Source of the DNA: Methanomassiliicoccales archaeon
Lineage (GTDB): Archaea; Thermoplasmatota; Thermoplasmata; Methanomassiliicoccales; UBA472
NCBI GenBank assembly: GCA_036504055.1
Contig: DASXVU010000012.1
Coordinates: forward strand, 1 to 64,000
Length of the DNA: 64,000 nucleotides
Direction of reading: 5' to 3'
Position 1 is the stretch's first letter, and every line of letters begins with the position of its first letter. Of this stretch, positions 1 through 64,000 are shown in pieces. The notes under the pieces are model-generated. The model ran no database searches. It worked only from the letters and a program-made list of their open reading frames with translations, and was not told the origin of the DNA. The position numbers and the translations under genes were made by a program.

Positions 1-142
1 AGTTATCAGAGACGATGACCTCAATCTCGTTCTCATAACCTGCCATCTGATTCAGGATCGATAAAAGGTTGATCTTGAGGAGCTTAGACCGGTTGAAAGT
101 GGGGATGCAGATGGAAAGTAGCGGTTTGCCATTACCACTCAT
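1..142 (-). CDS. Glycosyltransferase family 2, N-terminal fragment (cut by window edge)
   Basis: Reading the minus strand from the ATG at 142, the first 47 residues are visible. They begin MSGNGKPLLSICIPTFNRSK and continue through a leucine-rich helix to EIEVIVSDN. The pattern LSICIPTFNR...LL.SIL.Q......EVIVSDN is the nucleotide-binding N-terminus of GT-A fold family 2 glycosyltransferases, ending just at the conserved Asp of the donor site. The rest lies beyond base 1. It would transfer a sugar from an NDP-sugar at the cytoplasmic face and fits the surface-glycan genes that follow. Acceptor and sugar cannot be judged. Confidence 0.75.
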   Translation of the reverse strand, partial: MSGNGKPLLSICIPTFNRSKLLKINLLSILNQMAGYENEIEVIVSDN

Positions 143-283
143 TTGTAGTGCCTCATTTCAAGTCCCCTTATCGGGTACCACATCATAATCCTATCTCTGG
201 CATATGCAATCAAAGGCACTAGACAAGAATCTCGCCGTTTCCACGGAGACATTTATCCTGTCTCGCCTATACGTGTGATCCAA

Positions 284-3200
284 CTATCGTTTCTTGCGCC
301 AGCTCCAGATAAAGCATCCTACGATTATGGAAAGAGCAACCCCCATCCCTGCATAACTGAGCCAGTATCCGATCTGCATGTTATTCTGTCCGGTATAGTA
401 GAGGGTAAGGGAAACGGTGCCGTTCCCATGGACCACGTATCCATTCAATATCCCGTCGTTCACAAAGTGCCCTTGCACCGAACCGGTCCCATCGTCCATG
501 GTAAGGACCCAATTCGGGTCATAGCTCTCCCTGAATGCGACGACAGCTTGACCAGTCATGTTGGTCATGGTGATATGGTACTCCACCGGGCTGATCCGGA
601 TGAAGGATATTTCTGAATTCTTATAGGTCAGGTTTACGGTCCTGAGGTTGACCTTGTCGCTCTCGATGACCCTCACCCCATCCAGCAAGCATTTCCATGT
701 ATCCGAGTCGTTATTGCTCATCTCAATGATGATGTCCACTCGTGCATATGCTGCGTTGGCAGGGACCTCAAGGTTCGTCTGATTCGATCTCCACAGGTTC
801 CATATGGTTCTCTGATCGATGCTCATATTGGATTGCGATATCAGATTGTTATCACTGTCAAGATAGCTGACCTGCACCACGGGTACGATCCGGCCATAGG
901 GCAGGCAATCCGCGGTCACGGAATAGGTCTTGTTCTGATCGATCGCGAACCTGTCCGATATCACCTGATAGTCCTCCACACCTGCCATAGTTATGTCTTG
1001 TTGAAACAGGAGCGAATAGACCCCATCCATGTAATTATCCTGATTCGAATAGACGGATATGGGCAATGTGACCGGCTCTGAACCATTTACACTATAGTTG
1101 ACCTGCCAACCCCCATATCCATAATCGAATGATGGATTGTTGAGGGCATTGACACCTATCTTGTACACCGTTTTGGACGTCAGCAGATTAATGGCTTCCA
1201 TTCTAGCGGAGTCATAGCTCTCTGACGAGACGATCGATATGGCCGAAATGCCATTGAAACCTGCCAGGTTCTTGACCGTAACCTTGACCGTTTCCTGATC
1301 GACGGTGACGATCGGGATCTTCGCCAACAGGAATCCGTCGTAACCGTCGTATGTGTTAATGGTCTGGTTGATTCCATTTGCAGACACCTGCATCTGCCCT
1401 CCCTGCTCATTGGCAAAATATCTTAGGACCAGGTATGAATTGCCGCTGTGAGCAGGGGTAATCTCAAGATTGACCTCGTCGGAGGAGCCAATGGTGTAAA
1501 CCACCCCTCGGTTGAAGTCAAAGTCGAATGAGTACTGCGGCCAATTGACATACGGGTGCCAGACATTCTGGTGCGGGTCCCAGTAACTACCTCTGGACCA
1601 TTGAGTGGTGGGATTGAAATTGAGCACCTGATCGTAGGGATAAACGGTGGTCATGCTCTTACCGGCGGTGACCAGAGCTTCCATATATGTCAGACTTTCC
1701 ATCATCTGGCTATCGTTCTTGTCGGAAATTATTATTGGAGCTGCGTTGATCGCTTCCAAACTCACGTCCTGTCCAATGAAATCGTAAGAAAAGTCTTTCG
1801 AATATCCAGTGCTTTTCATGAACTGGTTCATCAATCGATATCCGCCATCGGCTAGCACCAGGTCCTGGTTAGTGGAAATCCTATAGTCCGCCCAGAGGTT
1901 CTTAAAGATGTATACCATCCCTTGGTGAAACACCTCTAGGAACGTCGAGGAGTTCTCAAGTTTTGAAAGCATGGGTTGGACGAATCCTGCTAGAGCAGGT
2001 GTGTCATCATGGACCACAAGATATCCGATGTTGGCCCATCCCAGGTAAGCTGCCAGGGATTCCACATCCTGATTATGGAACACTGAAGCGCTGTAGTATG
2101 GATCTATGGCATAATATCCATAATGATTCCAATTGGTTCCGAATAATATCGTCGGTATCGACGATGAGAAGGTCCATATGTCCTGAGAACCGATTGCGGG
2201 GCTCCATACCGGCCTACTCGATCCATAGCCAGGCAGGTAAACTGCACGGAAGTCATCACCTAAGGAATCCAAATAGTGACCAGCATTCTGGAACTCAACT
2301 GGAACATCGACCGGACCAAAGTTCGAGATCGGATTTGTGAACAATAATGGCCATGAATATGCAGAAATCAGTAGTATGAATACTATGAAGAAGGCGGTCG
2401 CTGCCACACTTCTTTTCTTTCCAAATATTCGTGTCTTTCGCCCTTTCACATATCGAATGATTGATAAGAACGCGAAACTGCAAAGGACCGACAAGGATAG
2501 AGCGATCAGCGCGTCAGAGACTCTCCATGTCCGGAAAGCCAGCCCAATCGGCGTGTTGAAGAAGAGGTATTCATGGACTGCTTTGAACGGGCTGTCCACA
2601 TAGAAGAACACGCTGAAAAGGATTATGATGAAAGAGTAGAACAGCACCTCGTTGTATCTGGAGTACCGATAAAGAGCAAAGAAAGCGAAGGCAGTGATTA
2701 AGATCGTGGCCGGGAGAAGGTAATTGAGAAGCGAGAAGGGGTTGCTGCTTACCACATAATATGAAGCGAGGTCCATATGGGAGCTCGCGGTCAACATGTT
2801 GAATATTGTGGCATGACCCCAGGGACTGCTCAATCCAGACGTTGAGAACGCCGCGGCCTGAGACGACGTCGCGGTTAGTCTGAATATGAGCCGATATGCC
2901 ATAAGTGAAACGAACAGGAACATGACAGAGAAGAACGCAATGGTCGGGGTCAGGACCTTCTTCTTCAATTTTCCCTCTCTGGCGGAATAACAATAGAACA
3001 TGTACAAGAATAGAATGATCGGAAAACCTGCCCAGATGAAATGTTCATCCACATTGACCGCCATTGTCACGGCGCATACGGGCAGATATATCCATTTATC
3101 ATCCAGCGCGGTCTTGGAGAACGTCCAAATGATCCAAGGAAGAGTGGTAAGCGACATTTGGATTCCGACCCAAAAGCTGTCTCCCAACATGAATGAGGGA

Positions 3201-3682
3201 TTGAGGCCGTAGATGAGAGCTCCCATGAATGCCGCGACGTTGATGGTGGCCGAGTCATCCATGCGCTTTCTGAGATAATAACGGATAAGGACGAAAGCTC
3301 CCATGAACGCTAGAAATTGGAACGAAAATTTCTCTAACGCAATTATTCCAACCGTCTGCAGGTTCAATACCTGACCAATCACCGAAAACGTGGTACGGAA
3401 TGAAAGAGGGTCCAGACCGAATGACCCTCCGGAATAGTAATCGTTCCAGGCGTAGTCACCAAGGCTGCCTTGGGGCGAAAGGTAATGTGCGGCAGTTGTG
3501 GCCTGGTTCTCCGGTATCATGAACACTTTCAGATTGCCCGAGAATCCGGCCTGCAGATAGGAAAAATTGCATGCGATGGAAATGATGAAGAAGACTGCAA
3601 CAACCAACCAGAAGCGCCGATCAATTCGAAGCTGACCGATATGCATTCTTACATCAGTGATTATGCTATGGAAAACTCCCAA
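284..3682 (-). CDS. Giant polytopic membrane protein, GT-C-like glycosyltransferase with extracytoplasmic beta-rich region
   Basis: 1132 residues. The first ~450 hold about a dozen hydrophobic helices, starting with a segment near residues 24-45 and followed by a short loop (NDYYSGGSFGLDPLSF) of the kind found in the first outer loop of GT-C enzymes. Residues ~450-1090 are a large polar region with many N-x-S/T sites. A stretch around 870-1020 (NNPSFDYGYGGW ... YSVTADCLPYGR ... NLEVPANAAYARVDI) looks like a carbohydrate-binding-module beta-sandwich. A last helix near 1105-1128 ends in WRKKR. The plan resembles AftD-like or YfhO-like lipid-sugar-dependent glycosyltransferases. The role is inferred to be transfer of a lipid-linked sugar outside the cell; no catalytic residue can be assigned. 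A TATA-like element and an inverted repeat lie just upstream. Confidence 0.55.
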   Translation of the reverse strand: MGVFHSIITDVRMHIGQLRIDRRFWLVVAVFFIISIACNFSYLQAGFSGNLKVFMIPENQATTAAHYLSPQGSLGDYAWNDYYSGGSFGLDPLSFRTTFSVIGQVLNLQTVGIIALEKFSFQFLAFMGAFVLIRYYLRKRMDDSATINVAAFMGALIYGLNPSFMLGDSFWVGIQMSLTTLPWIIWTFSKTALDDKWIYLPVCAVTMAVNVDEHFIWAGFPIILFLYMFYCYSAREGKLKKKVLTPTIAFFSVMFLFVSLMAYRLIFRLTATSSQAAAFSTSGLSSPWGHATIFNMLTASSHMDLASYYVVSSNPFSLLNYLLPATILITAFAFFALYRYSRYNEVLFYSFIIILFSVFFYVDSPFKAVHEYLFFNTPIGLAFRTWRVSDALIALSLSVLCSFAFLSIIRYVKGRKTRIFGKKRSVAATAFFIVFILLISAYSWPLLFTNPISNFGPVDVPVEFQNAGHYLDSLGDDFRAVYLPGYGSSRPVWSPAIGSQDIWTFSSSIPTILFGTNWNHYGYYAIDPYYSASVFHNQDVESLAAYLGWANIGYLVVHDDTPALAGFVQPMLSKLENSSTFLEVFHQGMVYIFKNLWADYRISTNQDLVLADGGYRLMNQFMKSTGYSKDFSYDFIGQDVSLEAINAAPIIISDKNDSQMMESLTYMEALVTAGKSMTTVYPYDQVLNFNPTTQWSRGSYWDPHQNVWHPYVNWPQYSFDFDFNRGVVYTIGSSDEVNLEITPAHSGNSYLVLRYFANEQGGQMQVSANGINQTINTYDGYDGFLLAKIPIVTVDQETVKVTVKNLAGFNGISAISIVSSESYDSARMEAINLLTSKTVYKIGVNALNNPSFDYGYGGWQVNYSVNGSEPVTLPISVYSNQDNYMDGVYSLLFQQDITMAGVEDYQVISDRFAIDQNKTYSVTADCLPYGRIVPVVQVSYLDSDNNLISQSNMSIDQRTIWNLWRSNQTNLEVPANAAYARVDIIIEMSNNDSDTWKCLLDGVRVIESDKVNLRTVNLTYKNSEISFIRISPVEYHITMTNMTGQAVVAFRESYDPNWVLTMDDGTGSVQGHFVNDGILNGYVVHGNGTVSLTLYYTGQNNMQIGYWLSYAGMGVALSIIVGCFIWSWRKKR

Positions 3683-3708
3683 AACTTCTCACCTGATGAC
3701 CATTCTTC

Positions 3709-3738
3709 CTATAGTCCATTGCATAAATAGGACTATAG
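3709..3738 (-). promoter_or_regulatory. Promoter with perfect inverted repeat flanking the TATA-like element
   Basis: CTATAGTCC (3709-3717) and GGACTATAG (3730-3738) are exact reverse complements with a 12-base spacer. The spacer carries a TATA-like run (minus-strand TATTTATGC). The expected start site, about 25 bases on, falls just before the ATG at 3682 of the giant membrane protein. The symmetry around the TATA suggests a dimeric repressor site, though a structural palindrome is possible. Confidence 0.45.
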
Positions 3739-3841
3739 TTAAAGGTTTGCTCTTTTATTCCATCGATAAAGCTGGCTTTGTCTCCATGATTTTCATCGCT
3801 CATACTAATTAAAAATGTCAAATGAACGTCCGAAACGCCTC

Positions 3842-4165
3842 TCACGGCTCGATTTCCTTTCTTCCTTTCCATAGTTTTCTGACCTTATCTAGCCTGCCGA
3901 AGAAAGGCCCCGTCGATCCTTGCGAATCCTCTCCGTCCACCGATCTCGACCTTAACCTATCTATCACGATGATCAAGAGACCAGTTATGAAACTGTAGAA
4001 GGCAAGGGTGGCCCAGGGGAGCGGGTCCCAGGAATAGAACACCGCCGATGCCAATAAGAAAACGATGGAGATGAGTATGGGGAATCGCGGATCTACATTC
4101 ATCAGATATCTCATGAAAAATAGCGTTGCCACCAGTATGAGAACTGCCAGATCAACGATGGACAA
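3842..4165 (-). CDS. Small membrane protein, possibly the 3' part of a frameshifted gene
   Basis: 107 residues with about three hydrophobic helices (roughly 4-19, 29-42 and 48-67) and a basic cytoplasmic tail ending KLWKGRKEIEP. No family recognised. The only start codon available is a TTG at 4165. The frame stays open upstream for about 30 codons (DLGDTTSAKDKYDDDYNEPRRR), which would suit a cytoplasmic linker leading into the first helix but has no start codon. It lies in the same frame as the gene ending at 4277. Two compensating frameshifts between about 4315 and 4235 would join the two into one membrane protein. It may therefore be the C-terminal part of that gene rather than a separate one. 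Confidence 0.45.
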   Translation of the reverse strand: MSIVDLAVLILVATLFFMRYLMNVDPRFPILISIVFLLASAVFYSWDPLPWATLAFYSFITGLLIIVIDRLRSRSVDGEDSQGSTGPFFGRLDKVRKLWKGRKEIEP

Positions 4166-4276
4166 TCTTCGCCTCGGTTCATTATAATCATCGTCATATT
4201 TGTCCTTTGCAGAGGTCGTATCACCTAGATCTGAAAGACAAGCCTATTGCTGGACGTGGTCAAGCAGGATATCAAG

Positions 4277-5284
4277 TCAAAGGATAAGCAGCCGATTCCG
4301 GTGCTGATGATCAGCCAAAGAGAATGCGAAGCAGCTCATAAGGCTGGACGGGGACACATTGACTATGAAGCTGCCAGTGATATGATTCTGGCTTCCATTG
4401 ACCTGAATCGAATGCAACGGTCCAGACTCCCACGGCAATCCACTGACAAGCATTTTTGCCACATCCCCTGCCACAGCATCCTCCATGGAAGTTGTGAACG
4501 GTTGTTCCATAATGTCGCTGAAAAGGACTATACTGCCATTGCCGCGATGTATTAGCGCGGCCGACGTCAACTCAGATTCCCGAGAGTATAAATAGCCAAT
4601 TGAATGGCCGTATTGCTCTACATCACCTGCTCTCATTCCAAACTTGGGCGACAAATATCTCATATCCAAGCCGGCGGCAGATGCGCTTGCCAAGACCCCA
4701 TTCCCCCCTTCATATTCAAGAGTCTCATATCTGATGTCATATGGCGCTCTAGAATCATTGCCGCCATTTTCGGTGGAGATGAAAGGGAGCGCCCCCATTC
4801 CCAGGCCAAAGATCACCCCCCCTTTATCGACCCAGGACAGCATCGCGCCGCTTTGGTCCGACCAATCTTCAGTTGAATTGACAATTATAAGCACAGACGG
4901 GTCCCCTCTCAACACATCAACCACTCCAGAGCGGTCGACCACAGTCACTGATTGATTTGAACCTAGATTTGCCATCTCGGCACTGAGATGATCATACAGA
5001 CCCAAGACCCGGGCATAGTCTTGCACCGAATATTCACCACGATCGGCGAATATGAAGATCGGTTTGGATTCATACCTGTCCAAAGGAATAAGGACGATGT
5101 TGATGGGATCGGAGTATTGGGAGGATGTGATAGAATAATTAACAAGAACCGAATCGTTATTGGCCCCATATCCCCGGATTACCTGTAAAGTGATCTGATC
5201 CGGGTTGTTCCAGGGTTGCATCACCGTGGATGTGAGGATCAGTGCCGAAACAATGGCCACAGCAATAATCGATATGATCCTCAT
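4277..5284 (-). CDS. Secreted or membrane-anchored protein of unknown function (C-terminus possibly frameshifted)
   Basis: 335 residues. Residues 1-20 form a signal peptide or anchor (MRIISIIAVAIVSALILTST). The body is extracytoplasmic in style, with N-x-S/T sites. A central alpha/beta part (PIFIFADRGEYSV ... VLIIVNSTEDW ... GVIFGLGMGALPF) looks like a glutamine-amidotransferase-like (DUF4350-type) fold without a visible catalytic Cys. It overlaps the upstream gene by the 4-base ATGA. The last ~20 residues (LADHQHRNRLLIL) are polar, whereas a one-base shift near 4315 gives a good membrane helix (FSLAIISTGIGCLSFDLISCL). I suspect a frameshift or sequence error, with the true protein continuing towards 3842. 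Function unknown, probably glycan assembly by context. Confidence 0.55.
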   Translation of the reverse strand: MRIISIIAVAIVSALILTSTVMQPWNNPDQITLQVIRGYGANNDSVLVNYSITSSQYSDPINIVLIPLDRYESKPIFIFADRGEYSVQDYARVLGLYDHLSAEMANLGSNQSVTVVDRSGVVDVLRGDPSVLIIVNSTEDWSDQSGAMLSWVDKGGVIFGLGMGALPFISTENGGNDSRAPYDIRYETLEYEGGNGVLASASAAGLDMRYLSPKFGMRAGDVEQYGHSIGYLYSRESELTSAALIHRGNGSIVLFSDIMEQPFTTSMEDAVAGDVAKMLVSGLPWESGPLHSIQVNGSQNHITGSFIVNVSPSSLMSCFAFSLADHQHRNRLLIL

Positions 5285-6717
5285 GGGCTTTCCTCCGTCG
5301 TTCTTTTTCTCAACAGATAGGTCATCGGATCAAATTTTGGCGGAAGGAAAATGGTGTAGAGACAGAACATGGCTGAGAAAACAACGATCCCCAGAACATA
5401 GTTGTGGCTCAACGGGTTCGTAGAATTGTAGTAAAGGAAGATGTTCTGGTTCAAAGTAGCAATATCCACCAAACCGATATAACTGGCCAGGGGATAGAGT
5501 AGGGCATAGAATGACTGCAGAGAGAATAAGAATAGGGCTCCAATGATCGAAAGAACCATGAATCTCAACTCCATGCGGCGATCCCCGGGTATGAACAGCA
5601 GCAAGAGTGGAAGGAGCCATATCAAGTGTTGTGGGTTGGTAAGCGGCTGCAAGACCAAAATGGTCGCCACGAAAAGGATGTGGCCTTTTATCATCCGCTT
5701 CTTGAAATCTGGTCCGTTCCTCTCCTTCTCCCTTACCACCCAAAAAGCCCAGAGGACGGACGCTACTAGAATCGCTACGTAGATCAGGGTGGTTAAGTGA
5801 AGATCTGGAAAGGTCGTGTCCGGGCTTGTCCCCGGAATGACAACGTTCCATATCGACCAAATACTGAATCCCCCAAATTGCTGGTAGTCCGTCCTTCTTA
5901 GGATGACCTCCGTGAATCTTCCTGATGTGATGAAAAAAGGGAGAATGGTCAGCAGGCAAATCGCTCCTCCAGCTACTAGCTCAAGTAATTGCCTCCTTCC
6001 TCTTCTGGTGATCCAAGGTATCGTTTTCTCCCTGTTTAGGAGAACGATCATCGTTATATAGAAAAAGAATAGGAACGCTGGATATATCTTTAGGAGGGTA
6101 CCCAAGCCCAGTGCAAGACCGACAAAGAGATATTTTTCTTTAATGGCAAAATAAATGGCAATAAGGGTCATCAAGGCTGGAAGCACATCGAACTGGCCCA
6201 TAATGGAGCCCGTCAGTATGACCAAAGGGTTCAGGAACCACAGGATGAACGCCCTTTTTGCCCATACTTGGTTGGACAGGTCCCGAACGATAGCATAGAT
6301 AAAAAGGCCGGCCAACAGGTCCCCGATGATCATAGGTGTTTTGATCGCCAGATTGAATGATGGGCTAGTTACATAGGGCACCAGCATTTTCGTGCTCTGC
6401 GCCACTCCCACCATGGAAGGTTGAAACATGACGAAGGTTGATGGGTCCTGGAACAACGATAACAGAAGAGTGAATGGATAAGTGATGACCATAAAGAGCG
6501 GGGGATATGAGTACATGACATGCCCATAAACGCCCAAGCCTGACAGAGAATCTACCATGGCGGAATAATATGGATACATATCGTATGTCCATGAAGTGAA
6601 AGGGGCTATGAGAAAGCGGATTGCCAGTCCTATCAACGCGATGATTACAATTCCTTTGAATGGAAGGAGGAACGACGTTGCTCTTTTCCACATCAGCCTT
6701 AATGAACCATCAACCAT
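5281..6717 (-). CDS. Polytopic GT-C family glycosyltransferase (mannosyltransferase-like)
   Basis: 478 residues with about eleven hydrophobic helices. The first helix (GIVIIALIGLAIRFLIAPF) is followed by a short loop with SWTYDMYPYYSAM, the acidic first-loop signature of polyprenyl-phosphate-sugar-dependent GT-C enzymes. Further on are LWFLNPLVILTGSIMGQFDVLPAL and the PLTNPQHLIWLLPLLL helix typical of GT87/DUF2029 proteins. These enzymes use lipid-phosphate sugars to extend glycans on the outer face of the membrane. The stop overlaps the start of the next gene (ATGA), so the two are probably co-translated. Sugar and acceptor unknown. Confidence 0.65.
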   Translation of the reverse strand: MVDGSLRLMWKRATSFLLPFKGIVIIALIGLAIRFLIAPFTSWTYDMYPYYSAMVDSLSGLGVYGHVMYSYPPLFMVITYPFTLLLSLFQDPSTFVMFQPSMVGVAQSTKMLVPYVTSPSFNLAIKTPMIIGDLLAGLFIYAIVRDLSNQVWAKRAFILWFLNPLVILTGSIMGQFDVLPALMTLIAIYFAIKEKYLFVGLALGLGTLLKIYPAFLFFFYITMIVLLNREKTIPWITRRGRRQLLELVAGGAICLLTILPFFITSGRFTEVILRRTDYQQFGGFSIWSIWNVVIPGTSPDTTFPDLHLTTLIYVAILVASVLWAFWVVREKERNGPDFKKRMIKGHILFVATILVLQPLTNPQHLIWLLPLLLLFIPGDRRMELRFMVLSIIGALFLFSLQSFYALLYPLASYIGLVDIATLNQNIFLYYNSTNPLSHNYVLGIVVFSAMFCLYTIFLPPKFDPMTYLLRKRTTEESP

Positions 6718-7083
6718 GGTCTCTACTCACCGAACTCATTTTCACGGTCATCAAGTTAGAACTCGTCCACTTGGCCTTGCAAGACCATCTTTTCTTTTAA
6801 ACTTTGTCAACAGATAAAGATACCGTTTTGCATGCAATTCTGGCTCCTTTTATGAGACAACAATGATTTTCGCTTATGGCTTAGCATCAAGCGCATGGAT
6901 CTTTAGCCTGAAAGTCAACCTTAATAGTTATTTTAATAGTCTTATAAAAATAGCTATCCAGCGAAGAATTTTACGCAATGGGAAAAAGTGCATGGCATTA
7001 CTTCATCAAACGGTCCGCGATCAAGAGAAGGGCTAGCGACCAGGGGTCGGTCGCTTGGTGTCATTCTCTTATGAACCGGTTTC
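6718..7083. other. Intergenic region, AT-rich, no gene seen
   Basis: 366 bases between two minus-strand genes. The stretch 6915-6955 is AT-rich with the run TTATTTTAATAGTCTTATAAA and may hold a promoter for the gene starting at 6717, though the distance is long. No open frame with coding character, tRNA or strong hairpin was found. Confidence 0.4.
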
Positions 7084-7824
7084 TCAACCCGCTTTCAAGA
7101 GTTCCTGGACGTCAAAATAGATGTCCTTGACCTCGTTCTTGGGATTCTCCCCTTTCTTCGAGATCACAATAAGCCTTTCGGACAATCTGGGAATCCTTGT
7201 CGCTATGTAATAGCTGATCCTATTCTCAATTGGGTAGATGAAAGTCCCCTGTGCTTTAGACACGGATAGTCCATTGAGTTCCAGGGTCTTATTCAAGATT
7301 CGAAGGGTGAAATCGCGCACGTGTACCGATTTGTACCTCGCAGATTGCATCGGTGGCAGGTCTAGAACTATCTGCATGGCCCATGATACTGGATGGGAAA
7401 CATTTGGTGTGCAAACGATGATGCTCCCCTCCGGTTTTATGACCCTTCTTGCCTCCCTCAACATTCGATCAGGATTTATTATATGCTCTATCAGATCATT
7501 CATTACGACGACATCGAAAAATGAGTCTGGATAAGGCATATTATCAGCTTCGAGGTCGCACTCGACGGAGCAATAGCCTTTATTTTTGGAGACTCTTAAG
7601 GCTTCTTGCGAGATATCGATACCATGCACTTCGATATTGTCCTTCCTGCAGAAGTTTTCCAGGAGCTGGCCGCCACCGCAACCAACATCTAGCATTTTAA
7701 ACTGATGAACTGAGCTCTTCTTTACGAACCCTTGGATTATGTTCTCAATTACTATGTCCGATCGCTCCTTTCTATTTTTGACATCGACCTTTTCGAAGGT
7801 CTCTTTCTGAAAAGATGAACTCAT
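7084..7824 (-). CDS. Class I SAM-dependent methyltransferase (UbiE/Methyltransf_11 type)
   Basis: 246 residues. Motif I is at about 44-52 (MLDVGCGGGQLL). The acidic residue after strand 2 is in EVHGIDIS, motif II in DVVVMNDLIEHI and motif III in RVIKPEGSIIVCTPN. The wording IEHIINPDRMLREARRVIKPEGS is typical of Methyltransf_11 enzymes in glycan clusters, such as sugar O-methyltransferases. It probably methylates a sugar or lipid carrier in this island, but the substrate is inferred from position only. It is preceded by a very AT-rich promoter region. Confidence 0.75.
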   Translation of the reverse strand: MSSSFQKETFEKVDVKNRKERSDIVIENIIQGFVKKSSVHQFKMLDVGCGGGQLLENFCRKDNIEVHGIDISQEALRVSKNKGYCSVECDLEADNMPYPDSFFDVVVMNDLIEHIINPDRMLREARRVIKPEGSIIVCTPNVSHPVSWAMQIVLDLPPMQSARYKSVHVRDFTLRILNKTLELNGLSVSKAQGTFIYPIENRISYYIATRIPRLSERLIVISKKGENPKNEVKDIYFDVQELLKAG

Positions 7825-8011
7825 CTAATGCCTCTATAATGCGCGTCAAAACACAATGATTGGATTTATTGTTTTCTGATGTCGAACGTGGATTCATTAG
7901 TTAGTGTTGTTACCACTTATAATATATATAATATTATATATAAAAAAAACAATTCATTAATATATCCATGGTCCAAATGTTGAAGTTCGTGGAGCACATG
8001 GCTACCATCTC
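7825..8011. promoter_or_regulatory. AT-rich intergenic promoter region
   Basis: Between the methyltransferase and the end of the branched-sugar operon. About 35 bases around 7916-7948 consist almost only of A and T in alternating TATA-like runs, so several TATA boxes are possible for the minus-strand gene starting at 7824. The long distance to the ATG would leave a leader of some 70 bases. No specific operator can be named. Confidence 0.4.
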
Positions 8012-9064
8012 TCAATGGATCTGGTTCCACCTTATTGTCCGGTTGATGGCAGTATCTAGGTCAACACTGATCCCGAGTTGCATCTTCCTCCGGACCAGGT
8101 CGACATTGGGTACGAACTTCGAAGCCTGCTCCTCCGAGCCTCTGGACAAACCGCTGATTATCTTCGGCGGCAGCGGAAAATTGGATGCGATCTTCAGGGC
8201 CAGGTCCTGTAAGGATATCGGATCGGGGCTGCCAACGTTGTAGCTCTGGCCTACCTCTCCCCTGACCAAGATGTTCAGGAGCCACCAGGCCATATCTGAG
8301 GGGTACATGTAGCTTCTGACGGTCCTCCCGTCCCCCAGGATCCGGATGGGTCCGCCAAGCAGACCGTCCCTGATGAAATTGTTGATCGCCCACGGTCTGT
8401 CCAAAGACTGGTACGGGCCGATGAAGGCAAACGGACGGGCGGTTACGATCGGCAGCCGATGCTGATTCCGGTAGATGGAACAGATGACCTCCGCCATTCT
8501 CTTCGATTCCGCATAGGCCGAGCCAAAGGCTCCGCAATCGATACCCCCCATCATGCTCTCCGATATTCCTGTCGTTTCCCAGGGTTGGGTTCCGTAGATC
8601 AATCCCGAGCTCAGGTTCAGGATCTTCCTAGCGTCCGATAGCCTTGAAGCATATTCAAGAAGCGAATCGGTCCCGTCCACAATTGTCTGGACGGTCCTGA
8701 GGGGATCCGATGCATGGGCTCTCCTGTCGGGGGTGGCCGCGGCGTGGATGATGTAGGTGACGTCCGACGGGATGTCGGTCAGGTTCCTTATGTCCCTCTC
8801 GATCAGATGCACATCGTCGCGGTTCGCGATGTGCGGAACGTTCTTTCTGAAACTACCAGTGTTGGTGGCCAATAGCTCCAGTTTTGTCCTGAAATCATGC
8901 TGATCGTTGAGATGGATGACCAGCTCGGACAGCCAGGTCCCGACGAAACCGGTTCCCCCGGTTATGAGCAGGGTTTCGTTCCTCAATGGGTCCAGCAGAT
9001 CCGTTCCAGAAGACGTGACTGCCTCCAGGTCTTGAACGATCATGTTACGCTGAGAGGTATTCAT
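8012..9064 (-). CDS. NAD(P)-dependent epimerase/dehydratase (extended SDR), last gene of the branched-sugar operon
   Basis: 350 residues. The Rossmann glycine motif GGTGFVG is at about 36-42. The catalytic pair is in SAYAESKRMAEV (YxxxK), preceded by a conserved Ser in LNLSSGLIYG. The family acts on NDP-sugars as epimerase, dehydratase or ketoreductase. In this operon it could reduce the 4-C-acyl side chain or epimerise the ring, the role that a separate reductase plays in yersiniose synthesis. The start overlaps the aldolase stop by ATGA, so the genes are translationally coupled. The exact reaction cannot be read from sequence. Confidence 0.75.
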   Translation of the reverse strand: MNTSQRNMIVQDLEAVTSSGTDLLDPLRNETLLITGGTGFVGTWLSELVIHLNDQHDFRTKLELLATNTGSFRKNVPHIANRDDVHLIERDIRNLTDIPSDVTYIIHAAATPDRRAHASDPLRTVQTIVDGTDSLLEYASRLSDARKILNLSSGLIYGTQPWETTGISESMMGGIDCGAFGSAYAESKRMAEVICSIYRNQHRLPIVTARPFAFIGPYQSLDRPWAINNFIRDGLLGGPIRILGDGRTVRSYMYPSDMAWWLLNILVRGEVGQSYNVGSPDPISLQDLALKIASNFPLPPKIISGLSRGSEEQASKFVPNVDLVRRKMQLGISVDLDTAINRTIRWNQIH

Positions 9065-10077
9065 CGGGCTCCCCTTCCCTTGGACGCAAGTTCCGCCGCC
9101 ACCTCGATGATAATATCTTCCTGGCCTCCGACCACTTGCCTCCTGCCTAGTTCAAAGAAGACGTCACGGGGGTCAACTTGATACTCCTTGGAGATCCTCT
9201 CCACCGGCTTAGAGAACCCTGAAAAGACACCGGCCATTCCACTGACGACGCTCAAGGACCTGATCCTCGGTATCTCCTTCATCAGGTCCTTCTCAGCCAC
9301 ATCGGCGGCATCCAGCAATTTATAGAGATCGATGCCGGTGGAATATCCTGATTTTTCCAGCACTGCCACCGCCACCTCGATCTGGGCATTGCCGGCACCG
9401 GCCCCGAAACCTCGCGCGGCCCCGTCGATGATGGTGGCACCGGCCTCGACCGCCGCCATCGCGTTCGCGATTCCCATGCCCAGGTTATTGTGGGCATGGA
9501 ATCCCACAGGAATGTTCAATTTTCCCACCAGGAGAGCGATCCGCTCCTTCACCTGCGCAGGAAGATAGGCGCCGGCGGAATCATAGATGACAACCCCTTC
9601 AGCTCCATAGGACTCCATCTTCTGCGCTTCCACCACCAGAACATCAGGGGAGGCCATATGGCTCATCATCAGGGCTCCGATGGCCTCTTTCCCCTTTTCC
9701 CTAACGAAACTAATGTGCCTTTGGGTGATGTCGGCCTCGGTGCAGTGTGACGCAACCCGTACCACATCCACACCCAACTCCAGTGATTTCCCTAGGTCCC
9801 TCTTGATGGTGGCAAATCCGGGCATGTCGTGAATGGCAAGTTTCGACGTGGTCAGGCATGATTTCGCCGCTGTCAGCATCCTCTCGTCATCAATCGCGCT
9901 TAATCCAACCTGCAGAGATGATGCCCCCAGGCCGTTCCCGTGTCCGACCTCCACTATGGGAACCCCAGCCGCGTTAGCGGCCTTGGCGTATGACATTATT
10001 TGCTCCACCGACAGTTGGTGGGCTACCGCATGGTTACCATCCCTTAGCGTCACATCATGTACGGTGATTCTTGACAT
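9061..10077 (-). CDS. mhpE: 4-hydroxy-2-oxovalerate aldolase (DmpG/MhpE family)
   Basis: 338 residues, close to the usual ~340. The N-terminal motif TLRDGNHAVAHQLS carries the Arg-Asp pair and the catalytic His of DmpG (Asp is also a metal ligand). VGFHAHNNLG holds the two His ligands of the divalent metal. Known reaction: reversible aldol joining of pyruvate and an aldehyde (usually acetaldehyde) to 4-hydroxy-2-oxoacids. It sits 25 bases after acylating acetaldehyde dehydrogenase, its usual channel partner, but here in a CDP-sugar cluster with no aromatic meta-cleavage genes. I infer synthesis of a 2-oxo acid for the neighbouring ThDP enzyme rather than catabolism. Confidence 0.88.
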   Translation of the reverse strand: MSRITVHDVTLRDGNHAVAHQLSVEQIMSYAKAANAAGVPIVEVGHGNGLGASSLQVGLSAIDDERMLTAAKSCLTTSKLAIHDMPGFATIKRDLGKSLELGVDVVRVASHCTEADITQRHISFVREKGKEAIGALMMSHMASPDVLVVEAQKMESYGAEGVVIYDSAGAYLPAQVKERIALLVGKLNIPVGFHAHNNLGMGIANAMAAVEAGATIIDGAARGFGAGAGNAQIEVAVAVLEKSGYSTGIDLYKLLDAADVAEKDLMKEIPRIRSLSVVSGMAGVFSGFSKPVERISKEYQVDPRDVFFELGRRQVVGGQEDIIIEVAAELASKGRGAR

Positions 10078-10102
10078 GGACCATCCTTAATAGGCCACAC
10101 CT

Positions 10103-10984
10103 TTATTTGTTCATTATGATTTGTTTGGCGAAGCGTTCTGCCATGGAAATCCCAGCACAGTTGATTATGTCCATGTTCCCCGCATATTTCGGAAGGTAGT
10201 CTCCCATTCCCCTGACCCTTACCATGACCACCACCCGGTTCGCCTCGATTGTCGGCGCGACCAGCAGACTGTATCCTGGAACATAGTTCTGTATCCTCTT
10301 TACCATGGCATCGACCTCCTGCTTCAGAAGTTCCATGTTAGGCCGTTTCACCTTTGCGAAGACAGTCGTTTGCATATCGATCGATGGGTTGGCTGGGTTC
10401 AGGATCAGTATGGCCTTGACATTCTCGCAATGAGAGAACTTCCTCAATCCTCTTTCGGTGGTGTCCACGTATTCGTCCAGGTTCTGTCTTGTGGCCGGAC
10501 CGGCACTTCTTGAGGCGATGCTCGAGACCACCTCAATATACTCGACATCCTCCTGGGTTCTTCCAACCACGTTTGCCAGAGGTATCGATGCCTGCCCTCC
10601 GCAGGTGATCATGTTGATGTTATCATAATCGAGACACTCCTCCAGATTGATTGCCGGAACGCACATCTCACCGATGCCTGAAGGGGTCATGTCGATGACC
10701 TTCTTGTCAAGCTTCTTCAGGATCGGCCAATGTTTGCTGTGGTCCAAGGCCGAGGTCGCGTCAAAGACCAGATCGCAGATGTCCGGGTTTCTTTCGATCG
10801 CGTCGATGCTCAGATCGGACACCTTTACACCCAGGCTATTTGCCTTGTTCATGCCTGGGGTTCCGAGATGGCGTCCGATGAATAGTGAACACTCGATGTA
10901 GGGGGATCTCATCGTCTTGACCAGCAGGTCCGTTCCGATGTTGCCGCTACCCAGGATCGCTACCTTGACCTTATTGGTGATCAT
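10103..10984 (-). CDS. mhpF: Acylating acetaldehyde dehydrogenase (DmpF/MhpF family)
   Basis: 293 residues. The N-terminal NAD-binding motif is VAILGSGNIGTDL. The active-site Cys is in MITCGGQASIPL, the family signature. A DATSALDH stretch and C-terminal APTIEANRVVV also match the family. Known reaction: acetaldehyde + NAD + CoA to acetyl-CoA, reversible. In catabolism it receives acetaldehyde from the aldolase through a tunnel. In this setting it may run backwards, making acetaldehyde from acetyl-CoA for the aldolase. It lies 27 bases after the ThDP enzyme gene, in the same operon. Confidence 0.88.
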   Translation of the reverse strand: MITNKVKVAILGSGNIGTDLLVKTMRSPYIECSLFIGRHLGTPGMNKANSLGVKVSDLSIDAIERNPDICDLVFDATSALDHSKHWPILKKLDKKVIDMTPSGIGEMCVPAINLEECLDYDNINMITCGGQASIPLANVVGRTQEDVEYIEVVSSIASRSAGPATRQNLDEYVDTTERGLRKFSHCENVKAILILNPANPSIDMQTTVFAKVKRPNMELLKQEVDAMVKRIQNYVPGYSLLVAPTIEANRVVVMVRVRGMGDYLPKYAGNMDIINCAGISMAERFAKQIIMNK

Positions 10985-11011
10985 TCTGCTGCACCTGCAA
11001 TGTTACTGCCT

Positions 11012-12799
11012 TTACTTGCATCCGCTGCGAACGTTGCAGGCCAGATACTCTTCCCTGGGGAGGAACGGGAACATGTCATCATACGGCATCGACTTCATGC
11101 TTCCATCATCCATTTTCTTCGAAGCGATCCTTGGGATTAGGATCTGGTTTGGCGGGTTCATCACTTCACAGATCATGGGTCCCTCCTCGGTGAATATTGG
11201 CATTATGGACGATTCGAGACCTTCAGTGCTTTCGATCCGCATATACTTCATTCCGTAGGCTTCTGCCAGCTTTGAAAGGTCAGGGAAACTCACCCCGTTG
11301 TCCTTATCCGTTCCGATGTGCCGACCTCCCTGGAAGTTGTTCTGCGTGAGCCGGATCAGCAGATATCCGTTATTATTAAGTACAATCAATTTAATAGGAA
11401 GTTTATTGTGGACTATGGTCTGCAATTCCTGGATGTTCATCTGGAGGGATCCATCACCCGATATGCAATAAATATCCCGGCTTGGGAAAGCCGAGGCCAT
11501 CCCGATCGACCCAGGCATATAGCCCATCGTTGAAAGGCCTCCGGTTATCAGATGTCTTTGCCCGTACTTCACCTCGAAGGCCTGAGCATAGGCATGGAAG
11601 CATGAGCCGGTATCGACAAGGAACAAAGCATCCCCTGGCGCCTTTTTGGAAAGCACGCGGTAGAAATGATAGGAATTGATCCCCTCCCTCTCGTTCAGGT
11701 ATTCAGGCAGGTCAACCGGATAGGTCCGTTTCCATTCCTGGGTCTGCTTGGTCCACTCCACATAGGGGAACGTGAAACCTTCAAGAGCCTTGTTCAATTT
11801 GACGAAGAATTCTTTGGCATCGGCTAGGATGGCGACATCTGGAATCACAGAAGGCTTTTTCAGTTCCTCCTCGTCGATATCGACAACGATCTTCTTCGCA
11901 TGTTTTGCGAAATCCTGATAGTCATAACTGACCAGACCTATGGCTAGTCTGCAGCCGACGCTGATAAATAGGTCGGAGTTCTGGATCGTGAAATTGCTGG
12001 GGCGATCCCCATATGTCCCTGGCCGGCCAACGAAGCACGGGTCATTGTGGTCGATGAGGTCCATTCCCAACCTTGATGTCATGACCGGTATCTTCACATG
12101 GTCGACAAATGAATGGAACTCTTCGAGCGCATCCGCCAATCGGATTCCAGCTCCCACCAACAGGCATGGCCTTTTGCTGTTCTTGATATCCTCGGCGACC
12201 AATTTGACCTGTTCATCAAGGCTCGGTCCGTCTCGTACCGATAATGGAGGCACATATCCTTCTTGATCGTCAGGATCAAAGCTTGCTCCCTGAATATCGA
12301 TCGGACATTCTATCCAGACCGGTCCGACCCTGGCCTCCTTCGCGAGGAAGATGCATTTCTCCACCTCATACTTGACCCTGGAGAGGTCATCAAGCATGAC
12401 CGCATATTTGGTGACGTTCTTGAATATCGGAAGGGTGTTGAAACCTTGAAGTGCGAACTGTCTGGGCCCTGTGACCTTGGCCTGAGAGACCTTGGATTGG
12501 CCGGAAACAATTATGCACGGTGCCGAATCCACATACGCTCCCACCACTCCGGTCAGGGTGTTCAAAGCTCCAGGTCCGGCGGTGACATAGGCCACTCCCA
12601 ATTTTCCCGTGGAGCGCCCATATGCGTCTGCCGCCATAACCGCTGCCTGTTCATGGTGACAACATACATATCTCTGTTTTCCGTGTTGCAGGAGGGCATC
12701 CGTCAGATGCATGATCATGCCTCCGGTTATCAGGAAGACACAATCTCCTCCGGCATCATACAGACGATGAGTGATATAGTCAGCTACACGGATTTTCAT
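11012..12799 (-). CDS. Thiamine-diphosphate enzyme, YerE/acetolactate-synthase-like
   Basis: 595 residues with the three-domain layout of the acetolactate synthase family. The ThDP-activating Glu is in CCHHEQAAVMAADAYGR near residue 50, with AYVTAGPGALNTLTG after it. The C-terminal ThDP/Mg motif is GDGS followed by NN (ISGDGSLQMN ... IVLNNNGY). Yersinia YerE, a relative, moves a two-carbon unit from pyruvate to C4 of CDP-3,6-dideoxy-4-keto-glucose. Because this gene is divergent from rfbFGH and sits with an aldolase/aldehyde-dehydrogenase pair, I infer the same kind of decarboxylative coupling, perhaps with a longer 2-oxo acid. An ordinary acetolactate synthase role is less likely, as no ilv genes are near. 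Confidence 0.75.
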   Translation of the reverse strand: MKIRVADYITHRLYDAGGDCVFLITGGMIMHLTDALLQHGKQRYVCCHHEQAAVMAADAYGRSTGKLGVAYVTAGPGALNTLTGVVGAYVDSAPCIIVSGQSKVSQAKVTGPRQFALQGFNTLPIFKNVTKYAVMLDDLSRVKYEVEKCIFLAKEARVGPVWIECPIDIQGASFDPDDQEGYVPPLSVRDGPSLDEQVKLVAEDIKNSKRPCLLVGAGIRLADALEEFHSFVDHVKIPVMTSRLGMDLIDHNDPCFVGRPGTYGDRPSNFTIQNSDLFISVGCRLAIGLVSYDYQDFAKHAKKIVVDIDEEELKKPSVIPDVAILADAKEFFVKLNKALEGFTFPYVEWTKQTQEWKRTYPVDLPEYLNEREGINSYHFYRVLSKKAPGDALFLVDTGSCFHAYAQAFEVKYGQRHLITGGLSTMGYMPGSIGMASAFPSRDIYCISGDGSLQMNIQELQTIVHNKLPIKLIVLNNNGYLLIRLTQNNFQGGRHIGTDKDNGVSFPDLSKLAEAYGMKYMRIESTEGLESSIMPIFTEEGPMICEVMNPPNQILIPRIASKKMDDGSMKSMPYDDMFPFLPREEYLACNVRSGCK

Positions 12800-12930
12800 G
12801 ACATCACATCTTATTTTCTACGGTAATGATTGAGAACGGTTATATTATTCTAGCGGTATTCATTCGATATCTCTGACTCAGTCCTGGATGAACGATTAAC
12901 ATAACGATTATCAGTGACCTCATGACTCGT

Positions 12931-13815
12931 TCAATGTTTGTCGACGAGCAGCAGGTTCCGGTCGATCATTCCGAGATTCTGTGCGTAGAATCTGAACAGC
13001 GATCCGATCGAATCGTTCAGAGGGGTGAAATGGAAGTCCTTCAATTCCTGCATTATCCGGGAGTTATCGCCGCTGTACTCCAATTGCTGACCCTCCTGTT
13101 GGACATCGATATCTAGGTTCGTTCCTGATATCTCCCTCACCATCCTCGCCAAAGTGATGAGGTCCACCGTTCTTCCGGTGCAAGCGTTATAGTGACGGTG
13201 TTTCATCTTGTTCCTGCTGGCCTCTCCGATCATGCGAACCAGATCGTCCACCCATATGTAGTCGAAGAAAACATTCTTCCTTATGCTGATCGGTAAACCG
13301 AATAGCGCCTTGCACATCGCGTTCGAGATGAAGCGTATCTCCCAATCCTCGTAGGGTCCAAAACAACCGAAGACCCGCAAATCTATGATGTTGTCCAACG
13401 AATCAATAGTCTTGGCCATTATATATTTGGATAACCCATATTGATCTACTGGGATGTGCCGATCGAAATATTCCTCCTTCATGGAGGGCAGATAGTAACG
13501 CCTGTCGTACTCTGCTCCCGACCCCAAGTAGATCATCTTCCCGAATCTGTCGCTCAGTCTGGTCAGATTAAAGAACATCAACAGGTTTTTCTCTAGCACC
13601 AGGTGGGTGTCTTTCTTGGAGTTGGCGGTTGAATTCCAGGTGGCGGTATGGATCACAATGTCGAAATCATGGGAATTGATGTATCCCTCCACCGCTGCCT
13701 GATCCAGTAGGTCCAACTCTTTACTGGTCGGAGCACATATCTCCATGTCAGTGGGGAGCTTCTCAACCAGATTCCTCCCGATGAATCCACGGCCTCCGGT
13801 GACGAACACCTTCAT
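12931..13815 (-). CDS. NAD-dependent epimerase/reductase (extended SDR), first gene of the branched-sugar operon
   Basis: 294 residues. The Rossmann motif TGGRGFIGRN is near residue 7 and the catalytic YGLSK near residue 143. Extended SDR enzymes of this size reduce or epimerise NDP-keto sugars. As the first gene of the operon that contains the ThDP enzyme, it is a good candidate for the YerF-like step that acts on the branched keto sugar, but GDP-fucose-synthase-like 4-reductases look similar. A 131-base gap separates it from the ThDP gene, which may have an extra promoter there. Confidence 0.72.
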   Translation of the reverse strand: MKVFVTGGRGFIGRNLVEKLPTDMEICAPTSKELDLLDQAAVEGYINSHDFDIVIHTATWNSTANSKKDTHLVLEKNLLMFFNLTRLSDRFGKMIYLGSGAEYDRRYYLPSMKEEYFDRHIPVDQYGLSKYIMAKTIDSLDNIIDLRVFGCFGPYEDWEIRFISNAMCKALFGLPISIRKNVFFDYIWVDDLVRMIGEASRNKMKHRHYNACTGRTVDLITLARMVREISGTNLDIDVQQEGQQLEYSGDNSRIMQELKDFHFTPLNDSIGSLFRFYAQNLGMIDRNLLLVDKH

Positions 13816-14103
13816 GATCTTCCCTCAGAAATTGTTTGCATGGCCATTGCATACCCGAATTGCCAGGTAACTATTAATAGCCATGATAACGGAGAATCGT
13901 TAAATCGCTGAGTTCTGCCCGAGATAAATAATGGTAGCAGATCATTTCTGAATGCGTTTGATCAAGGGCATAGGGTCCTGAAGAGATGGTATATGGTTTA
14001 TAAACCGATAGAGATAAAAAATGCCGGAATAATATAATATTATTGAAAATAACGAGTAAATTCATATACTATCTAACAATAATGTGGAATCCAAGGGTAC
14101 CAC
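13816..14103. promoter_or_regulatory. Divergent promoter region between the branched-sugar operon and rfbFGH
   Basis: 288 AT-rich bases. The rfbF side has a TATA-like CATATACT (14063-14070), about 27 bases before the expected start site near 14092. Two perfect palindromes lie between the promoters: GGTTTATAAACC (13995-14006) and AATAATATAATATTATT (14028-14044). The minus-strand operon has a TATA-like TATTAATAG near 13870-13880. The palindromes could be operators coordinating the two halves of one pathway. Confidence 0.5.
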
Positions 14104-14874
14104 ATGAAGGTAGTCATCCTGGCTGGAGGCTTTGGCACTAGATTGAGCGAGGAGACGGTCGACCGCCCCAAACCGATGGTCGAGATTGGGGGTATGCCGA
14201 TAATTTGGCATATCATGAAGCATTACTCGTTCTACGGTTTCAATGATTTTGTGATCTGCTTAGGATACAAAGGTTACATGATCAAGGAGTATTTTGCCAA
14301 TTATTTCATCCATATGTCCGATGTGACCGTGGACCTGAAGAACAACAAGATCGAGGTCCACAGCGCCCACGCCGAGCCCTGGAAGGTGACCATGGTCGAT
14401 ACGGGGACGGAGACCATGACCGGTGGAAGATTAAAAAGGGTGCAGGAGTACGTTGGTGAAGACACCTTCATGATGACCTATGGGGACGGGGTCAGTGATC
14501 TCAACCTCAAATCACTGGTCAAGTTCCACAAATCAAAGAAGGTCAAGGCAACGCTCACGGCGGTCAAACCTACCGGAAAGTGGGGCCAACTTGACATAGG
14601 CCAAAAGGACATAGTCGAATCCTTTGTGGAGAAGCCTAAAGGGGATGGGAGCTACATCAACGGTGGTTTCTTCGTTCTAGAACCGGAGGTCTTCGATTTC
14701 ATCAAGGGTGATTCCACGATATGGGAGCGGGATCCCCTGGAAGGTCTGGCCAAAGGTCAAAAACTGGCCGCATACAAATATGACGGTTTCTGGTATGCCA
14801 TGGATACCCTGAGGGATAAGATGTATCTTGAGAACCAGTGGGCCTCCGGTCAGGCACCGTGGAAATCTTGGTGA
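14104..14874 (+). CDS. rfbF: Glucose-1-phosphate cytidylyltransferase
   Basis: 256 residues, as usual for RfbF/DdhA. The nucleotide-binding signature is GGFGTRLSEETVDRPKPM at the N-terminus. Later motifs are FVICLGYKGY, MTYGDGVSDLN (metal Asp) and GGFFVLEPEVFDFI. It makes CDP-glucose from CTP and glucose 1-phosphate, the first step to CDP-3,6-dideoxyhexoses. It is followed after 6 bases by rfbG and then rfbH, the classical order. A TATA-like element lies about 40 bases upstream. Confidence 0.93.
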   Translation: MKVVILAGGFGTRLSEETVDRPKPMVEIGGMPIIWHIMKHYSFYGFNDFVICLGYKGYMIKEYFANYFIHMSDVTVDLKNNKIEVHSAHAEPWKVTMVDTGTETMTGGRLKRVQEYVGEDTFMMTYGDGVSDLNLKSLVKFHKSKKVKATLTAVKPTGKWGQLDIGQKDIVESFVEKPKGDGSYINGGFFVLEPEVFDFIKGDSTIWERDPLEGLAKGQKLAAYKYDGFWYAMDTLRDKMYLENQWASGQAPWKSW

Positions 14875-14880
14875 TCTCAG

Positions 14881-15981
14881 TTGGCATCGCAGGATCTTTC
14901 ATTTTACAGGGGCAAACGTATCTTCCTAACTGGCCATACCGGGTTCAAGGGTGGATGGCTCGCTTCCTGGCTGAACAAGCTGGGAGCCACGGTCCATGGG
15001 TTTTCACAGTCCCCCGGTACTGAACCGAGTTTCTTCGTTTCTGCCCACATCGAGGAGCAGATAGAAAGCGAGATCGGGGACATCCGCGACCTTTCGGGCC
15101 TGAAACGGTCTATGAAGAAGTTCGAACCGGACCTGGTCTTCCACCTTGCCGCCCAACCCTTGGTCCGGCTTTCATATGAGAGGCCGGTCGAGACCTTCGA
15201 AACCAACGTAATGGGAACGGTCAACGTCTTGGAGGCCTTGAGGGAATGTCCCGGAACCAAAGCCTGTGTGATGATAACCAGTGATAAATGCTACCAGAAT
15301 AACGAGTGGGTCTATTCGTATAGGGAAAACGACCCCATGGGGGGCCATGACCCGTACAGCGCCAGCAAAGGGGCGGCGGAGATCGTCATCGGCTCATACC
15401 GTTCCGCGTTCTTCGCCAAAGCCGCCAAGGAAGGCATCGGATGCGGCGTGGCCAGTGCCCGGGCCGGTAATGTCATCGGCGGAGGGGACTGGGCCCTCGA
15501 CCGGATCGTTCCGGACAGCATGAGGAGCCTAAAGGCCTCCAAGCCCATCGTGGTCAGAAGTCCATCGGCGGTACGCCCTTGGCAGCATGTAATGGAGCCC
15601 TTGTACGGCTATCTGTGCCTAGGCCGGTCGCTGGCGAACTCGCCAGGCGATTTCGATTCGGCATGGAACTTCGGCCCGGCATCCAGCAACGTCGACGTAG
15701 CTTCCCTGACAGAGATGATAATAAAGGAATGGGGATCAGGGAAATGGATAGACACATCAAATCCATTGGACCGACATGAGGCCCATTTCCTGCGCCTGGA
15801 CAGCACGAAGTCCTATAGCCTTCTCGGGTGGCAGGGCATACTGGATGTAGCGGAGGCGGTAGCGTTAAGCGTCGAGTGGTACAAAGCTTACTACGCTGAA
15901 GAGGACATGTCCGCAAGGACGGAAGACCAGATCTCAGAATATATGGAGAAGGTGGATTTGCATTCGAAGGGCATGGGGTGA
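14881..15981 (+). CDS. rfbG: CDP-glucose 4,6-dehydratase
   Basis: 366 residues. The Rossmann motif is FLTGHTGFKGGWL near residue 14. The catalytic elements are TSDKCY (Thr-Asp-Lys in place of the usual Ser region) and YSASKGAAE (Tyr and Lys). GQ-binding and RAGNVIGGGDWA match 4,6-dehydratases that act on CDP-glucose. It forms CDP-4-keto-6-deoxyglucose. The start is a TTG six bases after rfbF, with no in-frame ATG near, so it is probably coupled to rfbF. Confidence 0.92.
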   Translation: MASQDLSFYRGKRIFLTGHTGFKGGWLASWLNKLGATVHGFSQSPGTEPSFFVSAHIEEQIESEIGDIRDLSGLKRSMKKFEPDLVFHLAAQPLVRLSYERPVETFETNVMGTVNVLEALRECPGTKACVMITSDKCYQNNEWVYSYRENDPMGGHDPYSASKGAAEIVIGSYRSAFFAKAAKEGIGCGVASARAGNVIGGGDWALDRIVPDSMRSLKASKPIVVRSPSAVRPWQHVMEPLYGYLCLGRSLANSPGDFDSAWNFGPASSNVDVASLTEMIIKEWGSGKWIDTSNPLDRHEAHFLRLDSTKSYSLLGWQGILDVAEAVALSVEWYKAYYAEEDMSARTEDQISEYMEKVDLHSKGMG

Positions 15982-16021
15982 TGGCCTGACTGACCACAAT
16001 GAAGTTCTGAACAACCGCAAA

Positions 16022-17338
16022 TTGGACCGTGATCCCCGGGCAGCCGAGCTCCGAGATTCCATCCTGAAACTGGTGGATGAGTATTTCTCCTTGGCCCATG
16101 CCAAGGCGGAGTTCGTACCGGGGAAGACACCTGTGCCGGTGTCAGGCAAGGTTTTCGATGGGGTCGACGGGCAATTCCTGGTGGCATCCTCTCTGGATTT
16201 CTGGTTGACCACCGGCAGGTTCAACGATCTGTTCGAGAGCAAATTCAAGGACTTCATCAGGAGCGAGCATGCCCTGACAACCAACTCCGGTTCCTCGGCC
16301 AACCTCCTGGCGGTCACGGCCCTTACATCCAAGAAGCTAGGGAATGACCGGTTGAGGAAGGGGGACGAGGTCATCACGGTGGCGGCGGGTTTTCCCACAA
16401 CGCTCAATCCCATCATCCAGAACGGTCTCGTCCCGGTGTTCGTCGACGTAGGTTTGCCAACATACAACGTTGACCCGGACCTCCTAGAGGGAGCGGTAAC
16501 CGAAAAGACCAAGGCAATGATCTTCGCCCACACCCTGGGAAATCCATTCGAGATCGACAAGATCGTCGCTTTTGCCGAGGAGCATGATCTATGGCTGGTG
16601 GAAGATTGTTGCGATGCCCTCGGTTCCAAGTACGATGCCAGTCCGGTCGGAACGTTCGGCGACATCGGCACGTTCAGCTTCTATCCAGCTCACCACATTA
16701 CCATGGGGGAGGGCGGTGCAGTGGCCACAGACGACGATGTTCTGGCCAAGGCCATAGAATCATTCCGGGATTGGGGTCGCGATTGTCATTGCCCCCCCGG
16801 ACATGACAACACCTGCAGGAACCGTTACGGCTTCAAATTCGAGAACCTTCCTCAGGGCTATGACCACAAGTATGTCTATTCCGAGGTGGGCTACAACCTG
16901 AAGATATCGGATATGCAGGCTGCGGTGGGGCTGTCCCAGATGGAGAAGTTACCCGGTTTCATCCTCAGACGAAAGGAGAACTTCACGAGGTTGCGTTCGT
17001 TGCTTGCCGATCTCGAGGGATCGCTTCTTCTGCCGGAGCCGACACAGAAGAGTGAGCCGGCCTGGTTCGGTTTCCCGATATCTGTAAAAGAAGGGTTCGC
17101 GGAGAGGAACCGGCTCCTGGAATTCCTCGATCGAAAAAAGATCGGGACCAGGCTGCTGTTCGGGGGCAACCTGACAAAACAACCGTACTTCAAAGATATC
17201 GTCCACCGCAAGATCGGCGCTCTTTCCAACACCGACAAGATAATGAACCAGACGCTATGGTTGGGGGTCTATCCCGGACTGACCGAGGAAATGATCGCGT
17301 ATGTCAGCGCTTCATTGCACGAATTCTTCTCGCGTTAA
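16022..17338 (+). CDS. rfbH: CDP-4-keto-6-deoxyglucose-3-dehydrase (E1)
   Basis: 438 residues of the sugar aminotransferase fold. The lysine that normally binds the cofactor is replaced by His in FYPAHHITMGEGG, the hallmark of the PMP-dependent E1 dehydrase. The iron-sulfur cysteines are in DCHCPPGHDNTCRNRYG. E1 removes the C3 hydroxyl with PMP and needs a flavin/iron-sulfur reductase (E3, RfbI/DdhD) to complete the reaction. No such reductase gene is in this window. The start is uncertain: TTG at 16022 is chosen, with open frame for at least 13 codons upstream but no ATG or GTG. Confidence 0.9.
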   Translation: MDRDPRAAELRDSILKLVDEYFSLAHAKAEFVPGKTPVPVSGKVFDGVDGQFLVASSLDFWLTTGRFNDLFESKFKDFIRSEHALTTNSGSSANLLAVTALTSKKLGNDRLRKGDEVITVAAGFPTTLNPIIQNGLVPVFVDVGLPTYNVDPDLLEGAVTEKTKAMIFAHTLGNPFEIDKIVAFAEEHDLWLVEDCCDALGSKYDASPVGTFGDIGTFSFYPAHHITMGEGGAVATDDDVLAKAIESFRDWGRDCHCPPGHDNTCRNRYGFKFENLPQGYDHKYVYSEVGYNLKISDMQAAVGLSQMEKLPGFILRRKENFTRLRSLLADLEGSLLLPEPTQKSEPAWFGFPISVKEGFAERNRLLEFLDRKKIGTRLLFGGNLTKQPYFKDIVHRKIGALSNTDKIMNQTLWLGVYPGLTEEMIAYVSASLHEFFSR

Positions 17339-17520
17339 CGGTCGGCATAGGATCCGGGACACGAATCGACAATGGCCTTGGAAAAGGCTAAAGGGACGGT
17401 CCACGGATGCAAGTGAAAATCGGTCCCGTCCTGACCAAGACCGGTTGAGACCATCCAATTTGCCGTCATCAAACCATAGATACTTGGACATGTCAGTATT
17501 TCCATAAGGCAGGACACCGA
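17339..17520 (+). other. Short intergenic stretch, nothing recognised
   Basis: 182 bases between rfbH and the next glycosyltransferase. No coding frame of note. The GAGGAG just before 17533 is a ribosome-binding site for the next gene. Confidence 0.4.
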
Positions 17521-17532
17521 TTGAGGAGTAAG

Positions 17533-18645
17533 ATGCGTATCCTAGTGGTCACCAAGTATTATCATCCAGTCATCGGCGGAGTGGAGACCCTGGTCCGCAC
17601 GCTGGCTGAACGTCACGTTCTCGCAGGACACCAATGCACCGTGGTATGCATGGACCATTCCAAGGACTCTGACGAGATCATAAACGGCGTGCATGTCATA
17701 CGTTTCCATAGGCAGGGTCTCGCCTGCACCGGTATCCACCTCGGGATAAGGGATTGGCTGATCTCGAACGCCACACCGGACCAATTCGATATCGTGAACA
17801 TTCATAACTTCCATTCGCCACAGGCATTGATGGCTGCTTTCTACTGCCGTGAGCAGGGGCTTCCGTTCGTGTTCACCACGCATTATCACGGACACGGACA
17901 GAACAGGAAACGCGATCTCCTTTTCCGGGTCTATCGCATCTATGGGGCCAACATCTACCGTTGGTCCGAAAAGAATATCTGCGTTTCGAACTTCGAGAAG
18001 GAGCTGGTCCAGAACGATTTCCACCTGCCGGACAGCAGCATCGTCATAGTGCCCAACGGTGGCCGGGATTACCGGAAAGTGGACGTGCCTAGGGAGGGTT
18101 CGATACTCTACGTGGGAAGGCTGGTGAAATACAAGGGAGTGGATCACATACTGTCGGCGATGTCCCTGCTCAAAGGTCAGGGAAAGACCGTTCAGTTAAG
18201 GGTCGTCGGAACCGGACCGGAGAAGGAATCGCTTCTCAGGATGGCCGAAGAGACCGGACTGACTGGACAGATCGTGTGGTTGGAGGGCATAAGCGAAGAA
18301 CAGCTGAATGCGGAGTACCACAGGGCCGGTGTCCTGATCCTCCTGTCAACCCTGGAGGCCTACGGTCTGGTAATAGCGGAGGCGTTGAAGTCCGGGACGC
18401 CCTGCATTGTGGCCAAGACGTCAGCCCTCACCGAGTTCACATCCGAACCGGGATGTCTGGGGGTGGAATATCCCCCGGACGCGAAAGAGGTCGCAGCGCT
18501 CATAGAGAAGGCACTGCAAGGGGACATAAAGGTCGGCCCCCTCAGCGACAAACTGATCTCCTGGCAACAGGTGTCGGATCGATACCTCGACATCTACGGC
18601 GAGGCCATTGACGGGTTCCATTCACGGACCGGCAACGCTCAGTGA
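17533..18645 (+). CDS. GT4-family glycosyltransferase
   Basis: 370 residues from the ATG at 17533, which has a GAGGAG Shine-Dalgarno 5-10 bases ahead; a TTG 12 bases upstream is possible. The GT-B fold is clear. The N-terminal loop is YYHPVIGGVETLVRTLAE. The donor-domain motif is ILYVGRLVKYKGVDHILSAM, and the EX7E region is LLSTLEAYGLVIAEALKSGTPCI. It transfers a sugar from an NDP-sugar at the cytoplasmic membrane face. Following rfbH directly, it may add the CDP-activated dideoxy sugar, which is inference. Confidence 0.85.
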   Translation: MRILVVTKYYHPVIGGVETLVRTLAERHVLAGHQCTVVCMDHSKDSDEIINGVHVIRFHRQGLACTGIHLGIRDWLISNATPDQFDIVNIHNFHSPQALMAAFYCREQGLPFVFTTHYHGHGQNRKRDLLFRVYRIYGANIYRWSEKNICVSNFEKELVQNDFHLPDSSIVIVPNGGRDYRKVDVPREGSILYVGRLVKYKGVDHILSAMSLLKGQGKTVQLRVVGTGPEKESLLRMAEETGLTGQIVWLEGISEEQLNAEYHRAGVLILLSTLEAYGLVIAEALKSGTPCIVAKTSALTEFTSEPGCLGVEYPPDAKEVAALIEKALQGDIKVGPLSDKLISWQQVSDRYLDIYGEAIDGFHSRTGNAQ

Positions 18646-18686
18646 CCTGATGGCGCGGTATCCGATCCGGTCCTTTTCATTTGTCC

Positions 18687-19472
18687 TCAGAGCCCGAGTT
18701 CCTCCGCTGCCTCGATCGCCCTCTGTGCTGAATCACGACCCAACGATCTTACGACATCCTCCCGTTTGTCTAGAATATCCCGGACAAGGACCATGTCCTT
18801 CTCCAGTAGCGTCCTGATCTCCGATCTCTTCAGGTCAAGCATGGTTACTGGGAAGAGATGATACCGTTCGATTAGCTCTTCCAGGCCTCCCTTTTCCGGT
18901 TGTCTCCATCCGATCAGTTTCATGCAGACGCAGTCTGCATACTTCACCACATCGCTGGAGAATCTCGTGTTTGTGACCAGGAAGGGGCACTGCAGATCAC
19001 TGGAACCGTCAACGTCCAGGAACCTGCCGTAGGTGTATAATGCGGTCTGGATGCTGCATTTCAGTGACAGAGAGTTATGGAACTTGCATTCCACCATGAA
19101 ACGCTGATGGTCCTTCTCCATCATGACATCGATCTCGTGGGTCACGCACCTGCCCTGGATCGTTTCCCGCACCCTTGCCTCGTAGCCCATCGCCTGGAAG
19201 AGCCTGAATATCAATGTCTCGAAGTTGCGCCCGTCCGGCCCCAGGGCAAGGATGGCCTTCTTCAGCCCAAACCGGGCCGCGGTGCGGGCGTTAAGCATGG
19301 TCCGGATATGGCGATAGACCTCCTCCGTAGTGATGCCATCGTAGAGCCTGGGCAACAACCGGTCGATGATGTCCTCGGCCTCATCGGACGAGGCACCGGC
19401 CCTCAATACCGCAACCTTGGTCTTGGAACGATCGAACTCTTCGATTTGACCGGATCGTTTCGTTACCTTCAC
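18687..19472 (-). CDS. ATP-cone domain fused to a PD-(D/E)XK nuclease-like domain
   Basis: 261 residues. Residues 1-85 form an ATP-cone (KVTKRSGQIEEFDRSK ... ARTAARFGLKKAI), the nucleotide-sensing module known from ribonucleotide reductases and NrdR. Residues ~95-200 look like a restriction-endonuclease-like fold: a conserved Asp in THEIDVMMEK and E-x-K in FMVECKFHN, as in Mrr-type nucleases. The C-terminus is a helical tail. The combination suggests a nucleotide-controlled nuclease, perhaps for defence or DNA repair. It runs opposite to its neighbours. The architecture occurs in other archaea to my knowledge, but its function is not established. Confidence 0.65.
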   Translation of the reverse strand: MKVTKRSGQIEEFDRSKTKVAVLRAGASSDEAEDIIDRLLPRLYDGITTEEVYRHIRTMLNARTAARFGLKKAILALGPDGRNFETLIFRLFQAMGYEARVRETIQGRCVTHEIDVMMEKDHQRFMVECKFHNSLSLKCSIQTALYTYGRFLDVDGSSDLQCPFLVTNTRFSSDVVKYADCVCMKLIGWRQPEKGGLEELIERYHLFPVTMLDLKRSEIRTLLEKDMVLVRDILDKREDVVRSLGRDSAQRAIEAAEELGL

Positions 19473-19666
19473 ACGCTCACCGAAAGATACGGAGCGATGG
19501 CCCGGGATAAATCAGTATTCCCGATTCGATGGACGTATGTCCCTGGCTGCGGGACCATGTAATTCCCTGGAGCTGTTCATGATCATATACTATCCTGTGT
19601 CTGAATATGTTTAGGCTGCCTCCCTTTGTCCGTTGATTAATAATATCCAATTCGGTATCCCGACCG

Positions 19667-20947
19667 TTGCAACGTCCAGAGGTATTCGGTGAAATGGCCA
19701 GGCCGGCCCTGATGATGGCAGTGGCCACACTGATCGGCGGAGGATGCGATTATCTCTTCCAATACTTCATGAGCGGAACGATGACGCCGGCCAACTTCTC
19801 CGAACTTTCGGCTCTTCTGTCCATGTTCTACCTGGCGATAGCGCCGGCGCAGGTCATGAGCACCTTCCTGGTGAAACAGACCTCACGCCTTAATGTCCAA
19901 GGCAGGAAGAATGAGATCGCCTGGCTGATCCGAAAGACGATCCTCTATGGGACGATGACCGGGGTCGCTATCGCGGTTGGTATGTTTCTCCTTCTGCCTG
20001 AGATATCAAGTTTCATCTACCTGTCGTCGACGTTCCCGGTTTTCTTGCTCATGGCCGGTGTGATCATCTCGTTGATATCGCCGGTCGGATATGGCACCAG
20101 CCAGGGGCTGGAACGGTTCCGGCTCAATGCGCTCTACGGCATTACCGGGCCGATCACAAAGCTCGGGATCGGCATCGTCCTGGTCTTCGTCGGGTACGGT
20201 ATCATGGGCGCGCTCGGGGGAGTGCTCATCGGTCTGATCCTGGCTTTGACCGCGGCTTTGTATTCTATCCGGGACCTCTTCAGGTTCGAGCCGCTGCCGA
20301 TACCCCATCCAGAGCTGACTAAGATGCGTGGGTCGCTCCTGCATGTGATAGTGGCGGTCACCTGTCTGACCATCATGGTGAACGTGGACATCATATTAGC
20401 AAGGCAATACCTCGACCAGAACACGGCCGGGCTGTATGCGGTGTGCTCTCTGCTCGGCAAGATCATACTGTTCCTTCCATCATCGATCAACATCGTGATC
20501 TACCCGAAATTGGCCGCCGCCCATGCCAAGAGATCCGGTACGGTGGGCATGATGCGCCTATCCGTCCTGATCGCACTGGCGGTGACCGGCGTCGTGGTCG
20601 CATCCTACTTCCTGTTCCCGAACGAGATCCTTCGGCTGCTGTATGGAGGGGACAAATACATCGGTGCCGCGGCTGGATTGGGCATCCTTGGACTGGCCAT
20701 GGCCCTTCTGGGCATCGCGAATCTGTTCATGAACTATGGTCTAGCGATCGATTCACGGGTTTACTTGGCCATCATGGTCTTCTTCACGGCATTGCAGGTC
20801 GCACTGATAGTGATGTTCCATGATTCCCTGGTCACCATCGCCCTGGACATGCTTGTGGCCTTCGGCGGGACCACTGTCGCAAGCTGGGCATATATGGAGA
20901 TTGGATCGAATGGGAAGATCGGTCAGGGTCGTGCAGGTGTTCGATGA
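19667..20947 (+). CDS. Polysaccharide/oligosaccharide flippase (Wzx-like, MATE-fold), paralog 1
   Basis: 426 residues with about 12-14 hydrophobic helices and the Polysacc_synt layout. The N-terminal helix is ALMMAVATLIGGGCDYLFQYF and the domain repeat holds MVNVDIILARQYLDQNTAGLYAVCSLLGK. It would flip lipid-linked glycans across the membrane. The TTG at 19667 is taken as start because a TATA-like ATTAATAAT lies at 19636-19644, 27 bases earlier, which fits a leaderless transcript; an ATG at 19694 is the alternative. A second flippase at 22.2-23.5 kb aligns with it over its length. Confidence 0.8.
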   Translation: MQRPEVFGEMARPALMMAVATLIGGGCDYLFQYFMSGTMTPANFSELSALLSMFYLAIAPAQVMSTFLVKQTSRLNVQGRKNEIAWLIRKTILYGTMTGVAIAVGMFLLLPEISSFIYLSSTFPVFLLMAGVIISLISPVGYGTSQGLERFRLNALYGITGPITKLGIGIVLVFVGYGIMGALGGVLIGLILALTAALYSIRDLFRFEPLPIPHPELTKMRGSLLHVIVAVTCLTIMVNVDIILARQYLDQNTAGLYAVCSLLGKIILFLPSSINIVIYPKLAAAHAKRSGTVGMMRLSVLIALAVTGVVVASYFLFPNEILRLLYGGDKYIGAAAGLGILGLAMALLGIANLFMNYGLAIDSRVYLAIMVFFTALQVALIVMFHDSLVTIALDMLVAFGGTTVASWAYMEIGSNGKIGQGRAGVR

Positions 20948-20989
20948 GGCCTCGACAAAATGCTTTCAACTCAACGGCCATTAATATGA

Positions 20990-22072
20990 TCAAGAACTAG
21001 CCGTTTGGTCGCCGTTCGTTCGGAGTCCTGAATACACGGCGATCGTCTTCTTTGCCCTCGATTGCTCCGAGAAAGTGCTGGCGTATTCCATCGCCTTTTT
21101 CTTATCGTAATGCAGGTCGCCCCTAAGATAGTCCATGACCTTCGTGGCCATATCCTGAGGCGAAGCGCATTTGATGGCGAATCGTACCACCTCCTCCGGT
21201 ATCATGGCATTCTGGAGGATGAAGACGGGAACGCCACATCTCTGTGCCTCGAGGATCCCTAGGCCAAATCCCTCATGTAGCGATGGATAGAGCATTGCCG
21301 TCAGTTCATTATATTCCTCGACGATCTGGCGATCAGGCACCTCACCCTTGAAGATAATTTGTCCAGTCAGGTCTGGGTTTGCAGACATGAGATCAGTGAT
21401 CGGAGCCACGGGCCCGACCCCGCAGATCTTCATTTTCACATCATCGAAGCCCGGGCTCTCATGGATGGTTCTTAGGACTTGGAATAGGGCCGGTAGGTTC
21501 TTCCTGGCGGTGAATGGACCGATATATCCTATTAGTCTATTCTGCCGCAGTGATCCGTTTTCCGCGAACCGATCGGATATGGCCTGGGGGACGACGACTA
21601 TCTTGTCATCTTCAGTTCCGTAGCGGTCTACCAGTTCCTTCTTTGTTTGCTCCGAGATGCAAATGATCCTGTCGGAATAGCTCACCGCGATATCCGTGCA
21701 GCAGCGCCAAAAGAGATTGTAGATCGTATTGACCTTCAGGACACTTCCTCTGTTCAGCTCGAACTTCTCGATATGGTGTATGGTGACGATCTTCTTTCCT
21801 CTGATGAATGGAAAGATCAATGCCTGCGATTCGGATATGGCATGAAAGATCGTGGTTTTGGAACGTCTTCGGAAGATGTTCGATATCGGATATAGCAGAT
21901 CGTACAGGATAGGCGAGATCCGCGGGTCGTCCACGAATCGCGGGTCCTTAGGTGCCAGCACATCGAAGTCGATCCCATCCTTCCTGAATCTTTCGATTAA
22001 ACCGATGGCATAGGCGTCGAATCCGTTCCGGACCTCATCCGGATAGGTTCTGATCAACAGGACGATCTTCAT
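20990..22072 (-). CDS. GT4-family glycosyltransferase
   Basis: 360 residues. It opens IVLLIRTYPDEVRNGFDAYAIGLIERF, a GT-B start. Donor-domain motifs are RLIGYIGPFTARKNLPALFQVL and MLYPSLHEGFGLGILEAQRCGVPVF with the conserved EX7E glutamates. It lies on the minus strand between the two flippase genes, sharing a 164-base region with the second one. A mannosyl- or glucosyltransferase is likely, but the sugar cannot be stated. Confidence 0.85.
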   Translation of the reverse strand: MKIVLLIRTYPDEVRNGFDAYAIGLIERFRKDGIDFDVLAPKDPRFVDDPRISPILYDLLYPISNIFRRRSKTTIFHAISESQALIFPFIRGKKIVTIHHIEKFELNRGSVLKVNTIYNLFWRCCTDIAVSYSDRIICISEQTKKELVDRYGTEDDKIVVVPQAISDRFAENGSLRQNRLIGYIGPFTARKNLPALFQVLRTIHESPGFDDVKMKICGVGPVAPITDLMSANPDLTGQIIFKGEVPDRQIVEEYNELTAMLYPSLHEGFGLGILEAQRCGVPVFILQNAMIPEEVVRFAIKCASPQDMATKVMDYLRGDLHYDKKKAMEYASTFSEQSRAKKTIAVYSGLRTNGDQTASS

Positions 22073-22236
22073 GGGTGCCAGCTACTTTCAGGATAAGGAC
22101 TCAGGGTTCCTTGCAACTATCAGGACATATGTATTTAGGATTTTGTCAGGTCTTTTGCCAGCAACCATGCGCCCCAATAGAATCACATCCCGGGAAAGAA
22201 CAAACTTATAAAATCGTTACAGACATAGACCGAGCA

Positions 22237-23505
22237 TTGTCCTGGAAGCCTTCTGGTAGCGGATTCGCCAAATCGACGATGATATTGTTCGCGGTCACGG
22301 TCATCGGTGGTATCGGCAATTACCTGTACCAGGTGTTCATGCTGAAGTCCCTGACGGTGGAAGAATACGCCGAGCTGGCCGCCGTTCTCTCCCTGTTCTA
22401 TATCGTGACGATGCCGAACCAGACCGTGGCAACGATGCTTACGAGGTACTCGTCCAAGTTCATCGCCGAGGGACGCTCGGCGCAGATCTCTTGGCTCTTC
22501 CGCCGTTCGATCTGGATATCACTCGCGGTCAGTTTGGTCATGGTGGCCATCCTTTATGTCACGAGCCCGTGGCTGGTCAGCTATCTGGCTCTCACTTCGG
22601 ACCTGCCGCTGATGATCATTCTAACTGGCCTGATCATCTCCATGATGACGCAGGTAGGGTTCGGTCTAGGTCAGGGGCTGCAACGGTTCAATCTGATCTC
22701 CCTCCACACGCTCGTCTGGCCGATAGGCAAGCTATTTTTCGGCATCGTCCTGGTCGTTGTAGGATACGGTGTGGCCGGCGCGATAGGAGGGGTGATGGTC
22801 GGGATGGCATTCGGCATGACGATTCTTTTGATCGGGGTAAGGGACCATCTTTCCCAGCCAGGTGCCCCGATCACCAAGGAAGAGTCTCACTCAATAATGG
22901 TCTACCTATTCCCCGTGCTGGTGGCTGTAATGTGCTATGGCGTGTTGACGAATGTCGACATCTTCCTGGCCAATCACTATCTGGACAAAGGTCAGGCCGG
23001 TATCTACTCGACCGTTTCGACGTTGGCCAAGATCATCCTGTTCCTGCCTGGTGCCATCGGCACGGTCATGTTCCCGAAGATAACGCACGCCCACACGCGG
23101 AAGGAGGACACGGTGAAGATCATGAGGCGGTCCATATTCTGGAACATCGTGCTCTCCGGGTTGGCGGCATTAGCCTTCATCCTTTTGCCAGACATCATCC
23201 TCCGACTGCTCTCGAGCGTTTCTGTAGATAGCTTCTCCATCGCCGAACAGTCATTGCAGGTCCTGGGCATCTCCATGTTGTTCTTCGGACTGGCGAGCCT
23301 CTTCATGAACTACGGGCTGGCGACGAACAGACACCAGTACATCGCGGTGATCCTTTCATTCACGCTGGTCGAGGTCGTCCTGTTGATGCTCTTCCATTCC
23401 TCGCCGGTGGAGATCGCCTACGACATGCTCATCGTCAGCCTGTCCATGTGTCTGATCTCCTACGTCTACATGGAGTTCAAATTCCACACCGAGACCACTT
23501 ACTGA
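22237..23505 (+). CDS. Polysaccharide/oligosaccharide flippase (Wzx-like, MATE-fold), paralog 2
   Basis: 422 residues from the TTG at 22237. The open frame reaches back to a GTG at 22075, but those 54 residues do not match the paralog. A TATA-like TTATAAAAT at 22206-22214 lies 27 bases before the TTG, so a leaderless start fits. About 12-14 hydrophobic helices. MTNVDIF-type text (GVLTNVDIFLANHYLDKGQAGIYSTVSTLAK) parallels the first flippase almost position by position. It would export a lipid-linked glycan, perhaps a different repeat unit. Confidence 0.8.
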   Translation: MSWKPSGSGFAKSTMILFAVTVIGGIGNYLYQVFMLKSLTVEEYAELAAVLSLFYIVTMPNQTVATMLTRYSSKFIAEGRSAQISWLFRRSIWISLAVSLVMVAILYVTSPWLVSYLALTSDLPLMIILTGLIISMMTQVGFGLGQGLQRFNLISLHTLVWPIGKLFFGIVLVVVGYGVAGAIGGVMVGMAFGMTILLIGVRDHLSQPGAPITKEESHSIMVYLFPVLVAVMCYGVLTNVDIFLANHYLDKGQAGIYSTVSTLAKIILFLPGAIGTVMFPKITHAHTRKEDTVKIMRRSIFWNIVLSGLAALAFILLPDIILRLLSSVSVDSFSIAEQSLQVLGISMLFFGLASLFMNYGLATNRHQYIAVILSFTLVEVVLLMLFHSSPVEIAYDMLIVSLSMCLISYVYMEFKFHTETTY

Positions 23506-23753
23506 GGGAAATGGAAAGAGAGCTAAAGATGCTCTTTTCGGGTCATCATATCCTTAACATGCGGAATCGGCACGACTCTGTTCGGATCCGATTCCGTTCG
23601 AATCGAGAATTGAACGAGATGATAAGGGAATGAAATATTGTTTATCCCTGGATGCTGGAAGGGCAATCGCTTTCTCTTCTTTTGATTTCTATATAGACCA
23701 ATGGGTACCTACCGATTGCCATTTCTAAGAATATCGATGGTTGATTGAATGGT
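23506..23753. other. Intergenic region, nothing recognised
   Basis: About 250 bases between the flippase and the terminator of the winged-helix gene. It carries short AT-rich runs but no coding frame, hairpin of note or clear promoter that I can tie to a gene. Confidence 0.35.
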
Positions 23754-23788
23754 AAAAAAATCGGCCATCCCTAAAAAGGACGGGCCGG
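23754..23788 (-). terminator. Hairpin and T-tract after the winged-helix gene
   Basis: In the minus-strand transcript CGGCC (23787-23783) can pair with GGCCG (23766-23762), with partial pairing inside. A run of seven T residues follows (A-run at 23754-23760). This lies 8 bases after the stop at 23796. Confidence 0.55.
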
Positions 23789-23795
23789 TGACGCT

Positions 23796-24350
23796 TTACT
23801 CCGTGGCCCCGACGTTCTTGACCGGGTTCATGTAACCGCGGAAACGAGGTTCTATGTATTCCTCACCGATCGTCAGGTCCAATGGATTGACCAACAAGGA
23901 GAATGCAGTGTTGGTCGGCTCGGTGTTCAGCTCACGCCTGAAGGACTCACGCTGGTTGTTCTTCCAGGTGACGGTCATCAGGATGACTCCGTTCTTTAGC
24001 TCCAGGTTCAATGACTTGAGGATCGAGGTATAGGTCGATGCCTTACCCCTCCCAGACGTTCGCGAGACCCCTACCTTGGACATCAGCCCGAACGACTCCA
24101 TCTGATAGACCAGCTTATAGCATGTCGCAATTGGCAGATTGATCGACGGCGCCATTTCGCTCACCGTCAAACTTCTTCTCGATGTCGCTCCCAGTATGAA
24201 CAGCACTACCGGATCGATAATAAAATGGGCCACAGCTGTCTTGTCCTGCTTGCTCAGGCGACTGATTGCGTCCAGAATCGCGCTGTCCATGTCCAATTCG
24301 TATGTATCCCCCACCAAACTTAACCCCCGTACCGTAATAATGGTGTGCAA
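23796..24350 (-). CDS. Winged-helix (ArsR-like) transcriptional regulator
   Basis: Up to 184 residues. The helix-turn-helix lies around residues 45-95 (FILGATSRRSLTVSEMAPSINLPIATCYKLVYQMESFGLMSK), typical of ArsR/TrmB-like archaeal regulators that respond to cell type or stress. The C-terminal ~85 residues are beta-rich and end MNPVKNVGATE. The first candidate start is a TTG at 24350; an in-frame ATG at about residue 21 (MDSAILDAISR) is equally plausible. It stands alone, ends in its own terminator and is next to sufB, but I see no evidence that it controls it. Confidence 0.65.
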   Translation of the reverse strand: MHTIITVRGLSLVGDTYELDMDSAILDAISRLSKQDKTAVAHFIIDPVVLFILGATSRRSLTVSEMAPSINLPIATCYKLVYQMESFGLMSKVGVSRTSGRGKASTYTSILKSLNLELKNGVILMTVTWKNNQRESFRRELNTEPTNTAFSLLVNPLDLTIGEEYIEPRFRGYMNPVKNVGATE

Positions 24351-24426
24351 AATAAAGCTTTTGAAAGACTATCGGGTTCCGAGCATCTTGAGCCCCGTTT
24401 CACGTCAACTAGCGTACGCAAATCGT

Positions 24427-24458
24427 AAAAAAAGAGTGAAAGGGGAGGATCGTCCTCC
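24427..24458 (-). terminator. Hairpin and T-tract after the suf operon
   Basis: GGAGGA (24444-24449), TCG and TCCTCC (24453-24458) form a perfect 6-bp hairpin. In the minus-strand transcript it is followed by a run of seven T residues (24433-24427). It lies 5 bases after the sufB stop. Confidence 0.55.
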
Positions 24459-24462
24459 GTCC

Positions 24463-25680
24463 TTACATCTTGCCTAGGTCCGCCTGCTGCATAGTGGCAT
24501 CGATCTCCGCCTTGAGCTGCTCCGGCAGACCCATGATGCTGACGTCCAGGAATCCTCTTACGATCATTCCCACCGCCTCATCCTCGGATAGGCCGCGGGA
24601 CATGAGGTACTCGACCTGGTCCTGGGCGATCTTACCGACGGCCGCCTCGTGGGTCATCTCCACGTCAGGGACGTACGCCTCGAGCTCTGGAATCGCGATC
24701 TGGATGCCTTTGTTAAGTATCAGTCCCTTGCATTCCAGGTGCGCCTTGATGCCGGGGGCCTTTCCGATCAGCTGTCCCCTCGAGATTATCTTGCCTCCGG
24801 TCGATACGGTCCTGGAAACGATCTCGCATCTGGTGTTGGGCGCATTCATTAGCGCTCTTCCGCCCAGGTCCAATTCGCTGCCCGGATGTCCGATGGCGAC
24901 GGTACTGAACCTTGCCACCGATCCCGCCCCGTCCATGCGCGTTGTGGGATAGGCCTGGATGGTCCCGACCGGCCTTAGCGCGACATAGTTGGAGATATAG
25001 GTCGAGTTCTCCTCCTGCAGCACCACCGTCCTTGGACGGACGCCCATCGTCTCTGACCAGTTATGGATCATGGTGAAGGTCAGCTTGGCCCCTTTCTTGA
25101 TGTAGAATTCGGAGATTCCCAGATGCAGCGCCCTTTCCACGCCATGGCTGGTGGAACATCCGGTGAGGACCTCCAGTTCTGCCCCTTCCTCGATGATGAT
25201 TATGTTGTGGACGGTTTGGGCCGCATCCTTGCTCTTTACCATCAGGCAGGTCTGCACCGGCAGCTGGACCTTGTGCCCGGCCAAAGCCCGTATGAAATAA
25301 CCGTCTGCCTCTTCCAGGTATGTTCTGGCGGTGTACTTGTCCGCGTCGACCGCCACCGCCTTCCAGCTGTAGTCCTTGAGCCAGTCGTGGTTCTTCAACG
25401 CCTGCTGGACCGATGAGACCTCCACCCCGGTCCCCTGGATGGATTCATGGACCACGGTATTGTCCATGAGTACGAACGAACCCGAGCGCCCCTCCCCGCT
25501 GGGCATGACGCCTGCGTTCAGCAATGTCCGGCGGTCGGATTCGCTCAGGGACTCGAGAGACTCAGCCATGGGCATGTCACGCCTGGCCTCCTTGAACTTG
25601 TCCAATTCTATGTCCGATCCGAACGTCGCCTTCTTTCCTTTGGCCTCTTCCGCTTTCTTCTTCAGTGTCTCAGTGGCCAT
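24463..25680 (-). CDS. sufB: SufB/SufD-family Fe-S cluster assembly scaffold (archaeal minimal SUF)
   Basis: 405 residues from the ATG at 25680 (MATETLKKKAEE), 2 bases after the sufC stop; a longer frame exists but would run into sufC. The C-terminal beta-helix core has the SufBD motifs (GRALMNAPNTRCEIVSR ... KAHLECKGLILNKGIQIAIPELEAYVPDVEMTHEAAVGKI), with the conserved Cys, Glu and His region of SufB. With SufC it forms an ATP-driven scaffold that builds Fe-S clusters. The two-gene set matches the minimal SUF (SMS-type) system described for methanogens. F430 and Hdr enzymes in this organism need many clusters. Confidence 0.88.
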   Translation of the reverse strand: MATETLKKKAEEAKGKKATFGSDIELDKFKEARRDMPMAESLESLSESDRRTLLNAGVMPSGEGRSGSFVLMDNTVVHESIQGTGVEVSSVQQALKNHDWLKDYSWKAVAVDADKYTARTYLEEADGYFIRALAGHKVQLPVQTCLMVKSKDAAQTVHNIIIIEEGAELEVLTGCSTSHGVERALHLGISEFYIKKGAKLTFTMIHNWSETMGVRPRTVVLQEENSTYISNYVALRPVGTIQAYPTTRMDGAGSVARFSTVAIGHPGSELDLGGRALMNAPNTRCEIVSRTVSTGGKIISRGQLIGKAPGIKAHLECKGLILNKGIQIAIPELEAYVPDVEMTHEAAVGKIAQDQVEYLMSRGLSEDEAVGMIVRGFLDVSIMGLPEQLKAEIDATMQQADLGKM

Positions 25681-25682
25681 GT

Positions 25683-26459
25683 TCAAGCCTCCCTTGCCAT
25701 CTCCACGTTGGGCTTCTTCAGGTTCAGCTTGCAGCGTATGCATTCATCATAACCCATGCGTCTGATCTCCGAGAGCAGTTCCCTCGGGTTTCCGGAACAT
25801 GCCACCGTGCCCTTGCAGAGCACGAACCCGCGGTCCGCCTCGATGTAGTCCAGGATCGCCCCGGTGTGGGTGATGATGAGTGCCGCCCTTCCGCTCATGT
25901 CTCGCTTCCCGGCGCATCCCATCTTTCCATGCAACAGCTCATTGACCTTGGAGCCTACCTTCTGGATGGAAACGATGTCCACGCCCGATTCCGGCTCATC
26001 CAGCAGGAACAGGCAGGGGTTCTGAGCCTCCAGCTGCAGAAGTTCCGAACGCTTGATCTCGCCGCCCGAGAACCCGACGTTCACATCCCGGGCCAGGAAG
26101 GGTTGCATGTCCAAGTCCACCGCCAGCTTGTCTGGGTCGGAACGGCCGCGCCCCGTGACCTTGACCAGGTCCCTGAGGCGGACCCCTACCAGGTTCGGCG
26201 GGCGCTGCATCATCATGCCTATACCCTTCTGTGCCCTTTCTGAGACCGACAGTCCGGTTATGTCCTCTCCGTTGAGCTTGATCGAGCCCTGAGTGACCTT
26301 ATAGCCGCTGAATCCCATGATGGTCATCAGCAACGTTGATTTGCCCGAACCGTTCGGTCCGAACAAGACGTTCGTGTAACCGTCCATGACGCTAATGTTC
26401 AGGTCATGCAGCACTTCTTTGCCGCCGACCTCGACGCTCAGGTTCTCAATTTCCAGCAT
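25683..26459 (-). CDS. sufC: SufC-type ABC ATPase for Fe-S cluster assembly
   Basis: 258 residues. Walker A is GPNGSGKST, the signature is FSGGEIKRSELL and Walker B is CLFLLDEPESGVD, with the SufC-specific EPESGVD. H-loop in LIITHTG. The C-terminal tail YDECIRCKLNLKKP carries a C-x2-C pair, seen in archaeal forms. It is the ATPase partner of the downstream sufB. The upstream region, shared with an HdrA-like gene, contains a perfect 14-bp palindrome. Confidence 0.9.
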   Translation of the reverse strand: MLEIENLSVEVGGKEVLHDLNISVMDGYTNVLFGPNGSGKSTLLMTIMGFSGYKVTQGSIKLNGEDITGLSVSERAQKGIGMMMQRPPNLVGVRLRDLVKVTGRGRSDPDKLAVDLDMQPFLARDVNVGFSGGEIKRSELLQLEAQNPCLFLLDEPESGVDIVSIQKVGSKVNELLHGKMGCAGKRDMSGRAALIITHTGAILDYIEADRGFVLCKGTVACSGNPRELLSEIRRMGYDECIRCKLNLKKPNVEMAREA

Positions 26460-26511
26460 TTGGCTCGACCTGGGTGTCTGACCGAGTGCTAGTTATTTAC
26501 CGTTTACCCTG

Positions 26512-26525
26512 TTAACTATAGTTAA
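26512..26525. promoter_or_regulatory. 14-bp perfect palindrome in the suf/HdrA-like divergent promoter
   Basis: TTAACTATAGTTAA reads the same on both strands. It lies 53 bases before sufC and about 60 before the HdrA-like start. The TATA-like core could serve either strand. It is a good candidate operator for co-control of Fe-S assembly and the redox protein. Confidence 0.45.
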
Positions 26526-26584
26526 ATCGAACCTTCTGGTAACCCTTATGACGCATGACCTCCGTACCGGGACCAGGTGGTGTG

Positions 26585-27619
26585 ATGGTCGAACGATTTG
26601 ATCTCCTGGTTATCGGCGGCGGGGTTGCTGGAATGAAGGCCGCTCTGGATTCAGCCCGTTCGGGGTTAAAGGTTGCCTTGGTGGAGAAGGAGATGGAGCT
26701 TGGAGGCCTTTCCAGAACGTTCACTCACATGGTGGTTCGTGGACGTTCCCCCTCGGAAAGGGTCCGTCATTTGATCGAGGAGGTCGGTAATGAGAACGGC
26801 ATCAAGGTTATGCTGGGCCATCATGTCGGCAGCGTTTCCAGGGAAGGGGATCTGGTCACAGTCATAGTCGCCGATTCCATCGACCTTATGCTGGAGCTTG
26901 AGGTAAGGGGAGTGCTGCTCGCGACCGGAATGGAGCCTGTGGATGTCAGTGCCATCCCAGAGTATGGGGCTGGAAGGCTGAAAGGGGTCATGACTTCCCT
27001 GGAGTTCGATCCCTTGCTCTCCAAATGGGAGGTGGAAGGAAGGCCTGCCGTATCCAGTGTCGCCTTCGTCCAATGCGTCGGTTCCCGGGTTGAGAAAAGG
27101 GGCGTGCCCTATTGTTCGAACTATTGCTGCATGAACTCGGTCAAGGAGTCGATCCGGTTAAAAACCCTCGACCCCAAGGTCCAGGTCCATGTCTTCTATA
27201 TCGACGTTAGGACCTGTGGAAGGGGGCAGGAAGCGGCATACAAGGAGGCGCGCCGCCGTGGGGTCAGGTTTGTTCGTGGGCAACCTGCTTTGGTGAGGGA
27301 GAAGGACGGTAAGCTGTTGGTCTGTGGAGAGAACACCCTCTTGAATGAGCTCTATGAGGTTCCGGCAGACACCGTCGTCCTGAACGTCGGCATCCGCCTG
27401 TCCCAGGAGACGCTACGGCTTGCAGGGCTGCTGGGAATGTCCTTGGACGACGAGGGCCTGCTGTTCGTCGATGACCTGGCGGAAGGGACCGCCCCGGTCC
27501 TTACGGTGGGATGCGCGGAATCGCCCATGGACGTCGAATCGTGCCTGGAACAGGCAAGCAACGTCGCCAATAGCATGGTCCGGTTCCTGGGTCATCAGGG
27601 ACAGGTCAGTACTCGGTGA
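26585..27619 (+). CDS. HdrA-like FAD oxidoreductase (short form)
   Basis: 344 residues from the ATG at 26585, which has AGGTGGTG just ahead; an ATG at 26555 is in frame. FAD-binding GGGVAGMKAALDSARSG is at the N-terminus, followed by EKEMELGGLSRTF. The HdrA motif FVQCVGSR ... YCSNYCCMNSVKE holds the Cys cluster near the flavin. C-terminal TVGCAESPMDVESCLEQA matches the FAD-binding end of HdrA. The ferredoxin domains of full HdrA (650+ residues) are missing. It may bifurcate or relay electrons in a small Hdr-like complex. The partner is unknown; no hdrB or hdrC is near. Confidence 0.78.
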   Translation: MVERFDLLVIGGGVAGMKAALDSARSGLKVALVEKEMELGGLSRTFTHMVVRGRSPSERVRHLIEEVGNENGIKVMLGHHVGSVSREGDLVTVIVADSIDLMLELEVRGVLLATGMEPVDVSAIPEYGAGRLKGVMTSLEFDPLLSKWEVEGRPAVSSVAFVQCVGSRVEKRGVPYCSNYCCMNSVKESIRLKTLDPKVQVHVFYIDVRTCGRGQEAAYKEARRRGVRFVRGQPALVREKDGKLLVCGENTLLNELYEVPADTVVLNVGIRLSQETLRLAGLLGMSLDDEGLLFVDDLAEGTAPVLTVGCAESPMDVESCLEQASNVANSMVRFLGHQGQVSTR

Positions 27620-28103
27620 CCGGCCGTTTCGGTCTGAGCCTTTCGGTTTCAGCCTTTTCCGTTGATGTCTCTGTTTGCGATATGGTAGGAGCTGTGTCCT
27701 CCACCACCGCTATCTGGTTACCGTCCTGGTCCAGGAATATTGCGATCAAGCCCCCGATGTTCCGCCTTTCCGGTTTGACGGCAAAACGCACGCCCCGGTC
27801 CGTCAGTTTGCGATGGAGATCATAGATGCTTTCTGTCGCAAGGACGATACCGGTCGGACCTCCGGGTCTCCGCCCTTCCTTGTCCGGGACATAGAGCGCT
27901 ATCCTGCCCAGGTCACCGAACGGACCCAGCTCGACCCAGTTCTCGGAGCGGTCGTCCCGACGCACCGTGAGGCCCAGCGTATCTTCATAGAATGATACCG
28001 CGCCAGCCAAATCCCTGACGGGTATCGCCACGGTCGATACCCCGAGGAGGATGCCTCGGTTATCGAATTGGGTCTCTCCCCCCATGGGGTCTCCGATAGG
28101 CAT
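27606..28103 (-). CDS. VOC (glyoxalase/bleomycin-resistance) family protein
   Basis: 165 residues from the ATG at 28103, about 25 bases after a TATA-like TTAAATAA, so probably leaderless; the frame is open further upstream. The fold motif is VAIPVRDLAGAVSFYEDTLGLTVRRDD, with IFLDQDGNQIAVVED carrying a late acidic ligand. VOC proteins bind a metal and act on small molecules (glyoxalase, epimerase, dioxygenase), so the reaction cannot be named. The C-terminal tail is charged and low in complexity. It overlaps the end of the convergent HdrA-like gene by 14 bases. Confidence 0.75.
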   Translation of the reverse strand: MPIGDPMGGETQFDNRGILLGVSTVAIPVRDLAGAVSFYEDTLGLTVRRDDRSENWVELGPFGDLGRIALYVPDKEGRRPGGPTGIVLATESIYDLHRKLTDRGVRFAVKPERRNIGGLIAIFLDQDGNQIAVVEDTAPTISQTETSTEKAETERLRPKRPVTEY

Positions 28104-28243
28104 GGGACGTTCATTCTGCTCGACATTATTTAATGTTGGTGGACCTCCAATCCGCTCGGCATCGACCATCAGACATTATACGCTGGACATCATTCTACGA
28201 ACCTTTAAGTGGCCTGAGCCCCTTGAAATCCCTAGGCCTTCAG

Positions 28244-28921
28244 ATGAAACCAGATGTCACCGACGATCAGATGTCGAGATGGGACAGCACCTATTCCTCG
28301 AACCAAAATTTCTTCGGAATGGAACCCAGCCAGCTAGGGATGGACTCTCTGATCGTTTTCCGAGAGCATAGGGCAATGAAGATCCTGGAACTTGGATGTG
28401 GGCAGGGCCGAGACACGCTCTATCTGGCGCAGAACGGGATGGAGGTGACCGCAATGGACTATTCCGAGACCGGTCTGTGTCAGGTGAAAGAGAAGGCGGT
28501 CTCGATGAAGGTAGGAAGATCGATCGTCCTGAAGGTCGGGGATGCCAGGGAAGGGCTCCCATTCGAGGATGGCACTTTTGACGGATGCTTTTCCCATATG
28601 TTCTTCACCATGCAGTTCCCGGAGAAGGAGCTTTCATACATCTTCACCGAGGTCCTGAGGGTCCTGAGGCCGGGTGGCCTGAACGTGTACTCGGTCCGCA
28701 ATGTGAACGATCCGCAATTCGGCAAGGGCAAACATTTCGGCGAGGACATGTGGCAAAATCCTCTGGGCTTTGTGGTGCACTTCTTCAGCGAGGACAAGGT
28801 GAGGAGACTGGCGACCGGATATGACGTACTCTTGATCAAGGAGTTCGAAGACCCCTCTCCGCCGTTCACCAAGAAGCTCTTCGAGGTGGTGCTGGAGAAA
28901 CCGGGAATATCGGAAAAATGA
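28244..28921 (+). CDS. Class I SAM-dependent methyltransferase
   Basis: 225 residues from the ATG at 28244. A TATA-like TTTAAG at about 28203 fits this start better than the GTG/TTG-led extension to 28133. Motif I is KILELGCGQGRDTLYLA. The acidic residue is in VTAMDYSE, and post-I GDAREGLPFEDGTFDG is typical. The family includes thiol, arsenite and small-molecule methyltransferases; TehB-like and tellurite-resistance forms look similar. Substrate unknown. Confidence 0.75.
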   Translation: MKPDVTDDQMSRWDSTYSSNQNFFGMEPSQLGMDSLIVFREHRAMKILELGCGQGRDTLYLAQNGMEVTAMDYSETGLCQVKEKAVSMKVGRSIVLKVGDAREGLPFEDGTFDGCFSHMFFTMQFPEKELSYIFTEVLRVLRPGGLNVYSVRNVNDPQFGKGKHFGEDMWQNPLGFVVHFFSEDKVRRLATGYDVLLIKEFEDPSPPFTKKLFEVVLEKPGISEK

Positions 28922-28959
28922 GGGAAAAAAGAAAGGGAAAAAGGGGCGGACCCCATTCG

Positions 28960-30327
28960 TTATTTCTTACTCCTCCTCAGCATGAACACTGCCAGGACGA
29001 CAACGATGGCGATGACGACGATCGCCGCAATGGCTGTTATCAACAGCAGGTCAGTGCTCCCGCTGGAACCCGGGCTCTGGCTCGTGCCGGCCGCGGAAGA
29101 AGTGTCAACCTCCAACCCCACCACCTGGGTTGAGAAGTGCGGGATGTAGACCAAGACCTTCCAGTTCTTAACCTGGTCGATCACCACGAACTTCGCATCG
29201 GCGTTGCCTGTACCGTTCATGGCCAGTACCTGGTCCAATGACATCCTGGCTATCTTGGCCCCGTTGAGCAGTGCCACGATCTTGTCGGATGTCGTGTTCA
29301 GGCTCTGTGTGTCCACCACGAACTCCATGACCTTGGCGTTCGAAGAGGACGAATTGACCTCGATCTCCACATGACCAGCGCTGTTCGAGCTGACCCGCAT
29401 CGTGGCATCCTCGTACTCCTGCTCCTCTGTCATCACGCTGCCGTTCCTCATGACCATGGAAAGCTGGCCAGCGATCTTTCCGGAGGCGATCGACTGCATG
29501 ATCTTGTTATCATCAACGGCATTGGCCAAATCGGGGTTGCCGGTCAGGAAGGACACCTGTCCCTTGGTGGCCATGGCCATGGTCTTGTTGTTGATCTTCT
29601 CGATCTTGAGCGTTCCTTTGTCCACGATTATCATCCCGGTCAGGTTCCCTTTGGTCATGGTCACCATGCCGTCATGATATCCGGAACGGTTGTCGTAACC
29701 GACGCTCCATGAGTCGTTGCATATGAAATGCACCATCTGGTTCGTCCCGTTAAGGACGTATTTCATCATGGCCGTAGGGTTGTTGTGCATGGTGATGTCC
29801 ACGGAGGTACCGGTCACCTTCATGACCGAACCTACCTTGGTGATGCTGTTCGGGACCAAACCCATACAGTCCACGGAGTCAAACACCTTGGTGGATAGGC
29901 CGGAATGGACGACGGTATAATTTTCATAACTTCCGTCGGTCTGGTTGAAGTCACATCTGACAAATCCGCCCTCCAGGTGGGACCCATTGGCGGAGAGCTG
30001 ACCGAACATGTCCTTGTTCATGCTCTCGTTCATCATGTCGTTCACCTCCCGGTCCATCTGACTGGTGCTCCTGGACAGATTGTGCTCGTAGCACATCCCG
30101 TCAACCGAATCGCTCCAGTTCCGTGAATCCGAACTGTAGCTCCTGTTCTGCATCCAGTCATTGCTGTTGCTGTCACCCATATGTCCCATGTCCAAGGGGG
30201 CGATCTTGCCCATGGTCGAGAGTATCCCCACTGAAAATGGCATGGAAACGGATAGAACGACCAGGGTCACGATCAGTCCGGCAAGGCAATTCTTGAAATT
30301 GATGTGTCCCATAGATATCCGTGGCAT
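28960..30327 (-). CDS. Cell-surface protein with signal peptide and C-terminal membrane anchor
   Basis: 455 residues from the ATG at 30327 (MPRISMGHINF). The N-terminal hydrophobic stretch (CLAGLIVTLVVLSVSMPFSVG) is a signal peptide or anchor. The C-terminus is a single helix (LLLITAIAAIVVIAIVVVLAVFML) with tail RRSKK. The first ~110 mature residues are rich in Met, Asn, Ser and Asp (MGHMGDSNSNDWMQN...). A beta-rich body with many N-x-S/T sites follows. No catalytic motif or named family. A surface or S-layer-associated role is inferred from the topology only. Confidence 0.6.
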   Translation of the reverse strand: MPRISMGHINFKNCLAGLIVTLVVLSVSMPFSVGILSTMGKIAPLDMGHMGDSNSNDWMQNRSYSSDSRNWSDSVDGMCYEHNLSRSTSQMDREVNDMMNESMNKDMFGQLSANGSHLEGGFVRCDFNQTDGSYENYTVVHSGLSTKVFDSVDCMGLVPNSITKVGSVMKVTGTSVDITMHNNPTAMMKYVLNGTNQMVHFICNDSWSVGYDNRSGYHDGMVTMTKGNLTGMIIVDKGTLKIEKINNKTMAMATKGQVSFLTGNPDLANAVDDNKIMQSIASGKIAGQLSMVMRNGSVMTEEQEYEDATMRVSSNSAGHVEIEVNSSSSNAKVMEFVVDTQSLNTTSDKIVALLNGAKIARMSLDQVLAMNGTGNADAKFVVIDQVKNWKVLVYIPHFSTQVVGLEVDTSSAAGTSQSPGSSGSTDLLLITAIAAIVVIAIVVVLAVFMLRRSKK

Positions 30328-30496
30328 TCTAGCTCGCGGTAATGAAAAAGATGAGGCAATGAAAAAGCGGGACCAGTGGTAAAAAGGTGAGATATGACCG
30401 TTCGAGCCTGACTGGCGCATCGTTTTCTTTCATCTTATGTCTGCTTGCGTCCAGCCCGAGCAAATCACCGATCTGAACCGACCTCTGCCATTAGGT

Positions 30497-31792
30497 TCAT
30501 TCAGATCTTGCGTTCGCACACCAGTAAGTGACCTTATGCGCCCGTATCGCCGTGTTCTGGTCGCCAATGATCTCGTAACTGGCAGGGGGCTCTTCCGAGC
30601 TGGGTTTGGTCTCGAGCAGGTACCTTCCTTTCACGGAACTATGGGAGGAGAGGTTCTTGTCGATGGTCTCCAGGTCAAGCGATGATCGCTTTTCGGTACC
30701 GGAACGCTCAACGACCACTCCGAGGTCCTTGTTGGCGTAATGCTCTTCGACGATCCTGATGGTCCAGTCAATGGATATCGGGGTCACCGAGGGGTTCCGG
30801 TCGCGGATCAACCAACCCTCTCCCGCCCGGGTGAGCTCACCCCGTCCAGGAATGCCTTCGAAATCGGCAAGCATCTCTGTAATCTTCTTTGGGGACAGCC
30901 CGACCGCCGTCGCCACTCCCGCCGCTGCCGATACCGCCGTGGTGTATGAAGGTGCCAGGTAGGTCGCTGGCATAGTAAATGGGAAATCTCCTTTCTTAAC
31001 GTTGAGCCAGCACTTGGGCCTGTTGCCGAACTTCATGCCCTTATCGAACGAGACGTTGATGTCCCCGAACTCCCCGAACTCCACCACCTGGGTTCCCTTG
31101 GGGATGAAGACCTTCCACATATTGATCTCTGGATGCCGCAACACCAGCGTGCCCTTGGTCGCCTTTACCATCTGGATTATTCCGTCCACCGCCCGGCGGG
31201 TACCGGCAGCAATTGGGTAATTGTCCCCCGACGCCGTGGTCACCACCCCTATTTCGGCCAGCCCCGTCCCGCCCAGGTTGCACTCGAACACTCCCCTGGT
31301 CCAGTCCCCCTCCATGAACGACAGTCTCAACAACGTCGCCGGTGAGATCATGGCATCCCTTTCCAGAAGCTGCACCGTCTCCCCAACGGAGAACAGGCCG
31401 CGCGAGGTCAGCAACAGGACCTTTTCGCCTTTCTTTCGCAACATGTGCGAGATGGCGTGGCAGGCGGATGTCTTGGCCTTCGTTCCGGTGACCTCGACGG
31501 TCGGAAAACCGAAGTGAGCCAGTTCTCCCACCGCTCTATGGAATGTGATCCTTTGCTCAAATTTCGCCCGCCCCAGATAATGGTCGGGGCAATGGACCGG
31601 AAGGACAGCCAGATCGTACTTCTTCGAGGGCGTCGTTCTCGCGACCGCTATGCCTTCGTTCCGTAGGTGGTCGACCATGTACTGTTCCGCGGTGCCGTAG
31701 ATGTCAACCGCGGTCACCTCCTCGCCACGCGACCGATAGGTGAGGGCGATGATATCGCCTCCATGGGTCAGGTCGAGAACAAGCACGTTCAT
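30497..31792 (-). CDS. CfbE/MurF-like amide ligase, second copy (paralog of the F430 ligase)
   Basis: 431 residues. It aligns along its full length with the CfbE at 39.6-40.9 kb: the start NVLVLDLTHGGD vs KVLILDLTHGGG, PVHCPDHYL vs PVHCPDLFF, the P-loop TGTKAKTSACH vs TGAVAKTSSCH, LLLTSRGLFSVGET vs LLLTSRGLVSMGDT, and FEGIPGRGEL vs FEGVPGRGEV. CfbE amidates Ni-sirohydrochlorin a,c-diamide side chains in F430 synthesis. This copy lies apart from the cfb operon with its own TATA-like element (near 31831-31845). It could act on another carboxylate of F430 or a modified F430, or be a spare; the substrate is unknown. Confidence 0.75.
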   Translation of the reverse strand: MNVLVLDLTHGGDIIALTYRSRGEEVTAVDIYGTAEQYMVDHLRNEGIAVARTTPSKKYDLAVLPVHCPDHYLGRAKFEQRITFHRAVGELAHFGFPTVEVTGTKAKTSACHAISHMLRKKGEKVLLLTSRGLFSVGETVQLLERDAMISPATLLRLSFMEGDWTRGVFECNLGGTGLAEIGVVTTASGDNYPIAAGTRRAVDGIIQMVKATKGTLVLRHPEINMWKVFIPKGTQVVEFGEFGDINVSFDKGMKFGNRPKCWLNVKKGDFPFTMPATYLAPSYTTAVSAAAGVATAVGLSPKKITEMLADFEGIPGRGELTRAGEGWLIRDRNPSVTPISIDWTIRIVEEHYANKDLGVVVERSGTEKRSSLDLETIDKNLSSHSSVKGRYLLETKPSSEEPPASYEIIGDQNTAIRAHKVTYWCANARSE

Positions 31793-31853
31793 TCAGAGCA
31801 TCTCCAGTCGGTCACGATGGTCCTGCCTAGTTAAAATCTTAATCGCGGCCTGA

Positions 31854-33263
31854 CTATTTGGAGAAGACCTCGAAGCCCAGGCTCTTGCCCAGGTCCTTGG
31901 CGGTGCGGGGAACGTTGGCCATCTGACCTCCGCCCTCATATTGGATCCAATAGGTGCGTGACAGCTCGTCCAGAGCCTCCGATGGCGTTACACCGGACAT
32001 GGATCCCTCGGAAAGCATCGCCTCTATCCTGGTGTATGCCCTGATCGAAAGGAATGCCGTGAACATATGGCCGTCCATGGTCTCGCGGTCCACCAGGAAC
32101 TCCCGGTCCTGACCCATGGTCCTGCGGTGGTCCGCGAAAAGCCGGTCGATGGCGTCCCTTCTGCGGTACAGTCGATATATGTCCTCCTCGGTCACTTCCT
32201 TGTCCGAGGCCAACATGATGCATCCCGCGATGTGGCTCCGGTCCATGAAATTCCTCTCTGCAAGCCGGTTCTCATCCAGCATGCGATAGAGGGTCATCTC
32301 CTCCTCCATCTTGAGCTGGGCATCCTGGTATAGGTACAGCCACATGCCCTTGTGCTGCCTTTTTCCGCACTTGATGAGATGCTTGTCGTGGAAGAAGTGC
32401 CGGACCAGCGGGATGTCCAGGTCATAGAGGTCGCTGTCCCGGTTGACCGGCAGGACAAAGGAGGTCCTTTGCTGCATGAGTAGGGAAACCAGATCCTCCG
32501 AGAAGCTGTCCCTCTCCAGAACCAAAGTGATCCCTTCGCCCCCGATCTCACCAAGGAGCTTGCGCATTGGTCCAAGCTCCCCGACGGGATTGGAAAGCAT
32601 CCGCACCATGGTCGGCGCCCCGGTATCGGCCGAGAATATCATGGCGAGGTTTATTCTCTGCATGAGCCGGGACTCTTCCGGACTGCGGTCAATGAGGTCG
32701 GTCTGCTCTGAACGGGTAAAATAGGCCGACATGCCATAGACGATCTCGTCACCGGACACACACATGCCGTTGAACACCTTGGCCTGTGCTTTCTTATCCT
32801 GGCCGACCCGATGAAGCATCTCGGACAGCCTCTTGGGCGTCAAGTCCGGTTTGATCGAATGGATGTTATACAGCTTGTCCCAGGCATTCTGTGCTCTGCG
32901 CAAGGGAACATCCCCAAGTACTCTGACCATGGAAAGTGCGTACAGTTCCTGCCAATCATCGGGGAAGGCCGATCTAAGCTGTTCCATCATGTCCGACATG
33001 GAGCGGTTGAGCAGGACGGCGTTGCCATACTGTTTGACCACCCTCTCAGCTGTGGGGACCAGCATGCTCTCCTTCTCTTGAAGGCCATTCCTCTCATCCA
33101 GTCGTCCCAGATACTTAGACCGCTTCTTTCGTTTCTTCTCTTCCTTGTCCCATATGGTGGTGGAGCGATACACGTAGTAGGCCGAACCGATCCTCTTGAT
33201 CTCAAGCCCCTTAGCGCCCTGTTCTCGCTGTCCCTTGAGCCAATTGACCGCCCACTCGTCCAT
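31854..33263 (-). mobile_element. IS1634/IS4-like transposase, possibly degenerate or domesticated
   Basis: 469 residues with the layout of IS1634-type DDE transposases. A basic N-terminus (EEKKRKKRSKYLG) precedes the core: ILVYG-like IVYGMSAYFT, TLVLERDSFSEDLVSLLMQ, and YRRRDAIDRLFADHRRTMG leading into GHMFTAFLSIRAY. In active members the first block usually has D-x-T and the last an E (Y..R..IE..F); here these positions read G-M-S and D. I found no terminal inverted repeats or target duplications around it, and it has its own TATA-like element. So it may be inactive or have another use. Confidence 0.65.
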
Positions 33264-33346
33264 TAGGAAAGGTATAGGGTATAAATGATATTAAACAATT
33301 GTCACGCGATTATGATATCCAGCATCAAAACATATAGTTAGACATC

Positions 33347-33393
33347 TCCCTAATTATTCCCTATGGCGGACGCAAATCATTTATAATTAGGGA
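33347..33393 (+). promoter_or_regulatory. Operator-like repeats over the promoter of the ABC importer
   Basis: TCCCTAATTAT (33347-33357) and ATAATTAGGGA (33383-33393) are exact inverted repeats. A third copy, ATTCCCTAT, lies at 33356-33364. The right arm overlaps the TATA-like TTTATAATTA (33379-33388) of the gene at 33435, so a bound protein would block transcription. Related elements occur before the F430 operon and in the cbi/hem divergent region. Confidence 0.6.
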
Positions 33394-33434
33394 GGTAATC
33401 GACGGTCTCGGACAGAATCTCAGGGGATTCATAA

Positions 33435-34376
33435 ATGGCAACTTCAAGGAAATTGATGGCACTGACCGTTATCGCGGTCCTGTTGGTGGCCGGTCTCGGC
33501 GCGGTCGTAATACTCTCGATGAACAACAACAAGAACGATACGAAACCAGTGGACCAGTCGACGACGGTCAGTGTGGTCGATGACCGGGGGGTCAATGTGA
33601 CGGTGCCGAAATACCCGCAGCACATACTATCGCTGGGAACGGCCTTCACCGAGTGCCTGTATGCGATAGGCGCCCAGGACCAGATCGCTGGCGTTGACAG
33701 CACAAGCAAGTACCCAGCGGAGGTTGCTAACAAGACCAATATCGGAAGTGGCTATACCATCAACAAAGAGAGCGTGACCATGTTGCAGCCCGACCTGGTC
33801 ATAATGTGGAAGTCCTACACCACGACGTTGAAGACCCTGACCGAAATGAACTTGACCGTCCTTGCTTTCGACCCCCAGTCGGTGGCCGACGTCGAGAAGA
33901 TGATCAATCTGCTTGGCAATGTGACCGGCAAGACTGGTGAGGCGAACTTGGTCGTCACCGATATGCAGACCAGGATAACTGAGGTGCAGCAGAAGGTCGC
34001 CAACACCACCAGCAGGCCCAACGTCTACATGGAGCTGCTCAGCTCCGGCGGTAAATCCCCCGGTCCGGGCACCATGACCGACGACGTCATCCGTCTTTCC
34101 GGAGGATATAACATCAACGCAAACACCTCCGCCAGGTATACCAAGCTGAATGCTGAGTATGTCGTCGGGCAAGATCCGAAATTCATCGTCCTGGAAACTC
34201 AGAACACCAAGACCAATGACGATGTGAAGAGCACCAGCGGATATGGAACGATCAGCGCAGTGGTCAACGACAAGATAATGCGGGTAGACGGTGCATGGCT
34301 CACTGCCTCGCCAAGGATCGTCCTGGCGGTCGAGGAGTTCGCCTCCTGGTTCCACCCGGAGCTATTCCCCGCTTAA
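33435..34376 (+). CDS. ABC transporter substrate-binding protein (BtuF/FecB family)
   Basis: 313 residues. Residues 1-29 are an N-terminal hydrophobic signal/anchor (KLMALTVIAVLLVAGLGAVVIL). The mature part is a helical-backbone binding fold: VVDDRGVNVTVPKYPQHILSLG, then LQPDLVIMW and a long linking helix. The family delivers cobalamin, iron-siderophores, haem or similar chelates to BtuC/FecC permeases. The operator-like repeats it shares with the F430 operon suggest a tetrapyrrole or metal-chelate cargo; the ligand itself cannot be read. First gene of a three-gene importer. Confidence 0.82.
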   Translation: MATSRKLMALTVIAVLLVAGLGAVVILSMNNNKNDTKPVDQSTTVSVVDDRGVNVTVPKYPQHILSLGTAFTECLYAIGAQDQIAGVDSTSKYPAEVANKTNIGSGYTINKESVTMLQPDLVIMWKSYTTTLKTLTEMNLTVLAFDPQSVADVEKMINLLGNVTGKTGEANLVVTDMQTRITEVQQKVANTTSRPNVYMELLSSGGKSPGPGTMTDDVIRLSGGYNINANTSARYTKLNAEYVVGQDPKFIVLETQNTKTNDDVKSTSGYGTISAVVNDKIMRVDGAWLTASPRIVLAVEEFASWFHPELFPA

Positions 34377-34512
34377 GAATGATTGAACGGATGGGCGCGA
34401 TCAAGGCCGCATCGTGGAGCTTTCCTTGCCTCCTTTTTCCACGGTGTCGTCCTACCGCCCCACTCCCTTTTTCGCCACACTTTATGAATGAGTACGCGTT
34501 TGCAGGTTGCGC

Positions 34513-35589
34513 ATGACCATGGACCAGAAGGGCATCGAGGAGATGCATTCAAAGAAGCTGCACCGTTGGTGGCTCACCATGGTGTTCCTGACCCTCGCGC
34601 TCTTCGGTGTCGCCATCATGGCGATATGTATCGGATCGATCAACATCGCGCCGGACCGGGTATTTGGCGCGATATTCTCCAATGATCTGATCAAGACAAT
34701 AACTGGCCAGAAGATCAAAGACCCGATCAACTCGATCGTTCTGGAGATCCGTATGCCGAGGATCGTCATCGCCTCACTCGTCGGAGGATCGCTGGCAGTG
34801 GCAGGAACGGCCATGCAGGGGATCTTCCGAAACCCGATGGCCTCGCCTTACATTCTCGGTCTTTCCTCCGGAGCGGCATTCGGTGCCTCACTGGCGATAG
34901 TTCTAGGATTTTCCGTCGTCAGCGGCTCATTCGCCATTCCGGCGATGGCCTTCATCTTCTGTTTCATCACGCTGTTCATCGTCTATGGGATATCCGCCAC
35001 CAAGATGGGCGTCCCGGTGACCACTCTGCTTCTGGCAGGGATCGCCGTCGGTTCCCTATTTACCGCCCTGGTCTCGCTGATGAAGTTCTTCTCCGGCGAC
35101 AATCTCAGCTCCGTCGTCTACTGGATGATGGGCGGTCTGGCGGACAGCAACTGGTCTCAGGTGTTTGTCACCCTGCCATTGGTGGTACTAGGCTCAGCGG
35201 CCCTGATGTTCTACAGCAAGGAGCTCAACCTCATGATGGTCGGCGAGGAGCACGCCACCAATCTTGGCGTGAACGTCAAGCGCTCCCGCCTCATGATACT
35301 GGTTCTCTCGTCGCTGGTCACTGCGGCAGCTGTATCGGTAAGCGGCATCATCGGTTTTGTGGGTCTGATCATTCCACACACCTTGCGCATCATACTGGGG
35401 CCGGACAATCGCATACTGATGCCCGCCTCCATCATTGGAGGGGCGGCGTTCATGATCGGAATGGACACCATTGCCAGGACAATCATTTCGCCTTCCGAGC
35501 TGCCGGTAGGGATAATCACAGCCATAATCGGTGCGCCGTTCTTCCTCTGGCTGCTACGTGCGCGCAAACGCGACATATGGGGGTGGTGA
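34513..35589 (+). CDS. ABC transporter permease (BtuC/FecCD family)
   Basis: 358 residues from the ATG at 34513; a TTG 6 bases and an ATG 6 bases to either side are alternatives. It has about ten hydrophobic helices. LEIRMPRIVIASLVGGSLAVAGTAMQGIFRNPMASPYILGLSSGAAFGA is the FecCD family core, split here across several helices. The coupling region is SGIIGFVGLIIPHTLR. It forms the membrane channel with the neighbouring ATPase. A TATA-like CTTTATGAA at about 34480 may give it an extra promoter. Confidence 0.88.
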   Translation: MTMDQKGIEEMHSKKLHRWWLTMVFLTLALFGVAIMAICIGSINIAPDRVFGAIFSNDLIKTITGQKIKDPINSIVLEIRMPRIVIASLVGGSLAVAGTAMQGIFRNPMASPYILGLSSGAAFGASLAIVLGFSVVSGSFAIPAMAFIFCFITLFIVYGISATKMGVPVTTLLLAGIAVGSLFTALVSLMKFFSGDNLSSVVYWMMGGLADSNWSQVFVTLPLVVLGSAALMFYSKELNLMMVGEEHATNLGVNVKRSRLMILVLSSLVTAAAVSVSGIIGFVGLIIPHTLRIILGPDNRILMPASIIGGAAFMIGMDTIARTIISPSELPVGIITAIIGAPFFLWLLRARKRDIWGW

Positions 35590-35599
35590 TCTGAAGATC

Positions 35600-36397
35600 A
35601 TGGTGGAAGGGGTCACCTTCAACTACACGAGCGTTCCGGTGCTGGACGGGGTTTCGTTCGATGCCCATGGCGGTGAGGTCATCGGCATCATCGGTCACAA
35701 CGGTTGCGGCAAGACGACAATGTTGAAATGCATCAACCTGGCGCTCCATCCCGGTGCCGGTATCGTCAAGTTCGACGGCAAGGATACGCTTTCAATGTCG
35801 CGCAAGGACATCGCCAAAGAGGTCGGCGTGGTAGCGCAGAACACCGTCATCACCTTCCCCTTCACAGTGCTGGACATGGTCCTGATGGGGCGGTTCCCTT
35901 CCTTGGAAAGGTTCGCTAACGAGTCCAAAGGCGACCTGAGGATCGCCATGGATGCGATGGAGGCCACCAGCGTAACCTATCTGGCCTCAAGGCCGATCGA
36001 TGAGATCAGCGGCGGAGAACGGCAGAGAGTGATCATCGCCCGGGCATTGGCGCAGCAGCCGAGGGCGTTGCTCCTGGACGAGCCGACGCTCCATCTGGAC
36101 ATCAACCACCAGTTCGAGCTGATGGAGCTTATCCGTTCACTGGCCAAAGACAAGGGACTTCTGGTCATAATCGTCTCCCACGACCTGAACCTCGCTGCAA
36201 GGTATTGTGATAAGCTTATAGCATTGGACGAAGGGAAGATAGCAGCGGCCGGATCAGTGGGGGAGGTGCTCACTCCGGAAAACCTTGCCAGGGTGTTCAA
36301 CATCAATGCCGATGTCAGGTTCGAAAAGCGTGTGAACGCCTATGAGATAACGATTCTGGGCACGATCCCGAGGAAATCCGGATCAGACCCGCTCTAG
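35600..36397 (+). CDS. ABC transporter ATP-binding protein (BtuD/FecE family)
   Basis: 265 residues from the ATG at 35600, 10 bases after the permease stop, with GGTGGTGAT ahead. Walker A is GHNGCGKTT, the signature is [12 protein letters not shown], Walker B is [12 protein letters not shown] and the H-loop is [10 protein letters not shown]. It powers import by the BtuC-type permease. The C-terminus overlaps the convergent cfbB by 15 bases. Confidence 0.9.
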
Positions 36398-37729
36398 GCA
36401 GCTCTCGACGATCCGAAGTCCCCATTCCTTGTTGGCGAGCGCGTGCTGATGCATATAGGTGCCAATGGTCCTTCTCTTGACCAGTCCATCATGCCTTCCG
36501 TCAACGCCAGTGCCTCTTGTAACATCGAACGCGTAGGGACCATCTGGCTGGGGGACGAGTTTCGAGTAATGGAACTCATGACCTTTAACGGTCCTGCCCG
36601 GGAATAGGAAGTTTTCCCCGGTTCCTTCGCTGATGACATATGACAGGCCCTGCCTTTGTTCGGTAAGTACCGCATCGTGATCAAAGACTCCGGCCATCCT
36701 ACCCTTCGCCGCCCCGTTAGATATCGAACGGCACAGGGTCATCATCCCTCCGCACTCTCCATAGATCGTACACCCTTCTGAAGACTTTGCCTCAATACCG
36801 TCCAGGAAGTCACGGTTCGCGGAAAGGGTTTCCAAGTGCATCTCCGGGTATCCGCCCCCAAGATAATAGCCGTCCGCGTCCGGTAAGGTGTCTCCCTTCA
36901 AAGGGCTGAACATTACCAGTTCCGCACCTGCCGCTTGGAGGGATTCCAGGTTCTCCTGGTAGTAGAAGGAGTAGGCGCTGTCGCGCGGCACCCCTATTCT
37001 CACGCCTCTGTTCTCCGCTTCTGGGAAAGGTGCATCAATTGGTAGATCTAGCCACCTCCCCTTTTCCGAGATCTCCAGAATTGGGTCCATATCGATGTCC
37101 CTGACCAGCCCTTCCACGTCGGCGATGGCCTTGGAGGCATCGATGTCGTCGGGGGTTACCAAGCCGAGATGGCGTTCCGCCAGTCTATTGCTGTCCCGTT
37201 CGATGGTGCCGACCACCTTGGTATCGGTCAGCGATTCCACGGCCTCGGTAGCCTTCTGCCGGTGTCTTTCCCCGCTCACCTGGTTCAGAATGACGCCCTC
37301 TATCCGGACCTCCGGGTCAAGCATCTTAAATCCCATTACAACTGCTGCAGCACTCTTTGCCAGGCTGCGGGCGTTGACCACCAGAATGACCGATGCGTCA
37401 AGGAGCTTCGCGATCTCTGCGGTGCTTCCGGTGTCTCCGGTCGCGGACAGCCCGTCATACAGACCACGGACCCCCTCGATGATCGCGATATCGGCATCCT
37501 GGGTCGACCACCCGAACAGATTGCCTATGGTGGCTTTGTCCATGAAGAACGAATCCAGGTTCCTCGAGGGTCGTCCGGAAGCGAGGGTATGGAACATCGG
37601 GTCGATGAAATCGGGCCCGACCTTGAACGCCTGGACCGAATAGCGCTTGGATAGTCTGGATATGATGCCGGTCGCGATCGTGGTCTTCCCCACACCGCTC
37701 CCCGCTCCGGCAATGACCAGCCTTCTCAT
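36383..37729 (-). CDS. cfbB: Ni-sirohydrochlorin a,c-diamide synthase (CfbB; CbiA family)
   Basis: 448 residues. The N-terminal domain has P-loop [13 protein letters not shown] and the C-terminal glutamine-amidotransferase domain has the nucleophile Cys in [11 protein letters not shown], with GGGYPE before it. The family amidates the a and c acetates of Ni-sirohydrochlorin (CfbB) or cobyrinate (CbiA). Position as last gene of cfbA-E-D-C-B, overlapping cfbC by 4 bases, favours CfbB. It is the only such protein in the window, so it may also serve cobalamin synthesis. Confidence 0.9.
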
Positions 37730-38523
37730 GTCGATCCTGTTCTCTTTCTGAGCAATTCCCTGATATCCTCAGGGGCCATCGGTGACGGTATGTTCTTTTT
37801 CTTGTTCTCCAGTATGCGCTCGCCGAGCCTCCTGAACCTCTTCGCCTGCTCGCTGTCCGGGGCGCCCTCGATGACGGTCCTGCCCAGGTTCTCGCAATCG
37901 CGCACGACCCTATCCCGCGGAACGAAGCCGACCAGCTTACTGCCTATCCTTTCGGCGAATTCGGAGACCGACGATTCCTCATCGTCCACTTCCCGCGAGT
38001 TGCACACCATGCCTCCCAGGTCGACACCCAGGTTGTTCAGTCCCCGACATATGTTGTTCGCGGCGTACAGCGAAAGGTACTCTCCCGAGGTCACGATGAA
38101 CACCTCGTTGGCGAACCCTTCCCTCAGGGGTGCGGCGAAACCACCGCAGACGACGTCCCCGGGGACGTCATAGATGATGATGTCGATCCGGTCGTCGAAG
38201 AACTCCTTGTAAAGGGCGTGGACCGCCACGATGATCCCCCTGCCGGCGCATCCGACTCCGGCCAGCGGCCCTCCTATCTCGACGCATTTGACGCCTTTGA
38301 ATCCATCCGCTACGGAATAGTCCTCATCCTTTCCGCCTTCCTTCTTTTGTTCCAGGAAAGTGGGGATCTTCCTGCCGCCAAGGAGGGTCATCGAACCGTC
38401 CGCCTTCGGATCGCATCCGACATACCAGGTGTTCAATCCCCTTTCCGCGAAACCGGCAGCCAGGTTCGCAGATATAGTGGATTTGCCTATGCCTCCCTTT
38501 CCGTAGATGGCGATCTGTCTCAT
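37726..38523 (-). CDS. cfbC: Ni-sirohydrochlorin a,c-diamide reductive cyclase, reductase subunit
   Basis: 265 residues, NifH-like. P-loop [15 protein letters not shown]. The two Cys that hold the shared 4Fe-4S cluster are in GVGCAGRG and GDVVCGGFA, and the Switch II DVPGD is present. It passes low-potential electrons, with ATP hydrolysis, to CfbD for the six-electron reduction and ring closure that makes seco-F430. It overlaps cfbD by 4 bases. The N-terminus, lacking other nif genes, rules out nitrogenase. Confidence 0.93.
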
Positions 38524-39605
38524 CGGTAATCCTTCTCCACGACCTCTCGGATGGTGTTGCCAAGCTCGGAATCGATGATCGAATGTGTGCTCATGACATC
38601 GGCATGGGTGGAGATCTCGCCCACCGAGTTCTGGAACCCCTTGTCGAGGTAGTTCCTCAACTCCCTCGGTTGGTCCGTGACCAGGACGTCGTCCCGTCTC
38701 AACCTCGGTAATGAATGCGGCAATCCGGCGATTATGCGCACCTCAGCATCGACCGCATCGAGCATATCTGCAGCCTTTTCTCCCGCTATCGGATATTCGT
38801 CCAGGCCACCGGTGATCTGGATGTCGGTGATGCCAGATCCTCCAAGGTCTCTCAGGATGTCTTCGCTGTACCTTCTGATCCTCGGGAGTCCCACGGTTCT
38901 GTCCAAGTTCGCAATGCAGACCGTCCTTCCCCCCAATTTCCTCTTGGCCATCTCGACAGCGCGAAAGATATCAGCAAACCCATACGCCGTCTCCTTCTTG
39001 GCATTGAGCGTCACCGCTATGGTCTGTCCTTCCCTCAAAGCCTTGGTTATCTTCAGCGCCACTGCCAGCTTGGTAGCCCCGTTCGACGGTTCCAGATAGG
39101 TCCTGCTGGTGATCCCCCGGTCCTTTTCGATGGCGGTCGCCTTGGTGAGCATGGCCTTCTGCCGTTCGCATTCATGGACCGGTATGAGACCTTTGCTGGC
39201 CGCCACCTCCAACACCCTGATGGCCCCGTTGGTGTTGGCTCCGGAGCAGCCGTGGACGTCTACCGGAAGGACCATGGCCCTGATGCCCGCCTTCCTGACC
39301 GCACTGTCCAGGTTCTCCCCTATGATCATGCTGGCACAGGTCCCTATGATACCGATTGTCTTGGGGGTGAAATCCCTGTCCACCGTCCTTAGGACATCGA
39401 TCAGGTTCTCCTCCGCTCCGAAAATGAGGTCGTTCTCCTGCATTCCAGTGGTCATGACCTTGACGCCCGCCTCCTCCAGCCTACGGGATGCCATGAAACC
39501 GCATCCCGCCGGTCCGTGAAGTATGATCAGGTCAACGTCCAGGTCCCTGAGGGTGTACATGGCCGCTATGATGGGGTTCGGGCGCGGATGGAGGACCCGG
39601 TTCAT
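38520..39605 (-). CDS. cfbD: Ni-sirohydrochlorin a,c-diamide reductive cyclase, catalytic subunit
   Basis: 361 residues from the ATG at 39605, which overlaps the cfbE stop (ATGA). NifD-like but short, with the Cys positions in HGPAGCGFM and GTCASMIIG and a further Cys in VHGCSGANT. It accepts electrons from CfbC and reduces the Ni-tetrapyrrole. Homologous to NifD/ChlN, but without P-cluster/FeMo features. Confidence 0.92.
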   Translation of the reverse strand: MNRVLHPRPNPIIAAMYTLRDLDVDLIILHGPAGCGFMASRRLEEAGVKVMTTGMQENDLIFGAEENLIDVLRTVDRDFTPKTIGIIGTCASMIIGENLDSAVRKAGIRAMVLPVDVHGCSGANTNGAIRVLEVAASKGLIPVHECERQKAMLTKATAIEKDRGITSRTYLEPSNGATKLAVALKITKALREGQTIAVTLNAKKETAYGFADIFRAVEMAKRKLGGRTVCIANLDRTVGLPRIRRYSEDILRDLGGSGITDIQITGGLDEYPIAGEKAADMLDAVDAEVRIIAGLPHSLPRLRRDDVLVTDQPRELRNYLDKGFQNSVGEISTHADVMSTHSIIDSELGNTIREVVEKDYR

Positions 39606-40891
39606 GTATAACCCTCTTTGATACACCAGAGCATGACCCCTTGAGATCTGGGGATCTCATTTTTATCCATGACTCTGATCATCGTCCCGGGGATATCCTT
39701 GGACGTGCCCCTGTCGATGACATAGGCCGCCGTTAGACAATGCGAGCGACTAACCACATCAGCGATCTCGTCCAGGTCCATCTTTTCGCACACCTTGACG
39801 GTCACTGGATCGACCACCAGGGACAGTTCCTTCACGCCATAATATTCTTCAAGCATTCTGATGTTCCATTCGATCGATCTGGCCGAGACGCCCGGATTGC
39901 GTTCCCTGATGACATCGGCCTCACCTTCCTTATGCACCTCCCCTCTTCCTGGCACACCTTCGAAACTGGATAGCGCTTCGGCTATGAACTTCGGTTCCGC
40001 TCCAGCAGCAAATGCCAGCGCGGCGGCCGCATTCAATCCGGTGAGATAACTTGGCGCAAGGAACTTGCTGGAGAGTGTGAAATGAAGGTCATGTCCGTTA
40101 ACCGTCAAAATGGCCGGGGTCCTCTCTCCGATCCGTAATCCCCCTTCGATGTTCACCCGAACATCACCGCCAGCGCCGAAGGTTGTCACCTCAGCTTCCC
40201 TTGGCATCTCTCCCTCGATGATAGGTTTGTCCTCCGCGGCAATGACGATCCGATGCTTTGCAGAGCGGATCATCTGCATCTTGCCGGCATTGGAAGAACG
40301 GGTACCTGCGGCGATCGGATATTCCCCGCTGAGATTGGTCACCGTGCCTATGTCAGCCAGCCCAGTCCCTCCCAGGCTGCACTCGAATATCCCGTAGTCC
40401 CATTCCCCTTTCATTTTCGATAGCCTCAGGATGGTGGCCGGGGCAATGGACGCCTTCTCCTCCAGAATCTCAATGGTATCGCCCATGGATACCAGACCGC
40501 GAGATGTCAAAAGCAACACCCTTTTTCCCATGGAATGGAGGATATGTGCCAGGATATGGCATGATGAGGTCTTCGCCACTGCTCCCGTGACCTCGATGAT
40601 CGGATAGCCGAAACGGGCAAGTTCCCCGACCGCTTGGTGGTGGGTGAGCCTCCGTTCATAGGATGCCCCGCGGAAGAACAGGTCCGGACAGTGGACCGGG
40701 GACACTGCCAGATCGAACGTCTCGTCCGGGGTCTCTTCCAAGACCCTCACCTTGAGCGAACTCAATCTGGATCTGATTCCCGGCGGGCAGTTGCGGTATA
40801 TGTCGATAGCGGTGACCTCATGACCATTCTCGGCATAGGTCTCTGCCAGGACCCCACCCCCGTGGGTCAGGTCCAGTATAAGGACCTTCAC
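39602..40891 (-). CDS. cfbE: Coenzyme F430 synthetase (seco-F430 MurF-like ligase)
   Basis: 429 residues from the GTG at 40891, 2 bases after the cfbA stop; the longer frame reaches into cfbA. Mur-ligase P-loop region is EVTGAVAKTSSCH. PVHCPDLFFRG and EGVPGRGEVHKEGE are shared with the paralog at 30.5-31.8 kb. CfbE closes the carbocyclic F ring of 15,17-3-seco-F430-17-3-acid with ATP to make F430. Operon context with cfbA, D, C and B makes the call strong. Confidence 0.9.
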   Translation of the reverse strand: MKVLILDLTHGGGVLAETYAENGHEVTAIDIYRNCPPGIRSRLSSLKVRVLEETPDETFDLAVSPVHCPDLFFRGASYERRLTHHQAVGELARFGYPIIEVTGAVAKTSSCHILAHILHSMGKRVLLLTSRGLVSMGDTIEILEEKASIAPATILRLSKMKGEWDYGIFECSLGGTGLADIGTVTNLSGEYPIAAGTRSSNAGKMQMIRSAKHRIVIAAEDKPIIEGEMPREAEVTTFGAGGDVRVNIEGGLRIGERTPAILTVNGHDLHFTLSSKFLAPSYLTGLNAAAALAFAAGAEPKFIAEALSSFEGVPGRGEVHKEGEADVIRERNPGVSARSIEWNIRMLEEYYGVKELSLVVDPVTVKVCEKMDLDEIADVVSRSHCLTAAYVIDRGTSKDIPGTMIRVMDKNEIPRSQGVMLWCIKEGYT

Positions 40892-40893
40892 TT

Positions 40894-41292
40894 TCAGCCC
40901 TTCTTGGCCCGCTCCCTGATGCGATCGGAGAGTATATCGGCTATCCTCGGGTCCGCCCCGATCGGTCCGCAATATCGGAAGGTTATTTCCTTTCCTTCCA
41001 CCGTCATCTTTCCGCCTTTTTCGTCCTTACCCAATCCCAGGACCCCAGGTATGTCCTCGGTCAGATGGATCCCGCTTGCCAGGAAGCAGGGCTGAACATA
41101 GATCGTGTCCACTCCCTTTGCCACCAAGACCTTGATACCGTCCATGATGTCCGGCGTGTTGATCTGCATGAACCCGGCTGTGACCGGGCCGAACTCCCGC
41201 TTCTTGTCCAGGATGTTTGCCATCTCAACGACTAGGTCCTTGTTGTACTGCAGTTTGCTTCCGTGTCCGACGATAAGTACTCCGGTTTTCAT
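40894..41292 (-). CDS. cfbA: Sirohydrochlorin nickel/cobalt chelatase (CfbA/CbiX-small)
   Basis: 132 residues from the ATG at 41292 with GAGGTGG ahead; the short, single-domain size is that of archaeal CfbA/CbiXS. Motifs are LIVGHGSKL (the catalytic His) and VQPCFLASGIHLTEDIP (second His). It inserts Ni2+ (F430) or Co2+ (cobalamin) into sirohydrochlorin, so it probably serves both arms here. It is the first gene of the cfb operon; the upstream region carries operator-like TTAGGGAATA repeats. Confidence 0.92.
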   Translation of the reverse strand: MKTGVLIVGHGSKLQYNKDLVVEMANILDKKREFGPVTAGFMQINTPDIMDGIKVLVAKGVDTIYVQPCFLASGIHLTEDIPGVLGLGKDEKGGKMTVEGKEITFRYCGPIGADPRIADILSDRIRERAKKG

Positions 41293-41376
41293 TCCTTCCA
41301 CCTCATTATTCAGTAAATTACCCCATAATTTACGGTAAGTTAGTGAGAGATGCACTGTTGTGGATATAATGATGGA

Positions 41377-41427
41377 TATTCCCTATTATGGAACACTAAG
41401 TGAAAGTGTATGTGATATTAGGGAATA
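41377..41427 (-). promoter_or_regulatory. Operator-like inverted repeat upstream of the F430 operon
   Basis: TATTCCCTA (41377-41385) and TAGGGAATA (41419-41427) are exact inverted repeats, 42 bases apart, about four helical turns. A TATA-like minus-strand CATTATATCC (41362-41371) sits just downstream of the near repeat, before the cfbA leader. The element matches those before the ABC importer and in the cbi/hem region. Confidence 0.6.
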
Positions 41428-41458
41428 ACAAATCATCTCTGCCTCGCGATGTCCGGCC

Positions 41459-42046
41459 TCATCTTTGCACCTGCGTCACGATGAGCGAGAATAGTTCTGA
41501 GGAGATCGCCGGCGGCCTCAGGTTGTCCCCGAACCCGATCGATTCGTTCTCATAGCCCAGGTTCTCGCATACTATGATCTTGCAGGATACGCCTTGAGCC
41601 GTGAGTCCGGAAGCGAACCTGGTGATATCGAACATTGGATCGGCCAGAAGGAACACGGCCCGGCCTTTGGTGATCTCTTCTGCCACCTCTTTGGTGACAT
41701 CCTCCTTTCCTTTGCTATGGACCGAGATGACCAGTCCCTTCTCCAGGGGAAGCTTCAGCCTGGCGAAGGCCAGCTGCATGGATGATACCCCTGGGATGAC
41801 CTCATCGCCCAGATGGCCCAGGCCGGCCAGCATCGGGTCCCCGGTGGAAAGCACCACCGAGTCCTTGGGAAGCCTTTCAAGATTACCGTAGTCCCTGATC
41901 ACCTCTATCCGGCATTCCTTCCCGATGTGCGGCTTGGCAAGGAGAATCGATCTTTCCGATCCGAAGATCATGGTCGCCGCCTCTATCGCCTTCACAGCCT
42001 CTTTTGTGAGCATTCCCGGGCCGCAGCCCACGCCCACGACGATCAT
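41459..42046 (-). CDS. cbiE: Cobalt-precorrin-7 (C5)-methyltransferase
   Basis: 195 residues of the tetrapyrrole methylase fold. The N-terminus is VVGVGCGPGMLTKEAVKAIE, and STGDPMLAGLG and VIPGVSSMQLAFARL form the SAM pocket. It methylates C5. Archaeal cbiE and cbiT are often separate proteins, as here (cbiT is the first gene of the operon). It is the last gene of the minus-strand cbi operon and overlaps cbiD by 4 bases. Confidence 0.9.
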   Translation of the reverse strand: MIVVGVGCGPGMLTKEAVKAIEAATMIFGSERSILLAKPHIGKECRIEVIRDYGNLERLPKDSVVLSTGDPMLAGLGHLGDEVIPGVSSMQLAFARLKLPLEKGLVISVHSKGKEDVTKEVAEEITKGRAVFLLADPMFDITRFASGLTAQGVSCKIIVCENLGYENESIGFGDNLRPPAISSELFSLIVTQVQR

Positions 42047-43050
42047 CCGCTGTCCCCCAGGATCTTCCCGTCCCGGCCGACCAGGACCACACGCAGGTCC
42101 TCCCTGACGGTCTTGGCGCTATGAAGCGCAGACTCCATCCGTTCCTTCCACCGTTCGTCCATCATCATTTCGTCCACTGTTACACATCCAGTTCCTTCCA
42201 GGATATCAGGGTCAAGGAACTTGAGTATCAATCCGGGCATTCCGCAGAGGACCACGTTACCATTCGCTTCCTTGATCGCTTGGCCCATGTTCACCCCTAC
42301 CAGAACGGATTCCCTTTCCGGGAAAAGGAGGCGTGAATACCTCAATCCGGTCCTTCCGGTGGTCAGTACCACAGGCCCGCCCTGCCTGATCCTTTCCATG
42401 ACCGATGTCTCCACGTGGTCGTCCCACGGTTCGACAAGACCGGTGGAGCCGAGGATCGAGATCCCCCCGACTATGCCGACCTTTTCATTCATGGTCCTTT
42501 TGGCCCTCTCTGCCCCGTTCCTTATCGTCAGATCGAGGTCCGCCCCCTCCAGACCCAGGTCCTTCAGCGCATCGGCGGCCGCCCTTTCGATGCTGATCGA
42601 CGCATTCCTGCTGACCGCAGCGTCCCCTTCTGACATGCCATTGAACGCCCTGGTCAACCGTCCCACACCCTTACCGTATTTGATCCTGAGCCCCTCGTCC
42701 CCTGATTTGGCCAGGCAGACGAACTCGGCTCCCGACGTGGCATCGGTGAGATAGTCCCCGGAATACTTGCTGCAAGTTCCTATGCCCCACATGCCAGCGC
42801 AAGGAACGTTCACCCGGAGACCGCAGGAGAGGTCGATCTGGACCGAGTGGACCTCCCGACCTAAGGAAAGGATCGCCGCTTTGCAGGCGGCCGAGGCGGT
42901 GGTTCCGGTGGTAAATCCCCGCCGGAGCACTCTACCGGAGGAAGTCAGGACCGCCAGTCCTTCCGCGACCTGCCGGAGGCCTTCCTGGTCCTGGCATCTG
43001 TCCGTCCACGCCTGCGGATACTCGAAGCCGGTGACCGGATCACTGGGCAT
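42043..43050 (-). CDS. cbiD: Cobalt-precorrin-5B (C1)-methyltransferase
   Basis: 335 residues. The family signature RRGFTTGTTASAACKAAI is at about 44-61. Also present are SCGLRVNVPCAG, the NAPTD-like centre, and GSTGLVEPWDD, typical of CbiD. It methylates C1 in the anaerobic cobalamin route. It overlaps cbiC by 11 bases. The start ATG at 43050 is preceded by GTG alternatives and is not certain. Confidence 0.92.
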   Translation of the reverse strand: MPSDPVTGFEYPQAWTDRCQDQEGLRQVAEGLAVLTSSGRVLRRGFTTGTTASAACKAAILSLGREVHSVQIDLSCGLRVNVPCAGMWGIGTCSKYSGDYLTDATSGAEFVCLAKSGDEGLRIKYGKGVGRLTRAFNGMSEGDAAVSRNASISIERAAADALKDLGLEGADLDLTIRNGAERAKRTMNEKVGIVGGISILGSTGLVEPWDDHVETSVMERIRQGGPVVLTTGRTGLRYSRLLFPERESVLVGVNMGQAIKEANGNVVLCGMPGLILKFLDPDILEGTGCVTVDEMMMDERWKERMESALHSAKTVREDLRVVLVGRDGKILGDSG

Positions 43051-43708
43051 GCTCCCTCTCGCTGAAGATGGTGATGATCTCGTTCAGGGCTGCCACCGCC
43101 ACCGGGGTCCCTCCCCTCGTTCCCTCGACGGATATGGACGGGACAGGGACCGTGCGCAGCAAGGCCTTCGATTCGGCCGCGTTCACGAATCCCACCGCAC
43201 AGCCGATGACCAGCGCTGGCCTTTTTCCCTGTTTGATCATGTCGCACAGGACCAGCAACGATGAGGGCGCATTGCCAATGACGATGATGGCTCCGTCCAC
43301 CTCGTCCTTCAACGCCCCGATCCCGGCGGAGGTACGGGTGATTCCCGTTTCCCTCGATATTTCCTGTCCGTAATCTAGGAAACATTTCACCTGGGAGCGA
43401 TGACCTTTCTTCTGGATGCCCACCTGGACCATCCTTATATCGACCAAGATCGGCGCTCCTTCGGCCAAGGCCTTCAGCCCGGAATCTATCGGGTCGCCTT
43501 CGAAGCGCAGGAGCTTGGCCATCTCGAAATCGCCCACCGCTATGGAGCATCGTTGCTTGATTCGATCCTCTTCGGTGGCCGACCCCAGCGCAGTTCGGGC
43601 AAGGGCGCGGCTTCGGGATGATATGGAGAATCCTTCCTTCGTGTCCGCTCCTAGGTCAATATACGTACTTTCTGTCGTAGCCTCTCGGTGTGATGATCCC
43701 TCTGACAT
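43040..43708 (-). CDS. cbiC: Cobalt-precorrin-8 methylmutase
   Basis: 222 residues. Matches to CbiC/CobH are ALAEGAPILVDIRMVQVG, VIGNAPSSLL and CAVGFVNAAESK. The enzyme moves the C11 methyl to C12. The His of CobH (in MVHACG) is replaced: the equivalent stretch reads RCSIAVGDFE, with Ile at that position. That may be a subfamily trait or a sign of altered chemistry. The ATG at 43708 has GAGGGGGAC ahead and overlaps cbiH by 53 bases, which is unusually long. Confidence 0.85.
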   Translation of the reverse strand: MSEGSSHREATTESTYIDLGADTKEGFSISSRSRALARTALGSATEEDRIKQRCSIAVGDFEMAKLLRFEGDPIDSGLKALAEGAPILVDIRMVQVGIQKKGHRSQVKCFLDYGQEISRETGITRTSAGIGALKDEVDGAIIVIGNAPSSLLVLCDMIKQGKRPALVIGCAVGFVNAAESKALLRTVPVPSISVEGTRGGTPVAVAALNEIITIFSEREHAQ

Positions 43709-44444
43709 CGTCCCCCTCCCTCCATGTCCTGCTTTCCGAATTCCCTATGATGACCGTGGAATGCATGTCGACGAACGAATCGTCCTCTGCCAGCGCTCCC
43801 AGGTCGGTGATCTTGGTCGTCTCTCCCTGACGGTAGGCGTTCTTCACGATCCCCACAGGCGTGCTCTTCGGCAGCTTCGTCAGCATCTTCTCGACCGTTT
43901 CCTTGAAATGCGCCTTCCGCGTCTTGCTCTTCGGATTGTACAGCACCACAGGTACATTCATTTCCAGTGCCAGACCGATCCTTTTCTCGATCAACGCCCA
44001 GGGCGTTAGAAGGTCGCTCAGGCTGATGACCATGAAATCACTGGACAACGGAGAACCTAACCGCGAGGCGGCGGCGGTGGCTGCCGTTACCCCGGCGATG
44101 ACCTCGTACTCCACCTCTATGCTGTTCCGCTCCATCACTTCCAGCACGATGCTTGCCATACCATAGACGCCAGCGTCTCCCCCGCTCACCATGGCCACCT
44201 TATGCTCTTTTGCCAGGTCGACCGCCTTCCTGGCCCTTTCGACCTCCTTGCCCATCGAGCTCATGATGACCTTTTTGCCTTCCAATGTGCCTTCCAGCAG
44301 GTCGATGTACATCCGGTTCCCAATGACGTATTCCGATTCCCGGATGGCCGCCAAAGCCCGCTCTGTCAGCATATCGATGCTTCCCGGGCCGGTCCCGACG
44401 ATGAACAGTTTTCCAGTCTCACTTTGCGATCGCGATTGTGACAT
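43656..44444 (-). CDS. cbiH: Cobalt-precorrin-3 (C17)-methyltransferase
   Basis: 262 residues. KLFIVGTGPGSIDMLTERALAAI is the tetrapyrrole-methylase N-terminus. VSGGDAGVYGMAS and GVTAATAAASRLGSPLSSDF are CbiH/CobJ signatures, as are YNPKSKTR and IVKNAYRQGE. It methylates C17 with ring contraction to cobalt-factor IV. It lies in the operon between cbiG and cbiC; start overlaps cbiG by 26 bases. Confidence 0.92.
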   Translation of the reverse strand: MSQSRSQSETGKLFIVGTGPGSIDMLTERALAAIRESEYVIGNRMYIDLLEGTLEGKKVIMSSMGKEVERARKAVDLAKEHKVAMVSGGDAGVYGMASIVLEVMERNSIEVEYEVIAGVTAATAAASRLGSPLSSDFMVISLSDLLTPWALIEKRIGLALEMNVPVVLYNPKSKTRKAHFKETVEKMLTKLPKSTPVGIVKNAYRQGETTKITDLGALAEDDSFVDMHSTVIIGNSESRTWREGDDVRGIITPRGYDRKYVY

Positions 44445-45288
44445 TCCCCTCTGCCCTCCTCTCCATTACCAATTCATGATGTTTCGAAAGAGCCAACGCC
44501 GACGGCTCAGCCACGCCCACCAGGCCGATGAGGCCGGCCTTGGAAGGCGTTACTCCCTGGTTCGAATTGATTGTCTCGTCATCGACGAAGACCAGATCTC
44601 CGCCTAGCTCATAGACCGCTTCGATCAGTCCCTTCTCTCTTCTCTTCTTGACCGTGGTGGAGTACGCCAGGACGTCGTCGGCCCCAATGCCCACATCCTT
44701 CAACGTTCTGTTCACCAGGTCCACGATCTCTTCCTTGGTCGTTCCGGTGTTGCATCCCAGCCCAACGATGTGGCTTCCCTTTCTGAAAAGGATCGAGACC
44801 TTCGGCCCGGCTATGACCACCGCAGGCCCTTCTATCGCATGGACCGGCACATCCCCTTCCAGGAAACCCCTGTTCACCGCTACGGTCGATTTTGGGTTCA
44901 TTATTGTCAAGCCATGTTCTTCCATGATCATCTCGACCGATGCCTTTCCGTTCGCCTCGGTGGCCGTCGTTATTACCGGTTCGGCCCCGATCCCGGCTAG
45001 CCTTTTCGCCAGCTCATTGGCCCCATGGTGCCCTCCGACCAAAGGTATGGCATAACGAAGACCGGACGGAACCACGACGACCGCGGGGTCGGTCCATTTG
45101 TCCCGGAGCAACGGTGCGATCTTGCGCACGACGATCCCCATCGCCATGACCGCGACTATGTGCTTGCCTTCCCGGAACGCGTTCTCAAATGCCCTATCGT
45201 CATAGAGGACCAGTTCAGCCCCCAGATGCTCGGCGACGAGTGCGGCGTCCTCATCTCCGGCAAAACCGATGACTTGCGCCTCGCTCAT
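44419..45288 (-). CDS. cbiG: Cobalt-precorrin-5A hydrolase
   Basis: 289 residues. The N-terminal half has AVMAMGIVVRKIAPLLRDKWTDPAVVVV and PLVGGHHGANELA, CbiG_N hallmarks. The C-terminal half (HIVGLGCNTGTTKEEIVD ... NQGVTPSKAGLIGLVGVAEPSAL) is CbiG_C. It opens the delta-lactone and releases acetaldehyde. In this organism that acetaldehyde would need disposal; the dehydrogenase at 10.1 kb is one of a sugar operon. It overlaps cbiF by 4 bases. Confidence 0.92.
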   Translation of the reverse strand: MSEAQVIGFAGDEDAALVAEHLGAELVLYDDRAFENAFREGKHIVAVMAMGIVVRKIAPLLRDKWTDPAVVVVPSGLRYAIPLVGGHHGANELAKRLAGIGAEPVITTATEANGKASVEMIMEEHGLTIMNPKSTVAVNRGFLEGDVPVHAIEGPAVVIAGPKVSILFRKGSHIVGLGCNTGTTKEEIVDLVNRTLKDVGIGADDVLAYSTTVKKRREKGLIEAVYELGGDLVFVDDETINSNQGVTPSKAGLIGLVGVAEPSALALSKHHELVMERRAEGNVTIAIAK

Positions 45289-46004
45289 GAATATAGCACC
45301 GAGTTCTTGTAGCGCTGTTCAGGATCGACTATCCCGCCGATGAGGATCAGGGCCGTCTTCTCGATCCCTGCCTCTCTGGCCTTGGAACAGATATCACCCA
45401 CGGTGCCTTTGACCACTTTCTGGTCGGGCCAGGAAGCATGATAGACGACGGCCGCGGGCGTGTCCTTGGGACACGTCACCTTATCCATGATGTCCTCCAT
45501 CTTATCGGTGCCAAGGAAGATGACCAGCGATTCCCCTCGACCAGACAGTTCCGCGATCTTGTCGGACTCCAGTGTGGCTCCGGCCGGCCTGGTCACGATG
45601 AGGGTGTCAGACACTCCTTTTAGCGTCAACTGGGTCTTTAGAGCGGCGGCAGCAGCGAACATCGAAGAAACCCCGGGAACGATCTCAACATCGATGCCCA
45701 TGGCCTTGAGGTCGAAGATCTGCTCCACTATCGATCCGAAGATCGAGGGGTCGCCGCTATGCAGCCTGACCACGCGTTTGCCCTTGGACAGGCCATCTAC
45801 TATCGCTCTGGTCGTCTCCTCCAGGCTCATGCCCCAGCTGTCCAATTTTATCTCGGCCGGTGATCGGTCGACAATGACCGGATTGACAAGGGAACCTGCA
45901 TAGATCAGTACGTCTGCCCGCATGACCAGGTCCATCCCCTTTACGGTGATCAAATCCGGATCCCCTGGCCCTGCGCCCACGAATTGAACGATCGCCATAT
46001 TCAT
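45285..46004 (-). CDS. cbiF: Cobalt-precorrin-4 (C11)-methyltransferase
   Basis: 239 residues. The N-terminus is VQFVGAGPGDPDLITVKGMDLV. RLHSGDPSIFGSIVEQI, PGVSSMFAAAAALKTQLTL and RPAGATLE are CbiF motifs. It methylates C11. The ATG at 46004 overlaps the cbiL stop by ATGA, so translation is coupled. Confidence 0.93.
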   Translation of the reverse strand: MNMAIVQFVGAGPGDPDLITVKGMDLVMRADVLIYAGSLVNPVIVDRSPAEIKLDSWGMSLEETTRAIVDGLSKGKRVVRLHSGDPSIFGSIVEQIFDLKAMGIDVEIVPGVSSMFAAAAALKTQLTLKGVSDTLIVTRPAGATLESDKIAELSGRGESLVIFLGTDKMEDIMDKVTCPKDTPAAVVYHASWPDQKVVKGTVGDICSKAREAGIEKTALILIGGIVDPEQRYKNSVLYS

Positions 46005-46609
46005 CGCCTCGCGAACATTATCGAGAAATAGTCGCTGTGCTCGGGCATTTCCTCTTCTGTGTAGATCTTCTCTCCTGACATGTAGATCCTTTCCGCCAAG
46101 TGGAACTCTCGGTAGCCTTGTTCCTTCAGCTCGAGCATCTTATCCCGAGGATGCCTTACTTTTAGCAACACCATACTCTCAGGCTCTGATCCGTCAGAGA
46201 CCACGAATCCACCGTTGATCGACAGCCCCGCCACACGAGAGGCGAACGCGGTGATGGAGCTGATCCCTGGCTCCACCTCGAACTGTATCTCTGGATATTT
46301 GGCATACATGATGTGGCACAGCCTTGAGAACGTGGAATAGAAACTCGGATCTCCGATCATTCCGAAGATAACCATCCCTTTCTTGGCGAATGGTGCTATC
46401 CGTTCGCCCTGGGCCTCTAGCCTCTTCCTTATGAGGTCCTCATCCCCGGTCATCGGAAAGTCGAGGACTTCCGGTTCCACGTGGTCCCTTACCAGTTCAT
46501 AGGCTATTTTTCCCGGAACGAACACTTTGTCCGCTGATTTGAGAAGCCTCACTGCTTTCAGAGTGAGCAGCTCTTTGTCCCCTGGCCCTAACCCTAGTCC
46601 GATCAGCAT
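46001..46609 (-). CDS. cbiL: Cobalt-factor II (C20)-methyltransferase
   Basis: 202 residues, slightly short for CbiL. GLGLGPGDKELLTLKAVRLLKSADKVFVP is a CbiL/CobI start. FGMIGDPSFYSTFSRLC and EPGISSITAFASR make the SAM pocket. It methylates C20 of the cobalt-factor II made by CfbA/CbiX. Spacing to cbiT is 9 bases. Confidence 0.9.
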   Translation of the reverse strand: MLIGLGLGPGDKELLTLKAVRLLKSADKVFVPGKIAYELVRDHVEPEVLDFPMTGDEDLIRKRLEAQGERIAPFAKKGMVIFGMIGDPSFYSTFSRLCHIMYAKYPEIQFEVEPGISSITAFASRVAGLSINGGFVVSDGSEPESMVLLKVRHPRDKMLELKEQGYREFHLAERIYMSGEKIYTEEEMPEHSDYFSIMFARR

Positions 46610-46618
46610 TTGAATCCC

Positions 46619-47146
46619 CTACCTTTCCCTGCACCCTACTATGATAAAGACCGGATCGATCGGTTTGAACATCATCGATCCCGCCAGTTGATATGATCTG
46701 GCAACATTGACCTGGAGGGCCTCTTTGAAGGTTCCAAGTCTATTCATTGTCGACACCGCGTCCTCCAGCGTTCTGGTTAGGACCGCATTGACCACCACGG
46801 TCCTGACCTTCAGTCGGTCAAGCTCCTCCAAGGTCTCCTTCAGCCCTTTGGAACCTCCAAGGAATGCCACATCGATCTGCGGGTCGTTCCTCAGGTACTC
46901 CGCGGCAGTGCAATGGTGGAAATCGATGTTCTTTGAACCGGCCTTTTCAGACTCAAGTCTGGCATACGCAATCGCCTCGGCCCGGATATCGACCGCATCG
47001 ACCTTTGCGCATATCTTGGCCGCCTCGATGCTCACTTTTCCCGTCCCGCAGCCTAGATCTGCGAAAATATCCTCTCTGCGCAATCCCGACTTGAATAGCG
47101 AGACTGCGAGAACTTCGTCCTGCGTAGGTCCTCCCGGAAGCGTCAT
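46619..47146 (-). CDS. cbiT: Cobalt-precorrin-6B (C15)-methyltransferase, decarboxylating
   Basis: 175 residues from the ATG at 47146 (MTLPGGPTQDEV). Motif I is IFADLGCGTGKVSIEAAK, followed by VDAVDIRAEA. VAFLGGSKG and KVRTVVVNAVLT match CbiT. It methylates C15 and removes the C12 acetate carboxyl. A TATA-like element at 47179-47185 places the RNA start near 47156, so the ATG at 47146 is preferred to those at 47170 and 47236. First gene of the cbi operon; two TTGGAT-N5-ATCCAA sites flank its TATA. Confidence 0.85.
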   Translation of the reverse strand: MTLPGGPTQDEVLAVSLFKSGLRREDIFADLGCGTGKVSIEAAKICAKVDAVDIRAEAIAYARLESEKAGSKNIDFHHCTAAEYLRNDPQIDVAFLGGSKGLKETLEELDRLKVRTVVVNAVLTRTLEDAVSTMNRLGTFKEALQVNVARSYQLAGSMMFKPIDPVFIIVGCRER

Positions 47147-47154
47147 TTGACCCT

Positions 47155-47208
47155 GAGTTGGATAATACATCCAACTCCTATAAAACATTATTGGATGTAT
47201 CATCCAAT
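47155..47208 (-). promoter_or_regulatory. Paired palindromic operators around the cbi promoter
   Basis: TTGGATAATACATCCAA (47158-47174) and TTGGATGTATCATCCAA (47191-47207) are two copies of TTGGAT-N5-ATCCAA, centres 33 bases apart, about three helical turns. The first has 9-base arms (47155-47163 with 47169-47177), the second 8-base arms. The TATA-like TTTTATA (minus, 47185-47179) lies between them. This is the form of a two-site repressor operator. Confidence 0.65.
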
Positions 47209-47256
47209 TAGTTCCACTCTGGGTCATTGACTGCAAGGGTTTAGCCCTGTCCAGAT

Positions 47257-47353
47257 GTTAGGGAATAAGATTATAGAATGCTTCAAATAAGCCTCTTCTG
47301 TATGTCCTTTTCTGGATAGGTCCGATTATCGGAAACGTCAGGAATTAGGGAGA
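47257..47353 (+). promoter_or_regulatory. Promoter region of the sirC-hem operon with operator-like elements
   Basis: GTTAGGGAATAAG at 47257-47269 and GAATTAGGGA near 47342 match the element before the F430 operon and ABC importer. TCCGATTATCGGA (47321-47333) is a perfect 6-1-6 palindrome. The sirC start follows at 47363. The region lies between the divergent cbi and hem operons. Confidence 0.5.
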
Positions 47354-47362
47354 CGAACGCCG

Positions 47363-47998
47363 GTGTTACCGTTAATGTTAGACGCACGCGGGAAGCGTGT
47401 CATCGTGTTCGGGGGCGGGGAGGTCGGGTTACGCAAGGCTCTGTTCTTTGCCCGTGAGGCCGATGTCACCGTAGTAAGTAGGACCTTCGTTCCAGGGTTC
47501 GGATCGGTCGAAAAGGAAGTCAAGAGGATAGAATCAGAGATCGGTACCGAGCAGGAAGCATTGATCGACGTTTCCGATTTTGTCATCATTGCCACAGGTG
47601 ACCGCGAGCTGAATGACAGGCTAGAGGCCAGAGCAATTGGGTCTGGCAAGTTCTGCAATCGAGCGGACGGGATATCGTCGTTCCTCATCCCTTCCGTTGT
47701 AGAGCGGCGCAACTTCCTGGTAGCGATATCCACCATGGGCAGGAGCCCCGCGATGTCCCGCTACCTCAGGAGAGAGGTCGAGGCGAACCTCGGCGCGGAG
47801 ATGTCCCTGATGATCGATCTTCAGGAGGAACTGAGAAAGAAGGCCAGGTGCCTCATTCCAGGCCAGCTGGAAAGGGAAAGATTCCTCTGGAACGTCCTGG
47901 GAGATGAATCCATATGGGAAGCGCTAGGTCATGACCCGGACCAGGCTAAGATCATAGCGTTCAGAAAGCTGGAGGCGGAACGTGCAGACCATATTTAG
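47363..47998 (+). CDS. sirC: Precorrin-2 dehydrogenase (sirohydrochlorin synthase)
   Basis: 211 residues from the GTG at 47363; an ATG at 47375 is possible. NAD-binding VIVFGGGEVGLRKALFF, then IIATGDRELN and CNRADGISSFLIPSVVERRNFLVAISTMGRSPAMS, the Met8/SirC signature. It oxidises precorrin-2 to sirohydrochlorin, the branch point for F430, B12 and sirohaem. It has no chelatase domain visible. Overlaps hemA by 17 bases. Confidence 0.9.
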   Translation: MLPLMLDARGKRVIVFGGGEVGLRKALFFAREADVTVVSRTFVPGFGSVEKEVKRIESEIGTEQEALIDVSDFVIIATGDRELNDRLEARAIGSGKFCNRADGISSFLIPSVVERRNFLVAISTMGRSPAMSRYLRREVEANLGAEMSLMIDLQEELRKKARCLIPGQLERERFLWNVLGDESIWEALGHDPDQAKIIAFRKLEAERADHI

Positions 47999-49304
47999 TG
48001 CCCATATCACCCACAAGAGCGCCGGTCTTGATCAGATGGAGGCCATCGGCGGCCAGGAACCGGTCGAGATGCTGCACGACATAATGGCCTTGGAAGGGGT
48101 CAAGGAGTGCGCCCTGCTCAAGACTTGCAACCGGGTGGAGATCTATACCGTCACCGAGGAGTATGGGACCACCAGAAAGAAGGTGGAGGAGTACATCAAC
48201 GGATTCATACCGTTCAACAACCATGAGAACCTGGTCCAGTTCCTGACAAATATGGACTCCGTCCGGCATCTCCTGCGAGTATCGAGCGGTCTGGAGTCTA
48301 TGATAATCGGCGAGGACCAGATCCAGATGCAGGTGAAGGAGTCCTTTGACCGGGCACTTCATGAAAAATGCCTCGGCCCGGTGCTCTCACTGGTGTTCCG
48401 AAAGAGCATAAGTGTCGGGAAGAAGGTGAGGACGGAGACCGGCGTCAACAAAGGATGCGTCTCCATCGGGTCCGCCGCGGTCGAGATGGCCGAGTCAAAG
48501 CTGGGCAGCCTGAAGAACAAGAACGTCCTGGTGATCGGGGCGGGAGAGATGGCCACGCTGATCGCCAAACATCTGATAGGGAAGGGTCCGGAGACGGTCT
48601 TCGTTTCCAATCGCACCTATTCGAGGGCGGTCGAGCTGGCCTGGGCGCTGAATGGAAAAGCGATACGTTTCGACGCTCTCAATCATTTCCTGGCCCAATC
48701 GGACGTGGTTCTGGTGGCCACCTCGGCCTCTCACATGGTCCTGGAGAAGCGCCATCTCGAATCGGCCATGTCGTTGAGGGAACAAAAAGGTCCAATGCTG
48801 GTGATCGACGTTTCGTTCCCGCGCAACGTCTCTCTGGACATTCAAGAGGTTCCGGATGTCCAACTGTACGATATCGATGGCCTAAGGGACGTGGCACAGG
48901 AGAACGTCATGCGCAGGAAAAGCGAAATGCGCAGCGCCGAAAGGATAATCTCCGAGGAACTGGACCTACTGGACAGATCGCTGGAGGAGATGAGGGCCGG
49001 GCTGATGCTGAGCCGACTATACCGTAAGTTCAACGAGATACGCGAGAGAGAAGTGATCAAGGCATCGAACAGATTGGCTTCGGGGGAGGATGCTCATGAG
49101 GTCATCGATGATTTCGCCAGGTCGCTGATGAACCGCTTCCTGGCCGATCCGACAGAAGTGATCAAATGCGCCACCAGGAATGGGGACGACCGCCTGCTGG
49201 ACACGACGATGGAATTGTTCAAGATAGAGGGTGATGTAGGTGTTTCCGGAGTGCAGACCGAGAAGATTGCGGATGAATGCCACGGTTCGGGAGATGGTCC
49301 GTGA
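47982..49304 (+). CDS. hemA: Glutamyl-tRNA reductase
   Basis: 440 residues. The catalytic Cys is in [29 protein letters not shown] and [18 protein letters not shown] (NADPH site) are classical. It makes glutamate-1-semialdehyde from Glu-tRNA, the first step of the C5 route to 5-aminolevulinate. The start is a GTG at 47982 inside sirC. The C-terminus is longer than usual by a short polar tail and overlaps hemB by 65 bases. Confidence 0.95.
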
Positions 49305-50214
49305 GACCAGGCTGTCGACGAAGGACCTGATAAGCCCCATCTTCGTGGACGAGAACAGTACCAAACCGAAGGAGATCCAGTCCATGCCGGGGGTATTCAA
49401 CCTTCCGATGGACCAGGTCGTCAATGAAGCCAACCAGGTCTCTCAGCTTGGGATACCGGCGGTGTTGCTGTTCGGCATTCCGAAGAAAAAGGATGAGGGG
49501 GGCAGTGAGGCCTGGAGCGCCGCCGGCGTGGTCCAAAGGGCCATCAGGGAGATCAAGAACGGGTCCGATGTGGCAGTGATAGCCGATCTCTGCCTTTGCG
49601 AGTATACATCGCATGGTCACTGCGGGGCTGTGAAGGACGGTCAGGTGATGAACGATGAGACGATCGAACTGTATGGCCGCACCGCGGTCGCCCAGGCCAG
49701 GGCCGGAGCCGACATGGTCGCTCCAAGCGGAATGATGGACGGTCAGGTGTTCGCCATCCGCAGGGCGCTGGACGAGGCCGGTTTCGAGGACGTGCCGATC
49801 ATGTCATATTCCGCAAAATACGCCTCGGCGTTCTACGGACCGTTCCGGGATGCCGCCCAATCGACCCCTCAGTTCGGGGACCGACGGACGCATCAGATGG
49901 ACCCAGGGAACGCGCGGGAAGCGTTGAGGGAGATGGAAGAGGATCTGGTGGAGGGCGCGGACATACTGATGGTAAAGCCTGCCCTGGCATATCTGGACGT
50001 AATAAAGGAGGCGAGGGCGAGGTTCGATGCCCCTATCGCCGCCTACAATGTCTCAGGTGAGTATTCGATGATCAAGGCGGCCGCCCGCAACGGCTGGATA
50101 GACCATGACCGGGCGATGATTGAATCTCTGACATCGATAAAACGTGCTGGAGCCGACATGATGATCACGTATTTTGCCAAGGATGCTGCGAAGCTGATCA
50201 GGGGCGGTAACTGA
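49240..50214 (+). CDS. hemB: Porphobilinogen synthase (5-aminolevulinate dehydratase)
   Basis: 324 residues from the GTG at 49240. The N-terminus [22 protein letters not shown] is the conserved HemB arm, so the GTG rather than the ATG at 49273 is taken. The zinc-type Cys motif is [14 protein letters not shown]. Active-site Lys are in [18 protein letters not shown] and VKPALAYLD. It joins two 5-aminolevulinates. TGA/ATG overlap with hemL. Confidence 0.95.
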
Positions 50215-51494
50215 TGAACGAAAGGAGCAACTCCAAAGCATTGTTCGAACAGGCCAAGGAACTGATCCCCGGTGGTGTGTCCAGTCCGGTCCGGGCCTTC
50301 CAGCCGTATCCTTGTTACATCAAAGCTGGCAAAGGGAGCAGGATAACCGATGTGGATGACAACGAGTACCTCGATTATTGCATGGCCTACGGTCCTTTGA
50401 TCCTAGGTCATGCCTACCCGAAGGTCGTCGAGGCCATCAGGTCCCAGGCAGACCTGGGCACCCTATACGGTGCGCCGATAGAGAAGGAGATCGAATTTGC
50501 CCGCCTGATCAACCGCTGCTATCCATCCATGGAGATGATGAGGTTCGTGAACTCGGGGACCGAGGCGACCATGCATGCCATCCGATTGGCGCGCGGTTAC
50601 TCCGGGCGCAAGAAGATCATCAAGGTGGAGGGGGCGTTCCACGGTTCGCACGATGCCGTTCTGGTGAAGGCCGGTTCAGGCGCAACGACCCATTCGATAC
50701 CAGATTCCGCAGGAGTGCCCGAGGAGGTGACCAGGAACACCCTGATCGTTCCCTACAATGATCCTGATTCAGTGATCCGTTCGATCAGGGAGAACAGGAA
50801 CGAGGTGGCGGCCATGATCCTGGAGCCGGTAATAGGTAACGCCGGGCCGATTCTGCCCAAGGAAGGGTACCTCAGGCATCTGCGGGAGATAGCCACCGAC
50901 GAGGATGTGCTGCTGATCTTCGACGAGGTCATAACCGGCTTCAGATTGGCCTTGGGCGGGGCCCAGGAGCATTATCACGTCCGACCGGACATCACCACTC
51001 TGGGCAAGATCGCCGGGGGCGGTATGCCCATAGGGGTCTTCGGGGCCTCAAAGGAGATCATGGGCAGGATATCGCCATCGGGCAATGTCTACCAGGCAGG
51101 AACTTTCAGCGGCAACCCCATGTCCTTGACCGCCGGCATCGAGACGGTCAGAGAGCTCGCCACGATCGGGCACGAATCACTGAATGCCAACGGCGAGCGG
51201 TTGAGGCAAGGGTTGGAGGCGATACTGAACGAGTTCCATGTCCGGTATCGGGTCTCGGGCATCGGGTCAATGTTCCAGGTGTTCTTCACGACCGGCGAGG
51301 TCAATAACTATCAGGATGCGAAGAGGAGCGACTCCGTCCTGTTCATGAAGGTGTTCCATAAGCTGTTGGAGAACGGGATATACCTTCCTCCCTCGCAATA
51401 TGAGACGAATTTCCTTTCCACGGCGCACACTGAATCGGATGTAGATGACACCGTAAGCGCTTTCGCCATGGCACTGGGGGAGGTGACCAGATGA
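50214..51494 (+). CDS. hemL: Glutamate-1-semialdehyde 2,1-aminomutase
   Basis: 426 residues. Start ATG shares its A with the hemB stop (TGATG). PLP-binding Lys in TTLGKIAGGGMPIG. Substrate motifs are GGVSSPVRAF and GAFHGSHDAVLV. Converts glutamate-1-semialdehyde to 5-aminolevulinate. Overlaps hemC by 4 bases. Confidence 0.96.
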   Translation: MNERSNSKALFEQAKELIPGGVSSPVRAFQPYPCYIKAGKGSRITDVDDNEYLDYCMAYGPLILGHAYPKVVEAIRSQADLGTLYGAPIEKEIEFARLINRCYPSMEMMRFVNSGTEATMHAIRLARGYSGRKKIIKVEGAFHGSHDAVLVKAGSGATTHSIPDSAGVPEEVTRNTLIVPYNDPDSVIRSIRENRNEVAAMILEPVIGNAGPILPKEGYLRHLREIATDEDVLLIFDEVITGFRLALGGAQEHYHVRPDITTLGKIAGGGMPIGVFGASKEIMGRISPSGNVYQAGTFSGNPMSLTAGIETVRELATIGHESLNANGERLRQGLEAILNEFHVRYRVSGIGSMFQVFFTTGEVNNYQDAKRSDSVLFMKVFHKLLENGIYLPPSQYETNFLSTAHTESDVDDTVSAFAMALGEVTR

Positions 51495-52372
51495 TCCTGG
51501 GAACTAGGGGCAGCAGGCTGGCAATGGCCCAGTCCGATATGGTCCTGAAGCTGATGAGGGAAAGATATCCGGAGGAGATGATGGAACTGAAGATCGTCTC
51601 CACCGTCGGCGATCGCGTCAGAGACCAGCCCTTGGCATCCCTGGGCGGCTTCGGTGCTTTCGTCAAGGAGCTGGACAATAAGATCCTCTCGGGAGAGATC
51701 GACATCGCGGTGAACAGCCTGAAGGATATGCCCGTGGTGCCGACGGAAGGCACCGAGATAGCCGCCATCCTGCCCCGCGGGAATGTGGAGGATGTGCTGG
51801 TCTCGACCGTCCCTCTCGAGCGCATGCCGCCAGGTTCTGTCATAGGCACGTCCAGCGTAAGACGCCGCTGTCTGCTCCTTAACCTGCGGCCAGACCTGGT
51901 GGTCAAGGACCTCCGGGGCAATGTGCCGACCAGAGTGGGAAAGATGAGGGACGGGACCTTCGATGGCATAGTCCTGGCAAGGGCTGGAATAGAGAGGCTG
52001 AACCTCGACTGCAAGATGTACGTCCTGGACCCGGAGCAGTTCATCCCCGCCGTCGGGCAGGGGGCGATAGCCATAGTGTGCAAGGAGGGTTCTCCGTACT
52101 CACGGATGCTGGCGGCCTTCGACGATGCGGACACCAGGACATGCGTGGAGGCGGAACGGTACGTGATGAGGTCGCTGGGAGGGGGGTGCTCGATCCCTAT
52201 CGGGATCTGGGCGACAAAGAGCGACATCTCGCTCCGTCTGCGCGCCATCGTCATGGACTCGGATGGAATGACATCCTTCCGTCTGGACCGCTCGATCGAC
52301 ATTGGATCACTGGATGAGGGCCTTGATTCGGTGTCCAAAGAGCTCTTGTATGCCTGGGAGTTGGTCAAATGA
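51491..52372 (+). CDS. hemC: Hydroxymethylbilane synthase (porphobilinogen deaminase)
   Basis: 293 residues. LGTRGSRLAMAQSDMV is the conserved start. SLKDMPV is the catalytic Asp region. The dipyrromethane cofactor Cys is in LGGGCSIPIGIWA. Builds the linear tetrapyrrole. Coupled to cobA by a 4-base overlap. Confidence 0.96.
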   Translation: MILGTRGSRLAMAQSDMVLKLMRERYPEEMMELKIVSTVGDRVRDQPLASLGGFGAFVKELDNKILSGEIDIAVNSLKDMPVVPTEGTEIAAILPRGNVEDVLVSTVPLERMPPGSVIGTSSVRRRCLLLNLRPDLVVKDLRGNVPTRVGKMRDGTFDGIVLARAGIERLNLDCKMYVLDPEQFIPAVGQGAIAIVCKEGSPYSRMLAAFDDADTRTCVEAERYVMRSLGGGCSIPIGIWATKSDISLRLRAIVMDSDGMTSFRLDRSIDIGSLDEGLDSVSKELLYAWELVK

Positions 52373-53118
52373 GGATCAAAGGTGAGGTTTACCTGGTGGG
52401 TGCCGGTCCCGGCGATATGGAACTGATCACCGTCAAAGGAATGCGACTCATCGGGGAGGCGGACGTGTTGGTTTATGACTCGCTGATCGGCATGAAGCTG
52501 CTGGATTCTGCCCGTCCGGATGCGGAACTGATCGACGTGGGCAAGCGGGGTTCATTCCACAAGGCGGAACAGGAGGAGATCAACCAGATACTTGTGGACA
52601 AAGCAGCCGAAGGGAAAATGGTGGTCCGGCTGAAGGGCGGGGACTCCTTCCTGTTCGGCAGGGGCGGGGAAGAGGCGGAGGCACTTCGGGCGGCCGGAAT
52701 AGCCGTGCACGTGGTGCCTGGTGTTTCCGCATCGTTGTCCGTTCCGGCCCTGTCCGGGATCCCGGTGACCCACCGCGATATGGCCTCGATGGTCACCATA
52801 GTGACCGGTCATGAATCCGCCCTGAAGGACTCGGAGGTCCTGGACTGGTGCAACCTGGCTAAGCTCGGGGGTACCATCGTGATCATGATGGGCATGTCCA
52901 ACCTCGCCAAGAACATGGAGCGGCTGGTCTCAGGTGGGATGGATCCCGAGATGCCTGTCACCGTCATCGAGAAGGGAAGCACGCCCGAGCAGAGAACGGC
53001 ATGTTCGGACATCTCCCACATCGCGGCGGAATGCCGTACCCGAGGGATATCCTCGCCCGCGGTGATCGTGGTGGGAAAGGTGGCCGCCCTCGGCAAGACC
53101 CTGGGGGATCTTCGTTGA
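52369..53118 (+). CDS. cobA: Uroporphyrinogen-III C-methyltransferase
   Basis: 249 residues. VYLVGAGPGDMELITVKGMRLI is the SUMT start. RLKGGDSFLFGRGGEEAE and PGVSASLSVPALSGIPVTHR form the SAM and substrate pocket. It methylates C2 and C7 to give precorrin-2 for SirC. Overlaps hemD by TTGA. Confidence 0.95.
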   Translation: MRIKGEVYLVGAGPGDMELITVKGMRLIGEADVLVYDSLIGMKLLDSARPDAELIDVGKRGSFHKAEQEEINQILVDKAAEGKMVVRLKGGDSFLFGRGGEEAEALRAAGIAVHVVPGVSASLSVPALSGIPVTHRDMASMVTIVTGHESALKDSEVLDWCNLAKLGGTIVIMMGMSNLAKNMERLVSGGMDPEMPVTVIEKGSTPEQRTACSDISHIAAECRTRGISSPAVIVVGKVAALGKTLGDLR

Positions 53119-53933
53119 CCACCATCGCCATCCTGAGGCCTTCCGACCGAATGGAAGAGTCGGTCGATCTGGCCAGAAGTATGGGGTTCGACACCGTGTT
53201 CGCCTCGCCCATCGACCTCAAGACGAACGACACGCCGGAGTTCGCCGCCTTCCTCCAGGGCCTGGCGAACGGTGATGTGGATATCGTCGTTCTAACCTCG
53301 TCCACCGCCGTCAAATCGACGTTCGAACTGGCAAGAAAACATGGCCAGGTGGAGGAGCTCAGCCGAGGGCTGCGCCAAATAAAGGCGATCGCCATCGGTC
53401 CGGTGACCGCCAGGGCTGCGGAGAACGAGTGGATCAAGGTCGACACACTTCCCGAGAAGTTCACCTCGGAAGGGTTGGTGACCCTGCTGGCCAAAGAGCA
53501 CATCGAAGGCAGGCAGATCGTTATCTTGCGGTCCGATCAGGGCTCCGAGGTCCTGAAGAAGGGGCTGGTCGGTCTGGGGGCGAGCGTTCAGGAGATAGTG
53601 GTCTACAAGCTGTCCAGGGTGAAGGCGGGACGGCCGCTGCTGGACGCCTTCTACAAAGGGGTCCGGGGGGACATCGACGTGTTCGCATTCACAAGCTCCA
53701 TGTCCGCCAAGTCGTTCATTGACGAGGCCAGGAAGCACTACACCGATGAAGAGGTGGACGACATGCTGGATTGCGCGATCGTGGCGGCCATCGGCGAACC
53801 GACGAAGCAGACCCTGGAGGACATGGGGGTAAGGGTGGACGTGATGCCAGAGAAGGCGACCTTCGAGGATCTTCTAAAGGCCGTCGCCAGCTCTGTCAAG
53901 GGAGAACGGTCCAAGGTCCGATCCAGTCATTGA
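53115..53933 (+). CDS. hemD: Uroporphyrinogen-III synthase
   Basis: 272 residues from the TTG at 53115, which overlaps the cobA stop; the longer frame inside cobA is not credible. HemD is poorly conserved, but IVVLTSSTAVKSTFELA, IKAIAIGPVTARAA, VAAIGEPTKQTLEDMGV and a two-lobe layout match. It closes and inverts ring D. Last gene of the operon. Confidence 0.9.
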   Translation: MTTIAILRPSDRMEESVDLARSMGFDTVFASPIDLKTNDTPEFAAFLQGLANGDVDIVVLTSSTAVKSTFELARKHGQVEELSRGLRQIKAIAIGPVTARAAENEWIKVDTLPEKFTSEGLVTLLAKEHIEGRQIVILRSDQGSEVLKKGLVGLGASVQEIVVYKLSRVKAGRPLLDAFYKGVRGDIDVFAFTSSMSAKSFIDEARKHYTDEEVDDMLDCAIVAAIGEPTKQTLEDMGVRVDVMPEKATFEDLLKAVASSVKGERSKVRSSH

Positions 53934-54025
53934 GCGAATGGATCGGATATGTCACGAAGGGAACGGAACCGGTCCTTTCAGCATCCATATTTACTTCACT
54001 TCGAAGCATTCCCGGAATACCAGGA

Positions 54026-54460
54026 TCACTCATGCTCGTGCTTGTGGTCCACCGGTTCACCCGACATCAGCACCGGTTTGCCCTGGGTTATTCCCTTTAT
54101 GCTGTTGATCGCCTCGGAGAGCTTGGTCACTTCCTTCATGGAACCATGAACGACGAGCACCTCAAGACATTTTTCCGTATCCAGATGGATGTGGATGGAC
54201 GATGATATTATATGGTGATGTTTATGCTGGACGGCCATCAACCCTTCGTTGACGCCGCCTTTGGTATGATCGTACACCAGCGTGATGGAGCCCACGGTAT
54301 GGGCCTTGTCATCTTTCAGGGTCTCTTCTATTAGCATCCCTTTTATCAGATCACGGATGGCCTCAGAACGGGTGGCATATCCTTTTCTTTCGATGAGCTC
54401 ATCGAAGCTCGTCAAAAGGTCAGGTTCGACAGAGACGCCGATTCTGGTTACGTAATCCAT
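54026..54460 (-). CDS. nikR: Nickel-responsive regulator NikR
   Basis: 144 residues. N-terminal ribbon-helix-helix (RIGVSVEPDLLTSFDELIERKGYATRSEAIRDLI). The C-terminal ACT-like domain carries the nickel ligands: His in AVQHKHHH, His-x-His in SIHIHLD and Cys in EKCLEVLV, matching E. coli His76, 87, 89 and Cys95. The tail HKHEHE is His-rich. It would repress nickel uptake genes when Ni is ample; the ECF transporter is next to it. It could also bind the repeats near the F430 operon, which is untested. Confidence 0.93.
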   Translation of the reverse strand: MDYVTRIGVSVEPDLLTSFDELIERKGYATRSEAIRDLIKGMLIEETLKDDKAHTVGSITLVYDHTKGGVNEGLMAVQHKHHHIISSSIHIHLDTEKCLEVLVVHGSMKEVTKLSEAINSIKGITQGKPVLMSGEPVDHKHEHE

Positions 54461-54583
54461 GAAGGCAAAAAGAGGTTACCTGATAAAATAACTTTCATCT
54501 CGAACCCGGCCTTGCCCATCTGATACCATCTTTGCATGACCGAGGTGAAGCAATGAGCTGCTTCTTTCACTATCCCATTGCTT
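54461..54583. promoter_or_regulatory. nikR promoter region
   Basis: A TATA-like TTATTTTATC (minus strand, about 54494-54485) lies ~25 bases before the nikR ATG. No clear operator was seen. Confidence 0.35.
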
Positions 54584-55387
54584 CTAGCGTAACAATTCCT
54601 CCAACGCCTCGTCAACGTTGAGAGGGGGTACGAACGACCTACCGGTCCTTTCTGCCCACGACTCCATCAGCCTGGAGAAGGAAGGCAGTTCAAGCCTGGC
54701 CTCTGCCAGCATCTTCTTGTCCTTGATCAGCTTGCGGAAATCGCCATCGAACAATATCGTCCTCTTCAGAACGATGACCCGGTCGGTGAGCTCGAACGCG
54801 ACCGAAAGATCATGAGTAGCCAGGACGATCGTCTGGTCGAGAGAGTCGAGCACGTTCACCAGGTCCCTCTTGCCCTGCGGGTCCAGATTGGCCGTCGGCT
54901 CATCGAGCAACAGGGTCGGGGGAGACATCGCCAGCAAACCAGCAATGGCCACCCTCTTCTTCTCACCGGTCGATAGGCGGTGAGGCACCCGGTTTCCGTA
55001 TTCCTCCACCCCTGCCTGGCGCATGGCATTCCTCGTCCTCTCCACCACCTCGTTCTCTGGCAATCCCATGTTCAGCGGGCCGAAGGTGACGTCCTCGAAC
55101 ACCGTGGGCATGAAAATCTGATCATCGGGGTCCTGGAACAGGAGGCCGACGTTCTTCCTTGCCTCCGGTGCCGACCTCTTGGTGAGCTCCACACCCCCTA
55201 TGGATGCCTTTCCCTCGGTGGGAATGAACAGTCCCGCCATTATGTGAAGGAGCGTGCTCTTTCCGGCGCCGTTAGGTCCCACCAACGCCACCCTTTCGCC
55301 CTTACCGATGGCGATATCTAATCTCTCGATCGCGTTATCCGATTCTGGATATCTGTAGGAAACACCTTCCAGCCTTATGGATTCCAT
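54584..55387 (-). CDS. cbiO: ECF nickel/cobalt transporter ATPase
   Basis: 267 residues from the ATG at 55387 (MESIRLEGVSYRYP), overlapping the cbiQ stop by 13 bases. Walker A is GPNGAGKST, signature is LSTGEKKRVAIAG, Walker B is TLLLDEPTANLD and H-loop LATHDLSVA. FQDPDDQIFMPTVFEDVTFGPLN is the ECF Q-loop type. Energises the CbiM/CbiQ complex. Nickel or cobalt cannot be told from the ATPase. Confidence 0.92.
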   Translation of the reverse strand: MESIRLEGVSYRYPESDNAIERLDIAIGKGERVALVGPNGAGKSTLLHIMAGLFIPTEGKASIGGVELTKRSAPEARKNVGLLFQDPDDQIFMPTVFEDVTFGPLNMGLPENEVVERTRNAMRQAGVEEYGNRVPHRLSTGEKKRVAIAGLLAMSPPTLLLDEPTANLDPQGKRDLVNVLDSLDQTIVLATHDLSVAFELTDRVIVLKRTILFDGDFRKLIKDKKMLAEARLELPSFSRLMESWAERTGRSFVPPLNVDEALEELLR

Positions 55388-56112
55388 AATGATCCCCCAT
55401 GCTGAAGCATTATCGACGATAGGCATACCAGTACGAACATCGATGCGAATACCGCGTCTTTTGCTCCAACCTTGCTCTTCCTCAACGTTCTCACGTTCCC
55501 GGAATATCCCCGTGTTAGAAGCGCATCATAGATGTCGGTGGCTCTTTGGCTGGAGCGAACGAACACCATTCCGACGGTATTGGAGATGGTCTGGAATGCT
55601 CTCTTCTCGAACAGGTGCTTGCCACCGCTAAATCCCCGGGCCTTCCTCGCCATCTTCATCCGGTCAGATTCATCGCGCAATATGAAGATGAACCGATAGG
55701 TGAACAATATCAGGATCGCCAGTAGCTTCGGCATCCTGAACCACCGGAATGCCGACATCATTTCGAAGAAAGGTGTGGTGGATACCAGCAGGATCAATGC
55801 GAGGACCGAGGCGGATATCCTTACCGCCATGGCCAACGCGTTCCAGGGATTCGACGTCAAGAAGACCGTGATCGCCGCAAAGATGATGAAGGGAACCGCC
55901 AAAATGAAGTTCTCGCCGATGTGGTGCATCGGGACCCTAGAGACGATACTAAGGATCAGCACGAATGCCAAGATGAACAGCAGGGCGGTTATGTTCTGCA
56001 GAAGGGCGGTCACCACCACGAGGAAGATGGTTGATGCCAGTTTTACCCTTGGATCGAACCTGTAAAGAGTGGAACGGGTGGCGAACCGGTCAAGTTCATC
56101 GTGTTCGGACAC
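55375..56112 (-). CDS. cbiQ: ECF nickel/cobalt transporter T-component
   Basis: 245 residues with about five hydrophobic helices. The N-terminus FDPRVKLASTIFLVVVTALL is a CbiQ start. The coupling motifs, with Ala-Arg-Gly, are KMARKARGFSGG and SSQRATDIYDALLTRGYSG. Links the ATPase to the substrate-binding subunit. Co-directional with cbiM, 43 bases after it. Confidence 0.9.
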   Translation of the reverse strand: MSEHDELDRFATRSTLYRFDPRVKLASTIFLVVVTALLQNITALLFILAFVLILSIVSRVPMHHIGENFILAVPFIIFAAITVFLTSNPWNALAMAVRISASVLALILLVSTTPFFEMMSAFRWFRMPKLLAILILFTYRFIFILRDESDRMKMARKARGFSGGKHLFEKRAFQTISNTVGMVFVRSSQRATDIYDALLTRGYSGNVRTLRKSKVGAKDAVFASMFVLVCLSSIMLQHGGSLWNP

Positions 56113-56155
56113 TCTGTCATCCTCTCATATTTTCCTTGCTGATCGGTCTTTCGAC

Positions 56156-57121
56156 CTACGCTTCACTTTCCCGGTCGGGTTTCATCGATCTTGCGGTCCT
56201 GGACCTCTTGACCGCCCAGTATGCCATGATCGAGATCAATATGATCCCAAATCCGATGATGCCGGCGAGCAATACTCCGCCATAACCGTTACCGTAACCG
56301 AGGATCGATGTGAAGAGCGGTTCGATCTCGTGGACACCAGCACGTTCCATGGTGACCTCGAGACCATCGCCGTAGGCAGCCGAGAATGAGAAGAAGCCGA
56401 TGAGCCCGACCGCGAAGGCCAGGATGATGCCGAACGCTGCTTTGACATAGCCCTTGGCCGGGATGCTCTTCGCTCCCGCGATCCCGTCTTTTATCCTCAG
56501 AATGCCCGGTGAGACCTTGGCCAGATACAACACTACGCCGCCGGTTATCGCCGCCTCTCCGATCCCGATGAGGACGTGATATCCGAACATCGCCGGTATC
56601 GCAAATCCAGCCGAGATACCATAGGCCCCATTGGACAGTTCGTAGCTGAGGGACAGTTCGAGGGCGCAGGCCAGCGCCGCCATGACCACCGATAGCCATG
56701 CCGCCAAAAGCATGCCGACCTTGTCCATCCTGCCGGATAGGAACCTGGTCGTGGTCCAGCCGATGAACGGGGCTATGACCGCCATGTTTGCCAGGTTGAG
56801 GCCCAGCGCGGTTATTCCGCCATCTCCGAACACAAAGCACTGGATCACCAAAATGGCCGTGATCACAACGATCGCGGCATAGGGCCCGAGCAATATAACC
56901 GCCAGCGTGGCGCCGATCAGATGACCGGTGGTCCCGCCGCCCACCGGGAAGTTGAGCATCTGGGCGACGAATATGCCCGCGGCAAGCATGGCCATGAACG
57001 GAATGGCCCTCTCATCGATGTTCTTGTTGAGCTTCCAGATCGCGATGGCGATGACAGGGACCGCAACGATCCATCCGAGGATGAGGACTTCGGGGGACAT
57101 GAGGCCATCGGGGATATGCAT
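56156..57121 (-). CDS. cbiM: ECF nickel/cobalt transporter substrate-specific subunit, NikMN/CbiM-CbiN fusion-type
   Basis: 321 residues from the ATG at 57121, giving MHIPDGLMSPEVL; the N-terminal Met-His is essential for metal binding in this family, so the longer frame is rejected. A GGAG lies 8-11 bases ahead. Next helices carry GGGTTGHLIGATL with another conserved His. After ~215 residues, extra helices (KAAFGIILAFAVGLIGFFSFSAAYGDG ... GIIGFGIILISIMAYW) look like the NikN/PDGLE part. The fusion and nikR next door favour nickel, while cobalt remains possible. Confidence 0.88.
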   Translation of the reverse strand: MHIPDGLMSPEVLILGWIVAVPVIAIAIWKLNKNIDERAIPFMAMLAAGIFVAQMLNFPVGGGTTGHLIGATLAVILLGPYAAIVVITAILVIQCFVFGDGGITALGLNLANMAVIAPFIGWTTTRFLSGRMDKVGMLLAAWLSVVMAALACALELSLSYELSNGAYGISAGFAIPAMFGYHVLIGIGEAAITGGVVLYLAKVSPGILRIKDGIAGAKSIPAKGYVKAAFGIILAFAVGLIGFFSFSAAYGDGLEVTMERAGVHEIEPLFTSILGYGNGYGGVLLAGIIGFGIILISIMAYWAVKRSRTARSMKPDRESEA

Positions 57122-57177
57122 GCTCTGATCTCCGTAGCACGATTGTGCCATTCGTGTTCTCTCCTCATGCCACCATC

Positions 57178-57220
57178 CTATATATGAATTGGCGTAACAA
57201 GCTTCTGAATATTGTGTTAT
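57178..57220 (-). promoter_or_regulatory. cbiM promoter with candidate metal-regulator site
   Basis: Minus-strand TATA-like CATATATAG (57187-57178) lies ~60 bases before the ATG. Just upstream, GTAACA (57194-57199) and TGTTAT (57215-57220) form an imperfect inverted repeat with 15 bases between. It could be a NikR site, which is inference from the neighbouring gene. Confidence 0.4.
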
Positions 57221-57284
57221 TTTTTGGGGTTTGCGAGTTCTGTTTTCAGTCAACCAACGTAGCTACGGTTAGCCCATCTCGATC

Positions 57285-58556
57285 TCATTCAACGAAATGG
57301 TGAGTTAACCTCATCACATCGCGGTAAGGGACCACTCCGAGTATCTTCTCGTTCTCGTCCACCACCGGTATCGCCCGGAAATCATACCTGGAGAACAGTT
57401 CCGCTGCTTCCTTCAATGTGCTGTTGGGGCCAAGGGCGATCACGTTCGTTATCATCACATCCTGGAGCAAAGCTTCATCCGGCGCTTCCAGCAGCTCTTT
57501 GATGTCCAGCACGCCGAGTAACTTATCGTTTTCGTCGACCACATAGAAGTACATGACCACCATCTTGCCCTTGGCCAACTTTGGGTAATCGTTCTGGATA
57601 TCGTCAGTGGTCTTATCTCCCGGCGCCCTGATGAACCGTGAGGTGGCATAATTGATGGCCTTTTCCTCCACCTTCTCCATAATGGAGCGGACCTTGGTGG
57701 CGAGGTTCGGGTTGATCTTGGCCATGAGCGTCTCGGCCTCATTACGGGGTAGTGCGCTCAACAGATCGGCAGCCTGTCCCGAGGTCATCTCATCAATAAG
57801 TTCGACCACGCGGTCCTTCTGCATGTTCGAGACCATTTCTCTTTGAACGTTTGGATCGATCTGTTCCAGCGTATCGGAGGCGTGTTCTGTTTCCAGCTGA
57901 TCGAACACGATAAGCCTTTGGTAATGGTCGAGTTCCTCCAAAATGTCAGCCACATCTGCCGGTTGCATTTCGGCTAACTTTTCCTTGAGTATCTTGAGCT
58001 TGACCTCACCCTTGAACGAGGACATGTTGGGAGGCAAAGGCTGAACGATCGTCCAGGGGATCATGTTCTCATGCATCTTATCGGCCGCCTGTCTCAAATC
58101 GGCTGTTCTCCTGAAGCCCAACCTCCTCCATCTTCCATAGCGGCTGGAATCCACAGCTGTCACATACAACCGATCATTACGCGAGATCAGCTGGAGGTCG
58201 TAAACCACTTCGACCTCCGTATCCTCGAGGTCCAATATCTTCTTGTCCAGGATGTGATCCTTTAATAGAAGTGCATCTTCCTGCGGTTCGGCCTGGAAGT
58301 ATTTCGGATCATCGATTCCGATCACGACCTTATCCTTTTCAAAGGATACTACCTTTTCCCAGGGCACAAGCAACGCCGGGTTGCCGAAAGGACGGATGAC
58401 AACGATCTGGGTCACTTCTGGGATGGCTCCATTCCCCCTGATGACCAGGTCATTGAGCTTTCCGATCTTCTTCCCCTTCCATTCCACTCGGCTGTAAAGG
58501 ATCTCGCTCAGGTTGTAGCTCTTATCGGATTGTGCTCTGTTTCCATTCCCGTTCAT
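57285..58556 (-). CDS. PRC-barrel / MgtE N-terminal / CBS-pair protein, probable Mg2+-sensing partner of the NRAMP-like transporter
   Basis: 423 residues from the ATG at 58556 (MNGNGNRAQSDK). Residues ~10-180 hold two PRC-barrel-like repeats (ILYSRVEWKGKKIGKLNDLVIRG; DLEDTEVEVVYDLQLIS). Residues ~215-320 are an MgtE_N helical domain (MQPADVADILEELD ... QAADLLSALPRNEAETLMAKI). The C-terminal ~110 are a CBS pair (DENDKLLGVLDIKELL; ENEKILGVVPYRDVMRL). There is no MgtE channel domain. MgtE_N and CBS sense Mg2+ in MgtE, so it may gate the transporter encoded in the same operon. Confidence 0.8.
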   Translation of the reverse strand: MNGNGNRAQSDKSYNLSEILYSRVEWKGKKIGKLNDLVIRGNGAIPEVTQIVVIRPFGNPALLVPWEKVVSFEKDKVVIGIDDPKYFQAEPQEDALLLKDHILDKKILDLEDTEVEVVYDLQLISRNDRLYVTAVDSSRYGRWRRLGFRRTADLRQAADKMHENMIPWTIVQPLPPNMSSFKGEVKLKILKEKLAEMQPADVADILEELDHYQRLIVFDQLETEHASDTLEQIDPNVQREMVSNMQKDRVVELIDEMTSGQAADLLSALPRNEAETLMAKINPNLATKVRSIMEKVEEKAINYATSRFIRAPGDKTTDDIQNDYPKLAKGKMVVMYFYVVDENDKLLGVLDIKELLEAPDEALLQDVMITNVIALGPNSTLKEAAELFSRYDFRAIPVVDENEKILGVVPYRDVMRLTHHFVE

Positions 58557-58567
58557 TTTGACCGCCC

Positions 58568-58765
58568 CTAAATTGAAGTAAAGAACTTGAAAGCGAGAAG
58601 AAGCAACATCCCGATCAGATACAACCTCAACAGTAGCAACGCCCACTTCACCTGTTTGGTCATCTTGATCCTAGGTGTTTTGTACTTCTCCGTGATCTCC
58701 ACGAATGGCCTTAACCTGTCCCGCAGAAAGCCCCGGATAATGCCGGTGGGTTTTTCCTCATCCAT
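58568..58765 (-). CDS. Small single-pass membrane protein in the NRAMP-like operon
   Basis: 65 residues. A charged N-terminal half (DEEKPTGIIRGFLRDRLRPFVEITEKYKTPRIK) is followed by one hydrophobic helix (ALLLLRLYLIGMLLLLAFKFF). The gene fits exactly between the NRAMP-like and PRC/MgtE_N/CBS genes, starting right at the transporter stop. Probably an accessory subunit; no family known to me. Confidence 0.6.
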   Translation of the reverse strand: MDEEKPTGIIRGFLRDRLRPFVEITEKYKTPRIKMTKQVKWALLLLRLYLIGMLLLLAFKFFTSI

Positions 58766-60100
58766 TTAACCACCTCCTAACAGACCGGGGAAAAGCGTGG
58801 TCAATGCGTACATGGTCGAAAGTGCGATGATGAGCGCCACGATCCCGAACCCTATTATGTTCTGAAATCTGGTGTTCTTGTACTTGCCCATTAGCTCCTC
58901 GCTGTTCAGAAGAAGAAGCAAGAACACAAGAGCGGCCGGAAGCAACGTCACAGCGATCACCTGGACAAATAGGGTGACTGTCACCAGGGTCGCCTGGGTT
59001 GAGAGGAGCACGACCCCACCCGCGGTGACCAGCATGAAGAAGTAGAAAATGTAGAACCAGGGAGCCTCACGGATCTTGTGGTTTAAGGAATGGGCCCATC
59101 CGAAAACTTCTCCGACCGCCCAAGAGCTAGCCAGAGAGATCGCTATCGCTCCGAGAAGACCGGCGTCGAACAGACCAATCGCTAGGAACGTGCCGACCCA
59201 ATAGTCAATGCCCTGCAATGCAACGGCGGCCTGGGCTGCGCTTCCGATGTTCTGCCCGTAGAGTAATGTCCCGGTCACTATGATCAAGAACACGGCGACG
59301 ACCACGGTCAAGATAGCGCCCATGGCGGTATCCATTTTGCCGAACGGGATGTCCTTCTCTTTCATTCCCTTGTCGACCACTGAGGATTGCTGAAAGAACA
59401 GCATCCAAGGGGCGATGGTCGTTCCGATGTTCGCCATAAGCAAAAAGAACAGCGCGGCCAGCGGTCCCGCAGGAATGTTCGGTATCACCCCACCCAACAC
59501 CGTTGATACATTGGGGTGCACCAGGAACGCGGCCGGAACATAGATGAGGTTGAGGACGCACAGGACGAGAACGATCTTTTCCCAGGTCCAATACTTACCA
59601 TTCATGACCAGCAATATCATGAATACCGATACGACCGCCACAGTGATGACCGGTGGAATTCCGAAAATGCTCAGTGCCGCGGTCATTCCGATGAATTCGG
59701 TGATCAGCGTGAGCCAATCGGTCAACGCTAGGTCGGAAAGCGAGAACCAGCCCCAGAATGAGCCGAATGCATCGAAGATCGCCTCCGCATGGCCGCGTTT
59801 AGTCACCGCTCCTAACCTCACGGTCATTTCCTGCACGAAGTAAGCAATAGGACCTAGTAGAATTAGGAACCAGATCAGACTGTATCCGTATTGGGCGCCG
59901 GTCACGGAGTATGTGGTTATTCCACCAGCATCATTGTCGGCCACCATGACGATGATCCCGGGACCTGCCATTAGCAGATAGATCTTGAGGGTCTTGATGA
60001 ATTTTCGATAGCGATAGTATGAACGGGCCCCTAAGGAGATGCTAGAATTCCTCGATTTCCCAAATTCCCCGGACCCTTCACCCTTTTTCCTTTCCCACAT
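58766..60100 (-). CDS. NRAMP-related metal transporter with non-canonical (Mg2+-type) binding site
   Basis: 444 residues, about eleven helices, NRAMP fold. Helix 1, usually DPGN, reads VADNDAGGITTY. Helix 6, usually MPH, reads NIGTTIAPWMLFFQQSS, so the Met that selects transition metals is replaced by Ala. These are the changes described for NRAMP-related Mg2+ transporters (NRMT). The operon partner with an MgtE_N/CBS Mg-sensing layout supports that. Mn/Fe import seems unlikely. A basic N-terminal tail of ~35 residues precedes helix 1. Confidence 0.82.
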   Translation of the reverse strand: MWERKKGEGSGEFGKSRNSSISLGARSYYRYRKFIKTLKIYLLMAGPGIIVMVADNDAGGITTYSVTGAQYGYSLIWFLILLGPIAYFVQEMTVRLGAVTKRGHAEAIFDAFGSFWGWFSLSDLALTDWLTLITEFIGMTAALSIFGIPPVITVAVVSVFMILLVMNGKYWTWEKIVLVLCVLNLIYVPAAFLVHPNVSTVLGGVIPNIPAGPLAALFFLLMANIGTTIAPWMLFFQQSSVVDKGMKEKDIPFGKMDTAMGAILTVVVAVFLIIVTGTLLYGQNIGSAAQAAVALQGIDYWVGTFLAIGLFDAGLLGAIAISLASSWAVGEVFGWAHSLNHKIREAPWFYIFYFFMLVTAGGVVLLSTQATLVTVTLFVQVIAVTLLPAALVFLLLLLNSEELMGKYKNTRFQNIIGFGIVALIIALSTMYALTTLFPGLLGGG

Positions 60101-60507
60101 CTATTACCCTCCTAGCCATTCAGAAAGGACCCTTGCTTCTCAGGAGGTTTCGGGGTGTGTGAGATTTGGCAATAGTGGTTGGGGCTATTGATCGAACACG
60201 CTCCTAGTCCAGTTTTGGCTCCGTAGAACGTAGAGTGAATGGCCGGGTCCGGTCACTCAGCTGCTTCGGGCAAAGCCTTAGTCCGGCAATGCCTACTTTA
60301 CCCATTGGCATCTTTCGACGTTTCTGGGCAGCAGCCTATGTTTTTACGGTAACCTCACCTAACAAGGTGTTCTTGTCTGGCTTCATCAATGCTGATGAAG
60401 TAGAGGGGTATTGGAGATTCGCTATTTAATAGCGAGGTATCACCAGAAAAATACCTGAATAGACGGCGATTTCAGAGAATTACCGGACCGCATCTTTAGG
60501 TCAGAAC
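60101..60507 (-). promoter_or_regulatory. Intergenic region with hairpin and palindromic promoter, probable NRAMP leader
   Basis: 407 bases without a convincing gene. CTTCATCA-ATGC-TGATGAAG (60381-60400) is a perfect 8-bp hairpin with a 4-base loop. CGCTATT-T-AATAGCG (60420-60434) is a perfect 7-1-7 palindrome that contains a TATA-like TATTTAATA. If that is the promoter of the minus-strand NRAMP-like gene, the leader is ~300 bases and begins with the hairpin, which is long enough for a metal-sensing RNA. No known riboswitch consensus was recognised. Confidence 0.4.
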
Positions 60508-61350
60508 TCACTTTTTCCGGCTGCCTGATTTAAGCTCCTTTACGAAATCCCGGATTTCGTGAGGCTTGACCCCGTCGATCATCCTGGAAAGTATCGCCGA
60601 ACCGACGATCACACCGTCCGCCCCCATGGCGGTGATCTCTTCGACGTGTTCCTTCGTCGAGATGCCGAATCCCACCGCCAGCGGCAGGTCCCCTGCAGCC
60701 TCCTTGGCCCTTTCGATCAGGGTCGGCAGATTCTCGCTCAGTTCGCCTTTCGCCCCAGTCGTGCCCAGCCGGCTGACCAGGTAGAGATATCCGCTCGACC
60801 GTCCGGCGATATGCATCATTCTGTCCTCGGAAGTGGTCGGTGCTATCAGCTGGATCAGATGGATGCCCTCGTTCATGCAGAGCATCTCCAGGGTCAGTGA
60901 TTCCTCCATGGGCAGGTCGGCCACGATAAGCCCGTCCGCCCCCGCTTCCTTGGCCTGCCTGACGAACTCCTCCTCGCCCATCCGGAAGATGGGGTTGTAG
61001 TAGCCCATCAGCACGATCGGGACATCGCATTTTTCCCTTACCCGGGCGGTCAGTTCCAGGACCCTCTTCGGGGTCACTCCGGCCCTCAACGCCTCGTCGC
61101 TCGCCTTCTGGATGACCGCCCCGTCGGCCATGGGGTCACTGAACGGGACGCCGATCTCTATGACATCGGCACCGCCCTCGGAACATGCGAGTATGTAGCT
61201 CAGCGATGTCTCGAAGGAAGGAAATCCTCCGGTAAGGTACACGATCAATGCGCTCTCATCGCGCTCCTTGCAGTTACGGAACGCTTCCTCCACCCGGCCC
61301 GCCGTCCCCGACCGGTCGTCCGGTCTATGGCAACGCTTTTGCACAGTCAT
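60508..61350 (-). CDS. trpA: Tryptophan synthase alpha chain
   Basis: 280 residues from the ATG at 61350, overlapping the trpB stop by ATGA. Catalytic Glu in [18 protein letters not shown]. Other motifs are [34 protein letters not shown] and [11 protein letters not shown]. It splits indole-3-glycerol phosphate to indole for TrpB. Last gene of the trp operon. Confidence 0.96.
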
Positions 61351-62525
61351 TTGATCAATCCCATATTGAACACTGTCTCGAGGTCCTTGTCCCCCCGGCC
61401 GCTTACGGTGATGACCACGACCTGGTCGGCGTCCATCTCCTTGGCCCTCTGACAACCAGCATACACCGCATGTGCCGATTCGAGGGCAGGTATTATGCCT
61501 TCCAGCCGGGACAGTTCGACGAAAGCTTCGAGCGCCTGCTCATCGGTGATTCCTACGTACTCGGCGCGCTTAATATCTTTCAGGTAGGAGTGCTCCGGAC
61601 CGACCCCGGGGTAGTCGAGACCGGCGGCGATGCTATGCGCCTCATGCACCATCCCGTCCTTGTCCTGGAGCAGATAGGACTTCGAGCCTTGGAACACGCC
61701 TACCGATCCGGCCGAGATCGAACAGGAGTGTTTCCCCGTCTCGATCCCGCATCCGGCCGCTTCGGCCCCCAGGAACTTCACGCCCCTGTTCTTGATGAAC
61801 GGATGGAAGGTCCCGATGGCGTTGCTGCCGCCGCCCACGCAGGCCACGAGCAGGTCCGGGAGCTTCCCCTCCTGTGCCTTCAGTTGCCTCTTGATCTCCT
61901 TGCCTATGATGCTCTGGAAATCGCGCACCATCATCGGATAGGGGTGCGGACCGGCCGCCGTCCCGAACATGTAGTAGGTCGTCTCGACCGACGCGGCCCA
62001 GTCCCGGAACGCCTCGCTTATGGCATCCTTGAGCGTCCTGGAGCCGATCTGGACCTCGTTGACCTTGGCCCCCATCAGGCGCATGCGGAACACGTTCATC
62101 CGCTGACGCTTGACGTCATCCGCGCCCATGTAGATCTCCGCATCCATGCCCAGGACCGCCGCGGCCATGGCGGTTGCCGTGCCATGCTGCCCGGCACCGG
62201 TCTCGGCGATGATGCGTTCCTTGCCCATGCGCTTCGCCAGGAGCGCCTGACCCATGACGTTGTTGAACTTGTGGGCGCCTCCGTGGGCAAGGTCCTCCCT
62301 CTTCAGGTAGATCTTGGCCCCGCCGTACTTCTCCGTTAGGCGTCTGGCGAAATAGAGCGGCGTCTCCCTGCCGCCGTAGTTGACATTGTACCAGCTGAGC
62401 TCGTCCTGGAATGTTTTGTCGTTCTTGACCCTTTCATATGTGGCCTCGAGCTCTATCAGAGCCGGCATGAGTATCTCCGGGACGTACTGTCCGCCATACT
62501 CGCCGAACCTCGTTCTGTCAGACAT
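61347..62525 (-). CDS. trpB: Tryptophan synthase beta chain
   Basis: 392 residues from the ATG at 62525 ([19 protein letters not shown]); the start shares its A with the trpF stop. PLP-binding Lys in [25 protein letters not shown] and [11 protein letters not shown] are TrpB1-type motifs, so it works with TrpA rather than as stand-alone TrpB2. Confidence 0.97.
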
Positions 62526-63148
62526 CAGTGAACACTCCTTGCGTTTGAGATGAACATCTCGATCAGGTCTATGGACTTGCGGCCGCCGGTCTCCACTCCG
62601 GACGATACGTCCACGGCGAACGGATGCACCGCCATGATGGCATCGACGACGTTGCCTGGGTTCAGTCCCCCCGCCAACACCACTGGGAACGGGTCCACTG
62701 CCTCCACGATCTCGGCGCTTACGGTCCAATCGTGTTTGACCCCGTTCCCCCCGAACGAGGGGGAGGCAGTGTCGAGCACCAGCCCTGAGCATTTCCCGAC
62801 CAGCTTCTGGGACCGCTCCAGTTCGTCCCCCCAGCCCACCGGTTGAAGCGCCCATACATCGCATGGGACCGCGTTGGCGATGGCCTCCACGTCATCCACC
62901 TCCATCACCGAGTGAAGCTGGAGCACGTCCGGTTTCAGGACCCTGACGATCTGCTTCAGGACCTCTTCGCTCTGGCAGGTGGTGACGATGACCTTCTTGC
63001 ACTTCGCCATCGACATCAGCTGCTCCGCTCTGGATATGGTGAGCTCCCTCCGGGAATTGGTCTCGACGATGAAGCCGACGTAATCCGCCTTGCGCGAAGA
63101 GATGATGTCCTCTTCCCTGAGCATTCCGCAGACCTTCACCTTGATCAT
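62525..63148 (-). CDS. trpF: Phosphoribosylanthranilate isomerase
   Basis: 207 residues. [13 protein letters not shown] has the catalytic Cys, and [22 protein letters not shown] the phosphate site at the C-terminus with the catalytic Asp before it. Converts PRA to CdRP. Overlaps trpC by 4 bases and trpB by 1. Confidence 0.95.
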
Positions 63149-63933
63149 CTTGGCACCACCAGGCCTCTGAGCCGGTTCTCCGGGTCCGCTGACGCCGCCA
63201 GCTCGGTCCCTATCAGGACCCCGGCCGCCCCGCTTTTACGGATCTCCTCGACCTGTTCCCGGGCGGAGATACCGGACATCACTATGATCGGTCTTGTCTT
63301 GTGTGCCAGGTTGTTCAGGAGCCTGACCCCCTTGCCATCCTCGATGGCCATGGTCCTCAGGTCCCTTTGGTTTATCCCGACGACGTCTGCCGAACTCTTG
63401 AGGCATTGCAGCAGCTCGATCTCGTCCGCCGCCTCGAGCAGCACCTCCAGTCCCCGGTCATGGGCATGCCCGATGAGGGCATCCCTCTGTACCTTGACCA
63501 TATGGGAGGAGAACAACCTCTGAATGAGAAGGATGGCGCTGGCACCGTGCCTGGCGGCCGCCTCGACCTGATTCCTGGAGATCACGAAATCCTTCATGAT
63601 GACCGGGACGGGATGTGACGATGCCTCGTCCAGCAACCCAAGGCTGCCCTTGAAGAACTTCGGTTCCGTGAGGACCGAAAGGGCGGTGGCGCCGCCTCTG
63701 AGGTAATATGCGATAAGCTGTCCCGGGTCATGAAGGGCGATGTTGCCGTTGGAAGGTGAGGCCAGCTTCACCTCGGCGATGATCGGGAAGTGTTTAGAGC
63801 ACTGGAGCGCCTTGGCCAGGGACCGGCGCACCGGACGTATGTACGGAGTGGCCGCCTCGATGTCGTAATAGTCGGACGCCACCAATAGCTCGGCGTTCCT
63901 TACCAGCCTTTCCAGTGTGTCTTCCGGCATCAC
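63145..63933 (-). CDS. trpC: Indole-3-glycerol phosphate synthase
   Basis: 262 residues from a GTG at 63933 or, one codon later, the ATG at 63930 which shares its A with the trpD stop. IAEVKLASPSNGNIA carries the catalytic Lys and PVIMKDFVISRNQVEAA the second. VVGINQRDLRTM and IVMSGISAREQVEEI are family motifs. Forms indole-3-glycerol phosphate. Confidence 0.95.
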   Translation of the reverse strand: MMPEDTLERLVRNAELLVASDYYDIEAATPYIRPVRRSLAKALQCSKHFPIIAEVKLASPSNGNIALHDPGQLIAYYLRGGATALSVLTEPKFFKGSLGLLDEASSHPVPVIMKDFVISRNQVEAAARHGASAILLIQRLFSSHMVKVQRDALIGHAHDRGLEVLLEAADEIELLQCLKSSADVVGINQRDLRTMAIEDGKGVRLLNNLAHKTRPIIVMSGISAREQVEEIRKSGAAGVLIGTELAASADPENRLRGLVVPR

Positions 63934-64000
63934 TGCTCAGCCCTGCTCATCTCTATGAACTCGGTCAGAATCCTCATGGCCTTCCCAGAATCGATGGACA
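63930..64000 (-). CDS. trpD: Anthranilate phosphoribosyltransferase, C-terminal fragment (cut by window edge)
   Basis: Only the last 22 complete codons are visible, ending SIDSGKAMRILTEFIEMSRAEQ on the C-terminal side. The ...SIDSGKAM..L..F pattern matches the TrpD C-terminal helix, and trpD is the usual gene before trpC. The fragment is short, so the call rests on position as much as on sequence. Confidence 0.7.
   Translation of the reverse strand, partial: SIDSGKAMRILTEFIEMSRAEQ

Follow-up and report, generated by a model that had tools for sequence, protein, structure and literature searches.

A diverged CfbE paralogue outside the F430 operon of a Methanomassiliicoccales archaeon

CfbE performs the last step to F430, the cofactor of all biological methane formation. 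In the Methanomassiliicoccales genome considered here (G000), a second CfbE-like protein, called CfbE2 below, is encoded outside the cfb operon, which raises the question of what a second copy might do beside a complete pathway. A sequence-only reading of the locus had treated both proteins as amide ligases, and this description has to be corrected: CfbE uses ATP to activate a propionate and forms the carbocyclic (cyclohexanone) ring F, the amidation enzyme being CfbB (PMC7242693). Ring closure presumably proceeds via an acyl phosphate.

A second CfbE-like gene and its neighbourhood

The window, that is, the whole stretch of 64,000 nucleotides that was analysed, represents contig C12 of a 2.66-Mb genome that is 99.9% complete. 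The features relevant to the argument are the following:

28133..28921, plus strand: SAM methyltransferase gene, kept next to cfb/suf genes in several relatives (neighbourhood comparison)
30497..31792, minus strand: CfbE2, diverged CfbE paralogue with a Mur-ligase fold, 431 aa (ORF, profile match, BLASTP, motifs, AlphaFold2, Foldseek)
31178..31180, minus strand: codon 205 of CfbE2, Ile in place of Lys, the equivalent of MurD Lys198 (reference comparison, profile alignment)
31793..31835, minus strand: leader of CfbE2, with GGAG 9 nt ahead of the start codon and, beside the end of the insertion sequence, an AT-rich box (TTTTAAC) (sequence reading)
31836..33316, minus strand: IS1634-type insertion sequence with putative ends, transposase at 31854-33263 (NF033559 at 62 bits, under its cut-off; terminal inverted repeat)
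33435..36397, plus strand: FecBCD/BtuFCD-like ABC importer between CfbE2 and cfbB, ORFs 33435-34376, 34507-35589 and 35531-36397 (ORFs; profile match of the substrate-binding protein)
36383..37729, minus strand: cfbB (profile match)
37726..38523, minus strand: cfbC (profile match)
38520..39626, minus strand: cfbD (profile match)
39602..40891, minus strand: canonical operon cfbE, with K205 and the other catalytic-site residues retained (profile match, BLASTP, column comparison)
40894..41355, minus strand: cfbA (profile match)

The open reading frame of CfbE2 starts with ATG and shows the normal codon-position GC of a coding sequence. The protein matches the NCBIfam profile NF033197 (F430_CfbE) with 229.3 bits (E 8e-68), under the curated equivalog cut-off of 250 bits, which the operon CfbE exceeds with 292 bits. 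As the sequence-only reading had claimed, CfbE2 aligns with CfbE throughout (45% identity over 425 residues with 2 gap positions, BLASTP E 6e-128), and the motifs HCPD (region 67-70), TGTKAKT (P-loop, 102-108) and GIPGRGE (313-319) are all present. At an E-value of 0.001, Pfam returned no match for CfbE2 or for the operon CfbE; a phmmer search of PDB sequences with CfbE2 also returned none, and the CfbE profile did match PDB entries. Searching by sequence brought up no solved structure of a CfbE.

A single complete cfbA-E-D-C-B cluster exists in the genome, followed by cobalamin genes and by a divergent hemA-B-L-C-D set. CfbE2 does lie outside this operon, as had been read from the sequence, though merely 4.6 kb from cfbB and 8 kb from the canonical CfbE, the IS1634-type transposase and the FecBCD-like transporter being located between CfbE2 and cfbB. 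The gene arrangement of relatives runs hem operon, cfbA-E-D-C-B, (methyltransferase), glyoxalase-like gene, (HdrA-like gene), sufC and sufB. Here, it is interrupted between cfbB and the methyltransferase-GlxI-HdrA-SufCB genes by an inserted block that consists of the FecBCD-like importer, the IS1634-type transposase, CfbE2 and a gene for a membrane protein. The methyltransferase adjoins cfb/suf genes in G135, G001, G130, G136 and G126, and is a candidate enzyme of tetrapyrrole or metal-related methylation. The gene at 28960-30420, adjoining CfbE2, codes for a predicted surface protein that is rich in Met, has a membrane anchor at its C-terminus and matched no family. FecCD/FecE relatives have been observed near the cfb clusters of G133 and G005. 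As for the importer's binding protein, its nearest relatives in G001, G133 and G130 lie away from cfb genes, and no consistent linkage to cfb was seen. Elsewhere in the genome, contigs C30 and C6 (loci L103 and L105-L109) carry several more nitrogenase-type NifD/K/E/N-like ORFs together with a NifH/CfbC-like gene, which make up one nitrogenase cluster and another pair of nitrogenase-like genes.

The terminal inverted repeat of the IS1634-type element matches in 11 of 12 positions; no target-site duplication was seen at its ends, which could not be fixed. The putative end on the upstream side of CfbE2 is about 43 bp from the start codon. Within this short leader, GGAG resembles a Shine-Dalgarno sequence and TTTTAAC lies about 40 nt upstream of the ATG, so that a promoter of its own is plausible for CfbE2 from the sequence.

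Age and conserved residues of CfbE2

A CfbE match was obtained in 106 of the 147 genomes of the order Methanomassiliicoccales, to which CfbE is confined in a 390-genome sample of the phylum, and G000 is the only one of the 147 with two full-length diverged copies. The suggestion that CfbE2 might belong to a separate clade represented in other genomes is not supported, since no orthologue was found among these 147 genomes by a search whose prefilter could let very divergent genes escape; for the same reason there is no gene co-occurrence to draw on. A scan of genome contigs with CfbE2 as sole query gave no match, and one based on an alignment brought up other CfbEs, of which the nearest has about 42% identity.

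In the trees, CfbE2 is sister to the operon CfbE (support 93/88 and 92/89) on a branch of 0.95-1.09 changes per site. Because of this branch length of about one change per site and the 45% identity, CfbE2 is an old copy and not a recent or near-identical duplicate; AU tests, however, did not reject other placements in the tree (p 0.19-0.44). That CfbE2 was acquired from a relative carrying a lone CfbE is not favoured by its sister position to the operon copy (93/88), subject to the same AU values. An assembly or strain artefact is ruled out because the two copies share a single contig of 80 kb and the genome is 99.9% complete. A contrasting case is G104, where two CfbE copies are 86% identical, lie on contigs of 3.6 and 5.9 kb and look like strain variants. 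Among other irregular loci, the CfbE of L013 (G014) has one in-frame TGA and L119 (UBA345) has runs of N beside cfbB, both probably assembly faults. A second mcr operon as the reason for a second ligase has been discarded as well, the genome having one mcrA only.

The active site of CfbE2 was assessed from alignments with 99 reference CfbEs, reaching to Methanobrevibacter and Methanomethylicota, in which 40 columns are at least 90% conserved. CfbE2 retains 34 of these columns and departs from six (G106A, S148M, S172N, K205I, G335S and C369R), against a reference median of 0. G106A is common to CfbE2 and its own operon CfbE; the other five are changed in CfbE2 and not in the operon copy. Position 205 is Lys in all 99 references, and the remaining four columns are conserved in at least 94 of them; position 369, within the KVCEK motif, is Cys in 97 and a gap in two. 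On the other hand, CfbE2 keeps the P-loop K107, E170, H67, GxPGR (G316-R317) and N333 of RNP. Loss of ATP-site residues, which the sequence-only reading had named as evidence against a second working ligase, is thus found in part: the P-loop is intact, and K205 is changed along with S148, S172, G335 and C369. CfbE2 is like CfbE in full-length homology, HCPD, P-loop, GxPGRGE and RNP, and differs in its position outside the operon, in its score under the cut-off and in the loss of K205, S148, S172, G335 and C369.

The CfbE profile aligns K205 with the AK lysine of Thermotoga maritima MurE and, over residues 202-332 against 195-318 of Escherichia coli MurD, with Lys198. This lysine is carbamoylated and essential in MurD, MurE and MurF, and is compensated by a Glu in MurC and Mpl (PMC3060825). 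An AlphaFold2 model of CfbE2 (pLDDT 91.8), in which residues 366-369 of the lost KVCEK loop are the sole segment under 50, has a predicted three-domain Mur fold, and its best Foldseek matches are MurC, MurF, MurD and MurE (E 1.9e-17 to MurC). CfbE2 shares this predicted fold and the ATP loop with the amide ligases MurD, MurE and MurF, although at about 15% identity and without the carbamoylated lysine that they need. MurC and Mpl, which are top Foldseek matches, are Mur ligases that work without carbamoyl-lysine, but their compensating Glu was not seen at the expected place beside E170 in CfbE2, and their substrate domain is different. The loss of K205 alone consequently does not prove CfbE2 inactive.

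Lone CfbEs and mcrA genomes without HemA, HemB and CfbD

Another source of comparison is provided by four other genomes with mcrA in which CfbE occurs without CfbD: G134 (locus L068), G001 (L071), G129 (L180) and G040 (L179). The first, third and fourth lack HemA, HemB and CfbD, and G001 lacks CfbD/CfbC. In two of these four lone CfbEs, those of G129 and G040, K205 is replaced by Met; judged from their separate tree branches, these losses are independent of each other. The G040 protein sits on an accelerated branch (1.13 vs 0.16 in its sister) and also carries S172A, so that position 172, beside the Mg ligand E170, is changed along with K205 there as it is in CfbE2 (S172N). Altogether, K205 has been lost in 3 of 5 off-operon CfbEs vs none of 99 references (Fisher p 5e-5, a post hoc test that ignores relatedness and serves as a guide only). 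Read most simply, the pattern means that K205 is retained where the de novo pathway requires ring-F closure and is dispensable elsewhere.

Three of the lone CfbEs belong to a larger group. Of the mcrA-bearing relatives, at least 16 (G134, G129, G130, G136, G139, G142, G145, G126, G040, G048, G087, G095, G111, G062, G007 and G026; loci L205-L210 and L068) showed no HemA above the cut-off, no HemB and no CfbD, absences that are based on MAGs of which several are 95-99% complete; CfbE is also missing in all except G134, G129 and G040. In G142, G145, G139, G130 and G136, the contig continues unbroken to either side of sufC-sufB; cfbA, cfbC, cfbD and cfbE are absent from it and it has no runs of N, which excludes an assembly gap at this site. 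The loss is not total, given that HemD-like and CobB/CfbB-like genes are still present in some of the 16. HemBCD have been reported missing from some Methanomassiliicoccales whose genomes are unfinished (PMC8351635). The present genomes hint at a loss of de novo tetrapyrrole and F430 synthesis, with salvage of F430 (or a precursor) or another route in its place.

Possible roles of CfbE2

The reading that we favour, with somewhat less than even confidence, is that CfbE2 is an old, intact CfbE paralogue that has departed from the canonical function, being accessory or near-inactive. In the mechanism that we infer, the operon CfbE would perform ring-F closure and so cover the pathway, and CfbE2 would still bind ATP together with a tetrapyrrole acid of the F430 type. 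As it lacks the lysine by which KCX-type Mur ligases organise their second Mg2+, it would not form the acyl phosphate and close ring F in the normal way. It might instead bind, chaperone or modulate seco-F430, F430 or CfbE itself. Normal ring closure by CfbE2 is doubtful on the alignments because K205 and other invariant residues are lost, and the accessory role is preferred since a folded ATP-loop protein has been kept while the metal-organising lysine is missing. Long selection on CfbE2 is argued from its full-length 45% identity, its frame intact after about one change per site and its coding-type GC. Against this reading stand the 34 of 40 conserved columns, P-loop included, that CfbE2 retains, and the non-catalytic role would in any case be a deduction from sequence. 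A precedent exists in PAP11, a MurE-like subunit of the plastid RNA polymerase, which is a Mur-ligase homologue that serves outside cell-wall synthesis and not as a ligase; it is among the top PDB matches of the CfbE profile and belongs to a system unrelated to CfbE2. No CfbE paralogue with an altered active site was met with in the literature consulted.

A second, possible but more doubtful explanation is a ligase of altered specificity, in which CfbE2, with its metal site rearranged, would make an acyl phosphate on a different carboxylate, either of F430 or seco-F430 or of some related tetrapyrrole, giving a modified cofactor. CfbE2 retains the ATP loop and E170 as well as most of the fold, and S172N together with K205I (S172A in G040) is what a rearranged metal site might show. 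However, the F430 variants on record bear 17(2) thio- or methyl groups and not new acyl bonds, no orthologue was found in the 147 genomes of the order, and the MurC-like Glu is not in its expected place. Several F430 variants still have no assigned maker (PMC11256747); a role of CfbE2 in a variant F430 is conceivable.

It is unlikely that CfbE2 is a back-up, salvage or repair enzyme that does the reaction of CfbE on imported or ring-F-opened F430. The adjoining FecBCD-like importer would agree with such a role, and so would the lone CfbEs of mcrA relatives without HemA, HemB and CfbD (or, in G001, without CfbD/CfbC); but the nearest relatives of the importer's binding protein are away from cfb genes, this genome makes F430 de novo by its gene content, and K205, the residue most specific to canonical CfbE, is lost in CfbE2 as in two of the four lone CfbEs. 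Extended to CfbE2 together with the lone CfbEs of mcrA-bearing genomes without HemA, HemB and CfbD, the idea of a salvage or repair route in which F430 or its ring-F-open form is imported and then bound or re-closed by a CfbE-like protein seems rather improbable. Least likely is a redundant, drifting duplicate, which the insertion sequence may have separated from its promoter: the losses on catalytic columns, the element's end so near the gene and the similar loss on the accelerated G040 branch would fit, but the 431-aa frame is intact at such divergence with normal codon-position GC and a high-confidence fold, and its branch is little longer than that of the operon copy (0.95 vs 0.79).

CfbE2 and the two other CfbEs without K205 are of interest as natural mutants, pointing to what residues the closure of ring F requires. 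The same comparison has shown HemA, HemB and CfbD to be missing from many mcrA-bearing Methanomassiliicoccales genomes; if these organisms make methane, their F430 must come from neighbours or by an undescribed route. All isolated methanogens make F430 (PMC11362671), and non-makers, if confirmed in these uncultured relatives, would extend the picture beyond that statement.
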